From NCBI RefSeq assembly GCF_012027645.1, contig NZ_SNUU01000001.1, positions 992,001-1,056,000 on the forward strand: a stretch of DNA of 64,000 nt. Direction: 5' to 3'. Position numbers and translations under genes: made by a program. Origin of the DNA: Thermococcus sp. 18S1 (GTDB taxonomy: Archaea > Methanobacteriota_B > Thermococci > Thermococcales > Thermococcaceae). Below, one piece after another: positions 1 through 64,000 of the stretch. Numbering within the stretch: the first letter of the stretch is position 1; every line of letters begins with the position of its first letter. The notes beneath the pieces were generated by a model that was not told where the DNA came from, made no database searches, and saw nothing but the letters and a program-made list of their open reading frames with translations.

Positions 1-267
1 GGATCGCCGGAGGAGAGGCCGAGGAAGATAAAGGTCGGCAGGGACGGTCTGATAATCGAGAAGGGCATTTACTCCGGCCTGCTTCTCCCGCAGGTGCCGG
101 TAGAGTGGGGCTGGGACGAGGAGGAGTTCTTAGCCCAAACCTGCTGGAAGGCCGGCCTTCCGCCCGACTGCTGGCTGGATGAGGACACGAAGGTCTACCG
201 CTTCACCGCCGAGATTTTTGAGGAAGAAAAACCGGGCGGGCCGGTCAAAAGGAAGCCGCTTGTGTAG
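1..267 (+). CDS. AMMECR1 domain protein, C-terminal part (5' end outside window)
   Basis: The frame is open from the first base to the stop at 265-267, giving the last 88 residues. They read as the end of an AMMECR1 domain: [10 protein letters not shown], a [14 protein letters not shown] stretch, then a conserved Cys-containing segment ([15 protein letters not shown]) and [11 protein letters not shown] before a basic tail. AMMECR1 is widespread in archaea and eukaryotes, and its biochemical role is not firmly established. About 190 bases of T-rich, AT-rich DNA follow before the next gene and probably include its terminator. The upstream part cannot be seen. Confidence 0.85.
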
Positions 268-458
268 TTTCCCAATTTTTGGATATTATTCAGATGGTTC
301 TATTAATATTGCCAAAATGCCCAAAAAATACTTGTCTATTTTTAACTCTGACATTACGCTCTGCAAAAAATACATAAGAAACTAACGTCAAAACATTATG
401 AGTTTCCCCCAGCTCTAATAAGGATCTTAAATCCTTCTATCTCATAGGGGGTTAGGCC

Positions 459-3400
459 ATGATGAGGAAAGTTGTGGCTCTGGCAATTGTGTTGTTGTTC
501 CTGGGTAGTTTGGTAGCGACGCCAGCGTTTCAGGGGATATCGTTTGTGACAGCGGTAGATGTCAAAAATACGAGAATGGAATCCCAACAGCAATTAGCTC
601 AAAAGCTATCTAAGACTTCTGCTGAGGATGTTGTTTCGGGAGTTGTTGATAGGGATGCAACTAAAGAAGCTCTTGCAATATTAACAGAAGACAGTAAAAG
701 TACACTTGTTAGTGCTGAGTTTCTGGGAGTAAACGCTCAGATTCTTATAGCAACCTCACCAAGACAGGGATTTCCAACTGAAGGATCAGCTTATTTGATA
801 ATTAGCACTGGAAAAGCCAAGGATGTTTTAAGTGGAACTGCAGAGAGATTCATTTCCACAAATCTTGGGGGAAGAACTGGCATCCACCCTAGGTTGAAAA
901 ACATACCAACCTTTGATGTTGCGACATTGAAAATAACTTTAAAAGTTCCAAAAAATGCGAAGACTTTATCCTTTAAGTGGAAATTTGGAACAGAAGAGAT
1001 ACCTACTTATATACACAGCCAATATATGGATTATTTCAGAGCATATATAGTTCTTCCAGACGGATCCAAAAAAGACGTAACAACCTTGCCAAATGGAGAA
1101 ATCCCCTATGTTGATACAATTGTTGACTATGTAAACATTCCTGGCGGAGACTCGCAATCTCCGACCCCCCCGTTTCCGATACCCAATGATGTTGCGTTAA
1201 ATGCTATAACTACAGCTGGATCCAAAGATGAACCATTTATTCCATTTATAAGCACAATTGATGTAACTCCTTACCAAGGACAGGAAATCACAATCCTTTT
1301 TGAAATTGGAGATGCAGGAGACGGTATACTTGATTCAGCTGTCTTTATCGATGGGCTTGGATTCGATATTAAGAGCTCACCCACTATGAAGATTGACTTT
1401 TTATATGATCCGAGTGAACCCACTGTGGGGGAAACCGTCTGGTTCACTGCGCAGATACCAGATACACTAAAAGATAGCGATGCCAAGTTCATATGGGACT
1501 TTGGAGATGGGCACACTACAGAAACTAATATACCAAGTGTTGAGCATCTGTACGAGGAAGGAGGTAGGAAATACTATGTAACCTTAACCGTAAAAGCCAA
1601 AGAAAATGGACAATGGAAGGAAGTTGGACAAATATCAAAGCCAATTTATGTCCAAAGCCTAAGTGAGCAGGAACAGGAGATTTATGAAATCTTGAGAAAG
1701 ATTGATCAGTGGTTTAATAGTGCCGACAAGTACATTTCCGGCTCGGACCTAAGCGGAATAGTTTCAGACATGTTTAGTGTATACTTATCTCAGGAGGATA
1801 CTGTAAAAGGTGAACATGAAGAATACTTGCCACGTATTCCCTCCTCTTATCTTGAAGATGTAAAGGGAATATCGCCTAAATACAGGAAGTTTTCAGAGAA
1901 TGCCCCCGCTCCTACAATAACGTCATCTGAACTGAGAAAGCTTCTTGAATATTTGCATGAAATGAAAACAACGCCTATATACATAAATGGCATTGTTCTT
2001 TCAAAGAATGCTAATGGTGAGTTCTCTATTAAATATCCCGATAAAACAGTGTATATCCGAGAAATTACCAGCAAAAAGATACCCGAGTTAGGATATGTTG
2101 TTATTTATAAGTCTCAGTATATGAATATACCCGTGGATAATATTCAGAAGACAATAACGATTTTGGTGGAACCTAAGTTAATATTTGACAAGATATCCAA
2201 CAGGGTCTCCTCCAGAGTAGACTTGTGGTTCGGAGCATCCTGTATGATTATATTTGGCAAGGAAGTATGTCCTGACGTAAAAAGCGTGTTCAAAGGAGAC
2301 TTTGATATACATGGGGGAGCAAGCATAGGAGTCGGAATACTTGATAAATTGGGAGATTTACTACAGGGAAAGCTTAGCATTTTGTCACCGATTTTTGAAT
2401 TAGTAATGAAAATAATAAAATTAGCAAATGATTTCGGAATATCAATACCAACTGAGGGCAATATGGGAATAGAAGGTGGAATTGAACTCGAGAACCTTAA
2501 AATGCAAAAATACTACGTCAGAAGCTGGAGCTCTGTTCAGTTAGCTGATATGGGAGGGGAGACCTCATGCAGAGTAGGCGTAAGAGCTGATAATCCTGAC
2601 ATTGGTCAGGCACTATTGACGTTCCCGGTAAATCTTGGACAAACATTAGCGTTGGTTTCAACAAACATTCCAGTAGTCAATTGGCTCATATATTCGACAT
2701 ATGTTGGGATGGTAACCCTTATTCCAGGCGACTGGAAGTACAATCTATACGCAGAAGGCTCAATTAGCAGAAATCTTGTAGGTAAAAAATATGGACTAGT
2801 CAGCTTGGGTGTGGATGCAGAAGTGGGCACTTCCATGAGACTTGTGCCAGTATGGGATCCCAGATGGAACCTAAATGTTCATGGAGGAGTAATAGGAAAA
2901 ATCTCAGCAGAGAGTCCGGATATCCCCCTGTGGAGCATTTTAAACCTGAAATTATATGGAGAAGCGGAATTACCCATTCTTGAACTTGAATTCGGTGATC
3001 CGATTAAGCCTAATATGCCAGATATCCATCCCACTTTTGTCAGTGATCAGCCAATAGGTAGTCAGAGCCCGTACAAAGGTATAGCACTCTCGTTTAACAT
3101 AACTACAGATACACCGTGCAATTGTACTATAATGCCATTATTGGTTTTAAACAACACTCCAGTAGTTGCTTTGAAGAAGAATCTCACACTCCAGAAGGGT
3201 TCTAATATAGTTACACTAACAGTACCGGGGCAGTACGTTTATCTTACCTACTACAATGGTCAGTTCAATGTTGGTTTAATTATTAATAACGAAAACGGAA
3301 GCCTAGTCTATGCTAACTTCACCCTCGGAACCACAAAGAGTTATAACTATGTAGACTTCGAGCATGTTATCCCAGAATTCAGCATTAAATACGAGCCCAT

Positions 3401-4691
3401 TGACAAAGATTCGGATGGGTTATATGATGCCATAAAGTTCAACATAACAGAAAAAGAAGGGCTAACTGGGATAACCCTGAGACCAGTTTTAACAGCTCCT
3501 GGATGGATCGTATACCTTAACGCCACAAATTTGACCACTTCAAATACATACATAACAGAACTGGATGGGATGTACGTCAGAAAGTTAGCGGGCAACTTTA
3601 CATTTGTGTTCTATGTTTACAATACAACAAGCGGAATTTACCTGGGCACGCACTCTAAAGAAATAACCGTGAACCCATCAAAGTTCGAGTCAGCATATCC
3701 AACGATACAGTCCTTTGAGCCAGTTGTAGTGAACAATACTCCAGTGCTGAAATTCAACGTTAGCGTTCCACAAAAATCAAACCTGACAATAACCGTAAGG
3801 TACCAAATAAACAATGCTATGTATGAATCTGCCCAAATCTACCCTAATGCAACGTCAAACACTTATATTATTGTACCCCTAAACAAAGACGTATTCATCA
3901 TGCATAACACCACTACAGCAAAGATAATCTCAGCAAACTTGGTCTCAGATGGTCTCACAGTGGATACTGTTCCAATAAATCAGGCTCTCACGTTTGTATT
4001 TACTCCAGATGCTAGGTTCTTAGACATAAATACGGGACAGATTAATGATACTTTGCTGGTATCTGCATACATTGTAAGCTATATAGACACTAATGCAACA
4101 GCAGTTGCACTACTGACCTTTGGGAATAACTCAGTATCTTCATACAAGTACTTAACCCTCAGAAGCTTAGTCCCAACAGGAATTTTGACAGTATTCAACT
4201 TCACTTTGGAAAATCTCACGGATGAAATTAGGGAGAGTAATGGGACTGGACAACTTTCCGTTATATTATATGATAGTTCAGGAAACTTACTTGCTATCCA
4301 AACCATACCAGTAATTGTTTCACATGAGGAATCCACAGCCAAGAAGGTGGAGAATAACATCCCGGCAGAGACACATATTAACGTTATCATTACTCTCTCT
4401 CACCTCTGGACGGCATGGTTCTTTAACTACTATGAAGAATTCAACAGCCTATACACCAATGCAACCGCTATGAACGTGAGCAATGAAACCCTGCAGAGGG
4501 CTCTCGAACTTCACCACAATGCAACTGCGTTAATTCTTAAGGCATGGCACACCGATGATATCAACTACATCAAAGAACACCTATGGGAACACGTTGTCTT
4601 CATACCACAGGTATGGAACGTAAGAAAAGCGTTCCTTATGGAAAGGGAAGCGGTGAACCTGTTAAAGAAGGCACTAAATGAGTATGGTTGA
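459..4691 (+). CDS. Very large secreted protein with choice-of-anchor-L-like and PKD domains
   Basis: A 1410-residue protein with an N-terminal signal peptide (about residues 1-32). Residues 75-305 look like a choice-of-anchor L domain: a LIISTGKA turn, KWKFGTEEIPTYI, LPNGEIPYVDT, and DSAVFIDGLGF near its end. Residues 312-397 form a PKD domain with the WDFGDG motif. The next 900 residues are mostly beta-rich, with many N-x-S/T sites in the last 400. The final 100 residues look helical, and I see no membrane anchor or CGP-CTERM tail. The expected location is the cell surface or medium, where the protein may bind a partner or polymer; this is inference. Base and codon use is clearly more AT-rich than all neighbours, which suggests horizontal transfer. 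TATA-like cttaaat lies at 426-432, about 27 bases before the ATG. Confidence 0.8.
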   Translation: MMRKVVALAIVLLFLGSLVATPAFQGISFVTAVDVKNTRMESQQQLAQKLSKTSAEDVVSGVVDRDATKEALAILTEDSKSTLVSAEFLGVNAQILIATSPRQGFPTEGSAYLIISTGKAKDVLSGTAERFISTNLGGRTGIHPRLKNIPTFDVATLKITLKVPKNAKTLSFKWKFGTEEIPTYIHSQYMDYFRAYIVLPDGSKKDVTTLPNGEIPYVDTIVDYVNIPGGDSQSPTPPFPIPNDVALNAITTAGSKDEPFIPFISTIDVTPYQGQEITILFEIGDAGDGILDSAVFIDGLGFDIKSSPTMKIDFLYDPSEPTVGETVWFTAQIPDTLKDSDAKFIWDFGDGHTTETNIPSVEHLYEEGGRKYYVTLTVKAKENGQWKEVGQISKPIYVQSLSEQEQEIYEILRKIDQWFNSADKYISGSDLSGIVSDMFSVYLSQEDTVKGEHEEYLPRIPSSYLEDVKGISPKYRKFSENAPAPTITSSELRKLLEYLHEMKTTPIYINGIVLSKNANGEFSIKYPDKTVYIREITSKKIPELGYVVIYKSQYMNIPVDNIQKTITILVEPKLIFDKISNRVSSRVDLWFGASCMIIFGKEVCPDVKSVFKGDFDIHGGASIGVGILDKLGDLLQGKLSILSPIFELVMKIIKLANDFGISIPTEGNMGIEGGIELENLKMQKYYVRSWSSVQLADMGGETSCRVGVRADNPDIGQALLTFPVNLGQTLALVSTNIPVVNWLIYSTYVGMVTLIPGDWKYNLYAEGSISRNLVGKKYGLVSLGVDAEVGTSMRLVPVWDPRWNLNVHGGVIGKISAESPDIPLWSILNLKLYGEAELPILELEFGDPIKPNMPDIHPTFVSDQPIGSQSPYKGIALSFNITTDTPCNCTIMPLLVLNNTPVVALKKNLTLQKGSNIVTLTVPGQYVYLTYYNGQFNVGLIINNENGSLVYANFTLGTTKSYNYVDFEHVIPEFSIKYEPIDKDSDGLYDAIKFNITEKEGLTGITLRPVLTAPGWIVYLNATNLTTSNTYITELDGMYVRKLAGNFTFVFYVYNTTSGIYLGTHSKEITVNPSKFESAYPTIQSFEPVVVNNTPVLKFNVSVPQKSNLTITVRYQINNAMYESAQIYPNATSNTYIIVPLNKDVFIMHNTTTAKIISANLVSDGLTVDTVPINQALTFVFTPDARFLDINTGQINDTLLVSAYIVSYIDTNATAVALLTFGNNSVSSYKYLTLRSLVPTGILTVFNFTLENLTDEIRESNGTGQLSVILYDSSGNLLAIQTIPVIVSHEESTAKKVENNIPAETHINVIITLSHLWTAWFFNYYEEFNSLYTNATAMNVSNETLQRALELHHNATALILKAWHTDDINYIKEHLWEHVVFIPQVWNVRKAFLMEREAVNLLKKALNEYG

Positions 4692-4709
4692 TTATTTAAT
4701 TTTTGAACT

Positions 4710-6065
4710 TTATTCCCTTTTCATCTTTGCAATGAAGAACCCGTTGCAGTCGTGTTTGTGCGTCCACGCTCTGAAAACCCTATCGCCGATTTCAAGGAAG
4801 CCCCTATCGCCCCAGTTGAAGTCATAGTTCGCCAACTCAAGCCCGACCCTCTCAACCGCGAAGAGGACGTTCTCCTCGTCTTCATCAATCCTAATCGAGC
4901 ACGTCGAGTAGGTCATCTCCCCGCCTTCCCTGAGGTTCTCATAGGCATTGCGGAGCATGTTCCTCTGGACGTTTATGATGCGCTTTATCTTCTTCTCATC
5001 GAAGCGCCACTTCACTTCCGGGAACTGCCGGTAGGTTCCGGAGCTTGAGCACGGCGCGTCGAGAATGATTTTGTCGAACTTGGCCTTGTCTTTAAAGCTC
5101 TGGCCGTCGGCATGAACCAGTTTGACGTTCTTGATTCCGAGGAGTTTCATCTTCTCCTTCATGCGCATGAGCCTGTCGTAGGAGTAGTCAACCGCGATTA
5201 TCTCGCCTTTGTTCTCCATCAGCGCCGCCGCGTGGAAGGTTTTTGAACCCGGCGCCGCCGCTAGGTCAAGAACCCTCTCGCCGGGTTCGGGGGCCAGTAC
5301 GTGGGCGACGTAGGCAGAGGCCAGATCCTGGATAACGAACTTCCCTTCCCTGTACCAGTCGAGCCTCGTTACCGGAGTCTTGTATTCGAGTATCTTCAGG
5401 ACGTCCGGAACTGGGGTTAAGGCCGTCCTCACGCCGTTCTCCTCAAGGTAGTCCCTCAGCGAGTCCACGTCGGTCTTAAGGGTGTTTGCTCTGACGTAGT
5501 ACCTCTGCGGCCTGTTGTTGCTCAGGAGTAACCTAACCGCCTCATCGTAGCCCAAAAGCTCCACCGCGTACTCGACGTACCAGCGGGGATGGGAGAAGCG
5601 GACGGAAAGCCATTCTATCCTGTCCTTCTCCTTGAGCCTTTTCAGGGCTTTCTCCACGTCGAACTTCTCTATCGAATGCATGAGCGCGTTGACGAACTTC
5701 GCCCTTGAGAAATCAAAGCGCTCCTTGACGACCCTGATTATCGAGTCCGTAGCTACAGCCGGCGGCACTTTCCTGAAGTGGATTTCAAAGGTGCCTATTC
5801 TCAGAAGGTTGGCCAGGTATGGGTCCAGGTCTTCCACCCTCGAACCCTTGAGGACGGAGTTGATTATGAAGTCTATCTTGGCGCGCCACTTCTCTATCTC
5901 AAAGACGTAGGCATGAGCCAATCCCCGCGCCTTGTCCCGGTCCCTACCGGACACCCTCTTGAAGACCCTCTCAAGGGCGTGCTTCGATGAGAGCTCGCGC
6001 TCCTCGACCAAGCTTAACGCGTCCGCCACCACTTCCTGAAAGCTCACGCGGTAAAACAGCTCCAT
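4710..6065 (-). CDS. NOL1/NOP2/sun family RNA cytosine-C5 methyltransferase
   Basis: A 451-residue SAM-dependent RNA m5C methyltransferase of the RsmB/NSUN type. Residues 5-130 are a helical NusB-like RNA-binding domain. The C-terminal half is a Rossmann methyltransferase with VLDLAAAPGSKT (SAM binding), DAPCSSSG (motif IV with the helper Cys) and YSTCSI (motif VI with the nucleophile Cys). I start at the ATG at 6063-6065. The open frame runs 35 codons further upstream, but that part crosses a TATA-like TTTAAA and lacks family character. The target (tRNA or rRNA) cannot be told from sequence. It converges with the large AT-rich gene, with 18 bases between the stops. Confidence 0.9.
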   Translation of the reverse strand: MELFYRVSFQEVVADALSLVEERELSSKHALERVFKRVSGRDRDKARGLAHAYVFEIEKWRAKIDFIINSVLKGSRVEDLDPYLANLLRIGTFEIHFRKVPPAVATDSIIRVVKERFDFSRAKFVNALMHSIEKFDVEKALKRLKEKDRIEWLSVRFSHPRWYVEYAVELLGYDEAVRLLLSNNRPQRYYVRANTLKTDVDSLRDYLEENGVRTALTPVPDVLKILEYKTPVTRLDWYREGKFVIQDLASAYVAHVLAPEPGERVLDLAAAPGSKTFHAAALMENKGEIIAVDYSYDRLMRMKEKMKLLGIKNVKLVHADGQSFKDKAKFDKIILDAPCSSSGTYRQFPEVKWRFDEKKIKRIINVQRNMLRNAYENLREGGEMTYSTCSIRIDEDEENVLFAVERVGLELANYDFNWGDRGFLEIGDRVFRAWTHKHDCNGFFIAKMKRE

Positions 6066-6168
6066 GGACGGGGCTTTGTGGGGGAGTTTAAAAAGGTGGT
6101 GGTGCGTTTCTACTCTGACCATCAAAACACTTATTACCTTTGTAAATAGGGTTAGATGTGGTGGGTAC

Positions 6169-6198
6169 ATGAAGTGAAAAGACCTGATAGCCCTCGCA
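6169..6198 (+). other. Probable original start of the next gene, interrupted by TGA at codon 3
   Basis: ATG at 6169 follows a ggtggg ribosome-binding-like stretch and is in frame with the downstream gene: ATG AAG TGA AAA GAC CTG. Without the TGA (6175-6177) the protein would begin M-K-x-K-D-L-I-A-L-A-V, a normal charged start for a membrane anchor. A TGG-to-TGA or CGA-to-TGA change, or a sequencing error, would explain it. Thermococcales are not known to decode UGA as selenocysteine. Confidence 0.6.
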
Positions 6199-6723
6199 GT
6201 GCTGTTGATGATAGTGACACTGGTCTTCCATCTCTATGTTCAGGAAGAGCGTCTGAACGCCCTGATTGAGAGACAGAGGAACTGTGAAAGGGGCTGGATT
6301 CATACCGTGACTTTCTCCACGATGGTCGATCTCCAGTTCCACTCCAAGAACGCGCTTAGAGCACTCGACTCTAATTCCACTGCCGCCTTCAACCTTTCCA
6401 CCGTTGAGCTTGAGTGGGACTTTCTGAGGCTCCTCAACCACCTTCTTGAGGCCGAGAGTTACCTTGGACTGGATACGTTCAATGATTCGGTTCTTGAGAT
6501 GGCTGACACGGGGCAGTGCATAGAGTTCTTGAACGCGTCAAGAACGGCCTTTCTAAACGGAACTGCCAACGTCTCTGCCGTCCGCGAGGGATTAAACCTG
6601 ATCCACGACTTTGCAACGGAGTGGCGAGAGAACGGCAACTATCCCAGTGAAGAGCTCTTGAAAGCTAACGCCGAGCTTCAGCAGAAATGTGGCGACCTTA
6701 TTCAAAAGGTTGAGACACTGTGA
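6199..6723 (+). CDS. Small membrane-anchored helical protein, start uncertain
   Basis: From the GTG at 6199 this encodes 174 residues: a single N-terminal transmembrane helix (MLLMIVTLVFHLYV) followed by a soluble helical domain. That domain has several N-x-S/T sequons and Cys residues, as expected on the outer face of the membrane. No family is recognised. The natural start is probably the ATG at 6169, now separated from the reading frame by a TGA at codon 3, so this may be a damaged gene that reinitiates at GTG 6199 or ATG 6208. It lies between the divergent methyltransferase and polB, with no operon partner. Confidence 0.6.
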   Translation: MLLMIVTLVFHLYVQEERLNALIERQRNCERGWIHTVTFSTMVDLQFHSKNALRALDSNSTAAFNLSTVELEWDFLRLLNHLLEAESYLGLDTFNDSVLEMADTGQCIEFLNASRTAFLNGTANVSAVREGLNLIHDFATEWRENGNYPSEELLKANAELQQKCGDLIQKVETL

Positions 6724-6763
6724 TTGCCCTTTTCCGTTTCCCCTCTCTTTTAAGCATGGCGAA

Positions 6764-6772
6764 GTTTATTAG
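6764..6772 (+). promoter_or_regulatory. TATA box of polB
   Basis: gtttattag lies about 35-40 bases before the polB ATG at 6805, leaving a short leader that carries an aggtg ribosome-binding sequence. The preceding T- and C-rich stretch (about 6727-6752) probably terminates the upstream gene. Confidence 0.5.
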
Positions 6773-6804
6773 CCCCCACGTCGATAATCCCACAGGTGTT
6801 GGTT

Positions 6805-9132
6805 ATGATCCTCGATACCGACTACATCACAGAGGATGGGAAGCCCGTCATAAGGATATTTAAGAAGGAGAACGGCGAGTTCAAGATAGAATATGACAGG
6901 AACTTTGAGCCTTACATCTACGCCCTTCTGAAGGACGATTCTGCCATAGAGGACGTTAAGAAGATAACCGCCGGGCGCCACGGCAGGGTCGTTAAGGTGA
7001 AGCGCGCCGAGAAGGTTAAGAAGAAGTTCCTCGGCAGGCCCCTGGAGGTCTGGGTTCTCTACTTCACTCACCCCCAGGACGTCCCGGCGATAAGGGACGA
7101 GATACGAAAGCATCCTGCCGTCGTTGACATCTACGAGTACGACATACCCTTCGCCAAGCGCTACCTCATAGATAAGGGGCTAATCCCGATGGAGGGCGAC
7201 GAGGAGCTCAAGCTGCTCTCCTTCGACATCGAGACTCTCTACCACGAGGGCGAGGAGTTCGGAACAGGGCCGATTCTGATGATAAGCTACGCCGACGAGG
7301 ACGAGGCGAGGGTCATAACGTGGAAAAAGATAGACCTCCCCTACGTTGACGTCGTCTCCACCGAGAAGGAGATGATAAAGCGCTTCCTCAAGGTTGTCAA
7401 GGAGAAGGACCCCGACGTGCTCATAACCTACAACGGCGACAACTTCGACTTTGCCTACCTCAAGAAGCGGTGCGAGAAGCTCGGGATAAAGTTCACGCTC
7501 GGGAGAGATGGGAGCGAGCCCAAAATACAGCGCATGGGGGACAGGTTTGCGGTCGAGGTGAAGGGGAGGATTCACTTCGACCTATACCCCGTCATAAGGA
7601 GGACGATAAACCTCCCAACCTACACCCTTGAGGCGGTTTACGAGGCAGTCTTTGGAAAGCCGAAGGAGAAGGTCTACCCCGAGGAGATAACCAGGGCCTG
7701 GGAGACCGGCGAGGGGCTCGAAAGGGTCGCGCGCTACTCCATGGAGGACGCGAAGGTCACCTTTGAACTCGGTAGGGAGTTCTTCCCGATGGAGGCCCAG
7801 CTCTCAAGGCTGATAGGCCAGAGCCTTTGGGACGTCTCCCGCTCAAGCACCGGCAACCTCGTGGAGTGGTTCCTCCTGAGGAAGGCCTACGAGAGGAACG
7901 AATTGGCTCCAAACAAGCCCGACGAGCGGGAACTTGCGAGACGGCGCGGAGGCTACGCGGGTGGATACGTTAAGGAGCCGGAGCGTGGACTGTGGGACAA
8001 CATAGTCTACCTGGACTTCCGCAGCCTGTACCCCTCGATCATCATCACCCACAACGTCTCTCCGGACACCCTAAACCGCGAGGGCTGTAAAGAGTACGAC
8101 AGGGCTCCCCAGGTAGGTCATAAGTTCTGTAAGGACGTCCCGGGCTTCATCCCGAGCCTTTTGGGTTCCCTTCTCGATGAGAGGCAGAAGATAAAGAAGA
8201 GGATGAAGGCCAGCATAGACCCGCTGGAGAAGAAGCTCCTCGATTACAGGCAGAAGGCCATCAAAATCCTTGCCAACAGCTTCTACGGCTACTACGGCTA
8301 CGCCCGCTCCCGCTGGTACTGCAAGGAGTGCGCCGAGAGCGTTACAGCTTGGGGCAGGGACTACATCGAGATGGTGATCCGCGAGCTGGAGGAGAAGTTT
8401 GGCTTCAAGGTGCTCTACGCGGACACCGATGGGCTGCACGCCACAATTCCTGGAGAGGATGCTGAGACAGTCAAGAAGAAGGCGAAGGAGTTCCTGAATT
8501 ACATCAATCCCAAACTCCCGGGACTTCTCGAACTCGAATACGAGGGCTTCTACATCAGGGGGTTCTTCGTGACGAAGAAGAAGTACGCTGTCATAGACGA
8601 GGAGGGCAAGATAACCACGCGCGGGCTTGAAATCGTCCGGCGCGACTGGAGCGAGATAGCCAAGGAGACCCAGGCGAGGGTTTTAGAGGCCATACTGAGG
8701 CACGGTGACGTTGAGGAGGCAGTCAGGATAGTCAAGGACGTTACCGAGAAGCTGAGCAGGTATGAGGTTCCGCCGGAGAAGCTGGTCATCCACGAGCAGA
8801 TTACCAGGGAGCTGAAGGATTACAAGGCCACTGGCCCCCACGTGGCCATAGCGAAGCGCCTCGCGGCGAGGGGAATAAAGATACGTCCCGGAACGGTGAT
8901 AAGCTACATCGTTCTCAAGGGCTCCGGAAGGATAGGCGACAGGGCGATTCCCTTCGACGAGTTCGACCCGACAAAGCACCGCTACGACGCGGAATACTAC
9001 ATCGAGAACCAGGTTCTGCCGGCCGTGGAGAGGATTCTGAAGGCCTTCGGCTACAAGAAGGAGGAGCTCAGGTATCAGAAAACGAGGCAGGTTGGCCTCG
9101 GGGCGTGGCTCAAGCCGAAGGGGAAGAAGTGA
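6805..9132 (+). CDS. polB: Family B replicative-type DNA polymerase, intein-free
   Basis: A 775-residue proofreading DNA polymerase, the standard length of the Pfu/KOD/9 degrees N group. The 3'-5' exonuclease motifs are DIETL (Exo I, about residues 141-145), YNGDNFD (Exo II) and YSMEDAK (Exo III). The polymerase motifs are [10 protein letters not shown] (A), [13 protein letters not shown] (B) and YADTDG (C, with the two catalytic Asp). The four-Cys pair region ([23 protein letters not shown]) is present. None of the usual intein sites is occupied. The ATG at 6805 gives the canonical MILDTDY start and follows an aggtg sequence; GTG 6796 is in frame but would add three non-family residues. Sequence similarity is closest to the 9 degrees N / T. 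gorgonarius type as I recall it. Confidence 0.98.
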
Positions 9133-9159
9133 CTCCCTTCGAAACCCTTTTATCTCTGC

Positions 9160-9174
9160 AATACAAACTGTATT
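9160..9174. promoter_or_regulatory. Palindromic candidate operator of vapBC pair 1
   Basis: AATACA-AAC-TGTATT is a perfect six-base inverted repeat with a three-base spacer. It lies between a TATA-like cttttatct (about 9147-9155) and the antitoxin ATG at 9189. A third TGTATT half-site follows at about 9181. VapB antitoxins commonly repress their own promoter through such dyads, so autoregulation is the natural reading. Confidence 0.5.
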
Positions 9175-9188
9175 TCGAGGTGTATTAC

Positions 9189-9410
9189 ATGGCCATCGTT
9201 ACTGTCCGCGTTCCCGATGAGTTGAAGCTCAAGATGAAGGAGCTTGACATAAACTGGAGCGAGGAAATCAGGGAGTTCATAAGAAGGCGCATAGACGAGG
9301 CAGAAAGAAAGAGACGAATACAGGAAGCCTTAGAGCTTGCAAAGGCGAGTGGAAGCGTGAGCAGGGGTTTTGCAGCAAAGTCAGTGAGGGAGGACCGTGA
9401 TAGTCGTTGA
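9189..9410 (+). CDS. VapB-type antitoxin (pair 1)
   Basis: 73 residues. The N-terminus (MAIVTVRVPDELKLKMKEL) is a ribbon-helix-helix DNA-binding fold, and the helical, charged C-terminal half is the usual toxin-wrapping tail. It is predicted to bind and neutralise the PIN toxin encoded immediately downstream and to repress the operon. Its last 14 bases overlap the toxin's GTG start, the classic translationally coupled arrangement. The frame is open further upstream into polB, but the ATG at 9189 is the only start that gives a complete ribbon-helix-helix domain. The dyad at 9160-9174 sits just upstream. Confidence 0.85.
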   Translation: MAIVTVRVPDELKLKMKELDINWSEEIREFIRRRIDEAERKRRIQEALELAKASGSVSRGFAAKSVREDRDSR

Positions 9411-9789
9411 TGCCTCAGCCCTTGTGAAAGTCGTTTTGCAGGAGCAAGGTTGGGAAGAAGTACCAACGGAGCCACACGTGGCGACGCTCGACTATGCACT
9501 CGTTGAGGGCATGAACGCAATCTGGAAGGCAGTGCGACGTGGAGAGCTAACCATTGAGCAGGGAAAGGTTAAGGTAGTCGTTCTTAAGACGTTAGGGAGC
9601 TCGATAACACTTTTTGAGGCGCAAAACTTTTTCGAGAGGGGGCTGGAAATAGCATTGAGGGAGAACATCACGATCTACGACGCCCTTTACATAGCCCTGG
9701 CCGAGGCACTGAACGCGGATTTTCTGACTGCGGACGAGAAACAGTATCTGGCCGCCAAAAACTACGTCAAGGCGATGCTCGTTGAATAG
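9397..9789 (+). CDS. VapC-type PIN domain toxin (pair 1)
   Basis: 130-residue PIN-domain ribonuclease. Acidic active-site residues are visible in the expected places: D5 in VVDASALVK, a Glu in the ALVEGMNAIW helix, the Asp of TIYDALYIALA, and the Asp of FLTADEKQY. VapC toxins cleave specific RNAs (often tRNA or rRNA) in a Mg-dependent reaction when freed of antitoxin. It starts at a GTG inside the antitoxin's 3' end. No frameshift is seen, so it should be active. It is followed within 80 bases by a second, unrelated vapBC pair. Confidence 0.88.
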   Translation: MIVVDASALVKVVLQEQGWEEVPTEPHVATLDYALVEGMNAIWKAVRRGELTIEQGKVKVVVLKTLGSSITLFEAQNFFERGLEIALRENITIYDALYIALAEALNADFLTADEKQYLAAKNYVKAMLVE

Positions 9790-9864
9790 CACTCCCATAC
9801 GGAAACAGTTCCCTCAATAAAAAAGCTTTTTACCTTCTCAACCAATTGTACATCGGGGGGAAGG

Positions 9865-10044
9865 ATGGAGAACGTCAACGTGGGGGCAAACGCTGAATGG
9901 AGAATCAAAATGGACAGGATACGAGCCGAGGCAAGGGCAAACGTTGATGAGGTCCTCAGGAGAGCCTTCGGTTATCTGAAGACCTCCAAGAGCTGGGAGG
10001 AGCTGGAGGCAGAGCTCTATGAGGAGCTTTCTGGTGGACAGTAA
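9865..10044 (+). CDS. Small VapB-like antitoxin (pair 2)
   Basis: A 59-residue protein (MENVNVGANAEWRIKMDRIR at the start). It is very charged and helical, with a central DEVLRRAFGYLKTS segment and an acidic [11 protein letters not shown] end. It is not a clear ribbon-helix-helix; I call it an antitoxin mainly because the PIN gene at 10019 begins inside its last 26 bases. A good ribosome binding stretch (ggggggaagg) precedes the ATG, and a gctttttacc TATA-like box lies about 30-40 bases upstream at 9825-9834, inside a TAAAAAAGCTTTTTA near-palindrome. A TGTACA palindrome at about 9847-9852 could be its operator. Confidence 0.7.
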   Translation: MENVNVGANAEWRIKMDRIRAEARANVDEVLRRAFGYLKTSKSWEELEAELYEELSGGQ

Positions 10045-10474
10045 CATTTTCATCGAGGCCCTTAAAGGGAATCCTGAGGCTGAAAAGATACTAACACGGC
10101 TCTTTCATTCGAACGACAGGGTTTTTATTAACGACGTGGTTTTCAGCGAGGTCATGTATCATTTTATACGCATCAAGGTCGGTTCCTACTGGGGGGCTAA
10201 GAAAAACCCCGAGACAGTGGCAAAAACTGTGGAGGAGTTTGAGGAAGTCGTGCTCCCGCTATTGGCGATTCCAGATTTCCTTGAGGTTAATTATGAGGTG
10301 TCCACAAGGGCACTGCGGCTCTCGAAGATCTATGGGCTACTTCCGAACGACTCGATTATTCTGGCGACGGCTGAGTATTACGGCATTGATGTCCTGGTCT
10401 CTCTCGACGGCGATTTTAAGAGGGCTTGTGATGAGGAAGGGATAGCGTTAGTGTCCTCCTCGGAGGATCTTTAA
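10019..10474 (+). CDS. VapC-type PIN domain toxin (pair 2)
   Basis: 151-residue PIN-domain ribonuclease. Visible active-site elements are D7 in [12 protein letters not shown], the Glu in [26 protein letters not shown] with its conserved Asp, and VSLDGDF with the fourth acid. It overlaps the upstream antitoxin by 26 bases and is therefore translationally coupled. It belongs to a different PIN subgroup from pair 1 (D-S-N-I-F start, longer central helices), so the two modules are not a recent tandem duplication. Its stop codon overlaps the stop of the convergent HAD gene. Confidence 0.88.
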
Positions 10475-11166
10475 TCCGAAATCCTCCCCAGCACCTCCAG
10501 AATCCCCTCAACGTCGGGAACCTCAAAGCCCCTCTCGTGGATTTTTCTGACCTCTTCGGCCTCGGGGTTTATCCAGACCGCCCACATGCCGGTTCTCAGC
10601 GCACCCTCAAAGTCCTCGGCGTAGGTGTCGCCTATGTGAATCGCCTCGTCCGGCTCGACCCCAAAGACATCCAGCGGTTTTCTGAACATCTCAGGCATCG
10701 GCTTGTAAGCGAGAACCTCGTCGGCGAAGAATGTCTTGTCTATGAAGTTCATGAGCCCGAAGCGCTCCAGCAGGAGCCGGGTGTACGAACCCGGCCAGAA
10801 CATCACGTTGCCCGTCACGGTGACCTTCAGGCCCTTTCTCTTAACGCCTTCAAGGGCTTCCTTTGCCCCAGGGAGAACTATCCCGTCATCGACCTTCAGA
10901 ACTGCCCTTGCGGCGGCCCTCTTGACGAGCTCGATATCTGTTCCCAGGAGCTCCGCCAGCATCTCCTGGCTTTCTTCGAGGGCCCTGGAGGGGTCTCCAG
11001 CCGTCTGGGCCCTCATTCGCTTTATCCTCTCGCGGGTGAGCATCATCCCCTCGACGACGTCTATAAGGCACGCCCCCATCAGCTTGGAGAGTTCAACCGC
11101 CATGGCGTCGAGCATGATGTTTATGTCCAGGAGGGTGTTCCAGACGTCGAATGAAGCGAGCTTCAT
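10471..11166 (-). CDS. HAD superfamily hydrolase
   Basis: 231 residues of haloacid dehalogenase fold with a helical cap. Motif I is FDVWNTLLD with nucleophile D7; motif II is VTVTGNV; the motif III Lys is in YKPMPEMF; motif IV is [11 protein letters not shown]. The second acidic residue of a phosphatase motif I (DxD) is Trp here, so it may not be an ordinary phosphatase; substrate unknown. I choose the ATG at 11164-11166 because a ggtggtgaat ribosome binding sequence immediately precedes it; a GTG three codons upstream lies inside that sequence. It is the last gene of a possible minus-strand group with the Toprim gene, 39 bases away. Confidence 0.85.
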
Positions 11167-11205
11167 ATTCACCACCTGTCTGGATTCTCCTCGGGGATTA
11201 AAAAC

Positions 11206-12237
11206 TCAACGCCTCCTCTCCCTCCCGGCCAGGTGGATCAGGCCTTCCATGAGTCCGGCCTCTCTGAGGACTGCTTTGAGGTTTCTGAAGCGGGAGCGCA
11301 TGACGAAGAGCTCGTAGAAGCCCTCAAGGTTGCCCCAGTGGCCGTAAGCCGATAACGCCAGGTACATGACTTCCTTGGGCTTGAGCTTCCTCCCGAGGCT
11401 CTCGTTTAGGGCTTTAAGTCCCGGCTTTATCCTCTCAAGGAGTCCCTCCCTCGCTATGAGGTGGAGCATCAAATCCTCGACGGTCGGCTTCTTCCACTCG
11501 ATGACCTCGTCCTCGAAGGGCAGGCCGATTATCAGCGGAACCACCTCGGTTTTTCCTACGAGGTAGCCGATGGATGTTTTCCTGTGCTCAAAACCGGAGA
11601 GCTTTCCGGCTATAGAGGCCAGAGCCGCGTCTCTGTCCTCGTCGATGTCGATGGCGACTCCGATTCTCTCAACCCGGAAGCCAAATACGTCCATCGCCCT
11701 AAGGAAGTTGCCGAGGTTCCTTATCACCCCGGAGTTGCCCTCGCTCGGCAGCACCGCGATGTAGTACTCGTCCTCCTCGCGCTTCAGCAGGTCGAAGTTG
11801 TCGCGCTCAAAGACGCGCTCTACGAACCGCAGGCTGTATGGGGTTTCCCTGCTCTCCTTGAACTCGAAGAGCTTTTTGAAGACCGCCTTGAAGAACTTGG
11901 CATCGGTCTTCCCCTCAACGAAGAGAACGCTTGCCCTCGCCTTCTCCCCTGAAAAGCCGCCGCGGACGTCGAAGTCGAGGTACTTCCTCAGCTCATAGAC
12001 CTCCTTCATTGTGAGGCTCTTCCCAGTGTCGGAGTATATGAGGACGTTCTCTTCGCCCCGCCTGAACTTCCAGGCGATTAAATCGATGAGCTCAAGGCTC
12101 GCCGTAACGACGGTTTCCTCTCCAGTTAGGGAGTCCACAAAATCGATGAGTTCATCGCGGTTTTTCCTGTATTCGGGGAATAGAATGGCCTTCTCATCTG
12201 CGAACGCTTCCCACCTTTTTCCCGTTACAAGCCTCAT
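11206..12237 (-). CDS. Toprim-like (DUF3226/OLD-type) domain protein
   Basis: A 343-residue protein with a central Toprim-like core: VLFVEGKTDAKFF (E108, D112) and GVAIDIDEDRDAA (D197, D199, D201), the acidic residues that bind Mg in primases, topoisomerases and OLD nucleases. The N-terminal 100 residues and the helical C-terminal 120 residues match no family I can name. It could be a nuclease or an RNA/DNA-processing enzyme; this is inference from the fold. Its ATG directly abuts the TGA of the upstream membrane protein gene (TGAATG), so the two are co-translated and may work together at the membrane. Confidence 0.6.
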   Translation of the reverse strand: MRLVTGKRWEAFADEKAILFPEYRKNRDELIDFVDSLTGEETVVTASLELIDLIAWKFRRGEENVLIYSDTGKSLTMKEVYELRKYLDFDVRGGFSGEKARASVLFVEGKTDAKFFKAVFKKLFEFKESRETPYSLRFVERVFERDNFDLLKREEDEYYIAVLPSEGNSGVIRNLGNFLRAMDVFGFRVERIGVAIDIDEDRDAALASIAGKLSGFEHRKTSIGYLVGKTEVVPLIIGLPFEDEVIEWKKPTVEDLMLHLIAREGLLERIKPGLKALNESLGRKLKPKEVMYLALSAYGHWGNLEGFYELFVMRSRFRNLKAVLREAGLMEGLIHLAGRERRR

Positions 12238-12777
12238 TCACTTCACCATATCAACGGTTATGGCACCTATCACCGCGAAGGTGCTTATAAGTATGGTCGC
12301 GTTGATGTACTGACCGAGGGTGAAGTCGGCCAGGTTGTTGATTCCGTACACGTATATCAGAACGGCCGAGATTAAGTACGCTATTCCCGTGACGGTCAGG
12401 AGTCTCTTGGGAATGTGGAACAGCTCCTCCCTCTTCAGGTTCCCTATTCTGGATTTGGCGATAAACAGGTACGCAATGCCAAGGGTCATGGAGAGTACCG
12501 CGATTGAACGTTCAATGGAGATGTCCTTTGCTATCTCCCAGAGCTCCGCGGTGAACAGGAAGGGGAGGGCGAAGGTGACCGCCCCGACGATCTCCTGGGC
12601 TATGTCGTCCCATCCCAGCTTGTCTGGGACTTTCCTCATCTCGTTCTCTCTTTTCAGCTCTTCGATGCTGGAGTACAGTTCTTCGAGACGTCTTTCCATT
12701 CCGGTTCGCCTTTCGTTTTCAATCCGATGCTCAGGTTCGGGGTTCATCATCCGGTCAGTATTGGATTCACTCATCAT
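12238..12777 (-). CDS. Integral membrane protein, DUF2391-like
   Basis: 179 residues from the ATG at 12775-12777: a charged, probably coiled-coil N-terminus (about residues 20-45, ERRLEELYSSIEELKRENE), then four predicted transmembrane helices, ending DMVK. The hydrophobic pattern and the LGWDDIAQEIVGAVTFALPF segment resemble DUF2391 membrane proteins, whose function is unknown. The longer open frame upstream runs through the promoter and is not credible. The TATA (ggttataaa, 12801-12809, read on the minus strand) lies about 25-30 bases upstream. It forms a two-gene unit with the Toprim protein. Confidence 0.65.
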   Translation of the reverse strand: MMSESNTDRMMNPEPEHRIENERRTGMERRLEELYSSIEELKRENEMRKVPDKLGWDDIAQEIVGAVTFALPFLFTAELWEIAKDISIERSIAVLSMTLGIAYLFIAKSRIGNLKREELFHIPKRLLTVTGIAYLISAVLIYVYGINNLADFTLGQYINATILISTFAVIGAITVDMVK

Positions 12778-12800
12778 CGCAGAAGTAACTTCCGGGGAAA

Positions 12801-12831
12801 GGTTATAAAGGTTGAGATGCACTTTAAATCG
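12801..12831. promoter_or_regulatory. Divergent promoter region between DUF2391-like and S-layer-like genes
   Basis: Two TATA elements lie back to back in a 64-base gap: tttataacc on the minus strand (12801-12809) for the membrane protein, and ctttaaatc (12822-12830) for the plus-strand S-layer-like gene, whose ggtgataagcg ribosome binding site follows directly. I see no clear operator. Confidence 0.5.
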
Positions 12832-12841
12832 GTGATAAGCG

Positions 12842-14311
12842 ATGAAAAGGGCTTTGGTTCTGTTTATGGGCCTGATGGTTCTGGGCCTGCTCCTTACGCC
12901 GATTAACGCAGCGATTACGGGGATCAACTCTTCGAACACTGTTATAGTTCTCCCGACCACCAAGATAGTCAATGGAACTCCCCTCCATATAGGTGAGGAC
13001 GCTATAACTGGTTCAAGACTCGGTGCTTTTCTCGTTCTTCAGGGGATTTCTCAAGGAACTTACACGAAGACAGTTTCTGTTCCCGTTGAGTACCACAGTG
13101 TACTTATCCCCGATGAAAACCAGACATACAAGCTCAGTTCCAGAGACATGCCCGACGTCGGTGTCAACGTCAGCGATGAACCCGTGGGACATGCCGTGGT
13201 CGTTCAGGTGGATTTCTCTCGCGTTAACTTCAACTCGACGAGGGGCACGGTGGAGTTCCACGATGGCAGCGTGAAGATAATCTTCAACGAGAACACAACC
13301 CCCCTCGATATCGGCGGCGATTACGAGATCGTTTCCACGACCGTTGACGGGAAGGACACGATGTACTTCTACGCCTACAGTAAGGTTGATTCTGAATCCA
13401 AGTCTCTCGGTGAGTCCGTCTCTGCCGGTGGGTGGAGCATAAAGTTCGTGGACATAAACCTGCAGGTTTCCAAGATGCTCGTTGACCTCACCTATCCCAG
13501 CGGCGTCGTCAAGCAGAAGACCATGGCCAAGGACAAGTACTATGTGATGTACGTCGACTCCAGTGGGGCGGAGGACTTCGAGGAGTACGATGCATATCCC
13601 ACCTCCAGGCTCAATGAGCTCTTGAAAGGCGGCGCCAAGAAAGTTTTCCTGTTTACTCCGACGGACTTTTTCGTGGGTATAAACAACGCCCAGATGGTTA
13701 CGTGTGATTATGAATACTACGAAAAAGTCAAGCAGTATCAGGATGGTGACGTTTACACGGGCCAGTGGGTCTGGGACATTGATCCGGATGCCGGCCTCTA
13801 CACGGTTTATCTCCACGTGAACGCAAGTCTCCAGGCGTTTCCGAGGGTTTTTGTTGGGCCTGGGGAGGCCCTTAGGCTTCCGACCGGCTGGGGCCTTGAG
13901 CTGGCCCCTGTCTTCACAAGGAACGATAAGGGCACCGTTACCGGTGTGGAAGGCTACCGCTTCGTGCGCTCCGTTTCGGTGTCCAGACAGGTCTCCATAA
14001 CGGCCCCCACTGTTCAGGCCACTGAGGACGTTTACTCGTTCATCGTTAACGATACCGGACTTCTGAGCCTGCCCTCGGATAGAAACGTCATCATAGTTGG
14101 CGGCTGGGTTAGCAACAGGGCATGGGCGCTGCTGGAGAAGGCCTACGGGGAGGCCACAATCCGGGCTATCAAGGATGAGGTCATGGAGAAGGGCTACGTT
14201 GTGAAGGTGCTTGACAACCCGAGCAATCCCAGCTACAAGGTCATAATACTCGCGGGCAGGACGTACGCGGAAACCAGAAAGGCCGTGAACGAGTTTATGG
14301 AAGAAATGTGA
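12842..14311 (+). CDS. Secreted S-layer-like protein
   Basis: A 489-residue protein with a strong signal peptide (residues 1-23, MKRALVLFMGLMVLGLLLTP). A long beta-rich exported body follows with several N-x-S/T sites (NSSN, NVSD, NSTR, NENTT, NASL, NDT). The C-terminal 90 residues contain NVIIVGGWVSNRAW, a pattern I associate with the C-terminal domain of Thermococcales S-layer proteins. It is therefore probably a structural envelope protein or a paralogue of one. A paired VVKQKTMAKDKYYVM stretch is the only strongly basic part. It is followed by a T-rich terminator. Confidence 0.6.
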   Translation: MKRALVLFMGLMVLGLLLTPINAAITGINSSNTVIVLPTTKIVNGTPLHIGEDAITGSRLGAFLVLQGISQGTYTKTVSVPVEYHSVLIPDENQTYKLSSRDMPDVGVNVSDEPVGHAVVVQVDFSRVNFNSTRGTVEFHDGSVKIIFNENTTPLDIGGDYEIVSTTVDGKDTMYFYAYSKVDSESKSLGESVSAGGWSIKFVDINLQVSKMLVDLTYPSGVVKQKTMAKDKYYVMYVDSSGAEDFEEYDAYPTSRLNELLKGGAKKVFLFTPTDFFVGINNAQMVTCDYEYYEKVKQYQDGDVYTGQWVWDIDPDAGLYTVYLHVNASLQAFPRVFVGPGEALRLPTGWGLELAPVFTRNDKGTVTGVEGYRFVRSVSVSRQVSITAPTVQATEDVYSFIVNDTGLLSLPSDRNVIIVGGWVSNRAWALLEKAYGEATIRAIKDEVMEKGYVVKVLDNPSNPSYKVIILAGRTYAETRKAVNEFMEEM

Positions 14312-14314
14312 AAC

Positions 14315-14352
14315 CTTATTTTATCCTTATTTCCAGATTTTACACTTTTTAT
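14315..14352 (+). terminator. T-rich archaeal terminator
   Basis: Several T-runs (ttatttt, ttatttcc, agatttt, cttttt) follow the stop of the S-layer-like gene within 45 bases, without a strong hairpin. This is the usual archaeal intrinsic termination signal. Confidence 0.5.
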
Positions 14353-14434
14353 TCAAGCTTAGAGATCACCGTATTTTCCAATTTAAACGGTGAGTAATCC
14401 CCGGTTTTACTAATAAACTTTTCGGTTGGTTAGG

Positions 14435-14443
14435 TTTATATAC
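14435..14443 (+). promoter_or_regulatory. TATA box of the MFS gene at 14466 (likely leaderless)
   Basis: tttatatac is centred about 27 bases before the ATG at 14466, so the transcript would start at or within a base or two of the start codon. No ribosome binding sequence is present, consistent with a leaderless message. An acgt-ctaa-acgt repeat lies at 14452-14463, next to the predicted transcription start. Confidence 0.5.
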
Positions 14444-14465
14444 TAAAATGTACGTCTAAACGTTC

Positions 14466-15644
14466 ATGTCACTGCAGAACTACCGCGGGTTCGGAAGGGA
14501 TGCATGGCTGCTCGTTGCCTACTCATTCGCCTCCGCCTTCGGGGGCAACATAGCCTGGTTTATCTTTCCGTTCTACCTCAAATCGCTCGGTTTCGACTAC
14601 ACCAACATAGGCGTGGTCTTCTCGCTCTCAACTCTGGCCCAGGCGGCGGTTCTGCTGTTCTCGGGCCCGTTCGGCGCGAGGGTGGGCTACAAGAGAACCG
14701 TCCTCCTTGGAGTGAGCATGATGTTCCTCGGGAGGCTCGTTCAGGTTCTCCACCCGACCCTCTGGATGCTCGCCCTGGGCGGCGTCCTGATAGGGGTAGG
14801 CATGGCGCTGGAGTCTCCATCATTCATGGCGCTGCTCAGCGGGGAGGTGGAGGACGGGAAGAGGCACTACCTGTTCAGCCTCTCCTCTGGAATCGGCACG
14901 ATAGCCTCCGCCCTCGGGATACTCGTCGCCGGCTTTCTCTCACGCTGGCTGAGCTATGGGCAGGTGTTCTCCCTGGTTCTCGTGGTCATACCTATTCGGT
15001 TCGCGATAGTTCTCTTCGTCAAGCCCGTGCTTGAGAGGCACTCCCGCGGGCTGAACCTAGACAGAAGCCTCCTCGTCAGGATAGGCCGCTTCGCCCTTCC
15101 AGGGGCTCTGATAGGCCTGGGTGCGGGGATAGCGATTCCCTACATGGGGCTCTGGTTCAACCAGCGCTTTGGGACGAGTCTGGAGAGCATCGGCTGGCTC
15201 TTCGCATTCCAGCAGTTCATAATGGGGATCGGGATGTTCCTGCTGCCCATGATAGCCGATAGGTTCGGCAGTGTTAAGACCATCGTCTCCTTCAACGGGA
15301 CGGCGAGCCTCCTCATAGGCGCCCTTCCTTTCTCGCCGGTCTTCCCCGTTGCGGCGGTGATATACATCCTTAGGACGATACTGATGAACATAGTCAACCC
15401 GATATGGAACTCCTTCATGATGGGGTTCTTCGAGGAAGAGGAGCGCTCTACCGCGATGGCGCTTAACAGCCTGGCCTGGACCGCGACCTTTGGGGTGGGC
15501 CAGTATGTGGGCGGCGTTCTCTTCGACATGTCCCTGGTCTGGCCGTTCCTGATAACCGCCTTCCTGTACAGCCTCTCGATGGTGGTGTTCTGGGACTTCT
15601 TCGGCGGAGTGGAGACAAAAGGTTATAAGCCACCGTCGGCCTAG
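14466..15644 (+). CDS. Major facilitator superfamily transporter
   Basis: 392 residues with about 11-12 predicted transmembrane helices in two halves. The MFS loop 2-3 signature is recognisable as FSGPFGARVGYKRT, with a weaker copy, MIADRFGSVKT, in the second half. The substrate cannot be read from sequence; the size fits small drug, sugar or anion efflux and uptake families. It appears leaderless and is followed 34 bases later by the zinc-finger/DHH nuclease gene. A second, only distantly similar MFS gene lies at 20895-22076. Confidence 0.85.
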   Translation: MSLQNYRGFGRDAWLLVAYSFASAFGGNIAWFIFPFYLKSLGFDYTNIGVVFSLSTLAQAAVLLFSGPFGARVGYKRTVLLGVSMMFLGRLVQVLHPTLWMLALGGVLIGVGMALESPSFMALLSGEVEDGKRHYLFSLSSGIGTIASALGILVAGFLSRWLSYGQVFSLVLVVIPIRFAIVLFVKPVLERHSRGLNLDRSLLVRIGRFALPGALIGLGAGIAIPYMGLWFNQRFGTSLESIGWLFAFQQFIMGIGMFLLPMIADRFGSVKTIVSFNGTASLLIGALPFSPVFPVAAVIYILRTILMNIVNPIWNSFMMGFFEEEERSTAMALNSLAWTATFGVGQYVGGVLFDMSLVWPFLITAFLYSLSMVVFWDFFGGVETKGYKPPSA

Positions 15645-15678
15645 GTCTCTCAGATGAGGGATTTCTAGGGTGATGCTC

Positions 15679-17904
15679 ATGGTGGTTAAGGACTGTCCCG
15701 AGTGCCACGGAACCGGGAAGATTAAGGCTGGCGAGAAGGAGTGCCCCGTTTGTGAGGGCTGGGGTTACGTTCCTGCCGATTTCAAGGTTGGGGAGAAGCT
15801 GAAGGGCTATCGCAATCTTGACTACATAGGCGTTGAGGACGAGGTTGACGAGATACCATGTCCAGAGTGCCACGGGAGGGGTGTGGTGCCGGTTTACGAC
15901 ACCTGCCCGACCTGCGGCGGAACGGGTAGAGTTCTTGCCTGCGACATCTGCGGCAAGGTGAAAGAACCCTGGGAGCCGGGTATGGAAACCACCTGGGTCT
16001 GTCCGGACTGCATGCGCAAGTACAAGGTCGTCTACGTTCTCGACAAGACCTGCGACCTTGAGGATATTGAGATTGGAGGCGTTTACAAGGGCACAATCGA
16101 CCGTGTCGAGCGTTTTGGCGTCTTCGTTAAGCTCAATCCGCACGTCAGGGGCCTTATACGGAGGAAGGACCTCCTCGGCGGCAGAGATTACAAGCCCGGG
16201 GACGGGATACTCGTTCAGGTTCTCGATGTAAAGCCCGACAGAGGCGAGGTGGACCTAATAGAGTCCGCCCTCAAGCACTACAAGGAGGTAGTCGTCAGAA
16301 AGGAGCTTCCGGTGACGCTCATCGGCGACCTCCGCAAGGACATGGCCGGCCAGACGGTCAGGCTCCGCGGCAAGGTCACCCAGATACAGGTTACCGGCGG
16401 GCCGACGGTCTTCACGATAACGGACGGAACGGGTATAACCTGGGCCGCGGCCTTTGAGGCCCCTGGGGTTAGGGCCTACCCCAACATAAACGTCGGGGAC
16501 ATCGTGGAGATAATCGGAAAGATAGCCTTCCACTCCGGCGAGATTCAGATCGAGACCAGTGACATGGCGAGGCTCTGGGGGCCGGAGGCGGCCGAGGTCA
16601 AGAGACGCATAGAGGAGGAGCTCGACAGGCGCGCCCAGCCAAAGGACGTGGGCTTTCTGGTCGAGAGTGAAGTGCTCGAGGCTTTGAAGCCGAAGATAAT
16701 GAAGGCCGCGTCCACGATACGCCGCGCCATCCTGGAGGGCAGGCCCATTCTCCTGAGGCACCACGCCGACGCCGACGGCTACACCTCCGGCCTGGCCCTT
16801 GAGTACGCGATAGTTCCGCTCATAGAGGAGGTGTCGCCGGATTCTGGCGCCAGGTGGAAGCTCTTCAAGAGAAGGCCGAGCAGGGCGCCCTTCTACGAGC
16901 TGGAGGATGTGCTCAAGGACATAATCTTCATGGTCGAGGACCACGAGAAGTTCGGCGACCCGCTCCCGCTCCTCGTCATCGTCGATAACGGTGGAACGAG
17001 CGAGGACATCCCGGCGTACAAGCGTATAAGGGCCTTCGGCGTCCCGATAGTCGTCATAGATCACCACGACCCGCGCGAGTGGGTGAGCGAGGACAAAGCC
17101 AAGGTCGACGACTACGTTGATGTGCACGTCAATCCCCACCACATAAAGCGCGGCTACTACGAGCTCACCGCCGGAATGCTGGCAACGGAAGTGGCGCGCT
17201 TCATCAATCCGGACGTTGAGGACAAGATAAAGCACCTCCCCGCCATAGCAGGAACCGGCGACAGGAGCAAGGCTCCGGAGTTCTACCAGTACCTTGAGAT
17301 AGCGAAGAAGGCCAAGGGCCTCGACGAGGAGGATCTCAAGAAGATAGCCGAGGTGATAGACCACGAGGCATACTTCTGGAAGTTCATGGACGGGCACGGC
17401 ATAATAGACGAGATACTCCTCCTCACCGGCAACCTCCAGAGGCACCGCGAGCTCATCAACGCTATCTACCCTGAGGTCAAAGAGAAGCAGGAGAAGGCTT
17501 TGAGGGCATCGCTGCCGCACGTCAAGAGCGTCGTCCTGCCGAACGGTATAAGGTTCAACACGATAGACATCGAGCTCTTTGCCCCGAAGTTCTCCTATCC
17601 AAGCCCAGGCAAGCTCTCCGGCCTTATACACGACCACTTCAAGGAGAAGTATGGTGAAGACGCGCCGATACTCACCCTGGCCTACGGTCCGGACTTCGCG
17701 GTGGTCAGGGCCGCGGACGGCATGGCGGCGTACAGCTTCGACCTGAACGAGATAATTCCAAAGCTCCAGGAGGCTCTGCCGAGCGCCGGAATCGAGGGCG
17801 GCGGCCACAGCTACGCAGGTTCGATAAAGTTCTTCGAGGGCATGCGCAAGGAGGTGCTTGAGGAGTTCGCGAAGCAGGTCGTCAAGCTGAAGAAGACGGG
17901 CTGA
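15679..17904 (+). CDS. RecJ-like DHH nuclease with zinc-finger, S1 and OB domains
   Basis: 741 residues. Residues 6-111 hold six CxxC pairs (C6/C9, C22/C25, C61/C64, C76/C79, C88/C91, C108/C111), the first four in DnaJ-type CxxCxGxG context. Residues 130-198 are an S1 RNA-binding domain and 222-298 an OB fold. The DHH core has RHHADADGYTSG, VIVDNGG, VIDHHDP and AGTGDRSK, and the DHHA1 end has GGGHSYAGS. This is the archaeal RecJ/Cdc45-like superfamily. The layout may correspond to the Thermococcales Hel308-associated nuclease HAN rather than the replisome GAN protein; I cannot confirm this. The start is the ATG after ggtgat-gctc; an upstream GTG and ATG lie within that ribosome binding sequence. 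Confidence 0.9.
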   Translation: MVVKDCPECHGTGKIKAGEKECPVCEGWGYVPADFKVGEKLKGYRNLDYIGVEDEVDEIPCPECHGRGVVPVYDTCPTCGGTGRVLACDICGKVKEPWEPGMETTWVCPDCMRKYKVVYVLDKTCDLEDIEIGGVYKGTIDRVERFGVFVKLNPHVRGLIRRKDLLGGRDYKPGDGILVQVLDVKPDRGEVDLIESALKHYKEVVVRKELPVTLIGDLRKDMAGQTVRLRGKVTQIQVTGGPTVFTITDGTGITWAAAFEAPGVRAYPNINVGDIVEIIGKIAFHSGEIQIETSDMARLWGPEAAEVKRRIEEELDRRAQPKDVGFLVESEVLEALKPKIMKAASTIRRAILEGRPILLRHHADADGYTSGLALEYAIVPLIEEVSPDSGARWKLFKRRPSRAPFYELEDVLKDIIFMVEDHEKFGDPLPLLVIVDNGGTSEDIPAYKRIRAFGVPIVVIDHHDPREWVSEDKAKVDDYVDVHVNPHHIKRGYYELTAGMLATEVARFINPDVEDKIKHLPAIAGTGDRSKAPEFYQYLEIAKKAKGLDEEDLKKIAEVIDHEAYFWKFMDGHGIIDEILLLTGNLQRHRELINAIYPEVKEKQEKALRASLPHVKSVVLPNGIRFNTIDIELFAPKFSYPSPGKLSGLIHDHFKEKYGEDAPILTLAYGPDFAVVRAADGMAAYSFDLNEIIPKLQEALPSAGIEGGGHSYAGSIKFFEGMRKEVLEEFAKQVVKLKKTG

Positions 17905-17987
17905 AAGCGCTTTCCTTTTCTTTCAATGCCAAACCTTTTTAACATCACAGACCGATGTATCGATGAGCAATATCCGGAGGAATGTTG

Positions 17988-18242
17988 ATGAAAATCGTTC
18001 TTGAGGTTACCTTCAGAATGGGCGGCGTTTCTTACCGCGGCCACCGCTGGGAGGGCGATGCCCTTGTTTTTGAGTTTGAGCGCCTTGGAGATGCCTTTAT
18101 CCAGGTTCTCAGCACCCGGAAGGTTGAGGAGGAAGTCGAGCGCGAGCCCTCTGCCGTGATTGTCGAGCTGAAAACGAAGGAAGGCGGGAAGATATTTGAG
18201 GCCGTCAATGAGGGCAGTATTTATCGGGCCATGGAGCCTTGA
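17988..18242 (+). CDS. Small conserved-looking protein, function unknown
   Basis: 84 residues, compact alpha/beta: MKIVLEVTFRMGG start, a YRGHRWEGDALVFEF strand pair, then a charged helix and VIVELKTKEGGKIFEAVNEG. No membrane segment, Cys pairs or known motif. A strong ggagg ribosome binding site at 17976-17980 sits seven bases before the ATG at 17988; the in-frame ATG at 17982 is too close to it. TATA-like cctttttaac lies at about 17934-17943. The last 22 bases overlap the 3' end of the convergent PEGA gene on the other strand. Resembles small Thermococcales-only proteins; not recognised further. Confidence 0.7.
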   Translation: MKIVLEVTFRMGGVSYRGHRWEGDALVFEFERLGDAFIQVLSTRKVEEEVEREPSAVIVELKTKEGGKIFEAVNEGSIYRAMEP

Positions 18243-20527
18243 CCGTCTCGACTTTTATGCCTTTTCCTGATCTCTGCCGGCAGTAGTGCGATTATGACTG
18301 CCATTCCGGGTCCACAGATGGATTTTTCGGTTTTGGAATCGGGATTGTCCTCCGTTTCGTTCCCCTCGAAGAACTTTTGTGCCGGACTTGACGTCGTGGA
18401 CGTAGCATTCTCCAGAACCTCGGGAGACTTTATCGTCGTGGTGGGTACTTTTTCCAGTACTTCTCCGATGGTGACTACGTCCTCGTCTTTAAGGGTTACT
18501 GTGATGGAGTAATTCTGGTACCCGTCTTTTTTCAATTCGACGGCATACTGCCCAGGGGGTAACTCCACTTCTAATGGGGTATTCCCTTTGAACGTCCCGT
18601 TGATGAATACCGACGCACTGGGATCGCTTTCTATCTTTAGCGTGGCGGATTGAGGGGGGAGCGTTATGTGAAGCGTGACGTTCTTTCCATAGAAAACGTG
18701 TATATCCTTCACCACAGTCCTGAACCCTTCCTTGGCCACTTTTAGGGTGTATGAACCGCGTAATATGGCCTTTAGTGGAGATTTCCCAGAGATGGAGATG
18801 TTTTTATCCTGTTCCATGAGGACTATCGTGGAGTTTGGAGGAGTAGTTGTTATGGTGACGTACGCTGGTCCAAATATATAGTGTACGTGGTCTGGTTTTA
18901 TCTCCACCTCGTAGGTGTATGGTACGAATCCCTTGTGTTGGAACCTAACTATATGAACTCCCGCGGGGAGAGTGTACATCTTAGGTCCTGCTCCAACGTA
19001 CTTGCCGTCTATGTAAACGTGGGTTTCGTTCGCTATGTCCGGAAACTCAAGCTTTCCTGCAGGCCCTGGATCCCGGATTGTTGTTATCTGAGGTATTCCC
19101 TCCGTTTTCCTGATGAACTTAATATCCCCTTCAGGGGGATTGAATTTTAAGGTGCGAATTATCTCATCAAAGTCTCCTGTGTACTGCCTGACATCAACGT
19201 TCCACTTTTTGAGTTCGAACTTGAAATGCCCCGAGTACAGGTGGCGCTTTTTCAGTTCTCTAACTGCTGTTATATTGTCGTACGGGACTTCAACCACCAG
19301 AATGCCCTCGATCTGGTTGGCGTACATCTCGTCGGCAAACCCGTGCACTTCCAAGAAAAGCATCATTGAGTCGTCTAGCGGGGCAACGTCCATGAGCCAT
19401 ATCTGTGGTCTGGTGGGATTTGTGTTGGTTGGGATACCTATTAGTTCCCCGTCTATGGTATTACCTCTTATCTCTCCCACGAACACGTTGAAATTACCGG
19501 TGTACATCTCCGGGATTAGATAGCGCTTGCTATTATGTTCGACAGTGTAACCAAGACTTAGGGTGAGATTTGTAGTGGGAGAAGCCAGCTCTCTGAACGA
19601 ATATGAGACGACATTAAGATTCCTATCAAGCTTTAGTTCCCATAATCCATCTTTGGATTGAACCGTGGTGTTGGGGGTATGGGACCATACTCCAAATGTG
19701 CCTTCAAGAACCACGTTCCCGTCTTCCGTTACCTTAACTTTTGAAATGTCCAGTTCCAGCCCTTTAACGGGGATCCTGTTCTCGTAGGTTACGTAGGCCC
19801 TTTTCTGAACGATATCCAGCTGGGGAGTTATCTCCACGAGAATGATGGCCGTCTGGGGTGTTCCGAAACTCCAGGAAGTTCCCGCCAGGAGGAAGTTTCC
19901 ATTTTTCAGCTTGACGATGTGTGATATCCTGTCCATAGATTGGCCGCCGAGGGCGTATCCTTTCTCAATTTCGCCGGTCTTAGAATTTAATAATGCGATG
20001 AATGTATCGCTACCTGAGTATATACTTCCATCCCCAATGATCAGGATTTTGTTGTTTACCTTCACGGTTCTTATTATTGACGATGAACACTTGGTGAGGT
20101 ACGCCTTAGCCCAGTTCACTCTCCCGCTCCGGCTTACGTTTGCTATCCAGAAACCACTTAAGTAATCGACTTTCATTATATCATCAATCTTGGACCTCAA
20201 GTGGCCCCAAATCAGAAAACTGTTGTTGAACAGCATCACATGGGATCCTCCGAAATAGTAATCTGTATCGTGTCGAGATACCTTTACTTCGTAACTGAAG
20301 AGCGGTTCTACATCTCCCGGAGCCTTGGCTTCCACGATGGTAATACTGGAGTTCTCCTCAAATGCCCAGTAAATCCTGTCCCCCTTCCAAGAAACACCCC
20401 ATATTAACGGTGGTTGTCCATTAACATGATAGAGCACTGAATTCACACTGGTGTTTCCTGCTTCCGAAGGTACTGAAATTATTGTAGTTATTGCTAAGAT
20501 TAAAACTATTACTGGAATCTTCTTCAT
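18221..20527 (-). CDS. Secreted PEGA-domain protein with atypical CGP-CTERM tail
   Basis: 768 residues. There is a signal peptide (about 1-23), then a 450-residue beta-rich region with WD/Kelch-like repeated strands (for example ILIIGDGSIYSG, FLLAGTSWSFG). Three consecutive PEGA-type beta domains follow at about 485-545, 546-618 and 619-690 (VYIDGKYVGAGP, VFINGTFKGNTPLEVELPPGQYAV). A Thr/Ser/Glu/Asn-rich linker leads to the Thermococcales CGP-CTERM signature ICGPG with a short hydrophobic stretch and basic RKRHK. The hydrophobic part is shorter than usual and 11 extra residues follow the basic cluster. Expected to be a surface-anchored protein; ligand unknown. Somewhat AT-rich compared with neighbours. 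Ribosome binding: ggtgatgagta-ATG. Confidence 0.8.
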   Translation of the reverse strand: MKKIPVIVLILAITTIISVPSEAGNTSVNSVLYHVNGQPPLIWGVSWKGDRIYWAFEENSSITIVEAKAPGDVEPLFSYEVKVSRHDTDYYFGGSHVMLFNNSFLIWGHLRSKIDDIMKVDYLSGFWIANVSRSGRVNWAKAYLTKCSSSIIRTVKVNNKILIIGDGSIYSGSDTFIALLNSKTGEIEKGYALGGQSMDRISHIVKLKNGNFLLAGTSWSFGTPQTAIILVEITPQLDIVQKRAYVTYENRIPVKGLELDISKVKVTEDGNVVLEGTFGVWSHTPNTTVQSKDGLWELKLDRNLNVVSYSFRELASPTTNLTLSLGYTVEHNSKRYLIPEMYTGNFNVFVGEIRGNTIDGELIGIPTNTNPTRPQIWLMDVAPLDDSMMLFLEVHGFADEMYANQIEGILVVEVPYDNITAVRELKKRHLYSGHFKFELKKWNVDVRQYTGDFDEIIRTLKFNPPEGDIKFIRKTEGIPQITTIRDPGPAGKLEFPDIANETHVYIDGKYVGAGPKMYTLPAGVHIVRFQHKGFVPYTYEVEIKPDHVHYIFGPAYVTITTTPPNSTIVLMEQDKNISISGKSPLKAILRGSYTLKVAKEGFRTVVKDIHVFYGKNVTLHITLPPQSATLKIESDPSASVFINGTFKGNTPLEVELPPGQYAVELKKDGYQNYSITVTLKDEDVVTIGEVLEKVPTTTIKSPEVLENATSTTSSPAQKFFEGNETEDNPDSKTEKSICGPGMAVIIALLPAEIRKRHKSRDGQGSMAR

Positions 20528-20614
20528 TACTCATCACCACAGTTTTTGATTCAGCTGTGAATGATAGTGAAAGGTTTTAAAGTCTTTTCGATGATGACTT
20601 CATCGGTGATGCCC

Positions 20615-20830
20615 ATGTACATGGCGGAATTCAAGCTTCGCTTTGGTGACAGGAAGTGGTACGTCAGGAGGCTCGTTGAAGCTTCGAGCGTTGAGGAGGC
20701 CGAGGAGAAGGCCAAACGCTACGCCGAGGCCATGAACCGCGGAGAGGTTAAATGGGAGTTCAGCTATGTCATTGAGGCTGAAAGACCTCTCCTTATAGGC
20801 GACGAGGAGCTTAAGAAGCTCGGCGCTTGA
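20615..20830 (+). CDS. Small protein, function unknown
   Basis: 71 residues from ATG 20615: MYMAEFKLRFGDRKWYVRRL, a long charged helix (SSVEEAEEKAKRYAEAMN), then WEFSYVIEAERPLLIGDEEL. The alpha/beta pattern (strand-helix-strand) looks like a small ferredoxin-like or DUF-type domain; no catalytic motif. I choose this start because ggtgat at 20605-20610 precedes it by four bases, the same spacing as several genes in this window. ATG 20621 is the alternative. TATA-like ggttttaaag lies at 20572-20581. It converges with an MFS transporter gene. Confidence 0.65.
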   Translation: MYMAEFKLRFGDRKWYVRRLVEASSVEEAEEKAKRYAEAMNRGEVKWEFSYVIEAERPLLIGDEELKKLGA

Positions 20831-20881
20831 TTTTATTCCTTTTGTTGACTTTCTCCGACTCTTCTGGGTTTGGGAATAAAA
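20831..20881. terminator. Inverted repeat between convergent genes, likely two-way terminator
   Basis: TTTTATTCC (20831-20839) and its exact reverse complement GGAATAAAA (20873-20881) flank a 33-base pyrimidine-rich spacer. Each arm gives a T-run on one strand, so the element could terminate both the plus-strand small gene and the minus-strand MFS gene. Confidence 0.4.
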
Positions 20882-20894
20882 GCGAAGAAGAGAG

Positions 20895-22076
20895 TCACTG
20901 CTCCCTCACGAAGGTCATTAGAACCATGGCAATGACGTTCATCAAAGCCGCGAAGGTGAAGGAGTAGGCCAGGGAGTAGCTCCCCCAGAGCCAGCCCGCT
21001 ATCACAGACGCCGGGAGGACGAAGATGCCGAAGACGGTGTGGTATGCGCCTATTATGGTGCCCTTCTCGTATTCCCTCGCCAGGTCGGCCATGTAGGCCC
21101 GTGGGATGGTGTCCTCGATGGCGATGTAGATTCCGTAGAGCACGAAGGCCGCTATGAGCGTGTAGAAGTCCCTCGCGTAGGCGAAAGCCAAAGCCGCTAA
21201 AGCCGCAACTCCGAAGCCGAGGGTTATCATTCTCCTCTTGCCGAACTTGTCTGAGTAAACCCCCAGGGGATAGGCCGAGAGGGCGTAGATGAGGTTGAAT
21301 AGGGCGTAGAAGGCTATGCTCTGAACCACGGAGTAGCCGAGCTCCTGCGCCTTCCACATCGTGAAGGCGTAGCTGTACCTCCCCAGCGCCCCGATGGCAA
21401 CTACAGCAAGGAAGAGCTGAAGGTTTCTGCTCTTCAGCGTTGAGATTCCCTTTATCTTCTTCTTAACCTCATCCCCCCTGTCCTTCACGAAGAGGATTAT
21501 CACGAAGAGCGATATCGCCCCGGGAAGGGCTGAGAGCAGGAAGATGTAGCGGTACATCGTCTCGGAGGGAAGGTTCTTGAGGAGCTCTATGAGACCTATT
21601 GCAACGAGCGGACCGGCTACGGCCCCGAGCGTGTCCATCATCCTGTGGAAGCCGAAGGACTTCCCCGTTTTTCCCTTCTCGCTCGATTCCGCTATAAGCG
21701 CATCCCTGGGGGCGGTTCTTATGCCCTTCCCTATCCTGTCCACCGCGCGCAGGAGCAGAAAGTCCCACCAGTAGCGGGTGAATGCAAGGGCACCTTTGGC
21801 GATGGTTGAGAGGGCGTAACCGGCGAAGACGAATACCTTCCTCTTTCTAAAGCGATCGCTCACGTAGCCGAAGGCCACCTTGAAGAGGGAGCTCATGCTC
21901 TCTATCGCTCCCATGACGGAGCCGCTGAGGAGCTTTCCGGCGTCGAGGACCTCCATCAGGTAGCTCGGCATCACGGGCATTATCATCTCGCTGCTCATGT
22001 CGTTGAGGAAGCTGACGATCCCGAGCAGGAAGACGTTCCAGCTAATGCCGAAGATTTTCTTTTCCCTTTCTTCCAT
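20895..22076 (-). CDS. Major facilitator superfamily transporter
   Basis: 393 residues, about 12 predicted transmembrane helices. The loop 2-3 signature is GYVSDRFRKRKVF and the second-half copy is GVYSDKFGKRRMI. RAVDRIGKGIRTAPRDALIAE after helix 4 is characteristic of a bacterial/archaeal MFS subgroup often annotated as multidrug or unknown transporter. The PadR-type regulator gene lies immediately upstream (three bases between its stop and this ATG), so the two form an operon. By analogy with PadR-controlled efflux genes, this transporter may export a toxic compound sensed by the regulator; this is inference. Confidence 0.85.
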   Translation of the reverse strand: MEEREKKIFGISWNVFLLGIVSFLNDMSSEMIMPVMPSYLMEVLDAGKLLSGSVMGAIESMSSLFKVAFGYVSDRFRKRKVFVFAGYALSTIAKGALAFTRYWWDFLLLRAVDRIGKGIRTAPRDALIAESSEKGKTGKSFGFHRMMDTLGAVAGPLVAIGLIELLKNLPSETMYRYIFLLSALPGAISLFVIILFVKDRGDEVKKKIKGISTLKSRNLQLFLAVVAIGALGRYSYAFTMWKAQELGYSVVQSIAFYALFNLIYALSAYPLGVYSDKFGKRRMITLGFGVAALAALAFAYARDFYTLIAAFVLYGIYIAIEDTIPRAYMADLAREYEKGTIIGAYHTVFGIFVLPASVIAGWLWGSYSLAYSFTFAALMNVIAMVLMTFVREQ

Positions 22077-22079
22077 CGT

Positions 22080-22370
22080 TCATTCCCCCAGCAGTTCGAG
22101 ACAGAGCTCCTTCAGCTTTTTCTTACCCTCTTCCAGTGTCTCTTTCCCCGCCTCGGTTATCTCGTAGACCCTAACCCGTCTGCCGTCCCTTACCTCCCAG
22201 TGGCTCCTCAGGAGGCCTTCCCTTTCGAGGGAGTGGAGAAGGGGATACATTGTCCCGGGGCTGATGCTGTAACCGTGTCTCCTGAGCTCTTCCATCAGGA
22301 ATGAACCTGTGACGGGTTCTTCACTCGCGTGATGGAGAACGTGTAGCGTTAGGAAGTCCCGGTACTTCAT
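22080..22370 (-). CDS. PadR-family transcriptional regulator
   Basis: 96 residues. A winged helix (residues 1-75) has the PadR pattern: MKYRDFLTLHVLHHASEEP, TGSFLMEELRR, ISPGTMYPLLHSLEREGLL, then the beta-wing RDGRRVRVYEITEAGKETL. A short C-terminal helix serves for dimerisation. PadR proteins are repressors that usually control an adjacent transporter, here the MFS gene three bases downstream. A GTG three codons upstream (22379) is also in frame; I prefer the ATG at 22368-22370. The operator-like palindrome at 22381-22399 lies just before the start, pointing to autorepression. Confidence 0.88.
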   Translation of the reverse strand: MKYRDFLTLHVLHHASEEPVTGSFLMEELRRHGYSISPGTMYPLLHSLEREGLLRSHWEVRDGRRVRVYEITEAGKETLEEGKKKLKELCLELLGE

Positions 22371-22380
22371 ATCGAACACC

Positions 22381-22399
22381 GATATCGGAATACGATATC
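22381..22399. promoter_or_regulatory. PadR operator candidate overlapping the transcription start
   Basis: GATATCG-gaata-CGATATC is a perfect seven-base inverted repeat with a five-base spacer. It lies between the minus-strand TATA (tttttaag, 22404-22411) and the PadR start codon, where a bound dimer would block RNA polymerase. A further partial half-site (ATATCGA) sits at 22369-22375. Confidence 0.6.
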
Positions 22400-22419
22400 A
22401 AGACTTAAAAAATTTTGGC

Positions 22420-22836
22420 TCATTCGAGCACGTGCTTCTCCAGAACGTAGCAGTGGAAGGTTCCCTCGAAGACTTTCTCGTTCTTCTCGTTGAAGACCTC
22501 GGCCTTTACTATTTTCTTCCTCCGGGGGGACGTTCCGTCTCCCACACCCCCTCCAGGCCCTTCGATTACCTCGGCCTTAGCCGTCAGCCTTTCGCCGGCC
22601 TTCACCGGCTTCAGGAACTTGACCTCGGCCTTTCCGAGGACGACCGTCGGCTCGTTTACCGCGAGCATTGCCGCGTAGTCGGCCAGTCCGAAGGTGAAGC
22701 CGCCGTGAACGAGTCCGTATTCATCAACGGCCATCTCCTTGGTGGTCTCCAGAAGGACCTCCGCGTAATCCTTCTCAATTTTCACGGGTTTTCCAACCAA
22801 TTTTTCAGAGGTCAGCCTGTGAGTCCTCTGCTCCAT
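22420..22836 (-). CDS. Hotdog-fold thioesterase (PaaI-like)
   Basis: 138 residues. A single hotdog domain has the conserved VDEYGLVHGGFTFGLADYAAM segment (HGG loop and following helix), KAEVKFLKPVKAGERLTAKAEV strand region, and a final strand VFEGTFHCYVL. PaaI-type enzymes hydrolyse acyl- or aryl-CoA thioesters as homotetramers in the cytoplasm. The central loop contains an unusual GPGGGVGDGTSPRRKK insertion. Start ATG 22834-22836 follows ggtgat-gccg; earlier GTG/ATG codons are inside that ribosome binding sequence. It lies upstream of the PadR gene but is separated by that gene's own promoter. Confidence 0.85.
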   Translation of the reverse strand: MEQRTHRLTSEKLVGKPVKIEKDYAEVLLETTKEMAVDEYGLVHGGFTFGLADYAAMLAVNEPTVVLGKAEVKFLKPVKAGERLTAKAEVIEGPGGGVGDGTSPRRKKIVKAEVFNEKNEKVFEGTFHCYVLEKHVLE

Positions 22837-22934
22837 CGGCATCACCGTTTAGAGTTCTCGCGGGTGCTTAAACATCTAACGGAGTTATGCAAAGGTTTAT
22901 TTATTCCAGCGCCCTAAAAAAGTTAGGTGGTTGC

Positions 22935-23333
22935 GTGCACCCGATAAAACGCGCGGTTGAGTATAAGGGCTCTCTGGAGTTCACCCGGAGCGAGCTCGTT
23001 GGGATACTTGCCTTCAGCCTCCGTCTGATGGACGTGAAGGCCGCGAAGGAGCTCATAGCGAAGTCTCTGGAGGAGGGACTCCTTGAGGAAAAGGACGGCC
23101 TTCTGGTTGTTAACAAAGCCCTGCTCGCGGAGGAAGAGGCCGGTGAGGACTTTTTCAACGAGATGGTCTCTTACATAGCGGAATCCCTCGGCTGGGAGAG
23201 GGAGGAGGTCATTGAGGGCATCAGATCCATGCGCGAGCGCTACGGCGACCTGGACGAGAAGGTTCTGGCGTATCTCTTTGGGATGGACAAGGGCGTTGAC
23301 ATGTCGCGCTTTAAAGACCGGCTCGAGCTGTGA
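22935..23333 (+). CDS. DUF2240-like archaeal protein
   Basis: 132 residues from GTG 22935 (MHPIKRAVEYKGSLEFTR). Residues 1-75 look like a winged-helix or mixed helical domain with a two-strand wing (GLLEEKDGLLVVN). The rest is a helical bundle ending in LAYLFGMDKGVDMSRF. It resembles DUF2240, an archaeal family of unknown function sometimes suggested to bind nucleic acid. The aggtggttgc ribosome binding sequence precedes this GTG, whereas the ATG at 22887 lies upstream of the TATA box (ggtttattta, about 22892-22901), so translation there is unlikely. Confidence 0.6.
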   Translation: MHPIKRAVEYKGSLEFTRSELVGILAFSLRLMDVKAAKELIAKSLEEGLLEEKDGLLVVNKALLAEEEAGEDFFNEMVSYIAESLGWEREEVIEGIRSMRERYGDLDEKVLAYLFGMDKGVDMSRFKDRLEL

Positions 23334-23400
23334 GGGCTTTTTCCTTCTATTCCGCAAACCGTTTTAACGATCCCACCGAATTCTGTTTTGGGGTGATGTC

Positions 23401-23946
23401 ATGCCCGAGGAGGCACTCATCGTTGTTGACATGCAGCGGGATTTCATGCCCGGGGGAGCCCTGCCGGTTCCTGAGGGGGACAGGATAATACCCCGGTGCA
23501 ACCGCTACATCGAGGAGTTCAGGAAGAGGGGGGCTTTAATAGCTGCCACGCGCGACTGGCATCCTGAGAACCACGTCAGCTTTAGGGAGCAGGGCGGCCC
23601 GTGGCCGAGGCACTGCGTTCAAAACACTCCCGGGGCGGAGTTCGTGGTGGAGCTTCCGGCCGATGCCGTGATAATCTCAAAGGCCACGGAGCCGGATAAG
23701 GAGGCCTATTCAGGATTCGAGGGAACGAACCTAGCGGAGATACTGAAGAGAAACGGGGTAAGGAGGGTTTACGTCTGCGGCGTCGCCACGGAGTACTGTG
23801 TTAGGGCAACGGCCCTTGATGCGGTTAAGAACGGCTTCGAGACCTACCTCCTCAGGGATGCGGTGAAGGGAATCAACCCCCAGGATGAGGAGCGGGCTTT
23901 GAGGGAGCTTGAGAGCGCCGGCGTAAAGGTTCTCTACCTGATATGA
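23401..23946 (+). CDS. pncA: Nicotinamidase
   Basis: 181-residue isochorismatase-fold enzyme that hydrolyses nicotinamide to nicotinate in NAD recycling. The catalytic triad is clear: D10 (VVDMQRDF), K94 (IISKATEPD) and C133 (CGVATEYCV). The metal-binding residues D52, H54 and H71 are in RDWHPENH and PRHCVQ. Length and motifs match the well-studied Pyrococcus horikoshii enzyme. Start: ATG 23401 after ggggtgatgtc. TATA-like gttttaacg lies at about 23359-23367. The last 74 bases overlap, on the opposite strand, the 3' end of the convergent transporter gene. Confidence 0.95.
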   Translation: MPEEALIVVDMQRDFMPGGALPVPEGDRIIPRCNRYIEEFRKRGALIAATRDWHPENHVSFREQGGPWPRHCVQNTPGAEFVVELPADAVIISKATEPDKEAYSGFEGTNLAEILKRNGVRRVYVCGVATEYCVRATALDAVKNGFETYLLRDAVKGINPQDEERALRELESAGVKVLYLI

Positions 23947-24919
23947 CTCTCTTCCATTCTTTCAGGAGAACCAGGAGAAGGTTGAGCACTATTGGGCCTA
24001 TTATGAGGCCCTTCACCCCCATGGCCCAGGTTCCGCCTATCATTCCTATGAAGACAAGGGTCTCGTCGAGATCCGTGTCCTTGGCCACCATCATCGGCCT
24101 TATCGTGTAGTCCGGCATCGGGGAAACAAGGAAGAAGCCGTAGAGTGCTATCCCTGCCGCGTGGAAGTACGCCCCGTTCATGGCGAAGTACGCCGCGGCT
24201 ATGAGCCATATCATCCAGCCCTCGAAGAGGGGTATGAAGCTGAACAGGAACGTCAGGAAGCCCGCCACTATCGCCGTGTAGAGGTCCGAAACACCGAAGA
24301 TCAAGAATCCTAAGGTCATCAGAACACCTTTTATGACGTTCAAAACCAGCCAGGCCCTCACCAACGCTCCGAGGGTCTTGTTGAGGCTTTCCAGGATTCT
24401 CTCACCCAGTTCGCGGTTCTTTCTCGGGAGGGATAGGTGAATCTGCTTCGAAATCTCCTCGGCGTATGCGAGGGAATAGTAGAACGTGAGCAGGAAGACT
24501 AGGAGCTGGAGGATGTAAAGGGGGAGTGAGAGGGTCTCGTGGGATATGTACTCCGAGACCCTGGGTATGAGCTGGTCCGAGAAGCGCTCGAGGAAGGCCA
24601 GAACCTCCGGCGGAAGGGGCTGGCTCATCAGCCAGTCAAAGAACTCGACGATGCTGTCGTAGAAGGAGGACGCTACCTTGACGGATATCAGCAGCAGCTC
24701 GAAGGTCACCGCACCTCCCAGGCCGACGGTTCCAACGGTGAGGGCCGCGGCGGATTTCTTCCTTCCTATCCTGCCACTCAGCCGGCGGTGGATTGGGTAT
24801 GCGGCGTAGGCGAGGACGATACCAAAGAATATCGGGGTGATCAGGGGGCTAACCGTTTTCCACGCGAGATACGTTATTATGAGAACCGCCGCCGTCCAGG
24901 CGATTAGTTCGGCCCGCAT
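23873..24919 (-). CDS. AI-2E family (PerM/DUF20) membrane protein
   Basis: 348 residues with about 7-8 predicted transmembrane helices. The layout is typical of the family: two or three N-terminal helices, a soluble helical part (about residues 85-150), then a C-terminal block with LFSFIPLFEGWMIW and PMMVAKDTDLDETLVFIGMIGG followed by GLIIGPIVLNLLLVLLKEW. Members are proposed exporters or Na+/H+ antiporters; the substrate here is unknown. The C-terminus has a proline- and arginine-rich tail that reads antisense through the pncA 3' end. ATG 24917-24919 is chosen over GTG two codons upstream. It is divergent from the small helical gene at 24975. Confidence 0.85.
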   Translation of the reverse strand: MRAELIAWTAAVLIITYLAWKTVSPLITPIFFGIVLAYAAYPIHRRLSGRIGRKKSAAALTVGTVGLGGAVTFELLLISVKVASSFYDSIVEFFDWLMSQPLPPEVLAFLERFSDQLIPRVSEYISHETLSLPLYILQLLVFLLTFYYSLAYAEEISKQIHLSLPRKNRELGERILESLNKTLGALVRAWLVLNVIKGVLMTLGFLIFGVSDLYTAIVAGFLTFLFSFIPLFEGWMIWLIAAAYFAMNGAYFHAAGIALYGFFLVSPMPDYTIRPMMVAKDTDLDETLVFIGMIGGTWAMGVKGLIIGPIVLNLLLVLLKEWKRVISGREPLRRRSQAPSKPAPHPGG

Positions 24920-24931
24920 AGTCACTCGACA

Positions 24932-24958
24932 GGTTTATTAGCCTCCCCCTTATAAATG
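24932..24958. promoter_or_regulatory. Overlapping divergent promoters
   Basis: tttattag (24934-24941) can serve the plus-strand gene at 24975. atttataag read on the minus strand (24949-24957) lies about 30 bases before the minus-strand transporter start. The two transcription units therefore overlap at their promoters and probably compete for TBP/TFB binding. Confidence 0.4.
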
Positions 24959-24974
24959 CTGTGTGGTGAAGCGA

Positions 24975-25298
24975 ATGGAAAAGGAGCTTGCAGAGAAGGT
25001 TTCAGCCTATATAACCCGTGCTGAGCACTATGCCAGAGAAAAGCGCTTTCAAATGGCGCATGGGGCCTATATGGACGCTCTGTACGCGATTGGGGCATAC
25101 CTGATATACCGCGATATGGGGATACTCCTCCCGGCGGACCAGCTCGTGGGGGTTCTGAGGAGCAGGTATCCCGAGGTTTACGATATCATAGTGCGTTACG
25201 CTGGGGCAACCCACGTTGATGAGGCAACGATAACCGCTTTAAGGGAGGACGTTGAGAGGCTCAGGGGAATGATGACTTTGCCGAGTCCTGAGGGGTGA
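24975..25298 (+). CDS. Small helical protein, HEPN-like, function unknown
   Basis: 107 residues, almost entirely helical: KELAEKVSAYITRAEHYAREKRF, then AHGAYMDALYAIGAYLIYRD, which has the feel of a HEPN-type helical pair, and a C-terminal helix with PEVYDIIVRYAG. No R-x4-6-H nuclease motif of toxic HEPN proteins is obvious. Start ATG 24975 follows ggtgaagcga. The 3' end overlaps the convergent gene at 25261 by 38 bases. Function not recognised. Confidence 0.6.
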   Translation: MEKELAEKVSAYITRAEHYAREKRFQMAHGAYMDALYAIGAYLIYRDMGILLPADQLVGVLRSRYPEVYDIIVRYAGATHVDEATITALREDVERLRGMMTLPSPEG

Positions 25299-25752
25299 TG
25301 AGGTTCAGCGGCTGACCCATCGACGACAGGAGCTCGCCTTCTCCATTCCCCTCCTCCTTCAGGCACGCCCTCGCGGCATCCCTAAGGGTCTCCGCCAGTC
25401 CAGGGTTCCCGTGGAGAGTGACCACCACCGTTCCGCCGTCCGCCGGGTGGAACGTTATCTCTATGACGCCGGAGATTCGGTCGACGTCTACTCTTGATGG
25501 CACCATCCTCACCATAAATGCACCCTTCTCCATTCGACCCCATACAGCTGTTATCTCGATGAGTCCGTGGGAGTAGAAGATGTTCATGAATGGAAGAGGG
25601 TCTTCCGTTGGCGTCAGGGGATGGGCCACCTCGCCGTAGAAAACAGCCTTTCCCCGTGCCGTTCCCAGGTAGATAGAACCGCAGAGGTCATCTATGTAAC
25701 GACCCAAAGTTTCATAAACTACATTAACCGAGTCACTCAATGCTATCACCAT
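25261..25752 (-). CDS. Hypothetical protein, start uncertain (ATG 25752 or TTG 25740)
   Basis: 163 residues from ATG 25752. Mixed alpha/beta, with a beta-rich middle (GLIEITAVWGRMEKGAFMVRMV, ITFHPADGGTVVVTLHGNPG) and a Ser/Pro-rich C-terminus; no known motif, signal or membrane segment. A ggtgat-agca sequence precedes TTG 25740 by the four-base spacing seen at many starts in this window, so translation may begin there (159 residues) or at the ATG without a leader. The start region is the near-palindrome TATCACCATGATA (25744-25756). It is divergent from the DUF4152 gene and overlaps the helical gene at its 3' end. Confidence 0.55.
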   Translation of the reverse strand: MVIALSDSVNVVYETLGRYIDDLCGSIYLGTARGKAVFYGEVAHPLTPTEDPLPFMNIFYSHGLIEITAVWGRMEKGAFMVRMVPSRVDVDRISGVIEITFHPADGGTVVVTLHGNPGLAETLRDAARACLKEEGNGEGELLSSMGQPLNLITPQDSAKSSFP

Positions 25753-25806
25753 GATATACTTTGTCGTGGGAAGTATATTGGTAATTACCCGTTAACGGTG
25801 GTTTCC

Positions 25807-26490
25807 ATGAAGATCGTTGCAGCTGACACTGGTGGCGCACTGCTCACGGAGGACTATGAGCCAGTTGGCCTGATAGCGACGGCGGCGGTGCTCGTTGAGA
25901 AGCCCTACAGGACCGCGGCGCTGAGTGTGGTTCGCTACGCGGATCCGTTCAACTACGACATGAGCGGCAGGCAGGCGATAAGGGACGAGGCTTTTCTGGC
26001 CGTTGAACTCGCGAGGGAGGTCAAGCCCGACGTGATACACCTCGACTCGACGATAGGTGGGATCGAGGTGCGGAAGCTCGACGAGCCGACGATAGATGCG
26101 CTGACGATAACCGACCGCGGAAAGGAAGTGTGGAAGGACCTCGCTAAAGACCTTCAGCCCCTGGCAAAGAAGTTCTGGGAGGAGACGGGGATAGAGATAG
26201 TCGCCATCGGCAAGTCCAGCGTCCCGGTTAGAATAGCGGAGATTTACTCGGGTCTCTACACAGCCAAATGGGCGATTGACTACGCGAGGGAGCACGGCAA
26301 GGCCATCGTCGGCCTGCCGAGGTATATGAAAGTTGAAATCCGTCCTGGAAAAATCTACGGCGAGAGCCTCGACCCGCGCGAGGGCGGCCTCTTCGGGGAA
26401 ATCGAGGCGGAAACGGAAGGAATCGGCTGGGAGCTCTACCCGAATCCGCTCGTGAGGCGCTTCATGGTTCTGGAAGTTTGGAGGGAGTAA
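25807..26490 (+). CDS. DUF4152 family protein
   Basis: 227 residues. An RNase-H-like alpha/beta core is suggested by VAADTGGALL at the N-terminus, VIHLDSTIGGIEVRKLD in the middle and IVAIGKSSVPVRIAEIYSGL. Several conserved acidic residues sit at strand ends (D7, and D in HLDS). This matches my memory of DUF4152, an archaeal family of unknown function with a solved Pyrococcus structure. The frame is open far upstream, but the ATG at 25807 after gtggtttcc gives the natural family start. It stands alone, followed by the third vapBC pair. Confidence 0.75.
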   Translation: MKIVAADTGGALLTEDYEPVGLIATAAVLVEKPYRTAALSVVRYADPFNYDMSGRQAIRDEAFLAVELAREVKPDVIHLDSTIGGIEVRKLDEPTIDALTITDRGKEVWKDLAKDLQPLAKKFWEETGIEIVAIGKSSVPVRIAEIYSGLYTAKWAIDYAREHGKAIVGLPRYMKVEIRPGKIYGESLDPREGGLFGEIEAETEGIGWELYPNPLVRRFMVLEVWRE

Positions 26491-26529
26491 GGGATTTAAC
26501 TTCCTGGCCCAATTTTTATTGGTGGTTAT

Positions 26530-26745
26530 ATGCCGGTCATTACTATCCGGGTAAACGTCCCCGAGAACACAGACCCTGAAGAACTGAAGAGGCTCTTAGA
26601 GCTTGAACTTCTTCGCAGAGAGCTTGTGAAGGAGGAAAAACGGCCGAAGGGCGACTTCAGGAAACTCAGGGGGATTTTGGGAAAGGCCGAGTTTGAGGAG
26701 CTGAAGGCATACGAGCTGGAGGCTGAGTTCGGTGATTTATATTGA
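26530..26745 (+). CDS. VapB-type antitoxin (pair 3)
   Basis: 71 residues. MPVITIRVNVPENTDPEELKR is a short strand plus helix that fits a ribbon-helix-helix or AbrB-like start, followed by charged helices (LLELELLRRELVKEEK, KAEFEELKAYELEAEFGD). It overlaps the downstream PIN gene by 14 bases, the same coupling as pair 1. TATA-like ttttatt lies at about 26514-26520 with ggtggttat before the ATG. If the partner toxin is inactive because of its frameshift, this antitoxin may be free of its original constraint. Confidence 0.7.
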   Translation: MPVITIRVNVPENTDPEELKRLLELELLRRELVKEEKRPKGDFRKLRGILGKAEFEELKAYELEAEFGDLY

Positions 26746-27177
26746 TGCAAACGTCATGTACAGCTACCTCTTTGAAACAGCAATGAGCGAAAGCGCTGAG
26801 GGAATACTTGAATATCCAAACAAGTTACTTCCCGAACAACAATAAATGAGGCCATCTACGTAACCTTCCGAAGACTTGCAAGGGAGAAGGGCGTTACCAA
26901 CATATACGACGCTAAGACGTTCGCAAAGAGCCAAGAAGGTCGTTTGGTGCTCAAAAGGGCGTACTCCCTTGTCCTGGAGCTTGTAAACCTCTCAGGCATC
27001 GGAATCATTGAGGAAGAGGACGATATTGAAACAATCATGACAGTCTCAAAGAAGTTCGGCCTTTTGCCAAATGATGCCATAATAGTTGCCACATGCTTAA
27101 AGCACGGAATAACGGAGATTGCCACGTTTGACAGGGATTTTGAGGGAATCCAATTTTTAAAAGTGGTTGGGGGCTAG
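26732..27177 (+). pseudogene. Frameshifted VapC-type PIN toxin (pair 3)
   Basis: Translation from GTG 26732 gives MIYIDANVMYSYLFETAMSE and runs to a premature TAA at 26843-26845 (37 residues). From about 26820 the -1 frame continues the PIN protein without a break: TTINEAIYVTF, YDAKTFAKS, FGLLPNDAIIVATCLKHG, ATFDRDF, ending VVGG at 27177. All four acidic active-site positions survive but are split between frames (first Asp upstream, the rest downstream). One missing base around 26815-26825 explains this. No canonical slippery heptamer is present, so programmed frameshifting is unlikely. The intact protein would be about 148 residues. Confidence 0.8.
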
Positions 27178-29081
27178 GCCCCCCTCTCCAGCTCGCTCGG
27201 GAACTTTATGGCATCGAACGGGCAGAGCTGGTTGCAGACGCCGCAGCCGGTGCAGAGCAGGTTGTCTATCTTCACCTTGTTCGTCTCCGGGTCGTAAACG
27301 AGCGCCGGACAGCCGGTTAAGAGGATACAGGCTTTGCAGCCGGTGCACTTCTCCTCGACGACGAGCGGTATCTCACCTATCTCGCCGCGCCTTATGACCG
27401 GTATAACGCACTCCTGCTTCGCTATTATCACCGCCGGCCCATCGATCTGCATCGCTTCCTTTATGGCCTCCCTCGTTGCTTTGAGGTCGTAGGGGTCAAC
27501 TGTCTTGACGTACTTGACGCCCAGAGCCTTGACGAGGGCCTCGATGTCGATCTCGTTGAACTTCCTGCCGGTTTCGCTTCCGCCGGTTCCGGGGTGGGGC
27601 TGGTGGCCGGTCATCGCCGTCGTCCTGTTGTCGAGTATCATAACGAGAACGTTCAGGTTCTTGTAGACCGCATCAACCAGCGGCTGGATTCCGTTGTGGA
27701 AGAACGTCGAATCGCCAATGGTGGCTATCACCTTCTTGTTCAGCGCCACGCTCTGGCCGTTCGCTAAACTGATGCTCGCGCCCATCACGTACTCGGTCCA
27801 GATGGCTTCGAGCGGCGGGAGGAGCGAGAGGGCGTAGCAGCCTATGTCGCCGTGTATCGGGACGCTGTACCTTCCGAGCTTCAAATCTCTCAAAGCGTCC
27901 AGGGCGGCCCTGTAGGAGCCCCTGTGCGGACAGCCGGGGCACATTCCGGGTGGTCTCTTCGGGGCGAGGCTTTCGGCGTATTTGACCTCCTCCGGCTTCT
28001 CGTAGGTCTCCCCCTCCTCGCCGATGAGCCTCAGCAGTGCGTTTCTCACGAGACTCGGGGTGAGCTCGCCCTCGAGCGGGAAGTGGCCGGTTCTCTTGCC
28101 GTAGATGGGTATGTTGAGGCCGGCCTCGTAGGCGGCAATCTTGACCTCTTCCTCGAGGAACGGCGCGCCGTCCTCAATCACTATCGCGAAGTCCACGTTC
28201 TTGAGGAACTCAACGACGAGCTTCCTCGGAAGTGGGTGCGGCGTTGAGAGCTTGAGAACCTTGAAATCACCCTCGATCTTCGGGAGGGCCTCGCGCACGT
28301 AGTTGTAGGGCGCGCCCTCGACGATTATTCCGATCCTTCCCTCGCCCTCGACCCAGTTGAAGGGCATCGAGTTGAACTCCTCCTCTATCTTTGCCAGGGT
28401 CTCGTTCAACCAGCGGTGCCTCTTCCTGTTGCCCTCCATGCTCGCGCGCACGTACCTCTCGATGTCCTTCTTGAACTTCGGCTCGCGCTCAAGCTCGACG
28501 AACTCGCTGACTTCCACGTCAGCTGTGGTGTGGTTTACCCTCGTGGTCGTCCTGAAGATGACGGGAACCTTGTAGCGCTCGCTCAGCTCGTAGGCGTGGA
28601 TGATTAAATCGTGGGCCTCCTGCGGGTCGGCCGGCTCAAGGACGGGCAGAAGGGAGATTTTGCCGTAATACCTGTCATCCTGCTCGGTCTGGCTGGTGTG
28701 TGGGCCCGGGTCATCCGCCACGAGTATGACCGTGCCCCCCTCTACGCCGGAGTAGGCGAGGCTCATCAGCGGGTCGGCGGCAACGTTGAGGCCAACGCAC
28801 TTCATCGTGACGAGCGTCCTTAGGCCGGTGTACGCAACTCCAGCGGCTTCTTCTAATGCCACCTTCTCGTTGGGGGCCCACTCGGCGAATACATCCGGCT
28901 TCAGATGGGCTATCGTTTCAATGACCTCGGTTGAGGGCGTTCCGGGGTAGCCGGTGGCGAAGGCGACGCCGCTCTCCAGGGCACCGTAGGCTATCGCCTC
29001 GTTCCCCATAAGAAGTTTCCTTTCCCTCTTTTTGGTCTTGGGCTCGGCCGAGTCAGAAGGGTAAGCCTTAACTGCTTCCAT
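27174..29081 (-). CDS. iorA: Indolepyruvate:ferredoxin oxidoreductase, alpha subunit
   Basis: 635 residues. The enzyme oxidatively decarboxylates aryl pyruvates from aromatic amino acids to aryl-CoA, reducing ferredoxin. N-terminal pyrimidine-binding domain: GYPGTPSTEVIE, WAPNEKVALEEAAG. TPP-binding part: GDIGCYAL and TIGDSTFFHNG, then LDNRTTAMTGHQPHPG. The C-terminus has two [4Fe-4S] motifs, CTGCKACILLTGCPAL and CTGCGVCNQLCPFDA. The start is ATG 29081 after ggtggtgat. The beta subunit gene, which I expect directly downstream in Thermococcales, is not here; the next gene is a convergent frameshifted vapC that shares the stop region (27174-27177). Confidence 0.95.
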   Translation of the reverse strand: MEAVKAYPSDSAEPKTKKRERKLLMGNEAIAYGALESGVAFATGYPGTPSTEVIETIAHLKPDVFAEWAPNEKVALEEAAGVAYTGLRTLVTMKCVGLNVAADPLMSLAYSGVEGGTVILVADDPGPHTSQTEQDDRYYGKISLLPVLEPADPQEAHDLIIHAYELSERYKVPVIFRTTTRVNHTTADVEVSEFVELEREPKFKKDIERYVRASMEGNRKRHRWLNETLAKIEEEFNSMPFNWVEGEGRIGIIVEGAPYNYVREALPKIEGDFKVLKLSTPHPLPRKLVVEFLKNVDFAIVIEDGAPFLEEEVKIAAYEAGLNIPIYGKRTGHFPLEGELTPSLVRNALLRLIGEEGETYEKPEEVKYAESLAPKRPPGMCPGCPHRGSYRAALDALRDLKLGRYSVPIHGDIGCYALSLLPPLEAIWTEYVMGASISLANGQSVALNKKVIATIGDSTFFHNGIQPLVDAVYKNLNVLVMILDNRTTAMTGHQPHPGTGGSETGRKFNEIDIEALVKALGVKYVKTVDPYDLKATREAIKEAMQIDGPAVIIAKQECVIPVIRRGEIGEIPLVVEEKCTGCKACILLTGCPALVYDPETNKVKIDNLLCTGCGVCNQLCPFDAIKFPSELERGA

Positions 29082-29144
29082 ATCACCACCGCTCAAACTT
29101 GTATCGAAGGGTTAAAACTCTACCTTCAGAAAAACCCCGAGGAA

Positions 29145-29165
29145 AACTGAAAAATTTTCGGAAAA
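29145..29165 (-). terminator. Terminator-like palindrome after the small membrane protein gene
   Basis: ATTTTC-G-GAAAAT (29154-29166) directly follows the coding end and continues into a T-run on the minus strand (tttttcagtttt), which could separate this unit from iorA. Confidence 0.35.
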
Positions 29166-29444
29166 TCACGGGCGTTTTTTCTCGTTTCTGCCGTAGTGGA
29201 CCTCGTTGTGCGTTCTTAAGAAGGTCCTCGTCATGGTCTCGGAGCGCCATTCTTTGGGAACCATGAGGAAGAGGGTTCCTATGATGAACGCGACCACCGT
29301 GATGGCGCCGGCCACTGGTGCGTAATCGGAGAAGCCCCAGAACATGATGAGAAACGGAACGCTGATGATACCGACCACTATGGATGCGAAGAGCACGGTG
29401 AGAATTTTGTATCCGTACCGTTCCATGAACAATCCCATATCCAT
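29166..29444 (-). CDS. Small two-helix membrane protein
   Basis: 92 residues: MDMGLFMERYGYKILTVLF start, two predicted transmembrane helices (about residues 13-37 and 43-62), and a basic cytoplasmic tail ending RNEKKRP. It is a clear paralogue of the upstream gene at 29450 (both have LFMERYGYKIL followed by two helices), so they are a tandem duplication. Ribosome binding: ggaggtaatcggg-ATG. No function is known; a role as a small membrane regulator or subunit is conceivable but unsupported. Confidence 0.7.
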   Translation of the reverse strand: MDMGLFMERYGYKILTVLFASIVVGIISVPFLIMFWGFSDYAPVAGAITVVAFIIGTLFLMVPKEWRSETMTRTFLRTHNEVHYGRNEKKRP

Positions 29445-29449
29445 CCCGA

Positions 29450-29698
29450 TTACCTCCGTTTCCTATCGTCGTAGAAGTACTTGCTGAACACCCTGGCCTG
29501 GGAGTCGAGTATTCTCTTGTTCACGAGGCTGCGGACGGCGACAAGGGCCACTATCAGACCCCCAAAGAAGAGGCCGAGGTATTTCAGCGCCACGTATGCC
29601 CAGATGACGATGATCGCGAACATGCTCAGGATGATCATGCCAAAAATCCCGAGCAGGATTTTGTACCCGTACCTCTCCATGAAGAGGTCGAAATCCAC
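29450..29698 (-). CDS. Small two-helix membrane protein, paralogue of the next gene
   Basis: 82 residues from GTG 29696-29698: VDFDLFMERYGYKILLGIFG, two predicted transmembrane helices, then a basic tail (RVFSKYFYDDRKRR). I choose this GTG because it aligns with the start of the paralogue at 29166-29444 and follows ggtggt-cccg. The longer upstream frame crosses the promoter and has no family character. TATA read on the minus strand (gtatttaagc) lies at 29750-29759. The two paralogues are five bases apart and co-transcribed. Confidence 0.65.
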   Translation of the reverse strand: MDFDLFMERYGYKILLGIFGMIILSMFAIIVIWAYVALKYLGLFFGGLIVALVAVRSLVNKRILDSQARVFSKYFYDDRKRR

Positions 29699-29749
29699 CG
29701 GGACCACCGTACGGGTTTTATCCTGTTCAACGTAAAAGCCTTTCGGGAG

Positions 29750-29759
29750 GCTTAAATAC
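29750..29759. promoter_or_regulatory. Shared TATA element for divergent genes
   Basis: gcttaaatac can be read as a TATA box on both strands. Rightwards it would place a start near 29780-29785, before ATG 29790. Leftwards it would start near 29725-29730, before GTG 29698. A single element may serve both units. Confidence 0.4.
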
Positions 29760-29789
29760 TCCCCCCTAATAACTATGTACGTGGTGAAG

Positions 29790-30077
29790 ATGAAGGTTCG
29801 CGAACTTTTGGAGATCCTGGACGAGACGATAGCGACGGTGAGGATAGCCATAGTTTCCAACCAGCAGAGGGCCTTTGAAAGTCCCCACACCAGCTACGAG
29901 TTCACGCAGAGGGCGATTGAGCTCCAGGAGGACCTCGACGATCTCCTGAAAGCCAGGGATGCCCTGGCAAAGCTTGACCCGGAGGACGATGTGGAGAACC
30001 ACTACTCCCGGGAGGAGCTCGAGGAGTTTTTGAGGCTCTTGGAACTTCTCAGGAAAGCCGATGCGCACGCCTTCTAA
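29790..30077 (+). CDS. Helical protein, function unknown
   Basis: 95 residues, nearly all helix and rich in Glu, Leu and Lys: MKVRELLEILDETIATVRIA, FTQRAIELQEDLDDLLKARD, then EELEEFLRLLELLRKADAH. Likely a helical hairpin or coiled-coil dimer in the cytoplasm. It lies 14 bases before the MazG-like gene and is probably co-transcribed with it. The ATG at 29790 follows ggtgaag closely; ATG 29775 is an alternative upstream start, but it is too near the TATA box. Confidence 0.65.
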   Translation: MKVRELLEILDETIATVRIAIVSNQQRAFESPHTSYEFTQRAIELQEDLDDLLKARDALAKLDPEDDVENHYSREELEEFLRLLELLRKADAHAF

Positions 30078-30091
30078 GCCGGGGTGGTGGC

Positions 30092-30409
30092 ATGGACTTC
30101 CGGGAGCTTGAAAAGAGGGTCGTCGCCTTCCGAGACGAGAGGGGCTGGGCTAAGTACCACACGCCGAAGAACCTGGCGGTATCCGCGGCGGTGGAGCTGG
30201 GTGAGCTTTTGGAGCACTTCCAGTGGGAGAGCGATGAGGAGATACTCGAGGCCGTGAAGGACCGGGTCAAAAAGGAAGCCATAGCCGACGAGATAGCCGA
30301 CGTCGTGATTTACCTAACGCTTCTCGCCCACGAGCTTGGCATAGACCTCGGCGAGGCGGTTGAGAGGAAGCTGGAGAAGAACGAGAGGAAGTATCCAATC
30401 AGGGACTGA
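30092..30409 (+). CDS. MazG-like nucleotide pyrophosphohydrolase
   Basis: 105 residues, all helical, with the MazG/dUTPase-like metal site: AAVELGELLEHFQW (E-x2-E) and EIADEIADVVIYLTLLAHELG (E-x3-D). Such proteins hydrolyse nucleoside triphosphates to monophosphate plus pyrophosphate and are thought to clean up aberrant nucleotides. NLAVSAAVELGEL and the short length place it in the dCTPase/RS21-C6-like single-domain group. Ribosome binding: ggggtggtggc-ATG. Its 3' end overlaps the convergent HIT gene by 11 bases. Confidence 0.85.
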   Translation: MDFRELEKRVVAFRDERGWAKYHTPKNLAVSAAVELGELLEHFQWESDEEILEAVKDRVKKEAIADEIADVVIYLTLLAHELGIDLGEAVERKLEKNERKYPIRD

Positions 30410-30848
30410 AGGCCTCTCTGAGCTTCTCGATTTCTTTCTCGTTCAACCTATTCCTTACCCAGCGCTCCTTCAGGCTCAGGTTCTCGTCCTCCAAATCGAG
30501 AACCGCCTTCCTGACCCCTCCCCGGGGGTGGGCGCAGTCACCCTTCCAGCGGGGAATCACGTGGAGGTGAAGGTGCGGAACGGTCTGGCCGGCTTCCCTC
30601 CCCAGGTTCATTCCCACGTTGAAGGCGTCCGGCTTCAGGGTCTCCCTCAGCTTCTCCATCGCCAGCTCCATGCCCCTTATCAGGGCGACCTTTTCTTCCC
30701 CGCTCAGCTCCCACCAGCTCTCGACGTGCCTCCTCGGAACCACCAGGAGGTGCCCCCTGTTCGCGGGGTAGGAGTCGATTAAAATTCTGATCAGCTCGTC
30801 CTCGTAGAGGATTACCTCTGGCCTTGTGCTGCAGAACGGGCACTCCAT
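30399..30848 (-). CDS. HIT family protein
   Basis: 149 residues. The histidine triad HLHLHVIPRW is near residue 93-102; a zinc-like CPFC at the start (MECPFCS) and LIDSYPANRGHLLVVPRRHV are the usual HIT landmarks. HIT enzymes hydrolyse or transfer nucleotidyl groups (AMP-lysine, Ap4A and similar). The C-terminal 45 residues form a charged helical extension. I start at ATG 30846-30848; an in-frame ATG or GTG four codons upstream is possible. TATA on the minus strand is about 30882-30893. Confidence 0.9.
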   Translation of the reverse strand: MECPFCSTRPEVILYEDELIRILIDSYPANRGHLLVVPRRHVESWWELSGEEKVALIRGMELAMEKLRETLKPDAFNVGMNLGREAGQTVPHLHLHVIPRWKGDCAHPRGGVRKAVLDLEDENLSLKERWVRNRLNEKEIEKLREAFSP

Positions 30849-30903
30849 CGGAAACACCAAAGGCTTAAAACAGGTTCGGAATAAAAAGCCCTCGGTGAGT
30901 GCG

Positions 30904-31125
30904 GTGGACGATACCTTGGATGTTATGAAGAAAAGCTACCAGAGGTTCCTGGCAGTTGGCCTCGGTCTCATGCTGATCGCGTTCCTCCTGATGATATGGC
31001 AGCCGCTGGGCAGACAGAACTCGCTGATACTGGCGGTGATAGTCTTCCTAGTGGCGTTTCTGCCGCTGGAGTTCGCACGCAGGATAGCGAGAAAGATGGC
31101 CCTCGTGGCTCTGAAGGGTGAATAG
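30904..31125 (+). CDS. Small membrane protein
   Basis: 73 residues from GTG 30904: a charged N-terminus (VDDTLDVMKKSYQRF), two predicted transmembrane helices (FLAVGLGLMLIAFLLMIWQPLG; SLILAVIVFLVAFLPLEFA) and a basic end. No family is recognised. ggtgag-tgcg precedes the GTG. TATA-like gcttaaaac lies at 30863-30871, within the leader of the divergent HIT gene, so the two promoters overlap. The proteasome operon follows after a 77-base gap. Confidence 0.65.
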   Translation: MDDTLDVMKKSYQRFLAVGLGLMLIAFLLMIWQPLGRQNSLILAVIVFLVAFLPLEFARRIARKMALVALKGE

Positions 31126-31202
31126 AAAAGCTTAATTAGACCGCCCGAGAATTACGGGAAGAGTGTAGAGGAGTGACGATAATCCGTTAGAGGTGATGTA
31201 AA

Positions 31203-31985
31203 ATGGCGTTTGTACCACCACAGGCAGGCTACGACAGGGCGATTACCGTTTTCAGCCCTGACGGAAGGCTCTTCCAGGTGAACTATGCCCGGGAGGCAGT
31301 GAAGAGGGGCGCCACCGCCGTCGGTGTCAAGTGGAAGAACGGCGTCGTTCTCGCGGTGGAGAAGAGGATAACTAGCAAGCTCATCGAGCCGAGCAGCTAC
31401 GAAAAGATTTTCCAGATCGACGACCACATCGCAGCCGCTCCGAGCGGCATCATAGCCGACGCCCGCGTTCTGGTGGACAGGGCCAGGCTGGAGGCCCAGG
31501 TTTACAGGCTTACCTACGGCGAACCCGTTCCGCTCACCGTTCTGGTGAAGAAGATCTGCGACCTCAAGCAGGCCCACACCCAGTACGGCGGTGTGAGGCC
31601 CTTCGGTGCCGCCCTGCTCATGGCGGGCGTGAACGACAAGCCCGAGCTCTACGAGACCGACCCGAGCGGGGCCTACTTCGAGTGGAAGGCGGTCGCTATA
31701 GGCAGCGGCAGGAACACCGCCATGGCGATCTTCGAGGAGCACTACACCGACGACATAGACATGGGCGGGGCAGTGAAGCTCGCGATAATGGCCCTGGCGA
31801 AGACCCTCGAGGAGCCGAGTGCGGATGGCATAGAGGTCGCCTACATAACCACGGACGACAAGCGCTGGAAGAAACTCTCCAGGGAGGAGGTCGAGAAGTA
31901 CCTCTCTGAGATACTGGAAGAGGTCAAGGAAGAGGAAGTCGAGGAGAGGGAAGAGGACTACTCCGAACTCGACCAGAACTACTGA
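31203..31985 (+). CDS. psmA: Proteasome alpha subunit
   Basis: 260 residues; forms the outer heptameric rings of the 20S proteasome and gates substrate entry. The N-terminal gate segment [32 protein letters not shown] is the family hallmark (split here: [27 protein letters not shown]). [15 protein letters not shown] is also typical. There is no N-terminal Thr, as expected for the non-catalytic subunit. It heads the operon psmA, SDO1, rrp4, rrp41, rrp42, a conserved archaeal link between protein and RNA turnover. TATA-like gcttaattag lies at 31129-31138. Ribosome binding: aggtgatgtaaa. Confidence 0.97.
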
Positions 31986-31996
31986 GGTGACGGGCG

Positions 31997-32707
31997 ATGC
32001 CCATAAGTGTGGATAAAGCCGTTATCGCCCGTCTGAAGACGCACGGCGAGACGTTCGAGATACTCGTTGACCCGTACCTCGCGAGGGACTTCAAGGAGGG
32101 CAGAGACGTCCCGATAGAGGACGTCCTCGCCACCCCCTACGTTTTCAAGGACGCTCACAAGGGCGACAAGGCCAGCGAGCACGAGATGGAGAAGATATTC
32201 GGAACCAGCGACCCCTACGAGGTGGCCAAGGTAATCCTCCGCAAGGGAGACGTTCAACTGACGGCCGAGCAGAGGCGGCAGATGCTGGAGGACAAGAGGC
32301 GCTACATAGCGACGGTAATACACAGGCACGCGGTTGATCCCAGGACGGGTTTTCCCCACCCCGTTGATAGAATTCTCCGGGCGATGGACGAGGCCGGCGT
32401 CCACGTTGATCTGTTCAAGGACGCCGAGGCCCAGGTTCCTGGAGTCATCAAGGCCATACGGCCGCTCCTCCCGATAAAGATGGAGATGAAGGTCATCGCC
32501 GTAAAGGTGCCCGGTGATTACGCTGGAAAGGCCTACGGAGAGGTCAGGAAGTTCGGAAAGATAAAGCGCGAGGAGTGGGGAAGCGACGGCTCGTGGATGT
32601 TCCTCATCGAGATTCCGGGAGGAATTGAGGAGGAGTTTTATGAGAAACTTAACGCCCTCACGAGGGGCGAGGCGGTAACTAAACTGATAGAGAGGAAGGG
32701 ACTATGA
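31997..32707 (+). CDS. Ribosome maturation factor SBDS/Sdo1 homologue
   Basis: 236 residues in the three-domain SBDS layout: FYSH domain at 1-90 ([24 protein letters not shown]), a helical middle at 91-160 ([32 protein letters not shown]) and a ferredoxin-like C-terminal domain. SBDS with EFL1 releases the anti-association factor eIF6 from the large ribosomal subunit in eukaryotes; the archaeal protein binds the large subunit. It starts 11 bases after psmA, with aggtgacgggcg, and overlaps rrp4 by four bases (ATGA). Confidence 0.95.
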
Positions 32708-33474
32708 GGCGGATTTTTGTAAAGAGTAGGGAACTTGTGGTCCCGGGCACTTTACTTGCCCAGGGGCCGTTTAAGAACGGAAGAGGGACCTTCAGGGAAG
32801 GCAACAGGATATACTCCACCGTCGTGGGGCTCGTTGAGATAAGGGGCGACACTATACGTGTTATCTCGCTCGAGGGACCGTACATACCTGAAGTCGGCGA
32901 CAACGTCATAGGTAAGATAGTGGACGTCAGGTTCTCCAACTGGACGGTTGACATAGGCGCCCCGTATCAGGCGGGCCTCCGCGTTCAGGACGCCACGGAG
33001 GAGCGCATCGACCTCGCAAAGACTGACCTGCGCAGGATATTCGACATAGGGGACATAATCTACGCCAGGATAAAGGCGTACAACGAGATAAACCAGATAG
33101 ACCTCACCACGAAGGGCATGCCCTTCAGGGGCGGTCCTCTGCGCGGGGGGCAGATAGTGGAGATAACCCCCTCCAAGGTGCCCAGGCTCATAGGTAAGGG
33201 CGGTTCGATGATAAACCTCATCAAGAAGCTGACCGGCACGAGGATAATCGTCGGCCAGAACGGCTGGGTGTGGGTCAGCGGAAAGAACGAGGAGCTCGAA
33301 AAGCTGGCCATCGATGCCATCCTCAAGGTGAACAGGGAGAGCCACACTCAGGGACTGACCGACAGGGTCAAGGAGCTTCTCATGACCAGGCTCCAGGAGC
33401 TCAAGGAGCGCGGAGTTATTGAGGAGATACCGCAGATTGAGGAACCAACCGCTGGAAAGGGTGAGGGAGAATGA
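32704..33474 (+). CDS. rrp4: Exosome RNA-binding cap subunit Rrp4
   Basis: 256 residues: an N-terminal domain (about 1-60, [19 protein letters not shown]), an S1 domain (65-140, [20 protein letters not shown]) and a KH domain (150-220, with the [15 protein letters not shown] loop). Rrp4 forms the RNA-entry cap of the archaeal exosome on the Rrp41-Rrp42 ring. The C-terminus is Glu/Pro rich. The ATG overlaps the SDO1 stop, and the stop overlaps the rrp41 start, so the subunits are translationally coupled. Confidence 0.96.
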
Positions 33475-34220
33475 TGGGCAAGCCCGAGGATTTAAAGCTC
33501 ATAGATGAGAACGGAAAGAGAGTAGATGGGAGAAAGAAGTACGAATTGAGACCCATTAAGATGGAAGTTGGTGTTCTAAAGAACGCTGATGGCTCTGCCT
33601 ACGTTGAGTGGGGTAAGAACAAGATCCTGGCCGCGGTTTACGGGCCGAGGGAGATACACCCCAAGCACCTCCAGAGGCCGGACAGGGCAATCCTGCGCGT
33701 CCGCTACAACATGGCCCCATTCAGCGTCGAGGAGAGGAAGAAGCCCGGCCCGGACAGGAGAAGCGTTGAGATAAGCAAGGTCATAAGGGGCGCCCTTGAG
33801 CCGGCGCTCATACTCGAGATGTTCCCCAGGACTTCCATAGACCTGTTCATTGAGGTTCTCCAGGCCGATGCGGGAACGCGCGTCGCTGGAATAACCGCGG
33901 CCTCGCTTGCCCTCGCCGACGCGGGTGTGCCGATGAGAGACCTCGTCGCCGCCTGCGCCGCGGGCAAGATAGAGGGCGAGATAGTGCTCGACCTCAACAA
34001 GGACGAGGACAACTACGGTGAGGCCGACGTGCCCGTTGCCATAATGCCGCTCAAGAACGACATCACCCTCCTCCAGATGGACGGGTACCTCACGAAGGAT
34101 GAGTTCGTCGAGGCAGTGAGGCTCGCCATCAAGGGTGCCAAGGCGGTCTACCAGAAGCAGCGCGAGGCGCTGAAGGTCAAGTATCTCAAAATAGCCGAGG
34201 AGGTCGGTGGAGGTGAGTGA
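33471..34220 (+). CDS. rrp41: Exosome catalytic subunit Rrp41
   Basis: 249 residues, RNase PH fold. It is the active phosphorolytic 3'-5' exonuclease subunit of the exosome ring. Landmarks are [19 protein letters not shown], the Arg-rich [11 protein letters not shown] and [20 protein letters not shown]/phosphate-binding stretches, [18 protein letters not shown] and [15 protein letters not shown] with the active-site Asp. It has the family's usual length. Start ATG 33471 overlaps the rrp4 stop (ATGA); a second ATG follows directly. Confidence 0.96.
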
Positions 34221-34221
34221 G

Positions 34222-35031
34222 ATGGAGATAATGGCGGGCATAATGCGCGACCACATCCTCGCGCTCCTCAAGGAAGGCAAGCGCGTGGACGGCCGCGGCC
34301 TTGAGGACTACAGGGACCTCGAAATCAAGGTCAACGTCATCGAGAAGGCAGAGGGCTCCGCCTGGGTCAGGCTCGGCAACACCCAGGTTCTCGTGGGTGT
34401 TAAGGTGGACATGGGAGAGCCCTTCCCCGACCTCCCGGACAGGGGCGTCATAACGACCAACGTGGAGCTCGTCCCCCTCGCTTCCCCGAGCTTTGAGCCC
34501 GGTCCGCCGGACGAGAACGCCATAGAACTCGCCCGTGTGGTTGACAGGGGTATAAGGGAGAGCCAGGCGGTTGAGCTTGAGAAGCTCGTCATAGTTCCGG
34601 GCAAGCTCGTCCGCGTCGTTTTCATAGACGTCCACGTCCTCGACCACGACGGCAACCTCCTCGACGCGAGCGGCATCGGTGCGATAGCGGCCCTGCTCAG
34701 CACCAGAATGCCGAAGGTGGTCTACAACGAGGAGACCGACGAGGTCGAGGTTCTCGACGAGTACGAGCCCCTCCCGGTCAGGAGGATACCGATACCGGTC
34801 ACCATGGCCAAGATCGGTCCGAACATCCTCGTCGACCCGAACCTCGATGAGGAGCGCGTCATGGACGGCAGGATAATCATAACCACCGACGAAAACGCCA
34901 TGATCTCCTCCGTCCAGAAGAGTGAGGGCGGTTCGTTCAAGCTTGAGGAGGTCATGTACGCGGTTGACACCGCGATAAAGAAGGCCGCTGAGATAAGGGA
35001 GAAGGTTCTTGAGGCCGTTAAGGCCGAGTGA
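34222..35031 (+). CDS. rrp42: Exosome non-catalytic ring subunit Rrp42
   Basis: 269 residues, RNase PH fold, partner of Rrp41. Landmarks: KRVDGRGLEDYRDLEIKV, KAEGSAWVRLGNTQVLVGVK, DRGIRESQAVELEKLVI and DASGIGAIAALLST. Phosphate-binding residues present in Rrp41 are replaced, as in all archaeal Rrp42. I choose ATG 34222, one base after the rrp41 stop, because ggaggtgag (34209-34217) precedes it by four bases; the GTG at 34207 lies before that ribosome binding sequence. Last of the exosome genes; a small membrane protein gene follows. Confidence 0.96.
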   Translation: MEIMAGIMRDHILALLKEGKRVDGRGLEDYRDLEIKVNVIEKAEGSAWVRLGNTQVLVGVKVDMGEPFPDLPDRGVITTNVELVPLASPSFEPGPPDENAIELARVVDRGIRESQAVELEKLVIVPGKLVRVVFIDVHVLDHDGNLLDASGIGAIAALLSTRMPKVVYNEETDEVEVLDEYEPLPVRRIPIPVTMAKIGPNILVDPNLDEERVMDGRIIITTDENAMISSVQKSEGGSFKLEEVMYAVDTAIKKAAEIREKVLEAVKAE

Positions 35032-35054
35032 CCTTTTCCCCTTTGGTGATTTTT

Positions 35055-35342
35055 ATGGGCCTTGTGGACGCCATCGCAGTGGTCGTGATGGTTCTCTTCA
35101 CGCTCCAGTTTCTTGCACTGGCGGTTAGGGGCGGCTCGAAAAAGGAGCTCTTCCTGACCCTTGCGCTCTTTTCGATTACCCTCGGCGTCTGGCTCATCTA
35201 CAACGCCTCCTTCACCTGGGGATGGGACTTCTACACCTACGTACCCCTTGCTTTCGCGGTTGCCACCTTTCTCCTGAGCGTTTTTGGACTTTATCGGTTG
35301 CGCGAGGAGGAAGGACTGGGCGAATTTCAGAAAGAGATATAA
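35055..35342 (+). CDS. Small membrane protein with three predicted helices
   Basis: 95 residues: MGLVDAIAVVVMVLFTLQFLA, a basic loop (RGGSKKELF), TLALFSITLGVWLIYNASF, YVPLAFAVATFLLSVFGLY, and a charged C-terminus (LREEEGLGEFQKEI). No family recognised. ATG 35055 follows ggtgat-tttt with the common four-base spacing. It starts 23 bases after rrp42 and may be the tail of that operon, an unexpected neighbour for exosome genes, or have its own weak promoter. Confidence 0.65.
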   Translation: MGLVDAIAVVVMVLFTLQFLALAVRGGSKKELFLTLALFSITLGVWLIYNASFTWGWDFYTYVPLAFAVATFLLSVFGLYRLREEEGLGEFQKEI

Positions 35343-35393
35343 ACACAAATGCCCAAAATAATCCAGCCTTATGATTAATTGGGGGGAACGGTT

Positions 35394-35792
35394 ATGGGAT
35401 TGTTTGACAGCCTTAAGAAGAAGGACGAAAAGCCCAAGAAGAAGCCGCCGGCGGCGGTTAAGAAGAGTGTTGCCGCTCCCAGGCATGACATCGATGTCGT
35501 TCCTCTTGAGGAGGATGTTATTGCTAAGGAGATAGTCAAGCCCCAGATCAGGTACCTCAAGAAGATCGTCGTCACCAGCTACGCCGACCTTGAGAGAATC
35601 TCTGAGGAGCTCCAGAACGGCAACATAATCCTGGTCGACCTCACCCCGCTCGAGGTCAAACCGGAAGTTCTTGAGAAGGTCGCGGAGCAGCTCAAAGGAA
35701 TGGTCGGGGCCCTCGGCGGTCAGGCCGCTAAAATATGCAAGCACGAAATAAAGCTCATTCTCGTCCCGTCGGACATCAAGATAGCCAAGTGA
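35394..35792 (+). CDS. sepF: SepF-like cell division protein
   Basis: 132 residues. An N-terminal amphipathic membrane-targeting helix (MGLFDSLKKK) and a Lys/Pro/Ala-rich linker are followed by the SepF (DUF552) core: YLKKIVVTSYADLERISEELQNGNIILVDLTPL and LKGMVGALGGQAAKICKHEIKLILVPSD. Archaeal SepF dimerises, binds membrane and anchors FtsZ at the division site. I use ATG 35394, which gives the amphipathic helix at the very end of the protein; ATG 35379 would add five residues. TATA-like agatataaac lies at about 35335-35344. Confidence 0.9.
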   Translation: MGLFDSLKKKDEKPKKKPPAAVKKSVAAPRHDIDVVPLEEDVIAKEIVKPQIRYLKKIVVTSYADLERISEELQNGNIILVDLTPLEVKPEVLEKVAEQLKGMVGALGGQAAKICKHEIKLILVPSDIKIAK

Positions 35793-35871
35793 TTTCCTTT
35801 TTGGCCCTTTCTACTTCTGCCTACCATGGATTTATAAAGGGATCGGCCCCTCTATTCTCCGGTGGTGCGAG

Positions 35872-36546
35872 ATGACGGAAGGTGAGAAACCCAGGGTCGA
35901 TGTGGGAGAGGCGGACGATATCCAGGTCATCTCTCTTGGGGACTGTCCGATATGTGGGGGCAAGGGCACGCTCAAGGCCATGCAGTACATCCACGAGATA
36001 CCCTACTTCGGCAAAGTCATGGAGAGCACGATATTCTGTGAGAAATGCGGCTACAGGAACGCTGACGTTGTGATGCTGGAGGACAGGCCCCCGAAGCTCT
36101 ACACTGTTCGCGTTGAGGAGGAGAAGGACCTCTTCACCCGCGTCGTCAGGAGCAAGAGCGGTACAATCGAGCTGGACGAGATTGGTATCAAGATAGAGCC
36201 CGGTCCCGCGGCGGAGGGCTTCGTCAGCAACGTCGAGGGCGTTCTTGAGCGCGTTCGCGAGACCCTCCTCATGGCGAGGGAGTTCAAAAAGCAGGATGGC
36301 GACGAGGAAGCGGTGCGCAGGGCGGACGAAATCCTCGAGTACATCAACGCCGTCAAGGAGGGCAAAAAACCGCTCACCGTGAAGATTATGGACCCCCTCG
36401 GCAACAGCGCCCTCGTCGGTGAGAAGGTGAAGAGCCGCCTCCTGACGCAGGAGGAAATCGAGGGCCTCAGCCTCGGCCCCTACGTCACGGTTGAGCCCGA
36501 GGCTGGGGAGGACACCTCCGAGGAGAGCCCCGAAGGCAGCTCTTAG
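35872..36546 (+). CDS. ZPR1-type zinc finger protein
   Basis: 224 residues. A four-Cys zinc finger is formed by C25-x2-C28 (GDCPICGG) and C56-x2-C59 (FCEKCGYRN), followed by the beta-sandwich of the ZPR1 domain (SGTIELDEIGIKIEPG, GFVSNVEGVLERV) and a helical part. This is the single-module archaeal form of ZPR1, whose eukaryotic relatives bind EF1A; the archaeal role is not known. The C-terminus is Glu/Ser rich. Ribosome binding: ggtggtgcgag-ATG. TATA-like tttataaag lies at 35831-35839. The stop overlaps the convergent ASCH gene by four bases. Confidence 0.85.
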   Translation: MTEGEKPRVDVGEADDIQVISLGDCPICGGKGTLKAMQYIHEIPYFGKVMESTIFCEKCGYRNADVVMLEDRPPKLYTVRVEEEKDLFTRVVRSKSGTIELDEIGIKIEPGPAAEGFVSNVEGVLERVRETLLMAREFKKQDGDEEAVRRADEILEYINAVKEGKKPLTVKIMDPLGNSALVGEKVKSRLLTQEEIEGLSLGPYVTVEPEAGEDTSEESPEGSS

Positions 36547-37067
36547 AGATAGACCGCCTCCCTAGACAGGAGGTCCTCGATAAGATCCCTTACCCACTCC
36601 TTTCGGCTTTTTCTTGAGAGGTGGATTATGCCCTCAACCTGAACCCCGTAGCGCTCCCTCATCTCCTCCCTGCTCATTGGCTCCTTAAAGAGGAACGGCT
36701 TCTCTATCGTGAAGGCGTAGCCGTACCCTTTGATGTACTCTCCAAGCCAGCGCTTTCCGTTTTCCCCGTGAACCAGGGTTAAACCGCTGGTATCCTTCGT
36801 CATCTCCCACAGAGTATCCAAGTCTGCCCTTATGACCTCCCCGACCTCGAAGCCCCCCGCTATGGTGCCCCTCCTTGTCAGGGTCTGCTCCTCGTGGAGG
36901 CCGAGCCTTCTCAGCGTATCCCTGAGCTCGTAGGGGTTCCCCCTCGCCACGTAGAGAAATACAGTGTCCCCCTCCCCGAACGCCCTGCTCTTCCTGAGCT
37001 CTACCGTTTTCAGTCCCCGGAATATCAGCTCCGCGTAGACCTGGTGGAGCGCTATCACGTGCTCCAT
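36543..37067 (-). CDS. ASCH/PUA-like domain protein
   Basis: 174 residues. The N-terminal 120 residues form an ASCH-type beta-barrel: HVIALHQVYAELIFRGLKTVELRKSR has the ASCH signature (G-x-K-x-V-E-x-R), followed by DTVFLYVARGNP and GGFEVGEVIR strands. ASCH and PUA domains bind RNA or modified nucleotides; the target is unknown. The C-terminal third is helical and basic (SRKSRKEWVRDLIEDLL). Divergent from the membrane protein at 37127, with TATA-like elements (gggttaaaaagg region, about 37095-37106) in between. Confidence 0.75.
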   Translation of the reverse strand: MEHVIALHQVYAELIFRGLKTVELRKSRAFGEGDTVFLYVARGNPYELRDTLRRLGLHEEQTLTRRGTIAGGFEVGEVIRADLDTLWEMTKDTSGLTLVHGENGKRWLGEYIKGYGYAFTIEKPFLFKEPMSREEMRERYGVQVEGIIHLSRKSRKEWVRDLIEDLLSREAVYL

Positions 37068-37126
37068 GGTCTCACCTGGGTAAAGCTCAGCGAAGGGTTA
37101 AAAAGGATTGTGCGTCATTTCCTTCG

Positions 37127-37540
37127 ATGGAAGTCGGGGCAGAAAAAGTCCACGTAAGGAACGAACGACTTTGGAAGCTCGGCCTGTTCTATCTGGCAAT
37201 CTCGCTGGTTCTTCTCGCGGTGAGCATCGGTAGATGGCCGGTTCTGCCGTTAATGAACGTTTTCATCGCCCTGGCCTTTCTAATCCTCGCGTCCCGTTTC
37301 AGGGCGGTAAGAATAACCTGTGAAGGAGAAACGCTCCTCCTCGTCCCCGACCACTCGACCTCCACCCTGGTAGTCAGGAGGCCCGGCAGGGAGGTTCTTT
37401 CCAGGGAGTTCTTTCCGCTCTTTGAAGAGAAGGAACTGGAAACCCCCTGCGGAACGCTCAGGGTTAAAGCCACTCCCCACCGCTTCGGGAAGGTCGAACT
37501 CATTGTAATGGCTGGAGAAAAGGAAGTCAGGCTCCCCTGA
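37127..37540 (+). CDS. Membrane protein with PH-like soluble domain
   Basis: 137 residues: a short N-terminus, two closely spaced predicted transmembrane helices (about 18-35 and 40-56), and a beta-rich C-terminal domain (VRITCEGETLLLVPDHSTSTLVV, CGTLRVKATPHRFGKVELIV) of the size of bacterial PH-like domains. Function unknown. It appears leaderless: TATA-like gttaaaaagg lies at 37097-37106, about 25 bases before the ATG, with no ribosome binding sequence. The last 14 bases overlap the convergent homoserine dehydrogenase gene. Confidence 0.65.
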   Translation: MEVGAEKVHVRNERLWKLGLFYLAISLVLLAVSIGRWPVLPLMNVFIALAFLILASRFRAVRITCEGETLLLVPDHSTSTLVVRRPGREVLSREFFPLFEEKELETPCGTLRVKATPHRFGKVELIVMAGEKEVRLP

Positions 37541-38537
37541 GGCGCAGGGAAGCCTTCACGATGTCGCTCACAACGCCACTCGCCGTCTCCTTCAATCCAG
37601 CTCCCGCTCCCTTGATGACCAGCTCGCCGAGCAGGTCAGTTCTTATTACTGCGGCGTTCTCGTGGCTCTCAACTGCGAGGGGGCTTCCGAGCGGTACCTC
37701 CCGCGGCTCGACGACGACCTTTCCATTCTCCACGGCGGCAACGAGCCTTATCGTCCTTCCGCGCTCCCGGGCCCTTCTAACCTCCCCCGACGTGACCTCA
37801 GCTATTCCCTTAACGGTTATATCGTCAAATGTTATCGGGTGGAATGCGAGGCAGTGGAGGATTGTTGCCTTGTAGCCCGCGTCGATGCCCAGGATATCGC
37901 CGCTTGGGTCTCTTTCAGCTATTCCGAGCCTTTGGGCAGTTTTTAGGGCCCTCTCGAAGTCCTGTCCCATCTCCATCTGGCTCAGAATGAAGGTCGTGGT
38001 GGCGTTCAGAATAGCCTCCATGCCCTCAATTGAGTCCGCCAGGATGCCCTCGCGCAGGAGGGTGATGATCGGCGTGCCCGCCATCACGGTGGCCTCGAAG
38101 AGGTACGGAAGGTCCCTTTTCTCGGCTTCCTCTGTGAGGTCTGCGTAGTGAAAGGCCAGGGGCGGTTTGTTGCTGGTGACGACGGCTTTCCCGTCCTTCA
38201 GCGCCGTCAGATGCCACTCGTGGGCGTTTTTATCATTGGTCACGTCCACGATTACCTCGGCGTCTATTTCCCTCACGGCCTCCTTCGGTGTGAGGCTGTA
38301 AACCTCGTAGTCGTTGGTCCAGGAGGAGAGCCTTCCGAAGTTTTCCTTTACCATGAGCGCCTCCTCGAGGTCTATACCCTCCGGAAGCCACACCACCCCG
38401 CTCGTGTCCGCCACGCTCACGACCCTGAACTTCAGCCGGTACTTCTCGCGGAAGAACGCCTCCTTACTGATGAGAACGCGCGCGACTGCCCGTCCAACGT
38501 TCCCAAAACCGAAGAGCGATAGCTTAACCTCCCTCAC
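37527..38537 (-). CDS. hom: Homoserine dehydrogenase
   Basis: 336 residues. NAD(P)H-dependent reduction of aspartate semialdehyde to homoserine, in threonine/methionine synthesis. Rossmann motif LFGFGNVGRAVARVL at the N-terminus; VTNDKNAHEWHL, TSNKPPLAFHY and ATVMAGTPIITLLR are the conserved substrate-region segments; DGxD-like DILGIDAGYKATIL follows. No ACT or aspartokinase domain. I use GTG 38535-38537, four bases after ggtgat, rather than the upstream GTG/ATG that lie in the ribosome binding sequence. It is a single gene; the CBS protein upstream has its own start region. Confidence 0.93.
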   Translation of the reverse strand: MREVKLSLFGFGNVGRAVARVLISKEAFFREKYRLKFRVVSVADTSGVVWLPEGIDLEEALMVKENFGRLSSWTNDYEVYSLTPKEAVREIDAEVIVDVTNDKNAHEWHLTALKDGKAVVTSNKPPLAFHYADLTEEAEKRDLPYLFEATVMAGTPIITLLREGILADSIEGMEAILNATTTFILSQMEMGQDFERALKTAQRLGIAERDPSGDILGIDAGYKATILHCLAFHPITFDDITVKGIAEVTSGEVRRARERGRTIRLVAAVENGKVVVEPREVPLGSPLAVESHENAAVIRTDLLGELVIKGAGAGLKETASGVVSDIVKASLRLRGA

Positions 38538-38580
38538 ACACATCACCGTAAGAAGAGGAGAAAAAGGGGCTTAAATCCTT

Positions 38581-39426
38581 TCACTTGTTGAGGATGACCT
38601 TTATGATGTCCATGTCCCTGATGATGCCGACGAGCTCACCCTCGCCCCTGATGACGGGCAGCTGCTCTATCTCGTACTTGACCATCTTCTGGGCGACGTC
38701 GTAGACGCTCATGTGCGGTGTCGCAACGACCAGCTCGCGGTTCATTATGTCCTCAACGGGCTTCTTCGGCAGCTGGAGCTCGGCCTTCTCGAAGAGGAGC
38801 GTCGGGTTGCTCTCAAGTATCCAGTCCTCCTCGCTCGAGGCGGAGAGGGCGGTGCTCTTCATGACGCGGATAACCTCGCTGTCCTTGAGGATGTCCGTTT
38901 CGTCCACCATTCCGATCAGGTTGCCTTCGTCGTCGATGACCGGGATGGCCATGGCGTTGCACAGGAGGAGGGCCTTAAGGGCGGCTTTGAGAGGTGTTCC
39001 CCTCCAGACGACGCCCACGTTCTTCTGGTAGTAGTCCTCTATCGTCACGTTCTTCAGCTTCTCGTTCTTGGCGAGGTACCTGCGAACTATGTCGCCGACC
39101 GTTAGAACGCCTATAACCCTGTTCTCCTCGTCAACGACGACGACACGCCTGTAATCCATCTCCAGCATCGCCCTGACGGCCTTTTTGAGATCGTCGTTGG
39201 GCTTGACTGCTGGCACGTCCCTCTTAACCAGCATTGCAAGCTGCTCCTCATCAGGGTGAAGCAGAACCCGCTTTATACTTATGATCCCGACGAGGGCCTT
39301 GGTGTTCTTATTGATTACAGGGAATGACCGTACCTTATGCTTCCTGAAGAGATCGAGGGTGTATTCCCTCGTGGCTGGAAGCTCCACAACCACCGGCTCC
39401 GAAGTCATCAAAGTCTTCACACGCAT
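38581..39426 (-). CDS. Protein with four CBS domains
   Basis: 281 residues made of two Bateman modules (CBS 1-2 at about 3-120, CBS 3-4 at about 135-280): VKTLMTSEPVVVELPAT, VLTVGDIVRRY, DYYQKNVGVVW, GMVDETDILKD, VEDIMNRELVVATPHMS, GIIRDMDIIK. CBS pairs bind adenosyl ligands (AMP, ATP, SAM) and act as energy or metabolite sensors. No catalytic domain is fused. It lies 43 bases from the homoserine dehydrogenase start on the same strand and may regulate a partner in trans. ATG 39424-39426 follows ggtgaagga. Confidence 0.9.
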   Translation of the reverse strand: MRVKTLMTSEPVVVELPATREYTLDLFRKHKVRSFPVINKNTKALVGIISIKRVLLHPDEEQLAMLVKRDVPAVKPNDDLKKAVRAMLEMDYRRVVVVDEENRVIGVLTVGDIVRRYLAKNEKLKNVTIEDYYQKNVGVVWRGTPLKAALKALLLCNAMAIPVIDDEGNLIGMVDETDILKDSEVIRVMKSTALSASSEEDWILESNPTLLFEKAELQLPKKPVEDIMNRELVVATPHMSVYDVAQKMVKYEIEQLPVIRGEGELVGIIRDMDIIKVILNK

Positions 39427-39477
39427 TTCCTTCACCACCGCTTTAAGTTAAAGCGCCCTCCTCCTATTTTAAGCTTT

Positions 39478-39502
39478 TCATTCAAAAATTGACAAAAAGT
39501 GG
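39478..39502 (-). terminator. T-rich terminator of the methylmalonyl-CoA decarboxylase operon
   Basis: On the minus strand, directly after the last gene, the sequence reads actttttgtcaatttttgaa: two T5 runs within 20 bases, a typical archaeal terminator. Confidence 0.5.
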
Positions 39503-39508
39503 GGGGCA

Positions 39509-40717
39509 TCAGCCCGCCAGAACTGCGAGGAAAACACCCGCGGCAACGGCGGTTCCGATAACGCCGGCAACGTTCGGCCCCATGGCGTGCATGAGGATGA
39601 AGTTGCCCGGATCCTCCTCGCTGGCCATCCTCTGGACGACGCGCGCCGACATCGGGACCGCCGAAACACCTGCCGCTCCTATCATCGGGTTTATCCTTCC
39701 TCCGGAGAGCTTCATCATGAGCTTTCCGAAGAGCACGCCGCCGGCGGTAGCGCTGGCGAAGGCGACGATACCGAGGCCGAGGATCATCAGGGTCTCCTGG
39801 GTGAGGAAGCTGTCGGCCCTCATGGTCGAACCAACGCCGAGGCCGAGGAAGATGGTGACGATGTTCATGAGCTCCTCCTGGGCGGCCCTGCTGAGCCTCT
39901 CGACGACGCCGCTCTCGCGGAAGAGGTTGCCTATCATGAGCATTCCGACGAGCGGCGCGGCGCTCGGAACGAGGAGGCCGATGACGATCATGCTGATTAT
40001 CGGGAAGATTATCTTCTCCCTCTTGGACACGGGCCTGAGCTGCTCCATCCTGATCTTTCTCTCCTCCTTGCTCGTGAGGGCCCTGATGATCGGCGGCTGA
40101 ATCAGCGGGACCAAGCTCATGTAGCTGTAAGCGGCGACCGCCGTCGCTCCGAGTATCTCGGGCGCGAGCTTCGTGGTGAGGTATATCGTCGTCGGTCCAT
40201 CGGCGCCACCGATGATGCCTATGCTCGCCGCCTGGTGGAGGTTAAAGCCTAGGGCCAGGGCGGTGAGCATGGCTATGAACACACCTATCTGCGCCGCCGC
40301 GCCCATGAGAGCCGTCTTGGGGTCGGCTATCATCGGACCGAAGTCCGTCATCGCTCCCAGACCGAAGAATATCAGGAGCGGCACTATCTCCGTCCTGATG
40401 AGGGTGTAGTAGATTATGTCAAAGATGCCTGGAGGGCCGTACTGCTGGTTGAGGTAGCTCAGCGTTGCGAAGATGTTGTCGGCTATGTGCTCGGGCAGGT
40501 TCGGGGCTATGGGCCAGTTGGCCAGGTGTCCGAGCGGGATGTTCACCAGCACGGCGCTTATACCTATCGGGAGGAGCAGGAGGGGCTCCATCTCGTAGCG
40601 TATGGCCAGGTAGACGAGCGCCAGGCCGACGGCTATCATCACAACGTTGCCCCAGCTGAGGTTGAGCAGTCCCATTCCCTGGAAGAACGCTATTATCGAT
40701 TCTACCAGTCCCGCCAT
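39509..40717 (-). CDS. Sodium-pumping decarboxylase, beta subunit (membrane)
   Basis: 402 residues, about 10-11 membrane segments. It is the carboxybiotin decarboxylase that couples CO2 release to Na+ export. Landmarks: LIFFGLGAMTDFGPMIADPKTALMG, the Na+-site IIGGADGPTTIYLT with its conserved Asp, VAAYSYMSLVPLIQPPI, and a second pseudo-repeat FLGLGVGSTMRADSFL. This is the OadB/MmdB/GcdB family. It is the last gene of the operon alpha, delta, biotin carrier, beta, six bases after the biotin carrier gene. Operon neighbours identify the complex as methylmalonyl-CoA rather than oxaloacetate decarboxylase. Confidence 0.95.
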   Translation of the reverse strand: MAGLVESIIAFFQGMGLLNLSWGNVVMIAVGLALVYLAIRYEMEPLLLLPIGISAVLVNIPLGHLANWPIAPNLPEHIADNIFATLSYLNQQYGPPGIFDIIYYTLIRTEIVPLLIFFGLGAMTDFGPMIADPKTALMGAAAQIGVFIAMLTALALGFNLHQAASIGIIGGADGPTTIYLTTKLAPEILGATAVAAYSYMSLVPLIQPPIIRALTSKEERKIRMEQLRPVSKREKIIFPIISMIVIGLLVPSAAPLVGMLMIGNLFRESGVVERLSRAAQEELMNIVTIFLGLGVGSTMRADSFLTQETLMILGLGIVAFASATAGGVLFGKLMMKLSGGRINPMIGAAGVSAVPMSARVVQRMASEEDPGNFILMHAMGPNVAGVIGTAVAAGVFLAVLAG

Positions 40718-40723
40718 CTGTCC

Positions 40724-41191
40724 TCACCCGAGTTCTATTAGTGCTTGTCCGGTGTCTACGGTGTCGCCTTCTTTTACGAGGATCTTCTTGACTACTCCAT
40801 CCTTTGGCGCGGGGATTTCGTTCTCCATCTTCATTGCTTCCAGGACCACTAGCCCCTGTCCGGTTTTGACCTGCTCGCCCTCCTTCACGAGGATTCTGAG
40901 AATCTTACCCGGCATGGGGGCTGTCACAACACCCTCCCCAGCGGGAGCCGGAGTCGGCGCCGCCGGAGCAACCGGAGCCGGAGCAGGAGCGGCCGCGGGG
41001 GCTGGGACGCTCGGGGCACTCGGGGCGCTCGCGGCGGGAACCGCGCTCAGGGCACCCACGTCGATTCCGAGTCCCTTCGCCTCAACGGTGTACTCCTTGT
41101 CCTCAAAGGCGACCTTAAAGCGGCCGCCTCCGAGTTCCTCAACCTCGACCTCGTACTCAACACCATCGACGATGACCTTAACCTTCGCCAT
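40724..41191 (-). CDS. Biotin carboxyl carrier subunit of decarboxylase
   Basis: 155 residues. An N-terminal assembly domain (MAKVKVIVDGVEYEVEVEEL, about 1-45) is followed by a long Ala/Pro linker (50-87) and a C-terminal biotinyl domain with VLEAMKMENEI; K121 is the biotin-bearing lysine. It shuttles the carboxyl group from the soluble alpha subunit to the membrane beta subunit. ATG 41189-41191 follows gtggtgaaa. It sits between the delta and beta genes, with the upstream delta stop two bases away, so expression is coupled. Confidence 0.95.
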   Translation of the reverse strand: MAKVKVIVDGVEYEVEVEELGGGRFKVAFEDKEYTVEAKGLGIDVGALSAVPAASAPSAPSVPAPAAAPAPAPVAPAAPTPAPAGEGVVTAPMPGKILRILVKEGEQVKTGQGLVVLEAMKMENEIPAPKDGVVKKILVKEGDTVDTGQALIELG

Positions 41192-41193
41192 TT

Positions 41194-41574
41194 TCACCAC
41201 TTCCCAATTTCATAGTTGAAGTCCTCAACTTCCTCCATGCTCGACTGAACGCCGTACAGGCGCCAGGCGTCTGAAACCTTTCTTCTGAATGGCAGAGGCC
41301 TGAGCTGGGTGGCCTTCTCGGCGGTGTACGCGAGAACCGCGGCGGTTACAACCGCGAGGTCCCTCGGGGGTATGGTGGGCTTCTCCTCCTCGGCCGCGGG
41401 GGTCGGTGTGGGGGCGGCGGGTGCCCCTGCGGATGTCTCTTTCTCAACGAGCCTTCTCTCGCTCCAGCCCACAAAGTAGAGGACGACCGCCAGGACACTG
41501 AGCACCATGAAGACTATTGTAACGCCCAGCACCGTCAGGTTTAGGCCCTCCATGAACTCGCTCATTACTACCAT
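41194..41574 (-). CDS. Decarboxylase delta/gamma (OadG-like) membrane anchor subunit
   Basis: 126 residues: one transmembrane helix (about 10-35, LNLTVLGVTIVFMVLSVLAVVLYFVGW, here in parts), an Ala/Pro/Glu-rich linker (46-70) and a C-terminal helical segment. This is the OadG/MmdD layout, in which the subunit anchors the alpha subunit to the membrane and bridges to beta. The PRDLAVVTAAVLAYTAEK part is well conserved in archaeal members. Start ATG 41574 after aggtgttagc, nine bases after the alpha gene stop. Confidence 0.88.
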   Translation of the reverse strand: MVVMSEFMEGLNLTVLGVTIVFMVLSVLAVVLYFVGWSERRLVEKETSAGAPAAPTPTPAAEEEKPTIPPRDLAVVTAAVLAYTAEKATQLRPLPFRRKVSDAWRLYGVQSSMEEVEDFNYEIGKW

Positions 41575-41583
41575 GCTAACACC

Positions 41584-43152
41584 TCACAGCGGTATGTTGC
41601 CGTGCTTCTTCGGCGGGAGCTTGACGCGCTTGCTCTCGAGGGCCTCGAGTGCGAGGATTATCTTTGCCCTGGTTTCGGCGGGGTCGATAACGTCGTCTAT
41701 GTAGCCCCTCGCGGCGGCGACGTACGGGTTGGCGAACTTCTCCCTGTACTCGGCTATCTTCTGCTGCCTCACTTCCTCCGGGTTCTCAGCCGCGGCTATG
41801 TCCTTCCTGAAGATGATGTTGGCGGCTCCCTCCGGCCCCATGACCGCTATCTCCGCGGTCGGCCAGGCGAAGACGAAGTCCGCCCCAAGGTGCTTGCTTC
41901 CCATGGCGAGGTAGGCACCACCGTAGGCCTTCCTGAGGACGATGGTGACGAGCGGGACGGTCGCCTCGGCGTAGGCGTAGAGTATCTTCGCTCCGTGCCT
42001 TATGATTCCGCCGTACTCCTGCTGGGTTCCCGGAAGGTAGCCGGGGACATCGACGAGGGTAACTATCGGGATGTTGAAGGCGTCGCAGGTTCTAACAAAC
42101 CTGGCGATCTTGTCGGAGCTGTCTATGTCGAGAACGCCGGCGAAGTGTATTGGGTTGTTGGCGACTATACCGACGGTCTGGCCGTTCATCCTTCCGAATC
42201 CAACGACCGCGTTCGGGGCGAAGTAGGGCAGTATCTCCAGGAAGTCCGGGTTGCCGTTCTCGTCCCTGTCAACTATCTCGTAGATGACCTGCCTCACGTC
42301 GTAGCCCTTGTTCGGGTCGTCCGGGACGATGGAGTAGAGGTTCTCGGTCTTCCTGAAGGGCAAATCGTTCGTCTTAACGCGCGGCGGCTTCTCCATGTTG
42401 TTGGACGGGAGGTAGCTCACGAGGCGTCTTATTAAAGCCAGAACCTCCTCGTCGCTCTTTCCGACGAGGTGGGCCTGTCCGGCGCGCTGGGCGTGGACCA
42501 TGGCACCGCCGAGCTGTATTGGGGTTACCTCGACGCCGGTAACGGCTTTAACGACCTGCGGGCCGGTGATGAACATGAAGCTCGCCGGGTTGTCCACCAT
42601 GAGGATGAAGTCTCCTATCGCCGGGCTGTAAACGGCTCCACCGGCGCAGGGTCCCATGATGGCTGTTATCTGCGGAACAACACCGCTGAGAATCGTGTTC
42701 ATCTTGAAGATCTCGCCGTAGCCCTTGAGTGAGTCAACGCCCTCCTGGATTCTGGCACCACCGGAGTCGTTGAGGCCTATAACCGGCGCCCCTGCTTCAA
42801 GGGCCAGCTCCATGACGCGCTTTATCTTGGCCGCGTGCATCTCACCGAGCGAGCCGCCCATGACGGTGAAATCCTGGGCGAACACGAAAACGAGCCTTCC
42901 GTCGATGGTTCCGTAGCCGGTTATGACACCGTCGGCGGGCAGCTCCTTCTTATCGAGGCCGAACTCCGTCCCGCGATGCCTGACGAAGGCCCCTATCTCG
43001 ACGAAGCTTCCCGGGTCCAGGAGCTTCTCAATCCTCTCGCGGGCGGTCAGCTTGCCCTTGGCGTGCTGCTTTTCAACAGCAGCCTCCCCGCCCATCTCAA
43101 GAACCTTTCTCTTCCTCTCATACAGCTCGTTGACTTTCTCTTCCATACTCAT
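41584..43152 (-). CDS. mmdA: Methylmalonyl-CoA decarboxylase alpha (carboxyltransferase) subunit
   Basis: 522 residues, crotonase-type carboxyltransferase with two halves. Landmarks: KLTARERIEKLLDPGSFVE, FAQDFTVMGGSLGEMHA, GLNDSGGARIQEGVDSL, GPCAGGAVYSPAIGDF, DVPGYLPGTQQEYGGIIRHG and RKAYGGAYLAMGSK. The enzyme moves the carboxyl from methylmalonyl-CoA (or, as part of propionyl/acetyl-CoA carboxylase, the reverse) to biotin. With the Na+-pumping beta subunit next door, decarboxylation is the likely direction. ATG 43150-43152 follows agggggag; the longer upstream frame covers the promoter. First gene of a four-gene operon. Confidence 0.94.
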   Translation of the reverse strand: MSMEEKVNELYERKRKVLEMGGEAAVEKQHAKGKLTARERIEKLLDPGSFVEIGAFVRHRGTEFGLDKKELPADGVITGYGTIDGRLVFVFAQDFTVMGGSLGEMHAAKIKRVMELALEAGAPVIGLNDSGGARIQEGVDSLKGYGEIFKMNTILSGVVPQITAIMGPCAGGAVYSPAIGDFILMVDNPASFMFITGPQVVKAVTGVEVTPIQLGGAMVHAQRAGQAHLVGKSDEEVLALIRRLVSYLPSNNMEKPPRVKTNDLPFRKTENLYSIVPDDPNKGYDVRQVIYEIVDRDENGNPDFLEILPYFAPNAVVGFGRMNGQTVGIVANNPIHFAGVLDIDSSDKIARFVRTCDAFNIPIVTLVDVPGYLPGTQQEYGGIIRHGAKILYAYAEATVPLVTIVLRKAYGGAYLAMGSKHLGADFVFAWPTAEIAVMGPEGAANIIFRKDIAAAENPEEVRQQKIAEYREKFANPYVAAARGYIDDVIDPAETRAKIILALEALESKRVKLPPKKHGNIPL

Positions 43153-43200
43153 GAGAACTCCCCCTGGGTGGCTTGATGCCCGGCACTTGTAGTTTGTAAA

Positions 43201-43222
43201 GTTTAAAAGGGTTTTCAAAACC
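43201..43222 (-). promoter_or_regulatory. mmdA operon promoter with adjoining palindrome
   Basis: Read on the minus strand, ccttttaaac (43201-43210) is a TATA box about 50 bases before mmdA. Directly upstream lies GGTTTT-C-AAAACC (43210-43222 on the plus strand), a perfect 13-base palindrome at the BRE position where a regulator could block or recruit TFB. Confidence 0.5.
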
Positions 43223-43246
43223 GTTAGGCCTTCCAAAGAAGAAATG

Positions 43247-43260
43247 TGTACAATCGTACA
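43247..43260. promoter_or_regulatory. TGTAC-AATC-GTACA inverted repeat upstream of mmdA
   Basis: A perfect five-base inverted repeat with a four-base spacer, about 37 bases upstream of the mmdA TATA box and just downstream of the aIF2beta stop. It could be a second regulator site or part of the aIF2beta terminator region. Function inferred only from symmetry. Confidence 0.3.
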
Positions 43261-43280
43261 AAAATTGGGTGAAAAAAGGT

Positions 43281-43712
43281 TCAGAGGTGCTGTATCGGCG
43301 TCTCGGCACCACAGGCCTCACACTTGAGGAAGTGGAAGCGGCCCTTCTTGATGATCTTGGTGTCCGGCGAACCGCAGACGGGACAGATGACGTAGTCCCT
43401 GAGGTACTTCTTCATCTTGTTGGCTATGAGGTACGGTGTGAAGCGTCCCTGGAGGATTACGCGTCTTCCTTCGAGCGTTCCAGCGGTGGCCACCTCGCGC
43501 AGGATGAACTTGAGCAGGTGGTTGGGGTCGCGGTTCATGGCCTCCGCTATGTCCACGAAGTTCTCGATTATAGTCCTGTTTCCGGCTATGGTGACCTGTG
43601 CCGGCGGAACCTCGAAACGGGAAGTGTGATGTTTGACGTTCTCGGGAAGCTCCTCGTAAGCCTTATCGAGTAAACCTTCGAAATCGTAAAAGTCAACCTT
43701 CTTTTCGCTCAT
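43281..43712 (-). CDS. Translation initiation factor aIF2 beta subunit
   Basis: 143 residues: N-terminal helix, alpha/beta core ([42 protein letters not shown]) and a C-terminal zinc ribbon (CPVCG, CEACGAE). It is part of the aIF2 heterotrimer that delivers initiator tRNA. TATA (ggttataaacgcc on the minus strand, about 43743-43755) lies 30 bases upstream of the ATG. The order aIF2beta, MCM, Gins23 is conserved in Thermococcales as far as I recall, tying translation initiation and replication genes together. Confidence 0.96.
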
Positions 43713-43804
43713 GCTCTCACCTCCATCTTAACTATCCGAAGGCGTTTATAACCTTTTGGCGTGGGGCGAGAAATGAGAATTGAAAATCCAAACGAATGGA
43801 GGGT

Positions 43805-45856
43805 TCAGAGGACGCGGTAGAACCCTGCCCGCGGCTCGTATATCCTGGCATCGCGCTTGAGGTCGTTCAGGAGCTTCCTCACGTCGTTCTCCGAACCTAT
43901 GCCTGCCTGCTTCGCCGCCTCGAGCACCTTGTCCTCCGGCGCCCCGAACTCTCCCTCGCTCTCAAGGTTCTTTATGATGTCCATGAGCCTGTCGATCTTG
44001 TTTATCTTCTTGGAGCTCTTGCCGACCTCCAGTATCGAGATATCGAGCGTTCCCTCCTCGTCGGTGGCTATCTTTCGTATCATCTCCTCGATTATCTTTA
44101 TCGCAGCCTTGGCGTCCTCCCTCGTCACCGTCTCGCTCAGTCTCATCCTCGCGTGGGCCTCGCTGAGACGTATGAGGGCCTCCAGCTGCCTCGCAGTAAC
44201 CGGAATCGGCTGAACGCCCTCCTCCTCGCCGGAGCGCTTGAAGCCCTTTCTCATCCTGACGTAGTATCGCTTTATTTCGTCCATCGCCTCCCTGCTGAGA
44301 ACGGGGTGGACGTTCTTCCTTGCGTAGGCTATGTACTTCTTGAGCAGGTCGTAGGGTATCTTCGGCGTCACTACCTCGGCCTCTCCCCTGCGGACCTTGA
44401 GGATGTGCTCGGCTATGCTCGCGTCAACCTTCTCGTCGGGCTCATCGAGGAGCAGGAAGATTAGGTCAAAACGGCTCAGCAGTGTGGGCGGAAGGTCAAG
44501 CTGCTCGGGGAGGCTCTTGTGGCGGTTGAACCTGCCGTACTTGGGGTTAGCGGCGGCGATAACCGTCGTTCTGGAGTTCAGGGTCGCAGTGATGCCTGCC
44601 TTGGAGATGCTTACACTTTGTTGCTCAAGTGCCTCATGAATAGCACTTCTGTCACGATCACTCATCTTATCGAACTCATCAATTAACGCTATTCCACCAT
44701 CGGCTAACACAAGGACACCAGCTTCCAGAACCCACGAGCCGGTGAATTCGTCCCGGACTGCTGCGGCCGTCAAACCGGCTGCGGAGCTGCTCTTACCACT
44801 CGTATAAATCGCCCTCGGCGCCAGATTGGCAACGTAGCGGAGGATTTGACTCTTCGCTACTCCTGGATCTCCAACGAGCAGAACGTGGCTCTCCCCCCTG
44901 AGCTTCGTCCCATCAGGGAGCGTTCTCTGCACGCCGCCGAAGAGAGCGAGTGCTATGCCCTTCTTAACCGTTCTGTGGCCCCAGATGGCCGGGGCGATTG
45001 AGTCCACTATCGCGTCAACGATGTCCTTTCTCCTGGCCAGCTCGCGTATCTTCTGTTCGTCCTCCGGGGAAATCTCGAGCTCCTCTATCTCCTTGCTGAG
45101 CTGCTCGATGTGATTGACCTCCAGGACTTTCTTAAATATCGGCCTCTTATCCTTCTGCTCCAGGATGACGCGGAGGATTCCGGTAACTAAAACGCGGTCG
45201 CCCGGCAAGGCGGTGTCCACCATATCGTCGAGGAGTATCGCATCAACGAACCTCGGCATCTGGCCGCCCTTGAGGCTCTCTGGCCTGTCTTGGAAGCGGA
45301 AACTCTGAAAGTTTATGAAGCGGCTCTTCTCGACGTCGAGGTCAACGTTCCTTGAGCCGCAGGCGTCACACTTGGCGGGCTTGACGAGGTTGTCGTAGGG
45401 CCTCTGAAGCCTGACCATCTCATTGCCGCAGTCCTTACATACAAATACCGCCTTTTCAACGAATGGTTTGACCTCGCTCACACGTGTGATGATTCCGTCA
45501 ACCTGAATGAGCCTGTTTATGTGCTCGCTTCCAAGCTCCTTGACAAGGAGTGTCTTGGGAAGGTTGTAGAACCTCGCATGGGCGGTGAATTCCTCCTTCT
45601 TCTCTATGGGGGGCTCCCTCAGGACTATCTGAATGGCATCTTCCGCTGCCAGAATACTTTCCTCAGGGTTTTCTATCAGCTCCGCCGCCAGTTCCGGGTC
45701 GAATGAGTTGAGGTGCGTCCAGTCTATCGCGAGCGACCGTCTGGGGGTCACCGTGAGCAGGTCCTTCAGTTTGTTGAGGTAGACCTCCTTGCCCTCGTCG
45801 TCGACGTACTCCCTCAGAAAGCGCGCGTACCTCTCTATCATGTCCTCCCTGTCCAT
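43805..45856 (-). CDS. mcm: Replicative helicase MCM, intein-free
   Basis: 683 residues. N-terminal domain with zinc finger CKDCGNEM...CDACGSRN (split by about 20 residues) and OB fold; AAA+ core with Walker A GDPGVAKSQ, Walker B ALIDEFDKM, sensor 1 AAANPKYGRF and Arg finger LLSRFDLIF; C-terminal winged helix (FGAPEDKVLEAAKQAG). It forms the hexameric CMG-like replicative helicase with Gins and the Cdc45/RecJ-like protein. No intein is present in the Walker A or other insertion sites. ATG 45854-45856 follows ggtgag-gagtg and overlaps the gins23 stop. Context suggests it is the essential MCM of the genome. Confidence 0.97.
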   Translation of the reverse strand: MDREDMIERYARFLREYVDDEGKEVYLNKLKDLLTVTPRRSLAIDWTHLNSFDPELAAELIENPEESILAAEDAIQIVLREPPIEKKEEFTAHARFYNLPKTLLVKELGSEHINRLIQVDGIITRVSEVKPFVEKAVFVCKDCGNEMVRLQRPYDNLVKPAKCDACGSRNVDLDVEKSRFINFQSFRFQDRPESLKGGQMPRFVDAILLDDMVDTALPGDRVLVTGILRVILEQKDKRPIFKKVLEVNHIEQLSKEIEELEISPEDEQKIRELARRKDIVDAIVDSIAPAIWGHRTVKKGIALALFGGVQRTLPDGTKLRGESHVLLVGDPGVAKSQILRYVANLAPRAIYTSGKSSSAAGLTAAAVRDEFTGSWVLEAGVLVLADGGIALIDEFDKMSDRDRSAIHEALEQQSVSISKAGITATLNSRTTVIAAANPKYGRFNRHKSLPEQLDLPPTLLSRFDLIFLLLDEPDEKVDASIAEHILKVRRGEAEVVTPKIPYDLLKKYIAYARKNVHPVLSREAMDEIKRYYVRMRKGFKRSGEEEGVQPIPVTARQLEALIRLSEAHARMRLSETVTREDAKAAIKIIEEMIRKIATDEEGTLDISILEVGKSSKKINKIDRLMDIIKNLESEGEFGAPEDKVLEAAKQAGIGSENDVRKLLNDLKRDARIYEPRAGFYRVL

Positions 45857-46350
45857 CACTCCTCACCGAGCCATTCGTTCCGTATCTTCGACAGCTGCAG
45901 GTATATCCTCCTCTCCTCCGGCGACAGGCGGGAGAGGAGTTCCAGGCTGTTGGGCCTCAGCCGCACCGCCTCGAGTATCTTTCTGAATCGTATCTGCTTG
46001 AGGTGCTCAAGCTTCTTTTTCAGGTTGGCCAGTTTGGTCAGCTTGATGTTTATGGTCTCTATGCTCTCGCCCGCGTTCAGCCTCACGTAGTTCTCGAGGT
46101 AGTACATGTAGAACTCCGCCCTCTCATACAGCCCGGCCGGGAGGGACGTGAGAGGCTCGCTCTCCCTCTCCTCGGCTATGGCCCTGTCTATCTCTCCTAT
46201 TACCTTGTCGGTCTCGTCTATAACCTCAACCACCCTCGCTTCCCAGAGCTCCTTTGCCTTCCAATCCTCAACGAGCACGACGTCTCCGGCGCTCCAGTCC
46301 CCGAAGGGGCGGAGGATTTTAACGGGTATCACTGCCCTCCCAGTGAACAT
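45856..46350 (-). CDS. GINS complex subunit, Gins23-type
   Basis: 164 residues. The small beta domain is N-terminal (IPVKILRPFGDWSAGDVVLVEDWKAKEL) and the helical A domain follows (PLTSLPAGLYERAEFYMYYLENYVRL, NIKLTKLANLKKKLEHLKQIRFRKILEA). The B-then-A domain order marks the Gins23 (Psf2/Psf3-like) class rather than Gins51. Together with Gins51 it links MCM to the primase and RecJ-like protein. Its position directly before MCM, with overlapping stop/start, matches the arrangement known in Pyrococcus. Divergent from the phosphodiesterase at 46457. Confidence 0.9.
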   Translation of the reverse strand: MFTGRAVIPVKILRPFGDWSAGDVVLVEDWKAKELWEARVVEVIDETDKVIGEIDRAIAEERESEPLTSLPAGLYERAEFYMYYLENYVRLNAGESIETINIKLTKLANLKKKLEHLKQIRFRKILEAVRLRPNSLELLSRLSPEERRIYLQLSKIRNEWLGEE

Positions 46351-46456
46351 GACATCACCCTCTCGAATATACCCCTACCCCAGGATGCTCTTAAAGTTTG
46401 CCGAGATATGGATAAGCCTATAAGTCCCGCCGCCCTATTCCAGCGCAGGTGAGAGC

Positions 46457-46969
46457 ATGCTGATAGGTATAATGAGCGATACCCATGACAACCTCCCGGC
46501 AATCGCAAAGGCGGTCGAGCTGTTCAACGAAAGGAACGTTGAGCTGGTTATCCACGCGGGGGACTACGTCGCCCCGTTCGTTGCCAGGGAGCTCAAGAAG
46601 CTCAGGGCGCCGCTCAGGGGTGTTTTCGGCAACAACGACGGTGAGAGGAAAGGCCTCTACGAGGCGCTGGGCATCTACGACGAGATACTGGAAATCGAGG
46701 CCGACGGAATGAAGATAGCTGTAACCCACGGCACCGACGAGCGCATCGTCCGCGCGCTTGCCAGGAGCAGGCTATACGACGTTGTCATAGTCGGCCACAC
46801 CCACCGCTACGAGATACGCGAGGAAGGACGAACCATACTCGTCAACCCCGGCGAGGTCTGCGGCTACGTCACCGGGGTGAAGAGCGTCGCCCTGCTCGAC
46901 ACCCGGAAGAGGGAGGTGCAGATAATCAACCTCGACACCGGGGAGCTCCTCGGGGCAATGAGTCTCTAA
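46457..46969 (+). CDS. YfcE/MJ0936-type metallophosphoesterase
   Basis: 170 residues with all calcineurin-like metal motifs: GIMSDTHDN (D-x-H), HAGDYV (GD), GNNDGE (GNND), AVTHGTD and GHTHRYEI (GHTH). This family hydrolyses phosphodiesters; the physiological substrate is not known. Compact single-domain protein. Ribosome binding: caggtgagagc-ATG. TATA-like cctataagtc lies at 46417-46426. Divergent from the Gins23-MCM operon. Confidence 0.92.
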   Translation: MLIGIMSDTHDNLPAIAKAVELFNERNVELVIHAGDYVAPFVARELKKLRAPLRGVFGNNDGERKGLYEALGIYDEILEIEADGMKIAVTHGTDERIVRALARSRLYDVVIVGHTHRYEIREEGRTILVNPGEVCGYVTGVKSVALLDTRKREVQIINLDTGELLGAMSL

Positions 46970-47043
46970 CAAGCGTCTCTGAATGGTTACCGAGCTCTCT
47001 GTCTCTCGATTTTTGCCTTTGAATCAACAGAAACTAACCGGCG

Positions 47044-47892
47044 ATGGGTATGGATGATATACTGATTCCTAAGGAAAGGCGCGACGCGGTCGTGTTGATA
47101 GGGGTGGATCGGTCGGGGAGCGTTGAATTCATCAAGGTCTACGCGGTCAGCGAGGAGACGGCAAAGGAAACGCTTGAGGAGTTCTTCAGCGCGAAGGGTC
47201 TGTTCCCCAGCGACTACCGCCTCGTGAGCAGGGGCGCTGAAGAAACCGGGGGGAAGGCGGCGATAACAACGAGGAGTGAGTCCTCCCTGGGTGCGTCCCT
47301 CTCGAGGCTCGGCCTTCGCCTTCTCTCGAACGGTGTGCTGTACCTTGAGGGTGTCGATAGGGTTTACCAGTTCACCCTGGTGAGCGAGGACCTCTATCGC
47401 AGGATAACCTCCGAGAAAGCGGAAACCAGTCCGGAATTTGAACCGCCGGCGATACTGCCTGAGGACGTCCTCTCCCTCGGTCTGGATACGCTGGTGGAGA
47501 ACCTGCGTGGGACCGAGCTGGATGAACTCCTGCCGGAGGGCGCGCTTCTTCTGCGGGAACCCCCCGTCGATAGGGTCGCCGAGATTCTGGCGGAGGCGAG
47601 GGATTACCCGGTTGTGGTTGAGACGAAGGACGCCGGGAAATACTGGTTCCTCGATTTTCCCGTCGTGCTCAGGCTCCCCCCGCTCTCGCCGGATGACTTC
47701 GCCGCAGAGCTGTCGGCGATGCTCGGCTTCGAGGTCGGTGCGGGATACTTCCTTGACTACCCTCCGGAGAAGCTCAACCTGAGGAACGCGAAGGCCCTCG
47801 CGCGCCTCGTCCGGGTGCTTGTGGAGAAGAGGGGTCTGGGGGAGAGGGAGGCCCTGGCCCTCGCGGTTCGGCTCAACCTTGGAGAGCCTTGA
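47044..47892 (+). CDS. Unrecognised protein with helical C-terminal domain
   Basis: 282 residues. The N-terminal part is alpha/beta (AVVLIGVDRSGSVEFIKVYAV, YRLVSRGAEETGG). The middle holds acidic, beta-rich segments (TVEN-like LDTLVENLRG, VVETKDAGKYWFLDF). The C-terminal third (LPPLSPDDFAAELSAMLGF, NLRNAKALARLVRVLVEKRGL, REALALAVRLNL) resembles a AAA+ ATPase lid but without any Walker motif. No signal peptide or membrane segment. I do not recognise a family. ATG 47044 or 47050 are both possible starts. Its 3' end overlaps the convergent gene at 47873 by 20 bases. Confidence 0.6.
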   Translation: MGMDDILIPKERRDAVVLIGVDRSGSVEFIKVYAVSEETAKETLEEFFSAKGLFPSDYRLVSRGAEETGGKAAITTRSESSLGASLSRLGLRLLSNGVLYLEGVDRVYQFTLVSEDLYRRITSEKAETSPEFEPPAILPEDVLSLGLDTLVENLRGTELDELLPEGALLLREPPVDRVAEILAEARDYPVVVETKDAGKYWFLDFPVVLRLPPLSPDDFAAELSAMLGFEVGAGYFLDYPPEKLNLRNAKALARLVRVLVEKRGLGEREALALAVRLNLGEP

Positions 47893-48463
47893 AGTATCGA
47901 ATCACCGCTTCCCTGAACTGAGGGTTGTTTTTCCCGAGGGCCGCGTTTATCAGTCCCCTGAGCTTTTCGTCCTCCGCGATGTACACAAGCAGAAGCCCCT
48001 GGTCAGGGCTGAGCTCGCCGAGAAACCCCGTTTCTTTTAGGAGAGCATCTCTGCTCCCGGTGGTTTTTTCAAGCTCCACTATCCTTTCGAGGTACGGTTC
48101 AACTTTCTCTCTCCTCGCCTCAAACTCCAGCCAGTCTATCGCCAGCCTCTCTCCTGGGGATATGTGGCGTCCGGGACTTTCCATATATGGTGCCAGAGCG
48201 TCCCCGAGCTTCGAGCCCAGCATCTTCCTCCGGAACAGTTCCAGGGCCCTGTAATCGTTTTGAAGGCGCTTTTTGTCCACGAGGTCGAGGGAGTCGTAGA
48301 GGGCTATCCCCGTGAGGTAGCAGAGGGCGGCGAAGGGAACCTTTGGGAGGGTGATGCAGTTCCGCGTTACCCTGACGAATTCTCCGTGTCTTCTTTCGGA
48401 CCCCTCCAGGAGCATTCCAAGGGGATAGCTCATGCCCTTGATGCAGAACTCAAGTTCGTCCAT
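47873..48463 (-). CDS. Unrecognised helical protein
   Basis: 196 residues, mostly helical: ELEFCIKGMSYPLGMLLEGSERRHG, a hydrophobic helix FAALCYLTGIALYDSLDLVDKKRL (probably buried rather than spanning), and a charged C-terminal bundle (ERIVELEKTTGSRDALLKETG, LLLVYIAEDEKLRGLINAALG). No known motif. ATG 48461-48463 follows ccggtgtgagt. It converges with the unknown gene at 47044 (20-base overlap) and is divergent from rtcA. Function not recognised. Confidence 0.55.
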   Translation of the reverse strand: MDELEFCIKGMSYPLGMLLEGSERRHGEFVRVTRNCITLPKVPFAALCYLTGIALYDSLDLVDKKRLQNDYRALELFRRKMLGSKLGDALAPYMESPGRHISPGERLAIDWLEFEARREKVEPYLERIVELEKTTGSRDALLKETGFLGELSPDQGLLLVYIAEDEKLRGLINAALGKNNPQFREAVIRYFKALQG

Positions 48464-48485
48464 ACTCACACCGGCCTGAAGTTAG

Positions 48486-50425
<1,940 letters not shown>

Positions 50426-50440
50426 ACCATCACCTCACGA

Positions 50441-50752
50441 TTAGTAAACTTCTATGATTTCGCCCTCTTTGACCTTCAGCGTTCCCTCGAGGATCAGGGC
50501 CGCTTCATCGTGCTCCACGACGAAATCCACCTTCCTGTTCCTGATGTGGATCTCCCTCACGAGCGCTATTCCTCCACCCTTGAGCTTGTAACCGGGGTAT
50601 ATGACGCCCTCAAGCACAACGCCGCCCAAAACCTGCTTTCCGAGGACGTAGGTTACCCCAACCACCTGGAACCTGCCCGCGGGCTTTCGGGAGACGATTT
50701 GAACATCTCCCCCGTTTCTGCCCCTGCCGAACAGCCGGTCCAGTATTCTCAT
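50441..50752 (-). CDS. Translation-factor-like beta-barrel protein (EF-Tu domain 2-like)
   Basis: 103 residues. A basic N-terminal stretch (MRILDRLFGRGRNGG) precedes a beta-barrel of the EF-Tu/aIF2gamma domain 2 type: GRFQVVGVTYVLGKQVLGG, VVLEGVIYPGYKLKGGGIALV, VVEHDEAALILEGTLKVKEGEIIEVY. No GTPase domain is present, so any role would be as a small binding module. ATG 50750-50752 follows aggtgagagc and is four bases after the stop of the DUF257 gene. Function unknown. Confidence 0.7.
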   Translation of the reverse strand: MRILDRLFGRGRNGGDVQIVSRKPAGRFQVVGVTYVLGKQVLGGVVLEGVIYPGYKLKGGGIALVREIHIRNRKVDFVVEHDEAALILEGTLKVKEGEIIEVY

Positions 50753-50756
50753 GCTC

Positions 50757-51422
50757 TCACCTTGCACTCCCGTCCAGGTATGCTATCATGTCGCCGTCGA
50801 CTATCCGAAGGGTGGGCCCCTTGGCGAAGACGAGGGCGTGCCGCTTGTTCCGCAGCTGAATCCTTACGACGGTTGTGGCTATCTCCTCCAGCTCCGGTAT
50901 CGGGTTGGTTCTGAGGGTGGAAACCACGCTTTTGTTCAGTATGTAGAACGAGACGTGGCTCTCGTCCCCAAGCCGCTCCTTTATGGCCCCGGTCATCATG
51001 TAGAACTCGCGTTTGCTTTCAAAGAATGCGAACAGTCTCTCTATGCCGAGGGTTATATGTATGTACCTCTCACTGGGAGCCGCTTCTTTGAGGGCCTCCC
51101 TGTGCTGGTTCAGATACCTGGCGGCGTCACTCTCTATGCCTATCCTCGCCACGACGTTTCCGATGCTCTTGACCCCGCCTGTTTTTATGACGCTGACGCC
51201 TGAAAAATCCTCATCTATTCCGAGAAAACGGAGATGTTCCCTGACTACGTGAAGTGAGTCCAGGATATCGTCCACGTAAACGGGTACCCCCTTCTTTCTT
51301 CCGTACTCCGCTATCAGATGGGTCATCAGGGCGGTTCCGTAGGGGGATTCGTTCTCCACCAGGATTACGTCGCCGAAAAAGACGCTGTCCAAATACTCAT
51401 AGACCCTTTCCGTGGAAAGCAT
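50757..51422 (-). CDS. DUF257 family protein, copy 1
   Basis: 221 residues. It resembles the Thermococcales-restricted DUF257 family: GDVILVENESPYGTALMTHLIAEYGRKKGVPVYVDDILDSL, REHLRFLGIDEDFSGVSVIKTGG, NVVARIGIESDAARYL, IHITLGIERLFAFFESKREFYMM. The overall pattern recalls a RecA/KaiC-type fold without a Walker A motif. Function unknown. A paralogue lies immediately upstream (51397-52086), overlapping by 26 bases. ATG 51420-51422 follows ggaggtgat-gcttg. Confidence 0.8.
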   Translation of the reverse strand: MLSTERVYEYLDSVFFGDVILVENESPYGTALMTHLIAEYGRKKGVPVYVDDILDSLHVVREHLRFLGIDEDFSGVSVIKTGGVKSIGNVVARIGIESDAARYLNQHREALKEAAPSERYIHITLGIERLFAFFESKREFYMMTGAIKERLGDESHVSFYILNKSVVSTLRTNPIPELEEIATTVVRIQLRNKRHALVFAKGPTLRIVDGDMIAYLDGSAR

Positions 51423-52086
51423 CAAGCATCACCTCCAGGCTCACCTCGTACTCCCTCCCCAGGAGTTCCCTTACCGGTGTTTTCAGGAAGGTTACCTTTG
51501 CGCTGATCGGGGTGGGGGTTATCTCCACCACTGTGCTCGCGATGTACTCCAGCTCCGGCAGGGGGTTGAACTCCAGGGTTGAGGCCACCTCCGTGTTCAT
51601 CAGGTACGCCGCCTTTCTCTTCGTGTTTCCAAGCATCTTCTGTAGCTCTGTTATGAACAGATAGTACTCCCTGGGGCTGTGGATGAAGGCAAAGAGCCTT
51701 TCTAGGCCGAGGGCAATGTTTATGGAGTCGTTAATTTCCGCGAGTGCATTTTTCATTGTCTCCTCGTACTTTTTTATGTAAACAAGAGGCTCGGAGCTGA
51801 ACTCCACGTTGGCTATGACGTTTCCAACGTTTATCCTTCCGCCGGATTTCACGACGAGTGCATCGCTGAAGTCCTCCTCGATTCCCCAGAACCTGAGGTG
51901 CTCCTGAAGAACGTGAAGGGAATCAAAATTATCGTCTATGATTATCGGAACGTTCCTCTTCCTCCCGTACTCCATCAGCAAAAGGACGAGGAACTCGGGT
52001 GCATAGGATGGATGATACTTCACGAGAACGCTCTCCCCCGGCTGCACCGTGTCGATTACCCTGAAAAGCTCCTCGAGTTGCTCCAT
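51397..52086 (-). CDS. DUF257 family protein, copy 2
   Basis: 229 residues, paralogue of the next gene: GESVLVKYHPSYAPEFLVLLLMEYGRKRNVPIIIDDNFDSL and QEHLRFWGIEEDFSDALVVKSGG align closely with copy 1, as do LGLERLFAFIHSPREYYLF and the TVASTLEFNPLPELEYIAST C-terminal part. Both lack a Walker A motif. I use ATG 52084-52086 after ggtgag-aacc; the ATG at 52113 lies at the TATA box (tttatatca on the minus strand, about 52116-52124). First gene of the DUF257, DUF257, beta-barrel, TatD-like cluster. Confidence 0.8.
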   Translation of the reverse strand: MEQLEELFRVIDTVQPGESVLVKYHPSYAPEFLVLLLMEYGRKRNVPIIIDDNFDSLHVLQEHLRFWGIEEDFSDALVVKSGGRINVGNVIANVEFSSEPLVYIKKYEETMKNALAEINDSINIALGLERLFAFIHSPREYYLFITELQKMLGNTKRKAAYLMNTEVASTLEFNPLPELEYIASTVVEITPTPISAKVTFLKTPVRELLGREYEVSLEVMLDAFHGKGL

Positions 52087-52177
52087 GGTTCTCACCGTTG
52101 AGATTTTTACCATGGAGTGATATAAACATTTTGGGAGAATCGGGGGTTTGTGCACATGATTTGGGGTTCTAGACTGA

Positions 52178-52195
52178 ATTAAATAAAAAAACAAC
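52178..52195 (-). terminator. Terminator of the hydrogenase operon
   Basis: On the minus strand, just after the hydA stop, the sequence reads ttgtttttttatttaattc: a T7 run followed by further T-rich DNA. Confidence 0.55.
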
Positions 52196-52198
52196 GTT

Positions 52199-53446
52199 TC
52201 AGAGCTTCACCAGGTGCACGGAGCAGGAGATGCACGGGTCAAACGCCCTGACGGTCTCTTCAAGCCTTCCTATCATCGCCCTCTCGTCGGCCTCGCCGTA
52301 CAGTTTCCTTGCCTCCTCCAGCAGGCTGGCCTCTATCATCGCGTGGTTCAGCGCGGTTGGTGTTATTATGTTGGAGTAAGCGATCTTGCCGCTGGCGTCT
52401 ATTCTGTAGTGGTGTATAAGAACTCCCCTCGGGGCCTCGACGTAGCCTATTCCCTCGCCCTCCCTGGGCTCAACGGGGACGTTTTCTCCTTCGATGCCCC
52501 TATCGAGCAGGGTCTTCGCTATCTCGTTGGCCTTTTCAAGGGAATAGACCAGTTCTATCGCCTGAGCCAGGTTGTTGTAGCTGACGTAGCCGGTCTCCAG
52601 TTTCTCCCTGTGCTCCTCAAAGAGCCTCCTGGCGGTGGGTGTGAGCATCTCCGATTTGAGGAGCAACCTCGGCAGCGCTCCGACAAAGAAGGCCTCGCCC
52701 TTGTAGCGGCTCTGCTTGGCGAAGCTGTAAACGAGGGAGTGCTCCTCTATTCTTTCGGTGTAGTGGAAAGCGCCTTCCTCGTCGGATATCAGCTTTTCGC
52801 CCCATAGATAGCCGTCGGTGGCAACGAAGTGCTTTGCCTGAGCGCCGTAGGGGTCTGACTGTGCGAAGAGCCTCACAGAACGCTTGGCCAGCCGGAGAAG
52901 GGCTTCACTTTCCCTCTCTATCTCCTCCAGTTCTTCAACGGTCGGATACCTTCCAAATCCTCCCGGTTTGACGTTTATGCCGTGTATCTCCCTGCCCCCA
53001 ATCATCACCCGTATCCTGTTTCCAAAGGCTTTGAGCGCCAGTCCCTCCTTCACGAGTTCGCCGTGCTTCGTGGCCATCCTTATGGCGTCGGGATAGCCAA
53101 AGACATCCGGCGCAACGAGGAGGTACAGGTGGAGGGCATGGCTCTCAAGGAACTCCCCTATCAGACCGAGCTCCCTGAGGAGCGTTATCTCCTCCGGAAC
53201 CTCAACCCCAAAGGCCCTCTCGATTCCAAGGACTGAGGCAACGCTGTGGGAGAGGTAGCAGATGGCGCATATCCTCGCTTCAAGGTCAGGGACATCGTAA
53301 TAGTGTCTTCCCAGGGTCAGAAGCTCGAAGAAACGCGGCCCTTCGATGATCTGAAGCCTGACGTCCTTTACCTCACCGTCCTCGATGACTATCTCGGCTT
53401 TGCCGTTGCCCTCAACGCGCGTGAATTCCCGCATCTCAATTATCAT
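52199..53446 (-). CDS. hydA: Cytosolic NiFe hydrogenase (sulfhydrogenase-type), alpha large subunit
   Basis: 415 residues, catalytic subunit carrying the NiFe(CN)2CO centre. The two Cys pairs that bind it are EARICAICYLSHS near the N-terminus and FDPCISCSVH at the C-terminus; EFTRVEGNGKAEIVI is the conserved start. Only four residues (LVKL) follow the last His, the length known to be trimmed by the maturation protease in Pyrococcus hydrogenase I. Size and neighbours match the hydBGDA/shyBCDA soluble hydrogenases, closer to hydrogenase II in length. ATG 53444-53446 overlaps the hydD stop (ATGA). No maturation protease gene is nearby. Confidence 0.95.
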   Translation of the reverse strand: MIIEMREFTRVEGNGKAEIVIEDGEVKDVRLQIIEGPRFFELLTLGRHYYDVPDLEARICAICYLSHSVASVLGIERAFGVEVPEEITLLRELGLIGEFLESHALHLYLLVAPDVFGYPDAIRMATKHGELVKEGLALKAFGNRIRVMIGGREIHGINVKPGGFGRYPTVEELEEIERESEALLRLAKRSVRLFAQSDPYGAQAKHFVATDGYLWGEKLISDEEGAFHYTERIEEHSLVYSFAKQSRYKGEAFFVGALPRLLLKSEMLTPTARRLFEEHREKLETGYVSYNNLAQAIELVYSLEKANEIAKTLLDRGIEGENVPVEPREGEGIGYVEAPRGVLIHHYRIDASGKIAYSNIITPTALNHAMIEASLLEEARKLYGEADERAMIGRLEETVRAFDPCISCSVHLVKL

Positions 53447-54183
53447 GGCTCCCACCTCGCGAAGGTCTTGAACTTCCTTATGATGTACTCGTCATCGTAG
53501 CCGAGGCTCTTGAGTATCTCGTACTCGCTAGCGGGGTTCACCTCTCCGGGCAGTGGGCCTCTGCACCCTATGCATCCGAGACCCGAGCGCACGCAGACAG
53601 CTTTGCAGCCTCCGTAGGTTATCGGGCCAAGACACGGAAGGCCTTTCTTCACCAGCACACACTCGTACTCGTTGAGCTTGCACTCAAGGCAGACCGGGTA
53701 GTCCTTTCTAACGGGCTCGATGCCTTTGGCAATATCGATGAGCACCTGGTAAACTTCCTCCTTGTCGTACGGGCATCCAGGAAGGGCGAAATCAACGGCG
53801 ACGTATTCGACGACCGGTTTGGAGTCGAGGGCGCGCATCGGATTTCCGCCGTCCCCGTAAACTGCCTTAAGCTTCTCCCTGATGGGGAGTTCAACGCTGG
53901 CCTGAACAGAGCCGTGGGTTGCGCAGGTTCCGAGGGCTATGAGGTACTCCGAGTGGTTTCTCGCCTCTTTGAGAAGGTTCAGGTCGCGCTGGGTCGAGAC
54001 GGTTCCTGTTACGAGTGCAACATCGTAGTGGTTCCCCTCGCTCAGGCTGGTTGCCATGTGGAACTCGGTTATCTCGTAGAATTCGAGAAGGTCGAAGAGC
54101 TTCTCATAGAGGAAGAGCATGTTGAGGGCACAGCCGCCGCAGTCGGTAAGTTCGAAAACTGCCAACTTGAGCTTGTCCATCAT
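53443..54183 (-). CDS. hydD: Cytosolic NiFe hydrogenase, delta small subunit
   Basis: 246 residues with the three Fe-S clusters that wire the NiFe site: proximal TDCGGCALNM with GTCATHGSV and LPGCPYDKEEV; medial/distal CLECKLNEYECVLVKKG, CLGPITYGGCKAVCV and GLGCIGCRGP. ELTDCGGCALNMLF is the signature of the small subunit of the group 3b enzymes. ATG 54181-54183 follows gggggttgat; a second ATG follows directly. It overlaps the hydG stop by four bases and the hydA start by four bases. Confidence 0.94.
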   Translation of the reverse strand: MMDKLKLAVFELTDCGGCALNMLFLYEKLFDLLEFYEITEFHMATSLSEGNHYDVALVTGTVSTQRDLNLLKEARNHSEYLIALGTCATHGSVQASVELPIREKLKAVYGDGGNPMRALDSKPVVEYVAVDFALPGCPYDKEEVYQVLIDIAKGIEPVRKDYPVCLECKLNEYECVLVKKGLPCLGPITYGGCKAVCVRSGLGCIGCRGPLPGEVNPASEYEILKSLGYDDEYIIRKFKTFARWEP

Positions 54184-55055
54184 ATCAACCCCCTTGTGGA
54201 GAGAGCGTCCCAGTACGTGAAGACCGGTCCGTCCTTGCAGACGTACTTGATGGACGTGCTCGTTCCAACGATGCAGTGGCCGCACTTGCCTATCCCACAG
54301 CGCATGCGCCTTTCGAGGGTCATGTATATCCTGCCCGGTGAGAGCTTTCTGTCGAGGAGTTCCCTTATGACGAACTTGTACATGACCGGCGGACCACAGA
54401 TGAGTGCGTAGGTGTTGTTCACGTCGAACTCCTCTCCCCTAAACAGGTCGGTGACGACACCCTTGCACACCCTGTCAGAGAAGCCCCTCTCCAGATAGAT
54501 GCACGACGGGCTTTCGACCTCGTAGGCGAGCTTCACAGAGCAGTTCATGGCCTCGCCGTGCTTCAGGAGGTGTATTATCTCGTCGCGGAAGAGTATGTCC
54601 TCGTAGGCCTTGGTTCCATAGAGCAGCCAGACGTTCTCGTACTTGCCGGTGTCGATGGCGTACCAGAGCACCGAGCGGAGGGGCGCCATTCCAAGGCCGC
54701 CGGCGACAAGAATCAGGTTCGAACCTTCCATCTCCTCCATGGGGAAACCGTTTCCATAGGGCCCGCGGATTCCTATTATGTCGCCCTCCTTCATCTTGTG
54801 TATGAACTTTGTCATTCTGCCCACTTTTCTGATGCAGAGCTGGAGGTAGCCCTTTCTCGTTGGGGATGAGCATATGCTTATCGGGAACTCTCCGAAACCG
54901 CGTATGTCAACGATGACGAACTGTCCCGGCTTGAAGTTGAAGTTGGCCCCAACCTCTGGGTCGAGGAAGCGAAGTGTGAAGAGCTTTTCCCTCGATGTCA
55001 GGTCCTTCACTTCGAGAATCCTGGCGTTGTAAGTCATATACGGGTTCTCGCTCAT
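54180..55055 (-). CDS. hydG: Cytosolic NiFe hydrogenase, gamma flavin/NAD(P) subunit
   Basis: 291 residues, ferredoxin-NADP reductase fold. FAD domain: FKPGQFVIVDIRGFGEFPISICSSP; NAD(P) domain: LILVAGGLGMAPLRSVLWYA and YALICGPPVMYKFV; C-terminal [2Fe-2S] module: ERRMRCGIGKCGHCIVG with YVCKDGPVF. This subunit exchanges electrons with NAD(P)H. It overlaps hydB upstream and hydD downstream by four bases each. GTxAYEDILFRDEI is the usual linker. Nucleotide preference cannot be decided from sequence alone. Confidence 0.94.
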   Translation of the reverse strand: MSENPYMTYNARILEVKDLTSREKLFTLRFLDPEVGANFNFKPGQFVIVDIRGFGEFPISICSSPTRKGYLQLCIRKVGRMTKFIHKMKEGDIIGIRGPYGNGFPMEEMEGSNLILVAGGLGMAPLRSVLWYAIDTGKYENVWLLYGTKAYEDILFRDEIIHLLKHGEAMNCSVKLAYEVESPSCIYLERGFSDRVCKGVVTDLFRGEEFDVNNTYALICGPPVMYKFVIRELLDRKLSPGRIYMTLERRMRCGIGKCGHCIVGTSTSIKYVCKDGPVFTYWDALSTRGLI

Positions 55056-56056
55056 TTCAGGGACCCCCTAACCTCCTCAAGAACCTTGACGTGTTCTATC
55101 TTCGCCGGGCAGAACTCGTCGCATCTTCCACATCCGACGCAGTTGTAGCCCGCTGATGGGTCGAAGTAGCTCTTGCAGTAATAGCGGTGCCTGAAGCGGT
55201 CTAAACGGGTAGGTCTGAAGTTGTGGCCTCCTGCCACCAGTCCGTGGTTCTCCATGAAGCACGAGTCGTAGCGCCTCTCGCGGACTGCTTTGTACGCGTC
55301 CATCCAGCGGTCGCAGACCTCGTAGCAGCGGCACGTCGGACAGACCATGTTGCAGTTGCCGCAGGCGAGGCATATGTCCGCGTACTTCTTCCATACCGGG
55401 CTGTTGTACGCCAGATCGAGCATGTCGGCGAGGCCTTCCTGTGGAAGCTCCTTCTGGAAGGCTTTCGCCCGCTTCTCCTCGAACTCCTTGAAGTTGGCCA
55501 GGTCTTCGTCGGTCACCTCTTCAAACAGCTCACCGTTTTCCCACGCAATCTCATGACCGCGGACGCTGCCTATTCTCACAAGCCATCCGTCCGGCAGCTC
55601 GTGAAGGAACAGGTCGAAGCCGTCCATGGCGAAGTGTGTGCCGAGGCTCTTGCAGAAGCAGTACTCGTCGGGCATGCAGCTTATCCCTATTATCAGGGTC
55701 TTCTCGCGCCTGCTCTTGTAGTACGGGTCGGCGGGCTCATCGAGGTACACCTTGTCGAGTATCTTAAGACCGTGGATATCACAGGAATGGAGTCCAAAGA
55801 GGACCATCGGCTCTGCTTCTACCTCCTCTTCCCAGCGGCCGTTTTTCAGCCTGAGAATAGCTTCCCTGGGCCTGAAGAAGAACTTCTTTGGCGGGAGCAT
55901 GGTTCTGTTGTAGTCCAGCGCTATCTCCGCCGGGCTGTGCACCTCCTGGAAAGAATAGATGCTCCCCCGTTTGACGGGGGCATACATGGTACCCCATTCC
56001 CCGAGGGACTTGAAGAACTTCTCAAAGTTTTCGGAGGGCAATTTTATATATCTCAA
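55052..56056 (-). CDS. hydB: Cytosolic NiFe hydrogenase, beta Fe-S subunit (TTG start)
   Basis: 334 residues with conserved CDIHGLKILDKVYLD and CMPDEYCFCK segments and two [4Fe-4S] motifs, CLACGNCNMVCPTC and CVGCGRCDEFCPAK. Called the sulfur-reducing beta subunit in Pyrococcus. I place the start at TTG 56054-56056: ggtgat precedes it by four bases, and (M)RYIKLPSENFEKF then lines up with the start of the Pyrococcus furiosus beta subunit as I recall it. The in-frame ATG 56062 and GTG 56065 lie inside the ribosome binding sequence. First gene of the hydBGDA operon. Confidence 0.93.
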   Translation of the reverse strand: MRYIKLPSENFEKFFKSLGEWGTMYAPVKRGSIYSFQEVHSPAEIALDYNRTMLPPKKFFFRPREAILRLKNGRWEEEVEAEPMVLFGLHSCDIHGLKILDKVYLDEPADPYYKSRREKTLIIGISCMPDEYCFCKSLGTHFAMDGFDLFLHELPDGWLVRIGSVRGHEIAWENGELFEEVTDEDLANFKEFEEKRAKAFQKELPQEGLADMLDLAYNSPVWKKYADICLACGNCNMVCPTCRCYEVCDRWMDAYKAVRERRYDSCFMENHGLVAGGHNFRPTRLDRFRHRYYCKSYFDPSAGYNCVGCGRCDEFCPAKIEHVKVLEEVRGSLK

Positions 56057-56223
56057 GGGCATCACCGCCTTAAATGGGATTACAATTTTAAGTTTGTAAA
56101 GAATCGATTTAAGAATTTTTCAAACGAATGGTTACCAACCAGATGTTACAAACTTGTACTTTAGTGCACTCTTATAAACATTAAAGTTGAAACCCTTTTG
56201 AGAAAATCCCGTGGTGATGCGAG
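56057..56223. promoter_or_regulatory. Divergent control region of the hydrogenase and NuoEFG-like operons
   Basis: 167 bases of AT-rich DNA. Minus-strand TATA-like cttaaat (56107-56113) serves hydBGDA; plus-strand cttataaac (56171-56179) serves the NuoE-like operon. A SurR-type repeat lies midway. There is also a ttacaa...ttgtaa inverted pair (56080-56085 and 56094-56099) near the hydB transcription start. The plus operon has ggtgat-gcgag before its ATG. Confidence 0.7.
56131..56153. promoter_or_regulatory. SurR-type binding site, extended
   Basis: GTT-acc-AAC-cagat-GTT-aca-AAC: two GTTn3AAC palindromes separated by five bases. The published SurR consensus in Pyrococcus is GTTn3AACn5GTT, which this matches exactly and extends by a complete second palindrome. 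SurR is a redox-switch activator of hydrogenase genes in the absence of sulfur. Upstream position relative to both TATA boxes is that of an activator. Confidence 0.8.
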
Positions 56224-56688
56224 ATGGAAGCCTCGTTCGATTATATACGCTCTTATCCCCCGGAACCGAGTTCCCTAATCCCTCTTCTCCAGAGGACCCA
56301 GGAGCGCTTCGGTTACCTTCCCCGGGAGGCGCTTGAGGAGATAGCGAACTACCTCGGTGTCCCGCTCAGCAGGGTCTACGGTGTGGCAACGTTCTACGCC
56401 CAGTTCCGCTTCGAGCCCCTCGGGAAGTACGTCGTCAAAATCTGCCACGGAACGGCCTGCCACGTAAACGGCGCCGTGAACATATCCCAGGCCATAACAG
56501 AGGAGCTTGGAATTGAAGAGGGTGGGACGACGGAGGACGGGCTCGTGACGCTTGAGCGCGTCGCCTGTCTTGGATGCTGCAGCCTGGCACCGGTCATAAT
56601 GATAAACGACAAGGTCTTCGGCAAGCTCACGCCGGATAAAGTCAGGAAACTGATGAGAAAGCTAAGGGAGGGGAAGCTCGATGTCTGA
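56224..56688 (+). CDS. NuoE-like [2Fe-2S] subunit
   Basis: 154 residues: helical N-terminus (SLIPLLQRTQERFGYLPREAL), ISRVYGVATFYAQFRFEPLG-type NuoE core, and thioredoxin-like [2Fe-2S] domain with C74-x4-C79 (CHGTACHVNG) and C115-x3-C119 (CLGCCSLAP). The family forms dimers with NuoF in complex I, in NAD-reducing hydrogenases and in bifurcating formate dehydrogenases and hydrogenases. Overlaps the next gene by eight bases. First gene of the plus-strand operon facing hydBGDA. Confidence 0.94.
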   Translation: MEASFDYIRSYPPEPSSLIPLLQRTQERFGYLPREALEEIANYLGVPLSRVYGVATFYAQFRFEPLGKYVVKICHGTACHVNGAVNISQAITEELGIEEGGTTEDGLVTLERVACLGCCSLAPVIMINDKVFGKLTPDKVRKLMRKLREGKLDV

Positions 56689-58483
56689 AATCAAGGCCAT
56701 CGCAGTCGGCATGAACTCCTGTGGGATAGCTGCCGGCGCGAGGGAAACCTACGAGGCCATAAAGGCCGAGCTTGAGAAGAGAGGCCTTGATGTCAAGCTC
56801 AAGATAGTAGGCTGCGTCGGTATGTGCTACCGCGAACCCCTCGTGGACATAATCACCGATGAGGAGATAATCACCTACGGTCACGTTGATCCCAAGAAGG
56901 TTCCCCGGATTATAGAGGAGCACGTTATCAACGGAAAGCCCATAGAGGAGTGGATAGTCAAGCACGACTGGTGGGAGAACGGCGAGAGGAAGACGTGGGA
57001 CGTTGACGGCTACTTCGCCAAACAGAGGAAGATAGTGCTCGAAAACTCCGGCTACATAGACCCCGAGAACATCGACGAGTACATCTCTGCTGGAGGCTAC
57101 GAGGCGCTGAAAAAGGCCCTCAAAATGAAGCCCGAGGAGATAATAGACGTCATCATGAAGTCCGGGCTGAGGGGAAGGGGCGGTGCAGGATTCCCGACCG
57201 GTCTGAAGTGGAAGTTCGCGAGGGAGGCGAAAGGAGACATCAAATACATCGTCTGCAACGCCGACGAGGGCGACCCCGGAGCCTTTATGGACAGGAACGT
57301 CCTTGAGGGCGATCCGCACCGAGTTATTGAGGGCATGATAATCGGTGCCTACGCGATCGGAGCGACGAAGGGCTTTATCTACGTCCGTGCCGAGTACCCG
57401 CTGGCCATAAGGAGGCTGAAGATAGCGCTGAAGCAGGCGCGCGAGAGGGGGTTCCTCGGTGAGAACATCCTTGGAAGCGGCTTTTCATTCGACATCGTCA
57501 TCAAGGAAGGCGCCGGAGCGTTCGTCTGTGGTGAGGAGACTGCCCTGATAGCCTCGATAGAGGGCAAGCGCGGAATGCCGAGGCCGAGGCCGCCCTATCC
57601 GGCCCAGAAGGGTCTCTGGGGCAAGCCCACCAACATCAACAACGTGGAAACGTGGGCGAACGTGCCGTGGATAATCAAACACGGCTGGGAGGCCTACGCC
57701 TCGATAGGAACCGAGAAGAGCAAGGGAACGAAGGTCTTCGCCCTGTCAGGCAAGATAAAGCACGGCGGAAACGTTGAGGTTCCGATGGGAATGACGCTGA
57801 GAGAGATACTCTACGAGATAGGCGGAGGAACTAAGACCGGCAAGAGGATTAAGGCTGTCCAGCTCGGTGGTCCCTCTGGAGGCTGCATCCCGGAGTATCT
57901 CTTCGACACGCCCGTTGACTACGAGAGCGTGAACGCGACCGGTGCGATAATGGGGAGCGGCGGAATGGTCGTCATGGACGAGGACACCTGTATGGTCGAC
58001 GTCGCCAAGTTCTTCCTCGACTTCACAGTGAAGGAATCCTGCGGAAAGTGCACCTTCTGCCGCCTCGGAACGAAAAGGATGTGGGAAATACTGGACAAGT
58101 TCACCAAGGGCGAAGCAACGGAGGAAGACCTTGAAAAGCTCGAACGACTCGCCTATCAGGTCAAAGCTGGTTCGCTCTGCGGCCTCGGGCAGACGGCACC
58201 GAATCCCGTTCTCACAACGCTCCGCTACTTCAGGGACGAATACCTTGCCCATATCCAAAGAAAATGCCCCGCTAAGGTCTGCAAGCCGCTCATCAAGTAC
58301 GTCATCATCACCGATAGGTGCACCGGCTGTACGGCATGCGCTATATTCTGCCCGGTGAAGGCGATAAGCGGCGAGAAACTCAAGCCCCACGTCATCAACC
58401 AGGAGGAGTGCATCAAGTGCGGGACCTGCTACGAGGTGTGCCGGTTCAACGCCATAGAGATAGTCGATGCGGGGGGTGAGTGA
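56681..58483 (+). CDS. NuoF/HndC-like NAD(P)H- and FMN-binding subunit with extra ferredoxin domain
   Basis: 600 residues in the long HndC/HydB-type layout: an N-terminal thioredoxin-like [2Fe-2S] domain (1-100, with Cys 14, 45 and 49 region), NADH/FMN domain (GLRGRGGAGFPTG at 162-174, NADEGDPGAFMDRNVLEGDPH, GEETALIASIEGKRGMPRPR, GLWGKPTNINNVET), an SLBB part, the NuoF [4Fe-4S] motif (SCGKCTFCRLGT, SLCGLGQTAPNPV) and a C-terminal two-cluster ferredoxin (CTGCTACAIFCPVKA, CIKCGTCYEVCRFNA). This layout is found in electron-bifurcating enzymes. Overlaps its neighbours by a few bases on both sides. Confidence 0.95.
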   Translation: MSEIKAIAVGMNSCGIAAGARETYEAIKAELEKRGLDVKLKIVGCVGMCYREPLVDIITDEEIITYGHVDPKKVPRIIEEHVINGKPIEEWIVKHDWWENGERKTWDVDGYFAKQRKIVLENSGYIDPENIDEYISAGGYEALKKALKMKPEEIIDVIMKSGLRGRGGAGFPTGLKWKFAREAKGDIKYIVCNADEGDPGAFMDRNVLEGDPHRVIEGMIIGAYAIGATKGFIYVRAEYPLAIRRLKIALKQARERGFLGENILGSGFSFDIVIKEGAGAFVCGEETALIASIEGKRGMPRPRPPYPAQKGLWGKPTNINNVETWANVPWIIKHGWEAYASIGTEKSKGTKVFALSGKIKHGGNVEVPMGMTLREILYEIGGGTKTGKRIKAVQLGGPSGGCIPEYLFDTPVDYESVNATGAIMGSGGMVVMDEDTCMVDVAKFFLDFTVKESCGKCTFCRLGTKRMWEILDKFTKGEATEEDLEKLERLAYQVKAGSLCGLGQTAPNPVLTTLRYFRDEYLAHIQRKCPAKVCKPLIKYVIITDRCTGCTACAIFCPVKAISGEKLKPHVINQEECIKCGTCYEVCRFNAIEIVDAGGE

Positions 58484-58484
58484 A

Positions 58485-61340
58485 ATGGTCAAAATCATAG
58501 TCAACGGGAAGGAAATCGACGCCCCGGAGGGGAAGCCGCTCATAGACTTCCTCCGTGAAATCGGTGAGCACGTTCCCGGCTTCTGCTACACGAACGAGCT
58601 CGATCCCTACGGCTCCTGCAGGCTCTGTCTCGTCTCCACAAAGAGGGGAGTCACAACCTCGTGCACCCTCAAGCCGATGGAAGGGCTTGAGTTGGAGACC
58701 CTCAGCGACGAAGTCGTTTCGATGAGGAAGACGGCACTTGAGCTCATCCTTTCGGACCACTACGGCGACTGTATCGGCCCCTGTCAGGACGGCTGTCCGG
58801 CCCACAGCGACGTCCAGGGATACCTCGCACTCATAGCGATGGGCAAGTACCACGAGGCGGTCAAACTGATGAAGGAGAAGTACATCCTGCCGGCCGTGCT
58901 CGGAAGGGTCTGCCCGGCCTTCTGTGAGGACGCCTGCCGGAGAAACCTCGTGGAGGAGCCCCTCGCGATAAGGCAGCTGAAGAGATACGCGGCAGATTAC
59001 GACCTTGAGCACGGCCCGTGGATGCCCGAGATTCCGCCCTCGACCGGAAAGAGGATTGCCGTTGTCGGAGGCGGGCCGGCTGGCCTTGCCTGCGCCTACT
59101 ACCTCAGGACGATGGGTCACGAGGTCACGATAATCGAGGCGATGCCCCACCTGGGAGGGATGATGCGCTACGGCATTCCGCCCTACAGACTGCCGAGGGA
59201 CGTCTTGGACAAGGACATAGCGACCGTGATCAACACGGGAATAGAGGTGAAGATCAACACCGCCCTCGGAAGGGACGTAACCCTTGAGGAGCTCCGCGAG
59301 AAGTACGACGCGGTCTTTCTCGGCGTCGGCGCCTGGAGAAGCAGGAAAATGGGGATTCCGGGCGAGGAGCTTGAAGGCGTCATGCACGGCATAGAGTTCC
59401 TCAGGAAGGTCAACACCGGCGAAAAGGTCGAGCTCGGGGAGCGCGTCATAGTCGTCGGCGGCGGAAACACGGCCATGGACGTTGCTCGGACGGCTCTGAG
59501 GCTCGGTGCAGAGGTTACCGTCGTCTACAGGCGCTCAAAGGCAGAGATGCCCGCCAACGAGAGGGAAGTTGAAGAGGCGATGGAGGAAGGCGTTGAGTTC
59601 ATGTTCCTCACCAACCCGGTGAGAATTCTTGGGGACGGGAAGGTCGAGGAGGTAGAGCTCATCAAGATGCGCCTCGGCGAGCCGGACGCCAGCGGCAGGA
59701 GGAGGCCGATACCGATTGAGGGCTCGGAGTTTAAGGTCAAAGCGGACAACGTTATCCTTGCCATAGGCCAGTACTGCGACGAGGAGTTCCTGAAGAGCCT
59801 CGGCATCGAGGCGAGGCGCGGAAAGGCCCTCGTTGATGAGGTGACGCTCCAGACGAGCGTTCCCGGCGTCTTCGCCGGCGGCGACCTCGTCCTCGGGCCG
59901 TCAACGGTCATCGAGAGCATAGCCACCGGAAGAAGGGCCGCGATAATGATAGACTTGTATCTTAAAGGCAAGTTGGAGAAGGTTAAAGCCGTTCTCACCG
60001 AGCCCGAAAAGCACATCGAGGAAGTTCTGAGCGACGACGACCTGTACAGGGTTCTCTTCGACCTCAGGCCCTACAACCACTGGAAGAAAGTCACCGAGAA
60101 GGACTACGAGAGCGTTGAAAGAAAGCCGAGGGCGAAGGTGAAGCTCCTCGATCCAGAAAAGAGGAGGAGAACCTTCGAGGAGGTCGAACCGGCCCTAACC
60201 GAGGAGCAGGTTCTTGAGGAGGCCCAGCGCTGTATGAGCTGTGGCTGTATGGAGGTCTTCCGCTGCAAGCTGAGGGAGTATGCAACGCTCTACGGTGCCG
60301 AACAGTACGCCTTCGAGGGCGAGGGGAACAAGTTCGAGATAGATGAAAGCCACCCGTGGGTGACGCTCGACAACAACAAGTGCGTCCTCTGCGGCCAGTG
60401 CGTCAACTTCACCCACGAGATAGCCGGAGAGGGAGTCCTTGACTACCTGTTCCGTGGATTCAAGACGAGGATCTCGCCGCCGCTCGGGGAGAGCCTTGGA
60501 GACATGGAGGGCAGGTTCATCGGGGAGATGATAGACCTCTGTCCTGTCGGAGCAATAACCGAGAAGCTTCCGTTCGTCAAGCCCGGGCCCTGGAAGACGA
60601 AGCCCGTCAAAACCGTTTGCAACGGCTGTTCCTTCGCCTGCGAGATGAACGTGGAGATCTACGACGGCATGCTCGTGAGGGCTTCGAGGGTGGAAGGTTC
60701 ATGGAACGGCCACCTCTGCGACTACTGCCGTTTCGCCAGGCCATGGGCCGAAGACCTCGCCGGGCCGCTCCTCAACGGCGAACCTGTGGGCTGGGAAGAG
60801 GCCAAGAAGTTCCTCTCCGAGAGGAGCTATGCCCTGATCTTAACACCGGAGCTGACAAACGAAGAAATCGCCCGGCTCAAGGCCTTCGCTGAGGAGAGGG
60901 GTATTCCAATAGGCTCGACCGTTAGCGGAGGCATCTCCACGGCCACGCTGGACGACATAAGGAACGCCAAGAGGGTTCTCCTGAAGGCGGACCCCGAGAA
61001 GTTCCCGCTGCTCAAGATACTCCTGAAGGGCAAGGAAATCGTCGAGGAGGGCTACGACGTTGCGATACTTGAGGGGGGAGAGCCTCTCGACGTTCCAACG
61101 CTGATCCTCCATGAGGGGGTCAATGCTGCCGGACTGCTGAAGGCAGGAGTAACGGGAATCCCGGAGAGCGATGCATACGTCGTGGTCGGAAGGCCGGTGG
61201 AGGACCTGAAGGGCGACGTCCTCGTGGTCCCAGCGGGGGTGTGGGCCGAGAAGAGCGGAACCGTCACCAACGCCTTCGGAATGGAGCTGAAAATGGAGAG
61301 GGCGAGGGAAGGCTACTCGCCGCTGGAGCTTTTCTCGTGA
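58485..61340 (+). CDS. NuoG/GltD fusion: multi-Fe-S flavoprotein subunit
   Basis: 951 residues. Residues 1-80: [2Fe-2S] ferredoxin (C34, C45, C48, C60). Residues 90-155: GltD/NfnB-type Cys motifs (CIGPCQDGCPAH; CPAFCEDACRR). Residues 188-490: FAD and NAD(P) Rossmann domains (GGGPAGLACAYYL at 195, VIVVGGGNTAMDVART at 321, GDLVLGPSTVIES). Residues 583-690: [4Fe-4S] clusters (CMSCGCMEVFRC, CVLCGQCVNF, LCPVGAI). Residues 712-750: NuoG-type CNGCSFACEMNV. The last 200 residues are a shortened molybdopterin-like domain with EKSGTVTNAFG but no catalytic subdomain. So it is an electron-transfer subunit, not a formate dehydrogenase. ATG 58485 follows ggtgagtga. Confidence 0.93.
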   Translation: MVKIIVNGKEIDAPEGKPLIDFLREIGEHVPGFCYTNELDPYGSCRLCLVSTKRGVTTSCTLKPMEGLELETLSDEVVSMRKTALELILSDHYGDCIGPCQDGCPAHSDVQGYLALIAMGKYHEAVKLMKEKYILPAVLGRVCPAFCEDACRRNLVEEPLAIRQLKRYAADYDLEHGPWMPEIPPSTGKRIAVVGGGPAGLACAYYLRTMGHEVTIIEAMPHLGGMMRYGIPPYRLPRDVLDKDIATVINTGIEVKINTALGRDVTLEELREKYDAVFLGVGAWRSRKMGIPGEELEGVMHGIEFLRKVNTGEKVELGERVIVVGGGNTAMDVARTALRLGAEVTVVYRRSKAEMPANEREVEEAMEEGVEFMFLTNPVRILGDGKVEEVELIKMRLGEPDASGRRRPIPIEGSEFKVKADNVILAIGQYCDEEFLKSLGIEARRGKALVDEVTLQTSVPGVFAGGDLVLGPSTVIESIATGRRAAIMIDLYLKGKLEKVKAVLTEPEKHIEEVLSDDDLYRVLFDLRPYNHWKKVTEKDYESVERKPRAKVKLLDPEKRRRTFEEVEPALTEEQVLEEAQRCMSCGCMEVFRCKLREYATLYGAEQYAFEGEGNKFEIDESHPWVTLDNNKCVLCGQCVNFTHEIAGEGVLDYLFRGFKTRISPPLGESLGDMEGRFIGEMIDLCPVGAITEKLPFVKPGPWKTKPVKTVCNGCSFACEMNVEIYDGMLVRASRVEGSWNGHLCDYCRFARPWAEDLAGPLLNGEPVGWEEAKKFLSERSYALILTPELTNEEIARLKAFAEERGIPIGSTVSGGISTATLDDIRNAKRVLLKADPEKFPLLKILLKGKEIVEEGYDVAILEGGEPLDVPTLILHEGVNAAGLLKAGVTGIPESDAYVVVGRPVEDLKGDVLVVPAGVWAEKSGTVTNAFGMELKMERAREGYSPLELFS

Positions 61341-61400
61341 TTTTCTCTTTATCATTTTGGGATGAAGCGGAGGTGATTGTCAGGGGCCTGGCGAAATATT

Positions 61401-61408
61401 TTTATATG
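61401..61408 (+). promoter_or_regulatory. TATA box of the AAA ATPase gene (leaderless)
   Basis: tttatatg is centred about 25 bases before ATG 61429, with no ribosome binding sequence between, so the message probably begins at the start codon. It separates this gene from the NuoEFG-like operon. Confidence 0.5.
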
Positions 61409-61428
61409 TTTCGACCTGCGATTATATT

Positions 61429-62808
61429 ATGAAGATTCGAAAATTTGTGGATAGGGAAGAGGAGCTCAAAACACTTGAAATGCTTTATGCGCAGGATGGC
61501 TTCACACTCGTTCTCGTCACAGGAAGGAGGAGGATCGGGAAAAGCCGTCTCGTCCGCGAGTTCTTGAATGACAAGGAAGCGATAGCGGTTCAGTTTGAGA
61601 AGAGGGTGTGGGAGTACAACCTCGCGAAGCTCAACAGGGCCATCGGGCAGTACTTTGAGATTCCAACCCCGAATTTCTCGACGTTCACCGACGCGTTCCG
61701 CTTCATCGCGTCTCAAGCTAAGGGCAGGTTCGTGGTGTTTCTCGACGAGTTCTCCTACCTGCTCCGCTACTCAGAAGTCGAGGCCGAGTTTCAGAGTATA
61801 GTTGACGAGGTTCTTCCCGAAAGCAATGTTATGCTCATCCTCTCGGCCTCGTCCGTCGGACTGTTAAAGAGGAGCTTCTTCGACTACTCAAGCCCGCTCT
61901 ACGGGAGGAGTGACGCGACGCTCAACCTTCAGCCCCTTCGCTTCAGGCATCTCTTCGAGTGGTTCCTCAATTTGACCCCGGAAGACGCCGTGAAGCTCTA
62001 TGCTGTAACTTCGGGTGTTCCGAGGTACCTTGAGCTTTTCAACGGGAGAGATGTTGAGCATGAAATAATACGGAACTTCTTCGATCCAAACGCCTTCCTT
62101 TTCCGCGAGGCGAAGGAGTTGCTTGAGGAGGAGTTCAGGGAGCCAGAGACCTACTACACGATACTTGAAGCCCTCGCGAGGGGAAAGACGCGCGTCAATG
62201 AAATCGCCCAGTATTCCTTCATCGAGCCGAAGAACACGGCACGCTATCTTCGGATTCTCGAAGACCTTGGGATTCTGCGACGAGAATTGCCGGTTGGGAG
62301 AAGGGCAAAGCGAGGTGTCTATCGTTTCAAGGACCTCTACTTCGCCTTCTGGTTCAGGTTTATCGCCCCATACTTCGAGGAGATTGAGAGCGGATTTCCA
62401 GATGGGGCCCTTGAGGACTTTGGGCGGGACTTCAACCGCTACCTTGGCTTTGCGTTTGAGGACGTGGCGAAGCAAATCCTAATTGAGCTGAACAGGGTCG
62501 GGAAGTTGCCTTTCAGCTTCACGAAAATTGGAAGATGGTGGCATAAGAGTGAGGAGATTGATCTGGTTGCCTTGAACGAGCGGGAAAGAACGGCTTTGCT
62601 TGTCGAGGTGAAGTGGAAGGAGCTGAGTGAAAGGGAAGCGCGGGGAGTCTTGAAGGACTTGGAGAGAAAGGTAGAACTTGTGGGATGGGATGGTTGGGAG
62701 AAAAGCTACGGGCTAGTGGCAAAGAGCATTGAGGGAAAAGAAAAGCTGGAAGACGAGGGCTGGCTTGTATGGGATTTGGAAGACTTCAAAGACATTTTTC
62801 CCTTGTGA
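61429..62808 (+). CDS. AAA ATPase with DUF234-type C-terminal nuclease-like domain
   Basis: 459 residues. The N-terminal STAND/AAA ATPase has Walker A VTGRRRIGKSRLVREF, Walker B VVFLDEFSYL and ILSASSVGLLKRSFF; a winged helix follows at about 250-310 (ITRVNEIAQYSFIEPKN-like). The C-terminal DUF234 domain has EEIDLVALNERERTALLVEVKWK, a D-x(n)-E-x-K pattern of PD-(D/E)XK nucleases. These ATPases are abundant and mobile in archaea, and their role is unknown. Gene base use is like its neighbours. Leaderless promoter. It is unrelated to the hydrogenase genes upstream, as far as can be seen. Confidence 0.9.
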   Translation: MKIRKFVDREEELKTLEMLYAQDGFTLVLVTGRRRIGKSRLVREFLNDKEAIAVQFEKRVWEYNLAKLNRAIGQYFEIPTPNFSTFTDAFRFIASQAKGRFVVFLDEFSYLLRYSEVEAEFQSIVDEVLPESNVMLILSASSVGLLKRSFFDYSSPLYGRSDATLNLQPLRFRHLFEWFLNLTPEDAVKLYAVTSGVPRYLELFNGRDVEHEIIRNFFDPNAFLFREAKELLEEEFREPETYYTILEALARGKTRVNEIAQYSFIEPKNTARYLRILEDLGILRRELPVGRRAKRGVYRFKDLYFAFWFRFIAPYFEEIESGFPDGALEDFGRDFNRYLGFAFEDVAKQILIELNRVGKLPFSFTKIGRWWHKSEEIDLVALNERERTALLVEVKWKELSEREARGVLKDLERKVELVGWDGWEKSYGLVAKSIEGKEKLEDEGWLVWDLEDFKDIFPL

Positions 62809-62817
62809 CGCATTTCT

Positions 62818-63996
62818 TTACTCTCCCATAGCCCCGAACAGCGATTCGAGGAAGGTCTCGACGTCATCTTTCGTGTTGTACAGGTGCGGTGAGGCCCGTA
62901 TCCCGTAGTGACCGAGAACGCCGCGGTGGCTGACCGAGATTTCCTCCGCGGTGAGCTTCTCGTGCAGTCTCTCCTCTTCCTCGTAGCTCAATCCCGTCTT
63001 TATCGTGACTATCGGTGAGCCCTCCGCGAAGACCTCAAGGCCCGCACTTAGAACCTCGTCCCTTATTCTGCCCGCTAACCTGAGGTTGTGGCGCTCTATC
63101 TCCTCGATGCCTATCTCGTTTACCAGCCTCAGCGAGGCGGTGAAGGCAGCCGCAACGAGGTAGGGCGGCCCGCCGCCGAAGTCGAGCTTCTTGACGCCCC
63201 TCGCGGGTTTCAGCTCGCCCCATGGATCCTTCTCCGGAAGGCCCCACCAGGGTCCCCATTCGCCGGTCGGCGGTTCGTTGTTGAGTAATCCGGTTATCGG
63301 CTTGGCCTCCTCCAGGAGCTCGTCGGAGACGTAGATTAGTCCAGCTCCAGTGTCCGGGCTGAGGAGCCACTTCTCACCGCCCGCCGAGAGCGCATCAACG
63401 CCCTCCTTTTCAGGGAACAGCCTCATGGCTCCAAGGTGCTGGACAGCGTCAACTATCAGCCAGGCGCCGTGTTCGTGGGCAACCCTAGAAAGCTCTCTCA
63501 GGTTGAGCCTTTGTCCAGTGACCCAGTTGACGGAGCTTAAGACCACCGCAAAGGTGTCGTCGTCTATCGCCTTCTCGATATCCTCAAGGCTGTGAACCCC
63601 GTTCCTGTTCTCCACAACGCGCAGCTCAAGGTTAAAACGCCTAGCGTAGCTCCTGAGGAGCGCCGGGAGGGTCGGGAACTCGGTGTCCAGCGAGACGATG
63701 TTCCCTCCCTTCTCGGGTTCGAGTGCCAGCAGGATTCTCCTCAAGCCTTCCGTGGTCTGTATGGAGAGACCGACGTTTTCTGGCTTTGTTTTCATTAACC
63801 TGGCTGCCTCTTTCAGTAGGGGCTTCAGAACGAGCTCGTCCATGTAGTCAACCGAGTTGACCTCTCCGTTGAACTCAATGATATCCGTGAAAAGCTCCGC
63901 GGTACTCTGGAGTGCAGTTGAAGGCATCAGACCGAGGCTCGCGGTGTTCAGGTATGCTTTAAACCTTCCCAGTGCTGGAAACAGGCTTTTTCTCAT
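62818..63996 (-). CDS. Class V aminotransferase (cysteine desulfurase-like)
   Basis: 392 residues, PLP-dependent fold type I. Landmarks: LNTASLGLMPSTALQ near the N-terminus, LSSVNWVTGQRLNL, AWLIVDAVQHLGAM with the PLP Asp, and DALSAGGEKWLLSPDTGAG with the PLP lysine. This subgroup includes cysteine desulfurases and isopenicillin-epimerase-like enzymes; the substrate cannot be decided, and no active Cys loop of IscS/SufS type is obvious. The ATG at 63994-63996 gives a natural start, but the window ends four bases upstream, so a longer N-terminus cannot be excluded. Confidence 0.85.
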   Translation of the reverse strand: MRKSLFPALGRFKAYLNTASLGLMPSTALQSTAELFTDIIEFNGEVNSVDYMDELVLKPLLKEAARLMKTKPENVGLSIQTTEGLRRILLALEPEKGGNIVSLDTEFPTLPALLRSYARRFNLELRVVENRNGVHSLEDIEKAIDDDTFAVVLSSVNWVTGQRLNLRELSRVAHEHGAWLIVDAVQHLGAMRLFPEKEGVDALSAGGEKWLLSPDTGAGLIYVSDELLEEAKPITGLLNNEPPTGEWGPWWGLPEKDPWGELKPARGVKKLDFGGGPPYLVAAAFTASLRLVNEIGIEEIERHNLRLAGRIRDEVLSAGLEVFAEGSPIVTIKTGLSYEEEERLHEKLTAEEISVSHRGVLGHYGIRASPHLYNTKDDVETFLESLFGAMGE

Positions 63997-64000
63997 AGAA

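Follow-up and report, generated by a model that had tools for sequence, protein, structure and literature searches.

A predicted SurR operator array between the divergent sulfhydrogenase II and electron-bifurcating transhydrogenase operons of Thermococcus sp. 18S1

Introduction

In the 64-kb stretch of Thermococcus sp. 18S1 DNA analysed here (the window), a hydrogenase operon and an operon of NuoEFG-like genes run away from each other, and the 158-bp region that separates them carries a palindromic sequence of the SurR type. This arrangement raises the question whether a single regulator switches both operons in response to sulfur and what the two gene products have to do with each other. The initial annotation proposed that one SurR assembly, bound to a symmetric 23-base site, serves both promoters and that the NuoEFG-like proteins belong with the hydrogenase. 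The SurR motif has been defined as GTTn3AAC, with the long form GTTn3AACn5GTT (PMC10025317, PMC8595942, PMC12401011), and SurR sites upstream of the BRE/TATA elements activate whereas those overlapping them repress (as summarised in PMC12401011). We determined the identity of the two operons, delineated the site between them and followed the locus through 94 genomes of the family, which were queried with the NuoE-like protein and the hydrogenase beta subunit and from which the intergenic regions were extracted and aligned.

Results and discussion

Identity of the divergent operons

The leftward operon encodes sulfhydrogenase II (SHII, ShyBCDA), as all four of its subunits scored above the curated cut-offs for this enzyme and below the SHI models. 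The genes on the two sides of the intergenic region were as follows:

55052-56065, minus strand: shyB, sulfhydrogenase II beta subunit (NCBIfam NF040829, 700.2 bits, cut-off 690)
54180-55055, minus strand: shyC, sulfhydrogenase II gamma subunit (NCBIfam NF040830, 632.6 bits, cut-off 600)
53443-54285, minus strand: shyD, sulfhydrogenase II delta subunit (NCBIfam NF040831, 486.6 bits, cut-off 460)
52199-53455, minus strand: shyA, sulfhydrogenase II alpha (NiFe) subunit (NCBIfam NF040828, 797.7 bits, cut-off 700)
56224-56688, plus strand: bfuC / nfnC, NuoE-like (phmmer to PDB 9n5u_C, NfnC, E=2.6e-84; Pfam 2Fe-2S_thioredx)
56681-58483, plus strand: bfuB / nfnB, NuoF-like (phmmer to PDB 9n5u_B, NfnB, 1274 bits)
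58467-61340, plus strand: bfuA / nfnA, 'NuoG-like' (phmmer to PDB 9n5u_A, NfnA, 1789 bits; Pfam)

The true start of shyD probably lies near 54180, the family match of its product beginning at residue 39. Downstream of the hydrogenase operon, two related-looking ORFs were observed on the minus strand at 50757-52194, and the one that was tested had no NCBIfam match.

On the rightward side, BfuA, BfuB and BfuC were all present and colinear and matched NfnA, NfnB and NfnC of the structure 9n5u from end to end. BfuA carries a 2Fe-2S domain, a GltD-like NADP(H)/FAD region (Fer4_20 and Pyr_redox_2) and an Nqo3-like Fe-S domain in Pfam, and also matches the large subunit of NfnI (5jca). Judged by these matches, the rightward operon encodes Nfn-BfuABC (NfnABC), an electron-bifurcating transhydrogenase. 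Its T. sibiricus counterpart, which has the same three subunits end to end, has proved active by itself after purification, NADPH reducing ferredoxin only when NAD+ is present (PMC9304861; PDB 9n5u). An identity as complex I (NuoEFG) was rejected, the scores staying under the cut-offs for NuoF (TIGR01959, 510.5 of 558.65 bits) and NuoG (155.5 of 470 bits); the NuoF-like protein does pass another NuoF model, NF010120.

A five-half-site array between two TATA-like boxes

The 23-base element singled out in the initial annotation proved to match the SurR consensus exactly and to complete a second GTTn3AAC palindrome, and the gap of about 17 bases that had been given from either edge to the nearest predicted TATA box is exactly 17 bases on both strands. 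The site is of the SurR type as proposed; its extent had been underestimated, because it comprises five half-sites in 31 bp rather than four. The elements of the intergenic region, in order of position, were:

56092-56100, unstranded: GTTTGTAAA, one base short of GTTn3AAC (from the alignment)
56106-56113, minus strand: TATA-like box of the hydrogenase (shyB) promoter, CTTAAATC (from the sequence; kept where shyB is present and lost where it is not)
56123-56125, unstranded: fifth half-site AAC, on the hydrogenase side (pattern match; invariant in 31 of 31 distinct arrays)
56123-56153, unstranded: predicted SurR operator array of five half-sites, AACn5GTTn3AACn5GTTn3AAC, 31 bp (from the sequence, pattern matches and footprint)
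56131-56153, unstranded: the 23-mer GTTaccAACcagatGTTacaAAC (identical to GTTACCAACCAGATGTTACAAAC), two complete GTTn3AAC palindromes spaced 14 bp from centre to centre
56155-56169, plus strand: conserved element TGTACTTTAGTGCAC (consensus TRTRCTTYARTGYRC), 15 bp (from the alignment, in all Nfn-Bfu promoters aligned)
56171-56178, plus strand: TATA-like box of the Nfn-Bfu promoter, CTTATAAA (from the sequence; TTATAA in all aligned Nfn-Bfu promoters)

The additional AAC lies in phase, five bases upstream of the 23-mer and nine bases from the hydrogenase TATA box, and with it the array holds the long SurR motif three times, in overlapping copies read in either direction, at 56123-39, 56131-47 and 56137-53. 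The 23-mer and the two TATA boxes are laid out in mirror symmetry about position 56142. The array is upstream of both predicted TATA boxes and overlaps neither, which is the published activating position.

We compared the array with shuffled and control sequences. GTTn3AACn5GTTn3AAC was unique within the window and appeared in none of 100 dinucleotide shuffles of it. When the 158-bp intergenic region itself was shuffled in the same way, the longest run of in-phase perfect half-sites was four, reached in 3 of 20,000 shuffles, and five were not obtained in any of the 20,000. Across the whole genome the long motif had 34 occurrences and the control pattern 11, and the four-half-site pattern was found at two places, the same number as its reversed control. 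The other of these two matches (L013, G000:C1:833125-833147) is located shortly upstream of a glycosyltransferase gene. Since the four-half-site pattern is no commoner than its control, its occurrence alone is unconvincing and it is conservation that convinces.

Conservation of the array and of SurR

The initial annotation had suggested looking for the element between the same operons in other Thermococcus genomes, and it is indeed conserved in dozens of relatives. The set comprised 45 Nfn-Bfu promoters from 44 genomes, G051 having two, and one further case, G066, which was counted as probable as its contig stops short of the partner gene. All 46 arrays match at least 14 of the 15 fixed positions, and 37 of them match all 15. 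Among the 31 distinct 31-mers, 14 of the 15 fixed bases are invariant, the exception being T56133, which is T or G, and the commonest base reaches a mean frequency of 0.985 in the half-sites against 0.617 in the spacers; these arrays are related sequences, so that the values describe a footprint and not independent trials. A chance origin of the array is ruled out by this conservation.

The proposal also presupposed a surR gene, and the source genome encodes SurR. The ORF at G000:C1:1284683-1285390 on the minus strand (L015; 236 aa) matches P. furiosus PF0095 (PDB 2qlz) with E=2.9e-91 in phmmer, carries its CxxC motif as CTEC in the N-terminal part and is divergent from its usual neighbour, the gene of a glutaredoxin-like protein disulfide oxidoreductase (PDO); the region between them holds SurR motifs. 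SurR was present in 92 of the 94 family genomes and in 74 of the 74 of high quality. The source genome has 29 HTH_5-type matches, and two ORFs chosen from this list by frame length (L011 and L012; 221 and 187 aa) were rejected as SurR candidates, being devoid of SurR features.

Loss and exchange of the partner enzymes

Some genomes lack one of the two operons. Nfn-Bfu occurs without an adjoining SHII beta gene in five genomes (G018, G024, G027, G049 and G057); in all five the array is perfect at 15 of 15 positions and the hydrogenase TATA box is gone. At 22 SHII loci, the divergent position of Nfn-Bfu is occupied by NfnAB, an unrelated complex. SurR half-sites at these 22 loci match 12-14 of the 15 positions, with a longest perfect run of two to four, the score being the best array match anywhere in the first 160 bp and therefore generous for the weakest NfnAB loci. 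NfnAB of this type and Nfn-Bfu were found together in 0 of the 94 genomes, a mutual exclusion reported earlier in PMC9304861. G018 (G018:C1:871545-872295; L095, L201) retains 59 residues of the beta gene, interrupted by a stop, beside Nfn-Bfu and an intact array.

The partner label requires eight changes on the hydrogenase beta tree of 61 SHII rows, and at least five are forced by well-supported branches, the tree being a quick one and some of the genomes metagenome bins, with G063 apparently mixed. In G063 (L081 / L034) the beta subunit is 78% and the NuoE protein 98% identical to that of the window, with a spacer of 252 bp, which may represent either recombination at the locus or mixing within the metagenome bin. 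The beta genes of G074, which has NfnAB, and G077, which has Nfn-Bfu, are 96% identical; the intergenic regions of the two can be aligned gap-free across the array and the element that follows, and diverge at about the Nfn-Bfu TATA box. This alignment suggests that Nfn-Bfu was replaced in place by NfnAB in this lineage, the direction being indicated by the decayed piece of the Nfn-Bfu promoter that the NfnAB genome G074 has. Some of the other partner switches may have come about by transfer of the whole locus.

This exchangeability bears on the claim that the NuoEFG-like proteins belong with the hydrogenase, which holds in the sense of a co-regulated NADP(H) partner and fails in the sense of a hydrogenase module or set of subunits. 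That they serve the hydrogenase as its NAD(H) module, in one complex built from two operons, would agree with their tight and conserved neighbourhood, with the common operator and with the use of NuoEF-like subunits by other hydrogenases. We regard it as scarcely credible, as each of the three subunits has a match in NfnABC, a stand-alone complex of solved structure, the T. sibiricus enzyme functions by itself (PMC9304861) and the hydrogenase has an NAD(P)H subunit of its own in shyC. Nfn-Bfu has moreover been kept in five genomes without the hydrogenase and replaced by the unrelated NfnAB at 22 SHII loci, which argues for a partner and not for subunits.

Model of regulation and alternative readings

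The position of the array upstream of both TATA boxes makes co-activation by reduced SurR, with loss of activation on sulfur, the simplest reading. In this model, reduced SurR, prevailing when elemental sulfur is lacking, would bind the array of five half-sites that lies between the TATA boxes and would activate both divergent promoters, that of shyBCDA to the left and that of Nfn-BfuABC to the right. The product of the former would act on H2 and NADP(H), and that of the latter would link NADPH, NADH and ferredoxin. Sulfur would oxidise the CxxC motif of SurR, so that binding is lost and both operons fall. We strongly favour this bidirectional operator, at which reduced SurR activates both operons, and we infer that SurR binds there, that it activates rather than represses and that more than one dimer is loaded. 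Two dimers, if both bind, would sit about 120 degrees apart on the helix, given centres 14 bp apart. Against co-activation stands the fact that some NfnAB loci keep only two or three perfect half-sites.

Published transcriptomes bear on the joint response to sulfur that the initial annotation foresaw. In RNA-seq of Palaeococcus pacificus, the hydrogenase genes PAP_01490-01505 were down 2.66-3.20 fold with sulfur and 'complex I' PAP_01510-01525 was slightly down (PMC6981617). Around the site, the genome G002, taken as P. pacificus, shows four ORFs of hydrogenase size to the left and ORFs of 164, 600, 971 and 173 aa to the right, and its array differs at one base. By this gene order, the 'complex I' is very probably Nfn-Bfu together with a nitroreductase-like gene. 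The nitroreductase-like gene itself (L205; G002, 10607-11128) follows bfuA. The expected joint response is thus clearly borne out for the hydrogenase, Nfn-Bfu being only slightly down. Less favourable to the model, the action of SurR and sulfur in deep-sea Thermococcus is described as less simple than in P. furiosus (PMC12401011), and shII was up 18-fold at 70 MPa with sulfur in a study that compared a surR mutant (PMC12162507).

The slight effect of sulfur on P. pacificus Nfn-Bfu, along with the fact that common intergenic regions often serve one side, would fit control by SurR of one operon only, the other merely adjoining the site. We hold this to be unlikely, as the array stays at 15 of 15 positions in the five genomes where the hydrogenase has been lost and Nfn-Bfu is left, loci that have lost Nfn-Bfu retain half-sites beside the hydrogenase, and the spacing to both TATA boxes is equal. 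SurR could also activate one operon and repress the other, since it is known to do both depending on site position. We take PF1327-1328 of P. furiosus to be NfnI, in which case the partner at a sister arrangement would respond to sulfur in the direction opposite to SHII. These genes are quoted in PMC6981617 as up on sulfur, with SHII down. Such opposite control appears distinctly improbable at the present locus, where the site is equidistant upstream of both TATA boxes and overlaps neither, and both operons were down with sulfur in P. pacificus. The binding of SurR to the array is itself predicted from sequence, 29 HTH_5-type matches exist in the genome and two more conserved elements flank the array, and another ArsR-type or unrelated regulator could therefore occupy the site. 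Set against this are the match to a motif defined for SurR in three overlapping frames and the occurrence of SurR in every high-quality genome, which make a different regulator very improbable. Co-activation of both operons by reduced SurR is thus the reading that we retain.

A broader proposal, which we advance tentatively and with some doubt, is that the array acts as a conserved regulatory socket: the unrelated bifurcating NADPH enzymes NfnAB and Nfn-BfuABC would have been swapped at least five times beside SHII, each coming under SurR, and the five half-sites would load at least two SurR dimers in one sulfur-sensitive assembly that switches both promoters.

Comparison with known systems

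The closest known arrangement is that of SHII and NfnI in T. piezophilus, for which Table 2 of PMC8595942 lists long motifs at 69 bp (SHII) and 72 bp (NfnI) and consecutive locus tags. It resembles the present locus in having the same hydrogenase, a divergent layout and a SurR motif between SHII and Nfn-type operons, and differs in that the partner is NfnAB and one long motif is listed, in place of Nfn-BfuABC and five half-sites. The accessible text of that paper does not discuss the site as a common one, and we pair the two motifs on account of the locus tags and of relatives arranged in this way. The promoters of surR-pdo, mbh and mbs (Lipscomb 2009, 2017, via citing papers) have the same half-sites and spacings, and that of surR-pdo is likewise a divergent common region, with SurR motifs in the source genome as well; by comparison, three overlapping long motifs occur in the source genome only at 56123-56153. 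A hydrogenase operon also faces an oxidoreductase operon where SHI (sh) is divergent from Fdh3/nfd or fhl (Groups 2-3, PMC10025317); these regions differ, as PMC10025317 reports no SurR site in its Groups 2-4. Similarly, GTTn3AAC was not found upstream of the second hydrogenase beta gene of the source genome (L199, G000:C1:1518176-1519189), which is 59% identical to shyB.

Nfn-Bfu was not reported as a SurR target in the open literature searched; the SurR studies of Lipscomb 2009/2017, Yang 2010 and Hidese 2017 may list the site. The accessible text of the T. sibiricus paper (PMC9304861) mentions neither SurR nor a hydrogenase neighbour nor the exchange with NfnAB at one locus. With the present locus, Nfn-Bfu, a recently characterised bifurcating class, would enter the sulfur-response regulon of the Thermococcales, and the genes behind the 'complex I' of a published transcriptome would be identified. 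The locus also offers a clean case of non-homologous enzymes swapped in place under one conserved operator, and this exchange argues that selection keeps the pairing of SHII with an NADPH-linked bifurcating enzyme. The natural mutants described here, in which one partner is lost, a half-site is changed or fewer half-sites are present, are suited to tests of a symmetric archaeal operator driving two promoters.

Two conserved elements accompany the array. The element TGTACTTTAGTGCAC is positioned between the array and the Nfn-Bfu TATA box, at the position of a BRE, and has a single exact copy in the genome. We also considered its consensus TRTRCTTYARTGYRC as a genome-wide motif and discarded it, since with one exact copy only no regulon can be defined. 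On the opposite side, GTTTGTAAA is conserved in the hydrogenase promoter, between the TATA box and the expected start.
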